A stretch of DNA of 22,617 bases. It comes from a virus. Below are positions 1-22,617 of this stretch, in pieces (positions within the stretch are counted from its first letter, which is position 1; every line of letters begins with the position of its first letter). The notes beneath the pieces were generated by a model. The model saw only the letters and a program-made list of their open reading frames with translations. It was not told the DNA's origin and did not search any database. The stretch lies in the IMG/VR virus record IMGVR_UViG_3300043418_000338, positions 1 to 22,617 of that record, one strand, 5' to 3'. The translations under genes were made by a program, and so were the position numbers.

Positions 1-58
1 AACGGCCCCGCCTCCGCGGAGGTGGCGGGGTGGCCTGGGTTAGGCCGATCTGGGTCAT
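1..58 (-). CDS. Possible start of a further gene, cut by the window
   Basis: An ATG at 58 on the minus strand is preceded by GGGAGGA, 8 bases away, and the frame stays open to the edge (19 codons, MTQIGLTQATPPPPRRRGR). The N-terminus is Pro/Arg-rich and I do not recognise it. The evidence is only the ribosome site, the spacing and the same direction as all other genes. A GC hairpin (6-30) lies inside it, so the alternative is non-coding DNA. Confidence 0.35.
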   Translation of the reverse strand, partial: MTQIGLTQATPPPPRRRGR

Positions 59-78
59 GCGGGGTGTCCTCCCGTGGT

Positions 79-100
79 TCGGGGCGTTCCAGCGCCCCGA
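79..100. repeat. Second hairpin in the same gap
   Basis: Perfect 8-bp arms TCGGGGCG and CGCCCCGA enclose a 6-base loop. Together with the palindrome at 104-122 it fills the gap before the possible gene start at 58. Also without a T-run. Confidence 0.5.
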
Positions 101-103
101 CCC

Positions 104-122
104 CCGCCGGCCGGGCCGGCGG
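104..122. repeat. 19-bp palindrome after the DUF4376-type gene
   Basis: Perfect 9-bp arms CCGCCGGCC and GGCCGGCGG surround one base, 6 bases past the stop codon on the minus strand. It would form a very stable GC hairpin. There is no following T-run, so the terminator role is doubtful. Confidence 0.5.
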
Positions 123-128
123 AGATGG

Positions 129-875
129 TTACGGCCAGACGATCGCCGCGACGATTGCGTCGATCTCGGCAGCAGTGGTGGCAGCGGCGATCGCCGCCTT
201 GGCGGTCCGGTAAAGGGCGCGGCAGTTGGCAATGTGGCTTTTGCTGGCGATCCACAGGGCGGTCGCCTCGGCTGCGGAAACCCAGATGGTCCCGTCGCTG
301 GTGCCGACCAGATAGCCGGCGCGGCTCCAGCCGGCGGTGCCGTCCGCCACCTCGACCTGATAGGTACCCGGCCACGCCGGCGCGGCGGTGCCGGTGGTGC
401 CGGGTCTGGTGCAGAGGACGTAGCCGCCGTCCACCTGCAGCACGTCGTTGAGGGCATGGTCGGCCCCGGCCGTCCAGGCGCCGGCGCGGGCCTCAGCCAT
501 CAGCGCGAGCTGGTAGGCCGAATCGAGGTTGACCTGATCACTGTCGGTCAGGGTGTAGGTCAGTGTCGTGCCGGTAACCGCGCTATTAAAGCCGGACGCA
601 ACCGCGACGGAGCATGCGGCAGATAGCGATTTGGTTTTCTCTGCTTTAAGCTGATCGAGGGTCAACAGGCCATCGACATTCGCTGCCATGGCGCAGTCCA
701 CCAAAACCTCGACCAATTCGGCAGCGCTGGCAATATGAGTGGCAACGCCACCTGCCGCTTGCCAAGTCTGGTACGCAGCATCATCCGGTGTGACATAGGC
801 TGCCGCCGCGCTTGACCAGACACGACGATCATCGCCGCCGACAATCCAATACCAGTTTGTTGGAGTGTAAAGCAT
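129..875 (-). CDS. DUF4376-type tail fibre accessory protein
   Basis: This is a 248-residue protein. The N-terminus LYTPTNWYWIVGGDDRRVWSSAAAAYVTPDDAAYQTW (2-38) is typical of phage fibre-associated or fibre-assembly proteins. A DUF4376-like domain appears split: KAEKTKSLSAACSVAVASGFNSAVTG..LTYTLTDSDQVNLDSAY (77-121) and GTIWVSAAEATALWIASKSHIANCRALYRTAKAAIAAATTAAEIDAI (195-240). Between them is a segment (about 130-191) with GGYVLCTRPGTTGTAAPAWPGTYQVEVADGTAGW, a short beta module seen in many phage fibre proteins. The gene follows the fibre; its AGGAG overlaps the fibre TAG stop and lies 8 bases before the ATG. Role in fibre folding or receptor contact is inferred. Confidence 0.75.
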   Translation of the reverse strand: MLYTPTNWYWIVGGDDRRVWSSAAAAYVTPDDAAYQTWQAAGGVATHIASAAELVEVLVDCAMAANVDGLLTLDQLKAEKTKSLSAACSVAVASGFNSAVTGTTLTYTLTDSDQVNLDSAYQLALMAEARAGAWTAGADHALNDVLQVDGGYVLCTRPGTTGTAAPAWPGTYQVEVADGTAGWSRAGYLVGTSDGTIWVSAAEATALWIASKSHIANCRALYRTAKAAIAAATTAAEIDAIVAAIVWP

Positions 876-886
876 GCGCGATACTC

Positions 887-2521
887 CTAAATATACTGTC
901 CGCCTGTCGCTTTTGTTCCTGCAATGCTTCCGGGCAGGTAGCTTTCACCCGATCCGTTCGTGTAAATGACGCCATTCCCATATACGGAATAACGAGCGCC
1001 CGTTACACTTCCTGAAAAAATCGGCATGTTGCCGATATAGAGGCAGCCGCTATTGCCAACAGAAGCAAAACCGTATGAAAATGAAGGAGATCCAGATATT
1101 GTTATTGTGACCGCTTGCGGCAGTCCATAACAAATCGCGCAAGGGCTAGACACTTGGAAATGTGCCGCCGCGCCTCCACTGATGCTGTAATTGCCCAGCA
1201 GGTTTACATTTCCACCCTGTGCCGCGATATGGAACCCGGCCGTCGCACCGAAATCAATGCCAATGATGTTGATCGTGGCGCACGAAGTGGCAAATATTAG
1301 ATTCTCGGTGAGAGGCGAGAGAACCTTGAGATTGCGAACGGTGAAAGAAGCTCCGGCGGCGGCGCAAAACCCACCCTTGCTAACGACCACCGCAGTTGCC
1401 GATGAAGAATCCCCTTTGATTACAACGCTGGATGGCCCTGTCTGGCCGACCAGCGGGCCGGATGCACCCAGCCCAGAAGGGTAGGTCCCATCGGCGAGCT
1501 GAATCGTGACGGTCCGGCCATTGAGGTCGTAACTGCGGGCCAGGAGATTCCAAGCAGCCTGTATGGTCGCCAACGGTGACGCGGCGGTCAGGCCGCTGTT
1601 CGCGGCGTCGCTCCCGGTGGGAGCAACGTAAAGCATCAGGTCCGCCTGAAGCTGGCTCCGGCCAAGGCCGCGCGAGGTCCAATAAGCCGCACCATCGGAC
1701 CTGACCATGGCGCTCTGCCCCGGGCCGAGAATCAGCCCGGCTCCGCCGTCCAGTGACGCGCCGCTAGCCGCTACGATCGACAAGTTGCCGAGGGGATCAG
1801 TGTTTAAAACCTCGCACCACCACCCGTTTGGCAAAATGGCGCCTGCGCCCGGCAGGGTATCGGTCATCGCCGCCCCTGAGTTTGACCGGCGGATCTGCTG
1901 GCCACGGTCGGCCGCGCCGAAGGTGTGGGCCGCCCCGGTGGCCAACCCAGACGGTGACGCCACTTCGAGCGCCCCGGTGCCGGGGTCGACCACGGTGGTC
2001 CCCGTATTTTTCGGTGCCGAAGTCCCGAGCACGAGTGTCGCCAGCATAGCCGCCAGTCCGGCCGGGGTCACCGCGCGCTCGCCATCCTTGCCGGCCTTGG
2101 TCTCGGCGATCGTCGCCAACTCCACGATGCCGGGGGCAGTTTCGCTGGCGCTGCCGGGCAGCGCGGCAGTGATCGCCGCCGCCAGCCCGGCCGGGGTCAC
2201 CGCGCGCTCGCCATCCTTGCCGGCCTTGGCCTCGGCGATCGTTGCCAACTCGACCAGCCCGGCGACGGTCTCACTGGCGCCCCCCGGCAGCGCCTTATCG
2301 ATCGCCGCCTTGATCGCCTGATAGACCTGCGCATTGTTGGCACCATCGAGCTGGCCCCCGAATTGCTCGACGATATTGCACAGCTCCTCCTGAACCGCAT
2401 TGAGCCACGCGGCGGTGACGATGGTGCCCACGATGCCGAGTGCGGAATCGAGGTCCACGAACCCGGTCTTGCCGGTGCCGTTGGCGTTGGCGAGGGCGGT
2501 CGAGCCGGAGATGCGGTCCAT
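887..2521 (-). CDS. Tail fibre protein with tandem repeats and beta-helix-like tip
   Basis: This is a 544-residue receptor-binding fibre. The start MDRISGSTALANANGTGKTGFVDL and the TAAWLNAVQEELCNIVEQFGG motif are typical of Mu-like fibre N-termini that dock on the baseplate. Two 43-residue repeats follow (82-124 and 125-167), each ASET..G.VELATIAE.KAGKDGERAVTPAGLAA, of the phage tail repeat type. Residues 297 onward (YVAPTGSDAANSGLTAASPLATIQAAWNLLA, then TVTIQLADGTYP) begin a pectate-lyase-like right-handed beta-helix, rich in Gly/Ser/Asn, to the end GGQYI. Binding may be to surface polysaccharide. GC falls from about 75% in the repeats to about 48% in the tip. The gene follows gp48 with a GAGG ribosome site. 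Confidence 0.9.
   Translation of the reverse strand: MDRISGSTALANANGTGKTGFVDLDSALGIVGTIVTAAWLNAVQEELCNIVEQFGGQLDGANNAQVYQAIKAAIDKALPGGASETVAGLVELATIAEAKAGKDGERAVTPAGLAAAITAALPGSASETAPGIVELATIAETKAGKDGERAVTPAGLAAMLATLVLGTSAPKNTGTTVVDPGTGALEVASPSGLATGAAHTFGAADRGQQIRRSNSGAAMTDTLPGAGAILPNGWWCEVLNTDPLGNLSIVAASGASLDGGAGLILGPGQSAMVRSDGAAYWTSRGLGRSQLQADLMLYVAPTGSDAANSGLTAASPLATIQAAWNLLARSYDLNGRTVTIQLADGTYPSGLGASGPLVGQTGPSSVVIKGDSSSATAVVVSKGGFCAAAGASFTVRNLKVLSPLTENLIFATSCATINIIGIDFGATAGFHIAAQGGNVNLLGNYSISGGAAAHFQVSSPCAICYGLPQAVTITISGSPSFSYGFASVGNSGCLYIGNMPIFSGSVTGARYSVYGNGVIYTNGSGESYLPGSIAGTKATGGQYI
2021..2278 (-). repeat. Two 129-bp tandem repeats in the tail fibre gene
   Basis: Copies at 2150-2278 and 2021-2149 encode 43 residues each. 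The stretch encoding KAGKDGERAVTPAGLAA is nearly identical in DNA in both copies, so the duplication is recent or homogenised by recombination. Confidence 0.9.
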
Positions 2522-2535
2522 GGTCTATCCTCAAC

Positions 2536-3129
2536 TCAATAGGAGAAAAACACGGTGGTGTGAGCGGGCTTGTACCGCTTGAACAGGCACTCGATGTAGC
2601 TGGCGGTGATGTGGCCGAGCGCCTCGCCAGCGGTGCTGCCGCCGGAGCGAAACCAGTAGGTCGGCGCGGCCGGCATGTGGACCACCCAGCAGGTCCAGGC
2701 CACCATCCCGGCGACCTGCTCCCCCGCCCGCAGCAGCCCCGCCATCGACGGGTGGTACTCATCGATAGTGATGGCGTAATCAAGACTGGCGGCCAGGGCG
2801 ATGAACCAGGCCCGCGACTGGCCACCCTGCATCGTCAGGCGGCTGACCAGCCAGGTCCGCCGCTCTTGCAAGGTCTGGTCGGCCCCGTCGACACAGGAAT
2901 CGGGCAGCCCGGCGACCCGCTCCCAATCGGGGAGCAACAGGGTGGTGGTGCGTGGGTCCGCTTCCTCGATCAGGTCGGTCGCGAGCGCATCGGCCCGCGC
3001 CAGCGCGTCGGCGATCGCCAGCAGCAGCCGGGTCAGGATGGCACCCGGCTCGCGCGTCAGATCGCCCGGCGGCAGCAGGCCTTGCAGCTCGGCGAGGTAA
3101 TCATCGGCGGACAATCCCCTAAGCTGCAT
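2536..3129 (-). CDS. Baseplate/tail protein, Mu gp48-like (DUF2313)
   Basis: This is a 197-residue protein from the ATG at 3129, with a G-rich site (CTGGGGG) just before; a GTG at 3135, overlapping the gp47 stop, is the alternative and adds two residues. The DUF2313 (YmfQ) pattern is clear: DYLAELQGLLPPGDLTREPGAILTRLLLAIADALARADALATDLIEEADPRTTTLLLPDWERVAGLPDSC, then QERRTWLVSRLTMQGGQSRAWFIALAASLDYAITIDE. The C-terminal part has GEALGHITASYIECLFKRYKPAHTTVFF. These proteins link the baseplate wedge to the tail fibre, which is the next gene. Confidence 0.93.
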   Translation of the reverse strand: MQLRGLSADDYLAELQGLLPPGDLTREPGAILTRLLLAIADALARADALATDLIEEADPRTTTLLLPDWERVAGLPDSCVDGADQTLQERRTWLVSRLTMQGGQSRAWFIALAASLDYAITIDEYHPSMAGLLRAGEQVAGMVAWTCWVVHMPAAPTYWFRSGGSTAGEALGHITASYIECLFKRYKPAHTTVFFSY

Positions 3130-3131
3130 AG

Positions 3132-4190
3132 TCACCCCCAGGTGATCGTTCCCACCACCGGAATTTCTCCGACGGCGGTGGTGACATCCGCGATGGGCGA
3201 GGCCAGGGTGTAATCGGTGACGCCGCTGGCGGCGCCGATCGCGGTCCTGATCTGGCTGAGATAGATGGTGCCGCCTTTCGCGGTGCCCTCGTTGAGCAGC
3301 AGGGTGGCCAGTTGAGTGGCAACCGCCGTGCGGGCGGTGGTGCTGTCCGGCACCAGCGTGATCACCGGATCGAGCGCTTTCCGCGTCGGCACGAACACCG
3401 TGGTGTTGCAGGAGACCGGGCGCTCCGCGTCGATCGCGGTCTGGAGCACGGTGACATCGGCAGCCAGCGGCACGGGCTCGGCGCGGTCGTCCATCATAAA
3501 GGTCAACCCGACGGTGCCAGAGCCCAGCCAGCCGGGGATCACCCAGACCCGGGTGATGCCGGTCAGGGCATCCTTGGCCCAGGATTTGAAATCAGCCTCC
3601 GAGCCGCCCATCGGCGGATTCTGAATGCGCTCCAGCAAACGCGATTTCAGGCTGTCGATGGTTTCGATGTCGGCGCCGCCGCCTAGTCCGTCGCTGCCGA
3701 CGGTGACGGCGGCGGCGACCCCGGAAATCGAGGTGGCCAGCGTCAAGGTACTGCCGGCGTCGCAATCGGTATTGGCACCGACCGATGTGCAGGTGACGGT
3801 CCCGTTGCCGGTGCCATCGGCCAGCACCACGTCGGCGTCGAGCTGATACTGGACCCCGTCGGAACGCGACAACAGGGTGTCGGCCGGCACGGTGGTGCCA
3901 CTGGTGCCGGTGAAGATCACCGCGCCACTGGCGGCGGTCGGGTTGTTGCGATAGCGGCGCCAGATCGAGGCCCAGCGGATCGCCAGATCGTCGTCGGCGG
4001 TATCGTAAATGATCTGGGTCGCCAGCCAGGCGATGTAGCCGTTGAGCTCATCGACCGCGCCCGAGACGGCGCGGGCCAGGATGCCCAGCACCGAGCGCGG
4101 CGGCGTGGCATCCGCCCCCGACAATCGGGTGGCGATGTCGCCCTGATGGCTCTGGATCGTCTCCTTGAGGGTGGGGACCGTGTAGCTCAT
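3132..4190 (-). CDS. Baseplate assembly protein J, Mu gp47-like
   Basis: This is a 352-residue baseplate wedge protein. The start MSYTVPTLKETIQSHQGDIATRL is the Mu gp47 pattern (Y..PTL..L......D). Conserved baseplate-J features follow: PRSVLGILARAVSGAVDELNGYIAWLATQII, DLAIRWASIWRRYRNNPTAASG, then VTVGSDGLGGGADIETIDSLKSRLLERIQNPPMGGSEADFKSWAKDALTGITRVWV, which is the family core, and a C-terminal beta domain ending VVGTITWG. It builds the wedge with gp46 and gp48. The stop TGA overlaps the possible GTG start of gp48. Confidence 0.94.
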   Translation of the reverse strand: MSYTVPTLKETIQSHQGDIATRLSGADATPPRSVLGILARAVSGAVDELNGYIAWLATQIIYDTADDDLAIRWASIWRRYRNNPTAASGAVIFTGTSGTTVPADTLLSRSDGVQYQLDADVVLADGTGNGTVTCTSVGANTDCDAGSTLTLATSISGVAAAVTVGSDGLGGGADIETIDSLKSRLLERIQNPPMGGSEADFKSWAKDALTGITRVWVIPGWLGSGTVGLTFMMDDRAEPVPLAADVTVLQTAIDAERPVSCNTTVFVPTRKALDPVITLVPDSTTARTAVATQLATLLLNEGTAKGGTIYLSQIRTAIGAASGVTDYTLASPIADVTTAVGEIPVVGTITWG

Positions 4191-4194
4191 CTCA

Positions 4195-4659
4195 TCACGC
4201 GCCCCAGGTCATCGCGTGGGTGTAGGAGACCGAGGTGCCGTCCAGCTTGGTCAGATCGACCCGGAACACGCACCAGTCGCGCCTGGGGAACGAGGCGGTG
4301 ACCTCGACCGCCTTGACCCAGCCGTCATCGGCCATCCATGCCAGCGCCTCGGCGGCGTATTGCTGGACCCGGGTCAGGGTGGCGGGGGTCTGTTTTTCGC
4401 GCGAAAGCAGCCACAGCCGCGAGCCGTGCCGGTCGTCGCTGGCGTCCGGCCGGGCCAGTGGCTCGGCTCGGTCGGCCCACCAGCCACGCGGGTTGTCGGT
4501 GCCATCCGGGATGGTGTCGCCGGTCCGGGCTCGGGCGTGGTTGAACAGCGACAGCACCACCGCCGGGTACAGGGTGTCGTCGGTGGCGAGATCGGACCCG
4601 TCGAGCACCAGGTCCCAGGCGCCGGCGTCGCGGTCATAGGCGAGGGCGAGATCCGTCAT
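4195..4659 (-). CDS. Baseplate protein, Mu gp46-like
   Basis: This is a 154-residue protein from the ATG at 4659 (MTDLALAYDRDAGAWDLVLDG), 2 bases after the spike stop; a longer frame to 4776 has no similarity and lies in the spike gene. Phage GP46 features are plain: DLATDDTLYPAVVLSLFNHARAR, DNPRGWWADR, DRHGSRLWLLSREKQT, TLTRVQQYAAEALAWMADDGWVKAVEVTA. The GWW.D and GS.LWLL.R.K pair is diagnostic. It matches the gp25/lysozyme-like wedge subunit of contractile baseplates, working with gp47 next in line. The stop is 4 bases before the gp47 ATG. Confidence 0.93.
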   Translation of the reverse strand: MTDLALAYDRDAGAWDLVLDGSDLATDDTLYPAVVLSLFNHARARTGDTIPDGTDNPRGWWADRAEPLARPDASDDRHGSRLWLLSREKQTPATLTRVQQYAAEALAWMADDGWVKAVEVTASFPRRDWCVFRVDLTKLDGTSVSYTHAMTWGA

Positions 4660-4661
4660 GC

Positions 4662-5261
4662 TTATTGCTCCGCAGAGGGCGTGGCGGAGGTGTCGCCTCC
4701 GGCCTTGACCCCGGAGTGCTTGTGGCCGTTGTAGATCTCGCGCATGTTCTGGACGGTGTGGGGTTGTCCGTCGCAATGGTCGATGACGTCACCGGTCACC
4801 TCCAGACGCGCGGCCTCGACCCTGACCTTGGGCGTGTCGGTGACGGTGATCGGCAGGCCGGCGCCTTTCACCACGATGCCCGTGCGGGTCAGGTGGACCT
4901 GTTGGCCGAGATCGTCGTACAGCGCGACCTCCCCGGCGGCGAGCCCCCTCAGGCGGTAACGACGGTCTTCAACTGCAACCACCAGCCCATGGGTGCGGAC
5001 GCCGGCGACCGAGGCGTAGACCCCCTCGGCGCCGGGATGAGGGTGGGCGGTGAAGCCGTACTGGCGTACCACCTGTCCCCCGTCGGCCACCTCGCTGCCG
5101 ACTGAGCCGTCGGCCATCGGCATCGCCAGCAGTGAAACCTGGACCTGCTGCAACGGGGTGGAATCATCGACCAGGGTCAGGACGCAGCGGGAGATCATCA
5201 TCCTGATCTGGCGGGCCAGCGGCCCGGTCGCCTTCCTGATGTCGCGGAGCAGTTCGGTCAT
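4662..5261 (-). CDS. Baseplate spike protein, Mu gp45-like (gpV type)
   Basis: This is a 199-residue membrane-piercing spike. Residues 1-105 form the OB-fold part: RMMISRCVLTLVDDSTPLQQVQVSLL, GSEVADGGQVVRQYGFTAHPHPGAEG and LVVAVEDRRYRLRGLAAGEVALYDDLGQQVHLTRTG. The rest is a beta-helix shaft with KVRVEAARLEVTGDVIDHCDGQPHTV and an apex NMREIYNGHKHSGV. In Mu gp45 and P2 gpV, an HxH pair in each of three chains coordinates an iron at the needle tip; His-Lys-His here fits that. The spike caps the hub formed by P and crosses the outer membrane on contraction. It overlaps P by 4 bases. Confidence 0.93.
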   Translation of the reverse strand: MTELLRDIRKATGPLARQIRMMISRCVLTLVDDSTPLQQVQVSLLAMPMADGSVGSEVADGGQVVRQYGFTAHPHPGAEGVYASVAGVRTHGLVVAVEDRRYRLRGLAAGEVALYDDLGQQVHLTRTGIVVKGAGLPITVTDTPKVRVEAARLEVTGDVIDHCDGQPHTVQNMREIYNGHKHSGVKAGGDTSATPSAEQ

Positions 5262-6322
5262 TTTGCCTCGAAGGTCAGGCCGGTCGGCGGGGCAAGGTCG
5301 AACGCTTCCTTGTGCACCAGCGACAGTTCGGCCAGTTGCCCCTGGTCTGATTGGGTTAAATTGACCCCGGCGATCAGGATCGAGCCATGCAGGCCGAGCC
5401 AGTCATCCTCGACCCGCACCAGGGTGTTGGGGGCGTAGAGCGCCCCGTTGGCGTCGCGCCAGCCCACCACGGTGACGGTATAGCGGCGGCTCCTGCCGGC
5501 CCGGCAGGACCGCTCCCAATCGGCGCGGCGCTGGTACCAGGTGGGATCGCCGGTCGCCGCCTCGGCCAGGATCACCAGCGGGCGATAGCGGGTGATGGCG
5601 CTGTCGAGCGATTCGGCGTGGCAGCCGGTGATCAGGCTCGGGTCGGTGGCGTCCGCGCCCAGGCTTTGACCGAGGATGATGTAGCGGGAATGGCGGTCGC
5701 GATCGGACAAGGTCCCGGCGCCGCTCTTGATGTCGCGGCCCAGGCGCAATTCAGCGGCGGTGCCCCCCTCGCCGGCCCGGGTCAGCACCAGGTTGCCGAG
5801 GCCGTCGGAGGTCGGCAGCACCGCATAGATCCGGCAGATTCGCTCGATCGCCTCGAACGCGGTCTCGCCGAGCTGAAGGTGGAACTCGGCCACCGTCTTC
5901 AGGGCGTCGGTCAGGCTGCTTTTGACCTTGATTCCGAACGGCGCGCAGAGATCGCCGACGATGGTGAGCAGGTTGGCCGACATCCACCGTCCGGCTCCGG
6001 CCAGCGCCGAGCAATCGACCAGATCGCCGGTGGCGTCGCGGCCCCGCACCGTTACCGCATGGTTGGTGGCGTCATAGGCGGGGGCGACGTCGTCGATCCA
6101 CCCTGTGATCACCGGTGTTCCGTCGATCTCGTTTGTGTCGCGGACCGTCACCGCGCAGGCCATCCCGGGCCTGACTTGGCGCCGGACCTGCTGACCGGGC
6201 CAGCGCTCGGTGAGCGACAGGGTGAAGCCGCCGGCGATGGTTTCGAGTGAAGAGGTGACCTGTGCCGAGGTCCAGCCCCCGTAAATCAGGTTGTTGACCC
6301 GGAGTTCGATCTGGTCGGTCAT
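5258..6322 (-). CDS. P: Baseplate hub protein, Mu gpP (gp44)-like
   Basis: This is a 354-residue hub subunit. I take the ATG at 6322 (MTDQIELRVNNLIYGGWTS), which overlaps the N stop as ATGA; the longer frame to 6352 lies within N. It opens with the family pattern ELRVNN..YGGWTSA.V..SLE.IAGGFTLSLTERWPG, continues PVITGWIDDVAPAYDATNHAVTVRGRDATGDLVDCSA, and has a LysM/AFG-like PFGIKVKSS segment. Later sections, EAIERICRIYAVLPTSDGLGNLVLTRAG and WYQRRADWERSCRAGRSRRYTVTVVGWRD, fit the gp27-like trimeric hub domain at the tail end of contractile phages. It binds the gp45 spike next in order. The stop overlaps the gp45 ATG (ATGA). Confidence 0.93.
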   Translation of the reverse strand: MTDQIELRVNNLIYGGWTSAQVTSSLETIAGGFTLSLTERWPGQQVRRQVRPGMACAVTVRDTNEIDGTPVITGWIDDVAPAYDATNHAVTVRGRDATGDLVDCSALAGAGRWMSANLLTIVGDLCAPFGIKVKSSLTDALKTVAEFHLQLGETAFEAIERICRIYAVLPTSDGLGNLVLTRAGEGGTAAELRLGRDIKSGAGTLSDRDRHSRYIILGQSLGADATDPSLITGCHAESLDSAITRYRPLVILAEAATGDPTWYQRRADWERSCRAGRSRRYTVTVVGWRDANGALYAPNTLVRVEDDWLGLHGSILIAGVNLTQSDQGQLAELSLVHKEAFDLAPPTGLTFEAK

Positions 6323-7659
6323 GACGACAGCACCGACAGCGCGCCCGAGCACCAGCCGCCGCGGCCGAGTCCGTTGCGGGCCACGATCTCGTCAGCCCGC
6401 GACGGATCATCATAGAGCCGGGACGCCAGCACCAGGGCCGGTACGACACCGGTCGAGGTGACGGTGGTGACACTGGGCAGATCGGCGGCCCGGGTCGAGA
6501 TATCTTCCACCAGCGCGGCGCGCAGGGATCGGAGGGCAACGTTCGTTTCCGCCGACGACACCATCATCTCGGCATCGAGCTGATCGGCCAACGTATCGCG
6601 GACCGCCAGGGCCTCGGTGGCGGAATCATAGCTGGCGCTGGTGGCGACCCGCACCGCCTCGGTCAGGGCGACCTGTCGGACCAGGGCGGCCAGGGCGGTG
6701 CGGTTGGCGACCGCTTGGCCGACCGAGGTGCCGCTGGTCGGTAGCGCCGCGTCGAAGGTGACGTCACCGCCGCTGGCAGTGCCGGCGGACGGCATCGCGG
6801 CGGCGAGAGCGAGGAACGGCGTCCCCCCCAGCGCCGTCAGCACCCCGTCGGCGCTGCGCGAACTGCGCGCGCCGGCCAGACCAAATCCGGCCGCACCGCC
6901 GGTGGTGTCGCGGAATCCCTGCACCACCGTCACCAGCGCCGCCGCGAGCGATGACGGCGACGAGACCAGGGTTGCCGACCTGCTGCGAGTCGAAGAGATC
7001 TTGCCGAGCACGGCCAGACCGGCGATATCGGCGATCAGGGCGTCGCCGCGACTGGTCAAGGCTGTGAGGTAGGCCTTGGAGATGTCGATCGTCCCCGCGA
7101 CCCGACGTACCGCCAACATGAGTGCATTGAGGTCCTTCGCGGCCAGCGCGGTCAAGGTCAGCAGATCCCACGAACGCCCGGTCGAGGTCAGACTGTAATT
7201 GGCCAGAAACGCTGCCTGGGCGGCAGCGGCGGCAGCAGCGGCGGCGGCACGGGCGGCAGCCGTGGTGTCGGTGGTAACGGTCGGTAAGGCGTTCGACCCC
7301 GGCGGTCCAAAGGTAAGCGAGAAACGGACCATCCGGCCTTCGCGGTCGAAATCGAACATTTCGACCGCGTTGAGCACCACTGCCGGCAGGGCACCGAGAA
7401 ACGGATGCACCAGCATGCCGGCGCCAGGGGCTTCCAGGGCGGCGCGCAGGTGCCGGGCGGCGATCAGGCAATCATCCCCGACCAGGAGCGCCTCAACCCC
7501 CCACTGACGCGCCTTGCGGCCGAGATCCTCGGCATAGGGCTCATCGCGGAGCGGGTATTCATGGACGACGATCCGGCGGCCGAGCGGGCTCTGACCATCC
7601 CGGACCTTGAACGGTACGCCCCGGAAGGACGCGTCGTACAGATGGCGGCGCCAATCCAT
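6319..7659 (-). CDS. N: DNA circularisation / tail protein N (Mu gpN-like)
   Basis: This is a 446-residue protein. The N-terminal domain (1-115) is the DNA_circ_N type: WRRHLYDASFRGVPFKVRDGQSPLGRRIVVHEYPLRDEPYAEDLGRKARQW, then LRAALEAPGAGMLVHPFLGAL and FSLTFGPPG. Despite the Pfam name, in Mu-like phages gpN is a tail/baseplate component. A run of alanines (about 134-150, 7210-7260) joins it to a long Ala/Thr/Leu-rich helical region that ends in LVLASRLYDDPSRADEIVARN, a stretch like the end of related proteins. Start and stop overlap both neighbours (TGATG with the tape measure stop, ATGA with P). It is fully open. Confidence 0.9.
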   Translation of the reverse strand: MDWRRHLYDASFRGVPFKVRDGQSPLGRRIVVHEYPLRDEPYAEDLGRKARQWGVEALLVGDDCLIAARHLRAALEAPGAGMLVHPFLGALPAVVLNAVEMFDFDREGRMVRFSLTFGPPGSNALPTVTTDTTAAARAAAAAAAAAAQAAFLANYSLTSTGRSWDLLTLTALAAKDLNALMLAVRRVAGTIDISKAYLTALTSRGDALIADIAGLAVLGKISSTRSRSATLVSSPSSLAAALVTVVQGFRDTTGGAAGFGLAGARSSRSADGVLTALGGTPFLALAAAMPSAGTASGGDVTFDAALPTSGTSVGQAVANRTALAALVRQVALTEAVRVATSASYDSATEALAVRDTLADQLDAEMMVSSAETNVALRSLRAALVEDISTRAADLPSVTTVTSTGVVPALVLASRLYDDPSRADEIVARNGLGRGGWCSGALSVLSS

Positions 7660-9977
7660 CAGGCCACCCCCGCCATGGTGTGACCGAGATCGAGCCCCAG
7701 CCTGACGCCGGGCGTGTCGCTTCTGGCGCTGGCCCTGGCGTCGCCGGGCAGCCCTTCGATCCGCACCGTGATGGTGCCGTCCAGCGCGGCCTTGGACGGA
7801 GCGCCGGCGAAGGCGGAGGGCACCGGGGCGGACGGACCGCCGGCGCCGGCCAGGGCCTGGGCGGTGGCTGCGCGGCGATTGGCCTCGCCTTCGCGATCGG
7901 CCGGACGCTCATAGAGGCGCGACACCACCGCCCCGGCGGCGGCGGCGTCCTGCGCCTGGGCCAGGGCCCGGCCGGCGCCGCGCTCGCTGCCGGCAGTCAG
8001 CTCGTGATGCACGAACGCCAGTTGCTCATCGAGGGAGGCGCCGCGAATGTCGCGCCCGGCGAACGCGGCGAAGGCCCGTTGCCGGTCGGGATGCCACTGG
8101 GCGATGCCATAGGCCTTGCCGTTGTCGCCCACCGCGCCGGCTTTGAACCCGCTTTCAACCCCCAGATTGGCGGCCAACCCGGCCGCCTGTTCATGGCTCC
8201 AGCCCTTCTTTTCGAAGAAACTCATCGCGTATTTGGCGGCGTCGGATTTGGCCACCGCTGAAACCGCCCCGGAGGCGACAGACTTCACGCCCGACCACGC
8301 CGAACCGGCCACGGACTTAATGCCTTGCCCCGCCCCGGACCATGCTTTGTCTGCCCACCCCAAGGCCTTGCGGATAGGCTCCGGCAGGTCAGATAGCCGC
8401 TCCTTGATTCCTCGAATCAGGCTGTCGATCATATTCCGGCCGGCAGCGGCCAGATCGATGCCGAAGAGATTCTTGATGAGGCCATCCCACGCCTCCGCAA
8501 CCAGAACCCAGGGGTTGAATTCGGCCAGGATTTTGACGATACCCTCGCCCCATGACCGATCGAACGCCGCCTTGACCGCGTCCCACTTGGCCGACCACCA
8601 GGCCGAAATGCCGTCCCAGTTGCGGTAGATCACGTAGACCGCAGCTGCCAGGGCGAGCACTCCCGCGATGATCCAGGTGATCGGGCAGCCCCACAGAGTG
8701 GCGGAGAACACGCCCATCACCGTACTCGCCAGCGGCAGCACGCTGATCAGCGTGCGGAACCCTGACACCGCTCCGCCGATCCAACTGATCGTGTGCCCTA
8801 CCGCCGCGAGGGCGGCGAGAGACATCAGCACATGGCCGAGCGGTCCGGCACAGGCGGACAGGACCTTGGCGAACAGGCCGATGGGGGCGGCGAGGTTCTG
8901 CTGCGCCACCGCCTCGACCGCGTTGCGCAATTCATTGAGCGAGGCGCCGAGGCCTTCCGATGCCTCCTCGGCCTTTTGGAGAAATGCCGCCGGATCGCCT
9001 TCGGCGCTGAAGAGGCGCTCCATCGTCGCCGACTTGCCGGTGGTCTTGATCTCGCCGATCGGGACCTTGAGCGCCTGCCCCAGGTCCTTTCCGAACGCCA
9101 TTTGCGCGGTGTAGGGGTCGCGGACGAAGGCTTCGGTGATCTGTCGGATGATGTCGGTCGCCGACCGCACCCCGCTGCGCGGGTCGCTCGGGTCTTTCCA
9201 GACCTTGACCCCCCACGAGGCCAGGTGCTGCTGATAGCCCTGGTCCTGCAGGTTGGTCAAAAATCCTTCGGTCAGGGTCCTGGCCTGCCGGGCGCTGCCG
9301 GCACCCTTGCCGATCAGACTCATGACCGCCCCGAGTTCCTTTACCGCCCCTTTTCCGGAATGACCCAGGGCGGCATAGGTGGACATCAATAGCGGCGAGG
9401 CGGCGACAAAGGCGTCGATGCCGCCTTCGACGCCAGCAAACTGCAGGCGCAAAGTGGCCAGCGATTGGATCAGTTCATCGGGCGTCTTCAGCGCCATCTT
9501 GGTCTGCATCAGGGCGACCAGTTCCCCGACCTCTGCCGCGTGGCCGCCGAGCAACTGGATCGCCATCGCCATGGTGTTCGCGTTGGCCTCGAACGCCGGC
9601 ACCGAGCCGCCGACTTCCCTGAACGCCTTGAACGCCCCCAGCATGTCGTCACCGGATATCCGCGCCAAATCGGTCGCCGTCCGCATCGTCTGCCGCAACC
9701 GGCCGACCGCGTCCTCCCCCAGCCCGCTGTTGATCCGCATCCGGCGAAAATATTCCTCCTGCGCCGCCACCGCCTTGAACGAGAAGCCCTCGGCGACGAT
9801 CGCGCCGATTCCGGCGAAGGAGTTGGAAAAGCGCTGGCTGGCGTCGCCGGCGGCGCGGGCCAGCCCCCCAAGCTGCGCGGTGGCGCCGTGCAGGGCCGAA
9901 TTGATCCGACCGATCCCGCCGGTAGCCTGATCGACCGCCCGGAACACCAGGGAGAACACCAGATCCCGCGCGGCCAT
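7659..9977 (-). CDS. Tail tape measure protein with C-terminal tail-lysozyme domain
   Basis: This is a 772-residue tape measure that sets tail length and is ejected with DNA. The N-terminal TP901-type core (about 60-320) has the helical VGRLRQTMRTATDLARISGDD style and the GHSGKGAVKELGAVMSLIGKG segment. Hydrophobic segments at about 365-405 and 410-451 (ITWIIAGVLALAAAVYVIYR) precede the NWDGISAWWSAKWDAVKAAF motif common in tape measures. From about 578 to 710 lies a lysozyme-like domain: AMSFFEKKGWSHEQAAGLAANLGVESGFKAGAVGDNGKAYGIAQWH, matching the phage tail lysozyme family, with Glu608 the likely catalytic acid. It would open peptidoglycan during DNA entry. The start has AAGGAGGA 8 bases upstream, in the end of the frameshifted chaperone. 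Confidence 0.94.
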   Translation of the reverse strand: MAARDLVFSLVFRAVDQATGGIGRINSALHGATAQLGGLARAAGDASQRFSNSFAGIGAIVAEGFSFKAVAAQEEYFRRMRINSGLGEDAVGRLRQTMRTATDLARISGDDMLGAFKAFREVGGSVPAFEANANTMAMAIQLLGGHAAEVGELVALMQTKMALKTPDELIQSLATLRLQFAGVEGGIDAFVAASPLLMSTYAALGHSGKGAVKELGAVMSLIGKGAGSARQARTLTEGFLTNLQDQGYQQHLASWGVKVWKDPSDPRSGVRSATDIIRQITEAFVRDPYTAQMAFGKDLGQALKVPIGEIKTTGKSATMERLFSAEGDPAAFLQKAEEASEGLGASLNELRNAVEAVAQQNLAAPIGLFAKVLSACAGPLGHVLMSLAALAAVGHTISWIGGAVSGFRTLISVLPLASTVMGVFSATLWGCPITWIIAGVLALAAAVYVIYRNWDGISAWWSAKWDAVKAAFDRSWGEGIVKILAEFNPWVLVAEAWDGLIKNLFGIDLAAAGRNMIDSLIRGIKERLSDLPEPIRKALGWADKAWSGAGQGIKSVAGSAWSGVKSVASGAVSAVAKSDAAKYAMSFFEKKGWSHEQAAGLAANLGVESGFKAGAVGDNGKAYGIAQWHPDRQRAFAAFAGRDIRGASLDEQLAFVHHELTAGSERGAGRALAQAQDAAAAGAVVSRLYERPADREGEANRRAATAQALAGAGGPSAPVPSAFAGAPSKAALDGTITVRIEGLPGDARASARSDTPGVRLGLDLGHTMAGVA

Positions 9978-9980
9978 TGG

Positions 9981-10723
9981 TCAGTCCTCCTTACCCTGCA
10001 TCGCCGCCCAGACCTCGCAGGCGACTCCATGCCACGTCAGCAACTCGTCCGCGTCCCAATCCTCAATCGCCGGAATCGGCGTGTGCAGGATCGCCGCGAT
10101 CTCGCCGGCTAGGCGCCGCCAGTCGGTCGGGAAAGCCCCAAAAAACGGGCGAAGATCCGACCCAGCGCGCTGAAATCCTCGCCATCGAGGCCGTCGAGAT
10201 GCGGCGGCGCGATCCCGGTCAGCTCGGCGACGATCCACAAGGTCTTGTCGACATCCGACCTGCCCTTGATCCGCTTGATCTGCCTGCCTTTCGGCCGGGC
10301 CATGCGGATGGTTTCCAGCATCTTCCCGGCCACCGGCAGCGGCCGGATCAGGATCCAGCTCGCGGAGCCGTCGTCGTTGAGGGCGAACCTGTCGGGATAT
10401 TGGTCGGCGATGTCGAGGCCCGACACCCCCATGAAGGCGCTGAAGATCCGCCCCAGCGCGGTGGTGTCCTCGCCATCGGCCTCGTCAAGCACCTCGGCCG
10501 ACAACCCGGACAGTCGGGCCAGGATCGCCGAAGTCCGCTCGGCGTCGGAGCCGGCGTTGCCGGCCTTGAGATCGCGCGCCATCGGCCGGCGCAGGGGCAC
10601 CGCCTCGATCACGCCGCCCTCGGTCAGCAACGGATCGCACAACCTCCAGAGGACCGAGCCGTCGTCGTTGAGCGTGAGCCGGTCCGGATATTGCTCGCGC
10701 AGATCGTCAAGAGTTTCGGCCAT
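9981..10723 (-). CDS. Frameshifted tail assembly chaperone fusion (gp41-gp42 type)
   Basis: This is the predicted -1 ribosomal frameshift product. Translation of the gp41-like frame to Leu195, a slip on T TTT TTG (10139-10145), and reading of the -1 frame from 10139 adds 52 residues (GAFPTDWRRLAGEIAAILHT onward to AMQGKED), 247 in total. The added part has PAIEDWDADELLTWHGVACEVW, the helix pattern typical of the second half of tail chaperones (lambda gpT, P2 E' and Mu gp42 class). The -1 frame has no ATG of its own that could produce this tail, and the tape measure starts 3 bases after its TGA. In known systems the short and long forms are made in a fixed ratio and bind the tape measure. The shift itself is inferred. 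Confidence 0.85.
10109..10723 (-). CDS. Tail assembly chaperone, Mu gp41-like, with tandem-duplicated domain
   Basis: This is a 204-residue chaperone for tape measure and tube assembly. It consists of two copies of one domain, 97 residues apart: 11-99 and 108-196. Both have QYPDR, LNDDGS, W, a basic RP...R patch, then a helical part ending DGED..ALGRIF..F.G. By my hand count 42 of 89 aligned residues are identical, without gaps. Mu gp41-type proteins I know of carry one such domain, so the length is about double. Near the end of copy two lies a slippery T TTT TTG (10139-10145) in the correct phase for a -1 shift, giving a longer product (separate entry). An AAGGAG sits 7 bases before the ATG. 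Confidence 0.9.
   Translation of the reverse strand: MAETLDDLREQYPDRLTLNDDGSVLWRLCDPLLTEGGVIEAVPLRRPMARDLKAGNAGSDAERTSAILARLSGLSAEVLDEADGEDTTALGRIFSAFMGVSGLDIADQYPDRFALNDDGSASWILIRPLPVAGKMLETIRMARPKGRQIKRIKGRSDVDKTLWIVAELTGIAPPHLDGLDGEDFSALGRIFARFLGLSRPTGGA
10139..10145 (-). other. Programmed -1 ribosomal frameshift site T TTT TTG
   Basis: The minus-strand codons are CGT TTT TTG GGG, so the heptamer T TTT TTG is in exact X XXY YYZ phase with the gp41 frame. Re-pairing one base back gives TTT TTT, then GGG GCT TTC in the -1 frame, which stays open for 52 codons. I see no strong downstream hairpin, only short GC-rich pairings. Confidence 0.85.
10139..10693 (-). repeat. Tandem duplication within the tail chaperone gene, 291-bp period
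   Basis: Two direct copies begin at 10693 and 10402. DNA similarity is still visible in places: GTCGTCGTTGAG on the plus strand occurs at about 10660 and about 10371. Divergence elsewhere says the duplication is old. Confidence 0.8.
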
Positions 10724-10732
10724 GACGGCTCC

Positions 10733-11101
10733 TTATGATTCGTCGACGTTGTCGGGATCGCAGGCGAAGGTGACCTGGATCTTGCCTTCCTTGACGCCCA
10801 GGTCACCGACCTCCTGCACCCAGGCGCCGGCCATGGTGAAAACCGGCCCGGAATCGCATTGAAAGACGACGGTGATGTCGGTCATGTCGGCGAATGCCTT
10901 CACCAACAGACCGGCGCTGTGGAAGAAGCTGGCCACCACGGTGGTTTCCATCACTTCTTCGGTGAAGCCGTAGACCGAAGCGCCCTTGACGGTATTGCGT
11001 TTGACCCCGATCAGGCCGGTCAGCTTGGCGTCGTCGCCGCTCTCGTAGAGCACACCGTCGACGTAGATCCAGGCGCGGCCGGTATAGTGTCGCTTGCCCA
11101 T
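10733..11101 (-). CDS. M: Tail tube protein, Mu gpM-like
   Basis: This is a 122-residue tail tube subunit, similar in size to Mu M. It opens GKRHYTGRAWIYVDGVLYESGDDAKL and has GVKRNTVKGASVYGFTEEVMETTVVASFFHSAGLLV, a strand-rich pattern with the conserved V.G..V.GYTE.V... type segment, then QCDSGPVFTMAGAWVQEVGDLGVKEGKIQVTF. It stacks as hexameric rings inside the sheath, with length set by the tape measure. A full AAGGAGG lies 5 bases before the ATG, between it and the sheath stop, suggesting high expression as needed for a major tail protein. Confidence 0.92.
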   Translation of the reverse strand: MGKRHYTGRAWIYVDGVLYESGDDAKLTGLIGVKRNTVKGASVYGFTEEVMETTVVASFFHSAGLLVKAFADMTDITVVFQCDSGPVFTMAGAWVQEVGDLGVKEGKIQVTFACDPDNVDES

Positions 11102-11110
11102 GTCGCCTCC

Positions 11111-12610
11111 TTACAGCAGGAACCGCAACTTGCCGGCGAGCACGCGCAGGCCGCTGACCAGATGGGTGGGGATGAGGGAATCGACGCGGGAGCGGTCGGA
11201 GGCGTTGCGCACCACCACCTGATCCTTCTTGAACTGGGCCAGATCCTCGACGTAGCCGAGATTCATCATCTCGATGAACCAGGCGATCTGTTCCTTGCCG
11301 ATAATCGATGGCGTGACGATCGCCTGACCGGCGGGATAGGTGGTGCCGTCGTCGGCCAGCTTCATGCGAGAGAACTTCTGCGCCATCCGCTCCGGCCATG
11401 AATAGCGCAGATAGGCGATCACCCCCATCGTCTCGGTGTCGAGATAGGAGGTGTCGTCCCGCCCGTAGGCGTTGGTCCGGTAGGTGGTGACGGCGCGCTC
11501 GATCATCACCATGCCATCGGTGGCGATCTTCTCGGTGGCGATGCCGTCATGCAGCAGGGCGTTGCGGTTGACCCAGGTGAAGCGGTCGGCCCGAGCCGGC
11601 GCCAGGATACCGGTCAGCTTCAGGGTTTGCAGCGGCCGGGCCGGATCGATCGCCTGGTAATAGGCGACGATCGCCGACCACACGGCGGTGCGGACGAAGT
11701 CGGGATTGGGATAGGACGAACCGGCGCCGCCGGGGCAGACCAGATGCGGGCTGTCGAGCGCCGCGCCGAACGTGGCGAGCGTGCCGACCGACCCGCTGGT
11801 GCAGGAAATCGCGCGCCCGTCCATCTGGACCAGCGGCCCGAACCGGCGGGCGAGTTCGGTAGCCCAGGCCGACAGGGACGCGCTGTCGGTCCAGGGCTGC
11901 GCGAAGATGTGATACCAATCCTCGCTGATCGCGGCGATCACAGCGGTTTGCGACGGATTGGCGGCGCCGCCCGCCATCGCGGTGATGGTGGCGGAGAGAC
12001 CGGCCGGCATCGCGTCACCGGTATAATAGGTGGTGCGCAGATCGATCCGCCCCGCATCGACCCCCTTATGGCGGGCGGTGATCACCACCTTGGCGCTGTT
12101 GGTCGCATCGACCGCTGCGGTGACGGGGAGGTCGGGGGCGTCGGCGATCGCCTCGACCATCAGGGCCGCGGTCTCGGCGGCGGTCTGCCCCAGCGCCACC
12201 GCCGCCTGCACCGTCACCCCGCCGACGTAGAGCGTGGCGGTGCCGGCGACGGTGGCGGTGCCGGCATAGGTCACCGCGCCACTGGCCACCGCCCCGGCGC
12301 TGTTGTCTTCAACCGGAAGCGCCCAGGTCTCGGTGTAATTATTGGCGGTGGTGGCCGCCGCGACCATGTTCGACAGCATCGAGCCCTGACCGAACAGGGT
12401 GTCGGCCTGGCTCTTGCCGCTGGTGATCTGCACCGGCACCAGCGGCTCGGCGGTGCCGGTGGGCAGCATCTGGCCGAGGATCAGCAGTTTGTACCACACC
12501 GCGCTGCTGGAGGACGCGTTGGAGTTGTCGATCTCCATGTACTGGCCGGGCACCCGGACCGTGGTGGGCAGGTCGTTGAACGACACCGACAGGGCGACGG
12601 TTTCGGCCAT
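11111..12610 (-). CDS. L: Contractile tail sheath protein, Mu gpL-like
   Basis: This is a 499-residue sheath subunit, close to the 495 residues of Mu L. The start at 12610 (MAETVALSVSFNDLPTTVRVPGQYMEI) is set by an AAGGAG 6 bases upstream; the frame extends to 12721 without similarity. Family marks include P....PG.Y.E.DNS, the LLILGQMLPTGTA strand, the FGQGSMLSNM segment, and a conserved C-terminal domain with LQTLKLTGILAP, FTWVNRNALLHDGIATEKIATDG, MIERAVTTYRTNAYGRDD, SYLDTETMGVIAYLRYSW and LRFLL at the end. The middle Ala/Thr/Val-rich part (about 130-220) is the outer, variable domain. The protein forms the contractile sheath around the tube of the next gene. Confidence 0.95.
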   Translation of the reverse strand: MAETVALSVSFNDLPTTVRVPGQYMEIDNSNASSSSAVWYKLLILGQMLPTGTAEPLVPVQITSGKSQADTLFGQGSMLSNMVAAATTANNYTETWALPVEDNSAGAVASGAVTYAGTATVAGTATLYVGGVTVQAAVALGQTAAETAALMVEAIADAPDLPVTAAVDATNSAKVVITARHKGVDAGRIDLRTTYYTGDAMPAGLSATITAMAGGAANPSQTAVIAAISEDWYHIFAQPWTDSASLSAWATELARRFGPLVQMDGRAISCTSGSVGTLATFGAALDSPHLVCPGGAGSSYPNPDFVRTAVWSAIVAYYQAIDPARPLQTLKLTGILAPARADRFTWVNRNALLHDGIATEKIATDGMVMIERAVTTYRTNAYGRDDTSYLDTETMGVIAYLRYSWPERMAQKFSRMKLADDGTTYPAGQAIVTPSIIGKEQIAWFIEMMNLGYVEDLAQFKKDQVVVRNASDRSRVDSLIPTHLVSGLRVLAGKLRFLL

Positions 12611-12614
12611 GGCG

Positions 12615-12836
12615 TTACTCCTTGCTGTCCGAGGCGGCCGCCGCCTTCGGCGTGACCGTGGTCGCCGCCGTCGCGACGACGATGTCGCCGTCCCGGTACA
12701 GTCGCCACCAATGCGGATCATCGAGATCGACGGTGATGGGGGCCGCCGTGTCGCCCTCGGTCGGCAGCGGGCGGAAGGTGACCGGGTCGCGAACCAGGCG
12801 TCCGCGCGCGGCTTTGACGGGAGTGGGCGATGCCAT
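12615..12836 (-). CDS. Mu gp38-like small protein (DUF2635)
   Basis: This is a 73-residue protein from the ATG at 12836, one base after the gp37 stop; a longer frame reaching 12896 would overlap gp37. The middle shows the DUF2635 pattern: VKAARGRLVRDPVTFRPLPTEG, then a linker and DPHWWRLYRDGDIVVA. The conserved features are the basic V.P..G..VRDP.T...L...G core and the WWRR-like WRLYRDGD end. The tail is Ala/Thr/Lys-rich. It comes right before the sheath gene, and its last codons hold the AAGGAG ribosome site (12617-12623) of that gene. Function is unknown. Confidence 0.85.
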   Translation of the reverse strand: MASPTPVKAARGRLVRDPVTFRPLPTEGDTAAPITVDLDDPHWWRLYRDGDIVVATAATTVTPKAAAASDSKE

Positions 12837-12837
12837 C

Positions 12838-13407
12838 TCAGGGGCCTCCTGACAAATCGGTAAGCATGGCGGCGTTGGCGGGGAGCAGGGGGGCATCGGT
12901 GCCGGCGGCCACCAGCGTTCCGGTCAGGCTGTCGAGCGGGGCGAGATCCCAGGCCGGATCGCCTTCCATCTCCAGTCCAAGCATGATGTGGAACGAGGCC
13001 GAGTAGACGGTCAGTCCGGCCTTATCCAGCGCCTCGGAATACAGGTTGACGACGGAGCGCAGGGTCAGGCTGCCCACCTCCGGCACCACATGGGCGTGCA
13101 GCGCCGGCAGCAACCGCTGCAGGATCGCCAGCGCCCCGGACGACCGCCCGGGCCCCCCTTCGCGGCGACCTTTCTCGCTGGCACCGGCGGTGACCACGAA
13201 CACCCCGAACTCGGACTCGAGGTGGACCTGGTTGCCGCCGTCGTTATCGCCGCCGAGAAAGGCGACGAACACCGCTGGCAGACGGGTATGGCGCAGGGAC
13301 AATTGGGTGCCGAGATCGATGCTGGCCGGCAGGGCCTCATAGGCGAGCCCGGGGCCGAGCACCGCACTGAGCCGGTCGAGCATCGCCTGCTGCACCGTCA
13401 GGATCAT
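12838..13407 (-). CDS. Mu gp37-like tail completion protein (DUF1834)
   Basis: This 189-residue protein shows the DUF1834 plan: an N-terminal helix ILTVQQAMLDRLSAVLG, a beta strand with LRHTRLPAVFVAFLGG, a central VHLESEFGVFVVTAGASEKGRREG, then a helix and SLTLRSVVNLYSEALDKAGLTVYSASFHIML. The ESEFGVFVVT.....R..G segment is the clearest hallmark. Members are predicted to sit at the head-tail or tail terminator position of Mu-like virions. It overlaps gp36 by 4 bases at its start, and gp38 begins 2 bases before its stop codon region ends, so the three genes are probably coupled. Confidence 0.88.
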   Translation of the reverse strand: MILTVQQAMLDRLSAVLGPGLAYEALPASIDLGTQLSLRHTRLPAVFVAFLGGDNDGGNQVHLESEFGVFVVTAGASEKGRREGGPGRSSGALAILQRLLPALHAHVVPEVGSLTLRSVVNLYSEALDKAGLTVYSASFHIMLGLEMEGDPAWDLAPLDSLTGTLVAAGTDAPLLPANAAMLTDLSGGP

Positions 13408-13883
13408 CGCGCGCCCCTCCGGTAGGTGTAATCGCCGAGTGAATCCGCGTCGAACACTCGGGCGCGGCCCCGGGTGAAGCTGGCGGCGGCGGCCCCGCCG
13501 GCTTCCGGCAACTCTTGCCCTTGCGGATCGAGCCCGAGGCCGATCTGGCCCGAGGCCACCTTGGCCAGCCAGCCCAGCGCGTCCTCATAGCGAGCGCGCA
13601 TCTGTTCCGGGGGGACGTCGTTCCGGCGCGAGGCGAGCATGTAGCGGGCGATGTCGCAGCACAGCGGCTCCAGCAGCGCCGGAACGGTGGCAAGCGGCAG
13701 GGTGGTGCGCGAGGCGAGATAGCCGTCGATCATCGCGCTGGCGTCGGCCAGCGCCCGGGCCGCCACCGCCGCGTCGGGCACCGCGTCGGCGTCCCAGGTC
13801 GCCGCCCCATCCGCCACGGTCAAGGCGATCATCTCCTCCTGGCCGAAGCGGGCGACCATCGCGGCGAGGTCGGCATAGGCCAT
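13404..13883 (-). CDS. Mu gp36-like head-tail connector protein (DUF1320)
   Basis: This 159-residue protein is mostly helical. It starts MAYADLAAMVARFGQEEMIALT, the typical DUF1320 opening (Y....DL...FG..E...L), continues with ARALADASAMIDGYLASRTTLPL and LEPLCCDIARYMLASRR, and has YEDALGWLAKVASGQIGLGLD near residue 115. DUF1320 proteins are the Mu counterpart of the HK97 gp6 type connector that binds beneath the portal. A Gly/Ala-rich, basic tail ends the protein. The ATG is 2 bases beyond the gp35 stop, and its stop overlaps the gp37 ATG (ATGA). Confidence 0.9.
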   Translation of the reverse strand: MAYADLAAMVARFGQEEMIALTVADGAATWDADAVPDAAVAARALADASAMIDGYLASRTTLPLATVPALLEPLCCDIARYMLASRRNDVPPEQMRARYEDALGWLAKVASGQIGLGLDPQGQELPEAGGAAAASFTRGRARVFDADSLGDYTYRRGAR

Positions 13884-13885
13884 GA

Positions 13886-14089
13886 TCAGGCCCCCGCCGC
13901 AGTGGTGGAATCGGCGGCCGGCTCGGGGGCACGGTCGGCGATCACCCCGGCGGTGATCAGGCCGGCGGCCTGCCCGTCATCGAGTTCGATGGTCTCGCCC
14001 GGTCCATAGCTCTCGCCATCGTGGCGCAGCCGCTTCAACACGGGGTAAACGGCGGTTGAGCCTGCCCCGCCCTTGGCCTTGCCCGCCAT
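13886..14089 (-). CDS. Mu gp35-like small protein
   Basis: This is a 67-residue protein from the ATG at 14089, which overlaps the capsid stop as TGATG; a GTG one codon upstream (14092) is the alternative. The core TAVYPVLKRLRHDGESYGPGETIELDDGQAAGLITAGVI follows the plan of Mu gp35 and similar short phage proteins: a strand, a Y-G-pG-D/E-.-I-E-L turn, then a D..A..LI..GV helix. The last 14 residues are Ala/Thr/Glu-rich and probably disordered. The role is unknown; synteny places it between head and head-tail connector genes. Confidence 0.78.
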   Translation of the reverse strand: MAGKAKGGAGSTAVYPVLKRLRHDGESYGPGETIELDDGQAAGLITAGVIADRAPEPAADSTTAAGA

Positions 14090-15033
14090 CACGCCGCCCC
14101 CTGGATCAGGTAGCCGGCCTCGGCGCAGGTGATCACCGGCGCCCGCTCATACACCACCGGGTACAGCCAGGACCGGGTTTCGCGGTCGTAATAGGGCTGC
14201 TCCACCAGGGGGTGTCCCTCCATGGTGTAGGTGTAGGCGAAGGACGGCTCCTCGATGCCGGAGGGGCTCTGCGGCGAATAGGACAGCAGGGCGAGGTTGC
14301 CCCACACGTCGCTCATCGTTCCGCCGGCGTCGGCCTGCACCGCCCGGCCGACCACCACTCGCTCCAGGTTGAAGTAACGCGCCAGCATCTCCTCGGTCAG
14401 GCTGTCGGCGCTGGTGTACTTGAACTGTTCCTTGATCCGGGGATGGTTCTTGAGGGCATTGAACACCGTCGGCCCGAGGGTGAGCTGGTTGGGATAGATC
14501 CCGACCGCGCCCCGGATCGTCTCGCGGCCGGTATCGACATCCGCCGCCGGGGTCGAATCGGCGTCCGACCATTTCGAGGTACCGGACAGAGTGACCTGAT
14601 GGCTGGCGCTGAAATTGGCGGCGTCGGTCACCAGTTCGGCCTGTTCGATTTCCAGGCCCAGGGTGATCACCCGCATCACCGCGTTGGTGGCCCGGGTGCC
14701 GAGGTCGATCCCCGGCATCACGGAGGCATCGCGCAACCACTCGGCCGGCACCTTGCCCTCGATGCCGTCCTGCACCAGGGCGAAACGCACGCCGAGATAG
14801 CCGATATCCATCCGGTGCATCCGCCCGCCCGGCGCGCGGCGCAGATTGCCCGCCTGGAACGCCTCCTTGCCGAACTGGAGCACCTGGCCGCCGCTGAGCT
14901 GGACCGGGACGCGGGGGCAGACGGTCGCGCCGATGAAGGCGGCGTTGCTGTAGCCGAGGGCGACATTGGACAGGATCGGATCGACGACCCGGACCTGCCC
15001 GGCATTCATGGTGGTGGTCTGAAGGGTGGTCAT
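14089..15033 (-). CDS. Major capsid protein (HK97-fold expected)
   Basis: This is a 314-residue protein. The N-terminus carries VDPILSNVALGYSNAAFIGATVCPRVPV, a motif seen in a broad group of phage major capsid proteins, followed by GKEAFQAGNLRRAPGGRM and a helical stretch with VMRVITLGLEIEQAELVTD. Later come PNQLTLGPTVFNALKNHPRIKEQFKYTS, LARYFNLERVVVGRAV and a C-terminal beta region ending in PVVYERAPVITCAEAGYLIQ. The position between the cement gene and gp35 is that of Mu gpT, but the sequence does not resemble gpT, which opens quite differently. It assembles with the gpI scaffold and the portal into the head. The gene starts 9 bases after the cement-gene stop. The identity as capsid is secure from motif, size and position; the precise family is not certain. 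Confidence 0.9.
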   Translation of the reverse strand: MTTLQTTTMNAGQVRVVDPILSNVALGYSNAAFIGATVCPRVPVQLSGGQVLQFGKEAFQAGNLRRAPGGRMHRMDIGYLGVRFALVQDGIEGKVPAEWLRDASVMPGIDLGTRATNAVMRVITLGLEIEQAELVTDAANFSASHQVTLSGTSKWSDADSTPAADVDTGRETIRGAVGIYPNQLTLGPTVFNALKNHPRIKEQFKYTSADSLTEEMLARYFNLERVVVGRAVQADAGGTMSDVWGNLALLSYSPQSPSGIEEPSFAYTYTMEGHPLVEQPYYDRETRSWLYPVVYERAPVITCAEAGYLIQGAA

Positions 15034-15042
15034 GGGGTGGCC

Positions 15043-15384
15043 CTATCGCAGGAGGATTTCGGCATAACCGCCGACGGCGGTGGAGGCGGTCAGCGCCTCG
15101 CCCTTGACGAAGTCGGTGTTGGCGGTCGAAACGATCGCCCGTCCCAAGGCATCCGAGATGATCAGGTCCCCGGCCGCGAACACCCCGCCGGTCTCGACGA
15201 AGGCGGTGCCCTTGGCGGTCAGCGCCACCGGGTCGCCCTTGGCGGCGGCATAGTCCGCCACTCCCTTGACCCTCTGCCCCACCGCCCCGGCCTGGGCGTC
15301 GTCGAACCCGACGAAGCGGTTGGCGGCGATGGCGGAGGCCGCCGTGGCGCCGAGCGAAAGGACCGTGTTGCCGATCCGAGCCAT
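15043..15384 (-). CDS. DUF2190 capsid cement (decoration) protein
   Basis: This is a 113-residue protein with no cysteine, made of short beta-rich segments: RFVGFDDAQAGAVGQRVKGV, GDPVALTAKGTAFVETGGVF, GDLIISDALGRAI and VKGEALTASTAVGGYAEILL. This is the DUF2190 pattern, whose members are small trimeric cement proteins that stabilise the expanded capsid surface. It sits just before the major capsid gene, as expected. The ATG follows the gpI stop by 3 bases, and an AAGGAG ribosome site lies in the last gpI codons. It occupies the place of Mu gp33. Confidence 0.87.
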   Translation of the reverse strand: MARIGNTVLSLGATAASAIAANRFVGFDDAQAGAVGQRVKGVADYAAAKGDPVALTAKGTAFVETGGVFAAGDLIISDALGRAIVSTANTDFVKGEALTASTAVGGYAEILLR

Positions 15385-15387
15385 GCC

Positions 15388-16503
15388 CTACTCCTTGCTG
15401 ACGGCCTTGACGGCCTCGATGTATCCGACCCCCTGATGGGCCTCCTGATAGGCCAGCGCCGCCGTGTGCAGTTCGGCCCGCTCCGGATCGGCCTGATAGC
15501 CGGGCGGCGGCCGATAGGCCGACCCGTCCGGCCGGGTCAGATCGCGCGGGACCGCCACTTCGCCGAACGTCACCGCCGGCGGCAGGCCGGCGGCGAAGCC
15601 GAGGAACCAGTCGCGCGGGGATTGCTCGGCGGTCCGGTCGCCTTCGCCGAACCGCAACACCTCGCCCTCGGCGATCACCTCCAGGAAGGCGGCAGCTTGG
15701 TCGCGCTGCGCAGGCACCAGCCGTCCGGACCGGACCAGTTCATCCAGCCGGCGCGCATCGTCGGTGCGGCGGCTCGCCGCCCGTTGTTCGGCGAACGCCG
15801 CGCGCTCGGCCGCCAGCGCGGCCTGGGCCTGCGCCAGCCGCTGCCGTTCGGCGGCGAGCTCGGGCGAGTCCGGCGCGGGGGCGGCCGGCGCGGTTTCGGC
15901 GAAACTGCCGGCCCCGGTTTCCGGGGCGGGATCGTCGCTGGTGGCGGCGCTGTTCTGCAGACGGTCGAGCGTCCAGCCCGGCAACACCCGGTCGGCTTCG
16001 TCGGCGCCGAACTTTTCGATGATGAACTCGCGCAGCCCCCGCAGGATCGCGACCAGATCGAGCTGGTCCCAGTCGGCGAAGAACACCCCGTCGTCGCCGG
16101 TGGCGAACGCCACCGGCTTCAGCCCTTTGATCGCCGGGGGCTGGGCGCCGAGGAAGCCGACATGGCGCAGGTAGTACTGGCCGGGCTTGGGGTTGCCGGG
16201 GCTGTCGGGACGGTAGAATGCCGCGCTGATTTTCTTGAACCGACCGGTCTTGACCAACTCGGCAAAGGCGGGATCGACTTGGTCGAGATCGGCCGACAAA
16301 ACCCCATCGGCAAAGCGGACGGCGGAGACCCAGGCGTAGGCGGGGGCATCATCACGGGGATGGCCGACACAGGCCGGGGCCTCATGCGCGGCCGGGTCAT
16401 ACCCAGCGGCGATCGAGGCCACGTCGCCGTCGCTGAAGCTGAGGCTCTCCCCCGACATGTCCCGGTGCGTGCCGGGCCGGAAAATCTCGATCGATACCGG
16501 CAT
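15388..16503 (-). CDS. I: Prohead protease/scaffold, Mu gpI-like
   Basis: This is a 371-residue protein. The start at 16503 (MPVSIEIFRPGTHRDMSGE) fits the family opening; the upstream frame to 16650 has no family similarity. The N-terminal protease part (1-135) contains CVGHPRDDAPAYAWV with His48, FKKISAAFYRP with Ser93, and LRHVGFLGAQPPAIKGLKP with His114, all conserved landmarks of the Mu-like gpI protease. A low-complexity Pro/Ala linker (190-213) leads to a coiled coil (about 214-256) rich in Ala, Glu, Arg and Gln, as expected of an internal scaffold, and a C-terminal region that should bind the major capsid protein. In Mu the 3' half is also expressed alone as the scaffold Z; here there is no internal Met after residue 16. 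It precedes the capsid genes. Confidence 0.88.
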   Translation of the reverse strand: MPVSIEIFRPGTHRDMSGESLSFSDGDVASIAAGYDPAAHEAPACVGHPRDDAPAYAWVSAVRFADGVLSADLDQVDPAFAELVKTGRFKKISAAFYRPDSPGNPKPGQYYLRHVGFLGAQPPAIKGLKPVAFATGDDGVFFADWDQLDLVAILRGLREFIIEKFGADEADRVLPGWTLDRLQNSAATSDDPAPETGAGSFAETAPAAPAPDSPELAAERQRLAQAQAALAAERAAFAEQRAASRRTDDARRLDELVRSGRLVPAQRDQAAAFLEVIAEGEVLRFGEGDRTAEQSPRDWFLGFAAGLPPAVTFGEVAVPRDLTRPDGSAYRPPPGYQADPERAELHTAALAYQEAHQGVGYIEAVKAVSKE

Positions 16504-16511
16504 GATGACCC

Positions 16512-16526
16512 CATCCGTTGCGGATG
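16512..16526 (-). promoter_or_regulatory. Hairpin over the gpI ribosome site
   Basis: Six-bp arms CATCCG and CGGATG with a 3-base loop end 8 bases before the gpI ATG. One arm includes the only Shine-Dalgarno-like sequence (GGATGGGG) for this start, so folding could limit gpI translation. Regulatory role is inferred. Confidence 0.35.
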
Positions 16527-16558
16527 AGGCATCCTCGCCGAGAACCCAGCCCCGATCA

Positions 16559-16576
16559 GGCGGACAGATGTCCGCC
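16559..16576. repeat. 18-bp perfect inverted repeat in the G-I gap
   Basis: Two 8-bp arms, GGCGGACA and TGTCCGCC, are separated by 2 bases. Such short-spaced dyads are typical of binding sites for dimeric regulators. It does not match the AT-rich half-sites known for the Mu C activator. It lies in non-coding DNA about 55 bases before the gpI ATG. Confidence 0.5.
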
Positions 16577-16685
16577 GAAGGCCCTGTGGCCGCCGGGACG
16601 CGATGCAGTATGCCCCCGCCCCCCGGGACCGGGCAACAACCCGCCGTCAATCCCGCTGCGGGCGTTCAAATCGGCGTTTAAGGAT

Positions 16686-16710
16686 TTCGCCGGGGGATCG
16701 GGCCGGCGAA
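16686..16710 (-). other. Hairpin just after the gpG stop
   Basis: Perfect 8-bp arms TTCGCCGG (16686-16693) and CCGGCGAA (16703-16710) enclose a 9-base loop, starting 4 bases past the gpG TAA. There is no T-run after it on the minus strand, so a standard intrinsic terminator is not supported; it could be an mRNA 3'-end stabiliser or an attenuator before the gpI gene. Confidence 0.4.
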
Positions 16711-16713
16711 GGC

Positions 16714-17235
16714 TTATCCCGCCCCCTGGCCCGAATTTTCCGCCAGCATCTCGATGTGGTCTTCCAACACCCCGAGGATCGCCTCGGCGTTGCCGGTGGA
16801 GACCCCGAGATAGGGCCGGGCCGGGATGGTCACCGCCCGGGCGATCACCAGTTTGCCCCCCAGCCGGAACGCCAGGGCGCGGGCGGTGCGCGGCACGATC
16901 GTCCCACCCAACTGGTGGATACGGCCATAGACCTTGTTGGTGCCGACCCGCAGGGTGGCATCGCCCTCCATCTGCCAGACGATCGAGTCCCGGAGTTGCC
17001 CGCTCTCGCGCAGGATGCCGGGGCCGTGTTTGGCGGCGGCATACAGCGAATTGAGCGGCACCCATGGCGTGCCGTCGGGGGCCTTCTGCCCGGCGAACCG
17101 CTCGCGGGTCTGCCGGACCACCAACTCGCCGACATTCTTGAGCGCGACCTCGGTCAGGGCCCGGTCGCGCCCCAACGCCGCCAGCGCCCGGCTGATGCCG
17201 TCATGCGCGGTGACTGTGAACTCCGTTCCCGACAT
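16714..17235 (-). CDS. G: Virion morphogenesis protein, Mu gpG-like
   Basis: This is a 173-residue protein. The start at 17235 (MSGTEFTVTAHDGISRALAAL) is chosen because a perfect AGGAGG sits 9 bases before it at 17245-17250; a longer frame to 17427 would run into the MuF gene. The protein has family features: an amphipathic N-terminal helix, LVVRQTRERFAGQKAPDGTPW (the F..Q..PDG..W motif of the phage virion morphogenesis family), KHGPGILRESGQLRDSI, HQLGG, and PARPYLGVS near the C-terminus. Mu gpG is linked to head-tail joining and is placed between F and I, as here. About 91 bases separate it from MuF, and it is followed by the largest gap in the window. The exact role is uncertain in all family members. 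Confidence 0.9.
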   Translation of the reverse strand: MSGTEFTVTAHDGISRALAALGRDRALTEVALKNVGELVVRQTRERFAGQKAPDGTPWVPLNSLYAAAKHGPGILRESGQLRDSIVWQMEGDATLRVGTNKVYGRIHQLGGTIVPRTARALAFRLGGKLVIARAVTIPARPYLGVSTGNAEAILGVLEDHIEMLAENSGQGAG

Positions 17236-17244
17236 GCTATGATT

Positions 17245-17250
17245 CCTCCT
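17245..17250 (-). promoter_or_regulatory. Strong Shine-Dalgarno site for gpG
   Basis: AGGAGG on the minus strand, 9 bases before the ATG at 17235. It fixes the gpG start and shows that this gene, unlike many neighbours, does not rely on stop-start overlap for initiation. Confidence 0.8.
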
Positions 17251-17326
17251 GACGGTGGTGTTCGGGATCGGCCCCATGCTCATCACCCGGCGCCCAGGCT
17301 GGCCGATCAGCCTGAGGCCCCATCCC

Positions 17327-18544
17327 TCATCGTGACCAGAGCAACCGACCGGCCCGCAGACTGTTGAGATAGCCGGGCCGGTTGGAGGGCATGAACGTCC
17401 AACCGTGGAAGAAGCCGCCGCCGGCATCGACCACCAGGATCAAGCCTTTTCCCCCGTCTCCTCCGACCACCTTGACCAGGCGCTTGCGCAGGATCACCCG
17501 GCCCGTGCCCTTGTGGCGCAGGAACATCGCCCAGATTTCCGCCGGCGCCGTCAGCAGTTCGGGCAGCAACGGCACCCAGGGCGACCGCGCCAGGTCAAGG
17601 TGACGGGCCAGCGCCGGGGCATCGACCAGCAGGCTGGAGCCGTCCGGCAGCGGCACCGCGACCTGATCGCCGCCCAATGCCGTGGCGATCTGGCGAGCAA
17701 GCTGATCGACGGTGCCGGCTTTCGGCCCCAGCTTGGCCTCGGGCGGGTCCACCGGCAGATGCTCCGGCCGCTTGGCCGATTGCCAGTTGCCCGGGGTCAA
17801 CGGCTCCCAGGCGTCGGCCTTCCGCTGCCGCCACGCCTCCATCTCCGCCTCGGGCAACTGCCGCCCGAACGCCGACTCGCCGACGGATTGGCCCCAGCCC
17901 GGATCGACCCCGGCCGGCACCTCGATCGTCACCGGCCCGGACGAGGTGGAGAGCGTCACCGGGCGCGAGTCTTCCGCCGGCGCCTGATCGGGACCGGACT
18001 TGCCCAACGCCTTCAGATCGCGCCGGCTCAACGCCTCCCAGCGGCATTCGCAGCCCCAGCCATTGGGGGTGGCATGGGTCCGGATCCACGGATCATCCGC
18101 CGCCAGCACCAGCCCGTCCCACGCCTGATGCTCGGGGCGGGGATGGGCCACGCTGTCGTCATGGACATAGCGCCACCACGGCCGATAGCGCGCCACGTCG
18201 GGATCGGTCATCTGCTTCCACCGCCCGGCGGCGGCGGCGGTGCGCAGATTGGTGTCGTAGATCAGCTTCGACCGCCAGTTGCGCGAGCCGTTGTAGCTCC
18301 AGCCATGCTTGGCGACGATGCTGTCGAAGTCCCGACGGAACTCCTCCAGCGTGGTGCCCTGGCTGATCACCTTGTCGAGCGCGGTGCGGAAATCGACCAG
18401 GATCGCCTCCCGCGTCGCCCCGGCCACGGTGAAGGCCCGGGCATGCTGCCCCCCGATCATGTCGGTCCAGCGCGCGGTGGGCATGTTGACCTTCTGGCGG
18501 AAATGCTCGATCGCCTCCCGGAACGGCAGGCCGTCGCCGCTCAT
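17327..18544 (-). CDS. F: Phage Mu F-like head morphogenesis protein with toxin-like (PBECR-type) C-terminal domain
   Basis: This is a 405-residue minor head protein. Residues about 1-175 are the MuF domain: LPFREAIEHFRQKV, then the helical GTTLEEFRRDF region and the signature RPEHQAWDGLVL..DDPW..THATPNGWGCECRWEAL (136-171), with the paired cysteines Cys165 and Cys167. MuF proteins bind the portal and are injected or packaged with the DNA. After a Pro-rich linker (about 185-280) comes a compact C-terminal domain, about 285-405, containing GTGRVILRKRLVKVV, GLILVVDAGGGFFHGWTFM and NRPGYLNSLRAGRLLW. That pattern resembles the phage Barnase-EndoU-ColicinE5/D-RelE (PBECR) nuclease domains often fused to MuF. 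The C-terminal call is recognition from sequence style and needs a profile search. No immunity gene is evident next door. Confidence 0.88.
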   Translation of the reverse strand: MSGDGLPFREAIEHFRQKVNMPTARWTDMIGGQHARAFTVAGATREAILVDFRTALDKVISQGTTLEEFRRDFDSIVAKHGWSYNGSRNWRSKLIYDTNLRTAAAAGRWKQMTDPDVARYRPWWRYVHDDSVAHPRPEHQAWDGLVLAADDPWIRTHATPNGWGCECRWEALSRRDLKALGKSGPDQAPAEDSRPVTLSTSSGPVTIEVPAGVDPGWGQSVGESAFGRQLPEAEMEAWRQRKADAWEPLTPGNWQSAKRPEHLPVDPPEAKLGPKAGTVDQLARQIATALGGDQVAVPLPDGSSLLVDAPALARHLDLARSPWVPLLPELLTAPAEIWAMFLRHKGTGRVILRKRLVKVVGGDGGKGLILVVDAGGGFFHGWTFMPSNRPGYLNSLRAGRLLWSR

Positions 18545-20046
18545 CGCCCCGTTCCGCCCGCCGCCGCCGCGCCGGCGCCGGCCGCCGCGCCCAGCGCCGC
18601 CGCCAACGTGTCCGCCAGTGCCGCCGGGTCGAGCTGGTCATAGACGTCAAGCAACCGGTCCCGTACCTCCTCCAGCGAGGCCCCGTCATCGACCAGCTTG
18701 CGGATCGCGCCGATCATCGCCGCGATCGCCGGATCGGCCTCGGCCCCCAGTTGCTCGGCATAGCGGTCCAGCAGCCGATCGTCGCCCTCGGCGAACACCC
18801 CGGCGGCGCCGTCGTCACCATCGGCGCCGGCCGCCATCGGATCGTCGCCACCGAACGGCACCGGGGGCGTCCGCTCGACCCATTCGCCGCCATAGGTCTG
18901 GGTGACGTAGGCCAGGGTCGGCTTGAACCCCATGTCGGAGATGGTCTTGTCGCGCTGCGCCCGGGCGTCGAGGTTCTCTTCCTGACCGACCCGGAACCGC
19001 AGCTTCGGCGCCCTGGCGCCGGGAATGTTGATCTGGCTGATCCAGGTCACCAGCGAGGCGTTGAGCGATGCGGCGAGCAACTCGCCATCCGACTGGACCA
19101 GTTCCAGCCGGACATCGTCATGCACCGTGGTGGCGGCCTGGCTGCCGACCCCCTGGTTGCTGGTGGTCAGGGTTTCACCCAGAACCGTCAGGGTGATCTC
19201 TTCGTCGAAATACCGCGCAGCCCGCTCGTAGGCATCGATCGAGCCGGAGCGGTTGGCCTCCAGCAGGGCAATTTGGCAGGAGTTGGGGATGGTGACGCCG
19301 GCATCCTGCGCGAGGTTGAGGACCGCCTGAAGTAACTTGTCCTGCGCGTCGGGATCGGTGCCGGGCGGATAAGTGCCGACAGCAGTCGGCGAGCCGAACT
19401 TGTCCAGAAACGCCAGCCAGAAGGTCACGTCCTGCCGTTTAAAGAACACGTACCAGAACAGCACGGTGCCCAGGCCAAGGCCATAGGGGCTGCCATCCTT
19501 TGAACCGACCGCATGGACGATGAACTTGCGTTCGGGCAGTTCAACCCCATCCCACATGTTCGACCAGTCGCGCATCCGCAGCCGGCGATCCTGGCCGAAC
19601 ACGAACCGGCGCTGGTCACGCGCCACCACCGCGCCCGGCACCACGAACCCGTCGTCGGACAGGGTCCACAGGATTTCGCCGATGGCATAGCCCTTGAGGA
19701 TCGCATCCTGCAGAGCGAGGCAGGTCTCGCGGAAATTCATGCCGATCAAGGCCGACGTGACCAGATCCGCCGCCTGCTGATCGGCCGGGGCCTTGGAGGC
19801 GGGATCGACCGTCCAGGGATAAGCCAGCAACGCCATCTTGCGCTTGCGCAACGCGCTCATCGCCCGGCCGTCGCGCTCGATGCCGTCGTAGATCTTGAGG
19901 CCCAGGGCGCCGCCCCGGCTGGCCAGGGTGTCGTCGAGATTGAGCAGCCATGGCAGCCGCGCGGCGGGATTCCAGGGATCGCGCCGGACGGTGGCGATTT
20001 CGTCGCGGATCGGAAGCGGTACCGACCGGGTGGATTTGTCGCTCAC
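18541..20046 (-). CDS. Portal protein, DUF935 family (Mu gp29-like)
   Basis: This is a 501-residue portal protein forming the ring at the head vertex through which DNA passes. I choose the GTG at 20046 (MSDKSTRSVPLPIRDEIATV), which overlaps the terminase stop as GTGA; the frame runs on upstream to 20487, but that part lies inside the terminase. DUF935 hallmarks include RDPWNP near residue 23, the ALRKRKMALLAYPW segment, AIGEILW, the KFIVHAVGSKDGSPYGLGLG stretch, and FKRQDVTFWLAFLDKFGSP. The C-terminal 100 residues are acidic and then Ala/Gly-rich (GAAAGAGAAAAGG), as in other members that carry a variable tail. The stop overlaps the ATG of the MuF gene (ATGA). The domain assignment is strong; the function as portal is family knowledge. 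Confidence 0.93.
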   Translation of the reverse strand: MSDKSTRSVPLPIRDEIATVRRDPWNPAARLPWLLNLDDTLASRGGALGLKIYDGIERDGRAMSALRKRKMALLAYPWTVDPASKAPADQQAADLVTSALIGMNFRETCLALQDAILKGYAIGEILWTLSDDGFVVPGAVVARDQRRFVFGQDRRLRMRDWSNMWDGVELPERKFIVHAVGSKDGSPYGLGLGTVLFWYVFFKRQDVTFWLAFLDKFGSPTAVGTYPPGTDPDAQDKLLQAVLNLAQDAGVTIPNSCQIALLEANRSGSIDAYERAARYFDEEITLTVLGETLTTSNQGVGSQAATTVHDDVRLELVQSDGELLAASLNASLVTWISQINIPGARAPKLRFRVGQEENLDARAQRDKTISDMGFKPTLAYVTQTYGGEWVERTPPVPFGGDDPMAAGADGDDGAAGVFAEGDDRLLDRYAEQLGAEADPAIAAMIGAIRKLVDDGASLEEVRDRLLDVYDQLDPAALADTLAAALGAAAGAGAAAAGGTGR

Positions 20047-21476
20047 AGGTACCCTCCCGTGTCCCGTCGCCCGGCGATGCCGGTGTAATCGGCCAGCCGC
20101 CCCCCGGCGCGGGACCGGGCGATCTCGCGGACCTCGATCGGCCCGGCCGCTTCGCTGGCGGCGTTGATCGCCAGCGCCAGCGCCCAGAAGCGGTCGGCGT
20201 GGCCGTCGGCCGAGCGTTCGGCAGTGAAGCGGACCGTGCCGGCCGGCGTCACCTGCTTGGTGACCTGGCGCAGATCGGCACGGATCTCCGACTGATAGGG
20301 GATGCGCAGGCGGCGATCCTCGAAATGGCTCCGCACCGGATAGGCCAGCGCTTCCTTGACCCGCGCTGAGAAGGTGACAGCCTCGATCCGATGCGTGCCG
20401 AACCTGTCCTGGGCGTCGTCCGCCCAGCCGATGCCCAGACCGGTGGCGTCGATTGCCACCCGGTCGCATCGCTCCAGCCAGGGCCACAGGATCTTTTCCT
20501 GGTCGGATTTGCGCATCGCCCGCAAGGCTTCGACATGGCGGGTGTACAGCACATCACCCAGACGCTCGACCACCCACAGCACGGTTAAATCCTGCTTGCG
20601 GCCGATGTCGATGCCGGCATACAGCCGTCCACCTTCCCGCCGGGCCCAATCGGCCCCGCTCGGATACTCGGCCGAGGCGATCAGATCATATTCCAGGAAG
20701 GCGGCGTCATCGTCCGCCGGCTGGCACATGTATTCCTGCAGGAAGCTTTCTTCGTCGGCGCAGCCCTTGCGCGTGAAGTCGAAATAGGCCGCCTCGTCCA
20801 TCGTCTGCCGCTCATCGTCGGCCGGCAGCATCTGCTGGAGCTTGAACAGGAAGCCCTGGTCGAGCGCGTCCTGCAACGTCACCCGGTGCAGGCTGATCCC
20901 CTTGGGATTTCCAACTTCGCGGATCTCGCGGACCAGATGGTTGAAGAAATTGTGGCTGCCGCGATGGGTCGAAATGACCTCCATGCTGCCGCCCCACGTA
21001 ATGCCGGGATAGGCGATCGACCACAGCTTGCGCGGATCGGGGTGCAGGGCGAATTCGTCGAGAATTCGCCCGCCGCGCTTGCCGGCCTGGGCATCGGGAT
21101 TCGACGACATGGAGTGGATGCGTCGGCCGCTGGCGAATTGCAGCACATAGGCCGAGATCCGTTCTCTCGGGTCGATCACCTGTTCGCCCAGATCCTGGGC
21201 GGCAAGTTCCATCACCCCGGCCCACAGCTTGCAATCCTCGATGAACAGGCGGGCCTGCATTTCGTCGCGCGAACTGACCCATTGGTCATGCCGGGCGCCT
21301 TCGGCCGCCGTGCGTTCATCGGCGGCGTAGGCGGTGGACCAGGACAGCCCGATCTGGCGGCCCTTTTCCATCAGCTTCAGCCGGCTGTCATCCCGGATCC
21401 AATCGGACTGATAAGGCAGGAAAATCGCCTCGGGATTGGTCGGGATGACTCGTGCGTTGCCTCGCGCCGACACCAT
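20043..21476 (-). CDS. Terminase large subunit (Mu gp28-like)
   Basis: This 477-residue packaging motor is both ATPase and nuclease. The N-terminal ATPase domain has a Walker A-like stretch KGRQIGLSWS (38-47), a Walker B RILDE (137-141) with catalytic Glu141, and a coupling-type motif STHRGS (169-174). The C-terminal RNase H-like nuclease shows three acidic sites: Asp290 in YAGIDIGRKQD, Asp343 in VAIDATG, and Asp428 in DGHADRFWALALA. It pumps phage DNA into the prohead through the portal encoded by the next gene and, in Mu-like phages, cuts host-flanked DNA by a headful mechanism. The stop TGA overlaps the GTG start of the portal gene. All motor and nuclease motifs are present, so it looks functional. 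Confidence 0.95.
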   Translation of the reverse strand: MVSARGNARVIPTNPEAIFLPYQSDWIRDDSRLKLMEKGRQIGLSWSTAYAADERTAAEGARHDQWVSSRDEMQARLFIEDCKLWAGVMELAAQDLGEQVIDPRERISAYVLQFASGRRIHSMSSNPDAQAGKRGGRILDEFALHPDPRKLWSIAYPGITWGGSMEVISTHRGSHNFFNHLVREIREVGNPKGISLHRVTLQDALDQGFLFKLQQMLPADDERQTMDEAAYFDFTRKGCADEESFLQEYMCQPADDDAAFLEYDLIASAEYPSGADWARREGGRLYAGIDIGRKQDLTVLWVVERLGDVLYTRHVEALRAMRKSDQEKILWPWLERCDRVAIDATGLGIGWADDAQDRFGTHRIEAVTFSARVKEALAYPVRSHFEDRRLRIPYQSEIRADLRQVTKQVTPAGTVRFTAERSADGHADRFWALALAINAASEAAGPIEVREIARSRAGGRLADYTGIAGRRDTGGYL

Positions 21477-22084
21477 CAGGCGATCCCCAGCGCCTCGCGG
21501 ATGGCGGCCAGCGCTTGTGGCGTCACCCCACCTTTTCGCGCCACGGCTTCGACCGCTCCGGCCGCTTCCTCCGCCACTTCCTTGCGGATCTGCACGCGCA
21601 GATCGGCGTTCTTTTTCTTGGCAGCCTCCAGTTTTTCGAGAGTGATGGACAGCATCATCGCCGACTTCGGGTCGAGGGCGGGGCGGTCCCCGTCACCGTC
21701 GTCTTCGCCCCCTTCCGCCGCCATGAAGATTTCGTGGACGGCCGTGTGGAGCATCTGGAAATTGGCCCGCGCCAGCTTGTCCTCGCCGGCGTCGCCCACT
21801 TCCCGGGCCAGCGCCTCGGCGGCCATCTGCGAGCGCCGGACCCGTTCCGCCGCCTTCTTGACCTTGGCAAAATGGTCATGCAGCCCCGACCGGCCGGGGA
21901 TCGCCTCGGGCGGGATCGCCGGCGCGCCGGCCAGTTCGACGGGCAGGCTCGACCGCTCGCCCCGGGCCAGGGCGTTCAGGTGTTCCAGCAGTTGATCGAG
22001 GGAGTACTGCCGATCGAACCACAGCCGCGCCAGCGCCTCGCGCAACGGCGGCGGCAACCGATCGGCTTTGCTGGCCAGCGGCAT
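21476..22084 (-). CDS. Mu gp27-like protein (DUF3486), probable small terminase subunit
   Basis: This is a 202-residue protein. I place the start at 22084 (MPLASKADRLPPPLREALAR), because the RLPP..RE.L opening is the typical start of DUF3486 proteins and because this ATG is 4 bases after the gp26 stop; a longer frame reaching 22147 would overlap gp26. The N-terminal region LARLWFDRQYSLDQLLEHLN looks like a helix-turn-helix, followed by long helices and a charged, acidic middle (EGGEDDGDGD). DUF3486 proteins directly precede the large terminase in Mu-like phages and are thought to act as the small terminase that recognises the pac end. The stop overlaps the terminase ATG by one base (TGATG), consistent with coupled translation of the two packaging subunits. 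Confidence 0.85.
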   Translation of the reverse strand: MPLASKADRLPPPLREALARLWFDRQYSLDQLLEHLNALARGERSSLPVELAGAPAIPPEAIPGRSGLHDHFAKVKKAAERVRRSQMAAEALAREVGDAGEDKLARANFQMLHTAVHEIFMAAEGGEDDGDGDRPALDPKSAMMLSITLEKLEAAKKKNADLRVQIRKEVAEEAAGAVEAVARKGGVTPQALAAIREALGIA

Positions 22085-22088
22085 GGCG

Positions 22089-22382
22089 TCACTCAATCGA
22101 GCGTGGCCGCTCGACCCCCGCCACCTCGACCCGGCCACGAGCGGCATCCTCGCCCCGGTCGGTCAGGATCACCAGACGCTGGTCGTCGAGCCATTCGTCC
22201 CGGGTGCAACCCGTCGCCGCGAGATGATCCAGATCGGCCGCGAGATCAGCCCGGCTCGCCTGCAGGAAGCTCCGCGATACCTCTCTCCATAAAATTGACC
22301 CGTTGGCCGACCCGTTCGCTTTCGCCAGTAGCCGCAGCAGGAACAGCCGGCGGCCGGCCACGAAGGTATCCTGGAAACTCAT
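22089..22382 (-). CDS. Mu gp26-like small winged-helix protein
   Basis: This is a 97-residue protein. The N-terminal half is helical (FVAGRRLFLLRLLAKANG), and it is followed by a segment that reads like a winged-helix fold, with a helix-turn-helix-like ASRADLAADLDHLAATG and a wing strand RLVILTDRGEDAARG. Mu gp26 and the related VpaChn25_0724 phage family have this size and pattern and sit in the same place, between gp25 and gp27. Their function is unknown; a role in late gene control or in packaging has been considered because of the fold. It starts 3 bases after the gp25 stop, and its own TGA lies 4 bases before the gp27 ATG, so it is part of one transcript. The family call is from pattern and synteny. 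Confidence 0.72.
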   Translation of the reverse strand: MSFQDTFVAGRRLFLLRLLAKANGSANGSILWREVSRSFLQASRADLAADLDHLAATGCTRDEWLDDQRLVILTDRGEDAARGRVEVAGVERPRSIE

Positions 22383-22385
22383 CGT

Positions 22386-22617
22386 TCAATCCCCCTTCAA
22401 CTTGGCCTCGACGATCATGTTGAGCGGCCGTTCGATCCGTTCCAGCACCTCTTTGAGGCCCTCGATCATTGCTGTCTGGACCTTGATCAGGCCCTCGACC
22501 GCCACCACCCGGTCTTTCAGTTCGCCGACGTCATCGACGTGGGGGAGGTGGTCGATATCCATCTTGATGGCGGCGAACTGGCGTTCGCCCTCGGCCAGAC
22601 GCTGGGCCAACAGTTCG
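22386..22617 (-). CDS. Mu gp25-like protein (DUF2730 type), 5' end cut by the window
   Basis: This reading frame is open to the window edge, so the N-terminus is missing. What remains is about 77 residues, mostly helical: a heptad-like stretch (ELKDRVVAVEGLIKVQTAMI, then LKEVLERIERPLNMIVEAKL) that should form a coiled coil. Proteins of the DUF2730 / Mu gp25 family have an N-terminal membrane helix followed by such a coiled coil; the membrane part would lie outside the window. Its TGA stop is 3 bases before the ATG of the next gene. The biochemical role of gp25 is not established. The assignment rests on the coiled-coil character plus the position directly before gp26 and gp27. An apparent TTG start at 22610 is probably not the real start. 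Confidence 0.7.
   Translation of the reverse strand, partial: ELLAQRLAEGERQFAAIKMDIDHLPHVDDVGELKDRVVAVEGLIKVQTAMIEGLKEVLERIERPLNMIVEAKLKGD

Follow-up and report, generated by a model that had tools for sequence, protein, structure and literature searches.

The tail assembly chaperones of the Phage_TAC_7 family (PF10109; P2 gpE / Mu gp41 / 14 type), described in Pfam as 'tail assembly chaperone proteins, E, or 41 or 14', are mostly proteins of one domain of about 80 residues. In phage lambda, gpG and a few copies of the frameshifted gpGT coat the tape measure, and the T part recruits the tube protein (PMC5009743). The ratio of the short chaperone product to the frameshifted one matters (PMC4493119), and the Mu chaperone uses a -2 shift (PMC5009743). 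Chaperones of the tail assembly chaperone fold, which include 3FGX and HK97 2OB9, form rings or spirals of adjacent subunits (PMC9603447). Two questions about these systems concern the spacing of the chaperones along the tape measure and the reason why the short and the frameshifted product must be made in a fixed ratio.

Unlike most members of this family, the protein described here carries two such domains. Its gene lies in a virus record of 22,617 bases, called the window in what follows. The remainder of the window is a head and tail module of Mu type, with genes for Mu portal, Mu F, Mu gp37, sheath, DNA circularisation protein and baseplate. The chaperone gene (10109..10723, minus strand, 204 aa), supported by ORF calling, its two PF10109 stretches and the AlphaFold2 model, stands between the tail tube gene upstream (10733..11101, minus strand; PF10618) and the gene of a 772-aa tape-measure protein downstream (7659..9977, minus strand; PF18013 and tape-measure PHROGs). 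In the tape measure, residues 580-708 form a phage tail lysozyme domain, and the Mu F-like head protein of the module (17327-18544, minus strand) ends in a C-terminal PBECR2 nuclease-toxin domain (PF18810, residues 285-403). The chaperone has in common with Phage_TAC_7 the match of each of its halves, the gene order, and an overlapping extension in the -1 frame.

A tandem duplication of the chaperone domain had been proposed in the initial annotation from a hand count of 42 identities, which was right to within one: compared with itself at an offset of 97 residues, the protein gives 43 identities, and at the other offsets from 90 to 104 it gives at most 11. Based on PF10109 and the self-alignment, copy 1 comprises residues 7-98 (10430..10705, minus strand; profile match 25-98) and copy 2 comprises residues 104-195 (10139..10414, minus strand; profile match 121-195). 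The two copies align locally with a score of 213, whereas 2000 shuffles average 27 and reach 55 at most. Pfam reports PF10109 twice in the protein (71.7 bits for the whole), and when the halves were searched singly, not one but both of them exceeded the curated cut-off of 25 bits (34.7 bits for copy 1 and 40.1 bits for copy 2). Since the copies are only 43% identical, they are too different to be the product of an assembly error, and the fused two-domain chaperone is confirmed as real in the window phage. The repeat unit spans nearly the whole of a single-domain gene, including the N-terminal segment, so the double looks like a tandem duplication of the whole gene joined in frame.

The AlphaFold2 model, built from a nine-sequence alignment (pLDDT 88.3, pTM 0.73), presents one order of structural elements twice with a period of 97 residues. 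In BFVD it is matched best by a protein of 193 aa, named 'tail assembly chaperone protein', whose alignment extends across both domains (E 1.4e-6), and next by the chaperone of Burkholderia phage Mica; the BFVD chaperones have E values of about 1e-6 and a probability of 1.00. For the PDB, the VIA list gives 3FGX (Z 6.4) and HK97 gp13 2OB9 (Z 4.6), values that are modest (below 8) and well above the unrelated rows that follow at 2.7. Foldseek alone found no significant match to the model in the PDB, and the sequence search among solved structures returned one match, which was non-significant. We assigned the protein to the tail assembly chaperone fold on the BFVD and VIA matches.

Used as a query in viral contigs, phages and plasmids, the protein found few or no relatives, and for this reason the sheath and PF10109 were used to reach them. 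By sheath identity, the nearest loci are L008, from a Rhodospirillales MAG (76%), and L004, from IMG/VR (71%). In both of them the chaperone has one domain and 108 aa, followed by a -1 extension. Copy 1 of the window is 51-52% identical to each of these chaperones, and copy 2 is 63% identical to that of L008 and 51% identical to that of L004.

The initial annotation had also placed a slippery site in the second copy only, and this is what we find. Copy 2 ends in the heptamer T TTT TTG (10139..10145, minus strand), a predicted site of -1 frameshifting that single-domain L008 has at the same place. Codons 193-195 read CGT TTT TTG, with the slippery run at codons 194-195, and the -1 frame continues to a stop at 9981. 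The homologous site ending copy 1, C TTC ATG (10430..10436, minus strand), is by sequence comparison not slippery, its codons TTC ATG containing no slippery heptamer. In the whole gene, the sole other match to X XXY YYZ overlaps the T TTT TTG run itself. The T-like extension in the -1 frame (9981..10139, minus strand; 52 aa plus stop) would yield a predicted minor product of 247 aa. It is conserved in L008 (72% identical), L004 (72%) and the viral contig locus L014 (38%), identities that make it very likely coding. The slippery site and the overlapping -1 extension, with frameshifting predicted, agree with what is expected of a PF10109-type chaperone. No RNA structure that could aid frameshifting was found downstream of the heptamer beyond that of shuffles (z = -0.01). 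In L004, the corresponding site (2180-2210) reads CAT TTT ATG, without a clean slippery heptamer, yet the extension is 72% identical; its frameshift may be inefficient or may use a single-tRNA slip.

No stop interrupts the -1 frame between the end of copy 1 and the extension, so a ribosome shifting there would make domain 1, about 97 out-of-frame residues and then the extension. Because such a shift would swap domain 2 for out-of-frame sequence, the slippery site would be kept in copy 2 only, and a copy 1 without it is what a working double would need. Most of the other doubles that we identified follow the same arrangement: in 12 of the 14 doubles (the window, L014, L066, L067, L068, L069, L086, L087, L088, L089, L105 and L106) the last domain finishes with a T TTT TTN heptamer, and in none of the 14 does the first. 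In L069 and L086, other heptamers (G GGG GGC and A AAT TTC, respectively) lie a few codons ahead of the first domain's end; the doubles of L065 and L085 have no slippery heptamer at all. An internal restart at the ATG ending copy 1 was also considered and set aside, as the other doubles do not share it and no good ribosome site was seen by eye.

The double arrangement recurs among relatives. In the order of L008 (317 genomes), the PF10109 search returned 63 rows, counted as 59 loci, five of them double: four appear as pairs of rows sharing a frame, and L069 was recognised with a profile built in this study. In a sample of the bacterial phylum (398 genomes), there were 69 PF10109 rows, counted as 64 loci, at least six of which are double: five row pairs together with L069, which is also counted in the order set. 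The arrangement is therefore shared by about one in ten relatives in the phylum, the majority being single-domain. It is important to note that the profiles built here were trained partly on these loci, and that the independent checks are Pfam, which confirms the doubles L065, L066, L067 and L069, and a profile made from single-domain proteins only. L014 provides another double, and among isolated phages two PF10109 stretches are present in ORF22 of Halomonas phage phiHAP-1 and gp30 of Vibrio phage VP882. In the Aeromonas phage relatives (196-208 aa), the second domain alone is clear, and tblastn of L067 (a double of the L014 group) and of L066 found no match in isolated phages. The concern that most relatives might be doubles of about 200 residues, raised in the initial annotation, is borne out only in part, since doubles are a recurrent minority variant; for the same reason, the window's double is not unique.

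The proteins of L090, L092, L093, L098 and L100 (about 175-205 aa) have one clear C-terminal chaperone domain preceded by 80-125 unmatched N-terminal residues, and some of them may be doubles with a diverged first domain or may have wrong starts. In L095 (minus strand), two chaperone-like ORFs follow one another without being joined (3174-3740 and 3896-4174 in strand coordinates); T TTT TTG and an extension belong to the first, while the second has a start of its own. According to the profile built here, this pair would correspond to a double that is not fused, although the second ORF goes unreported by Pfam.

The domain tree groups both window copies with L004 and L008 (support 100) and places L014, L067, L068 and L069 as their sister group, within which the first domains and the second domains are each monophyletic (100 in both cases). 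A single old duplication common to the window and L014 groups was rejected (AU test, p = 0.023). A recent duplication restricted to the window, with the copies as sisters, gave p = 0.040 in the AU test and p = 0.30 in the SH test. Window copy 1 lies outside the cluster of L004, L008 and copy 2, which points either to a duplication of greater age, one copy of which was then lost in the single-domain relatives, or to fast change in copy 1. In the set formed by phiHAP-1, VP882 and L087-L089, the first domains group with a support of 99 and the second with 98; for L086 the support of the domains is 96, and the two domains of L085 are 60% identical to each other. All of these look like further separate duplications. 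L066 is placed weakly. The two domains of L065 (G205), a locus without a slippery heptamer, fall in different parts of the tree, and it is possibly a fusion of unlike chaperones. Overall, the trees indicate that doubles arose several separate times. With respect to constraint, the one close set, L087-L089, has pN/pS values of 0.06-0.31, both domains being constrained. In the L014 group, the values are about 0.5-1.0 in both copies, which does not demonstrate constraint there.

Considering this evidence, we conclude that the gene probably encodes a working tail assembly chaperone of the PF10109 type, each subunit being a covalent dimer that must carry the frameshift site at its end. A tandem duplication of the whole gene, joined in frame, would have produced a TAC-TAC subunit of 204 aa, the main product, which would bind the tape measure. 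A minority of ribosomes would slip -1 at the T TTT TTG ending copy 2, adding the 52-residue extension to give a TAC-TAC-T product of 247 aa, and this extension may recruit the tube protein as in lambda gpGT. One chain would then fill two adjacent positions of the chaperone spiral. We infer the frameshift, as well as the binding or coating of the tape measure by the double chaperone. A double that serves a longer tape measure, and hence a longer tail, is very unlikely. The tape-measure medians lean slightly that way (772 aa with doubles versus 700 aa with singles), but the Mann-Whitney test gives p = 0.14, where three proteins from Aeromonas and Vibrio whose first domain is weak were counted as single, and the 772 aa of the window's tape measure fall short of the 785 aa in single-domain L008, the two being 67% identical over its length. 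The initial annotation had suggested that each double molecule could cover twice the tape-measure length. As the tape measures are not longer, the double would imply either that each tape measure takes up fewer chains or that the number of binding domains for each T extension is doubled at an unchanged slippage rate.

The lack of change in tape-measure length would also fit a neutral doubling, that is, a tandem duplication fixed by drift without any gain and lost again in some lines, of which L008 and L004 may be examples. The position of copy 1 outside L004, L008 and copy 2, if it reflects an older duplication followed by loss, agrees with this as well. We nevertheless consider neutrality rather unlikely, since both copies are still recognisable across widely separated phages with doubles and both are constrained in L087-L089. 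The same set weighs against the suggestion of the initial annotation that one copy could have taken a new job, considered here as copy 1 binding, for example, another tail part or regulating assembly while copy 2 remains the tape-measure chaperone: in L087-L089, copy 1 is the more constrained of the two. Copy 1 of the window does have the longer branch in the tree (0.76 versus 0.46) and is the more diverged on the singles-only profile (44.6 versus 58.7 bits), where copy 1 is also the lower in the phiHAP-1-like group. However, copy 1 scores as high as copy 2 or higher in L065, L066, L067, L068, L085 and L086, and copy 1 of the window passes the Pfam cut-off on its own and has the same predicted fold. 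With both copies keeping the family profile and the predicted fold, a new job for copy 1 is unsupported and we regard it as improbable. Beyond the window, we propose only tentatively that covalent dimerisation of these chaperones may have evolved independently several times (in the window, L014 and phiHAP-1/VP882 groups, L086 and L085), with the T6 site, where present, only at the end of the last domain. If true, this would point to selection favouring two adjacent subunits linked to each other on the tape measure or, alternatively, a doubled number of binding domains for each T extension at a given rate of slippage.

A natural covalent dimer in the isolated phages phiHAP-1 and VP882, together with close single-domain relatives, offers a direct test of whether chaperone subunits lie side by side, and lets one ask whether the ratio of domains or that of molecules counts. 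It also carries a warning for annotation: an annotated 'tail protein' of about 200 aa found at this position can in fact be a double chaperone, and its frameshift product then goes missing from the annotation.

Compared with known systems, the window protein resembles lambda gpG/gpGT in its scheme, that of a frameshift-extended chaperone (PMC5009743), and lambda has a single G domain. The orthologues of L008 and L004 are 51-63% identical to the window copies and have the same extension, but one domain in 108 aa. The 'gp41' label of the initial annotation is loose: Mu gp41 belongs to the sister Pfam model PF23746 (Gp41_Mu; 119.5 bits), which does not report the window protein at E 0.1, and it uses a -2 shift, whereas the window extension is in the -1 frame. 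Mu gp41 (L108, 6855-7289) misses the PF10109 cut-off by 0.3 bits, although the description of that family names '41'. Counterparts in architecture are phiHAP-1 ORF22 (224 aa) and VP882 gp30 (195 aa), which, like the window protein, have two PF10109 stretches, lie between tube and tape measure, and end in T TTT TTG after the second domain but not after the first; unlike it, they come by the tree from a separate duplication and are annotated merely as 'tail protein'. PHROG 166 ('tail protein', 201 positions) covers both domains of VP882 gp30 in one stretch, whereas the window protein matches the PHROG as two separate stretches, and the model of BFVD A0A8S5V8Z8 aligns across both domains of the window protein. 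As PHROG 166 spans both domains, the double form was already within public libraries, uncommented. The initial annotation knew of no described double gp41, and we likewise found no paper on double TAC_7 proteins in the mainly open-access literature searched; the architecture itself has been on record in isolated phages since phiHAP-1 and VP882 were deposited. The double form is thus an unremarked variant rather than one new in kind, and its recurrent, seemingly independent doubling is the part worth following.
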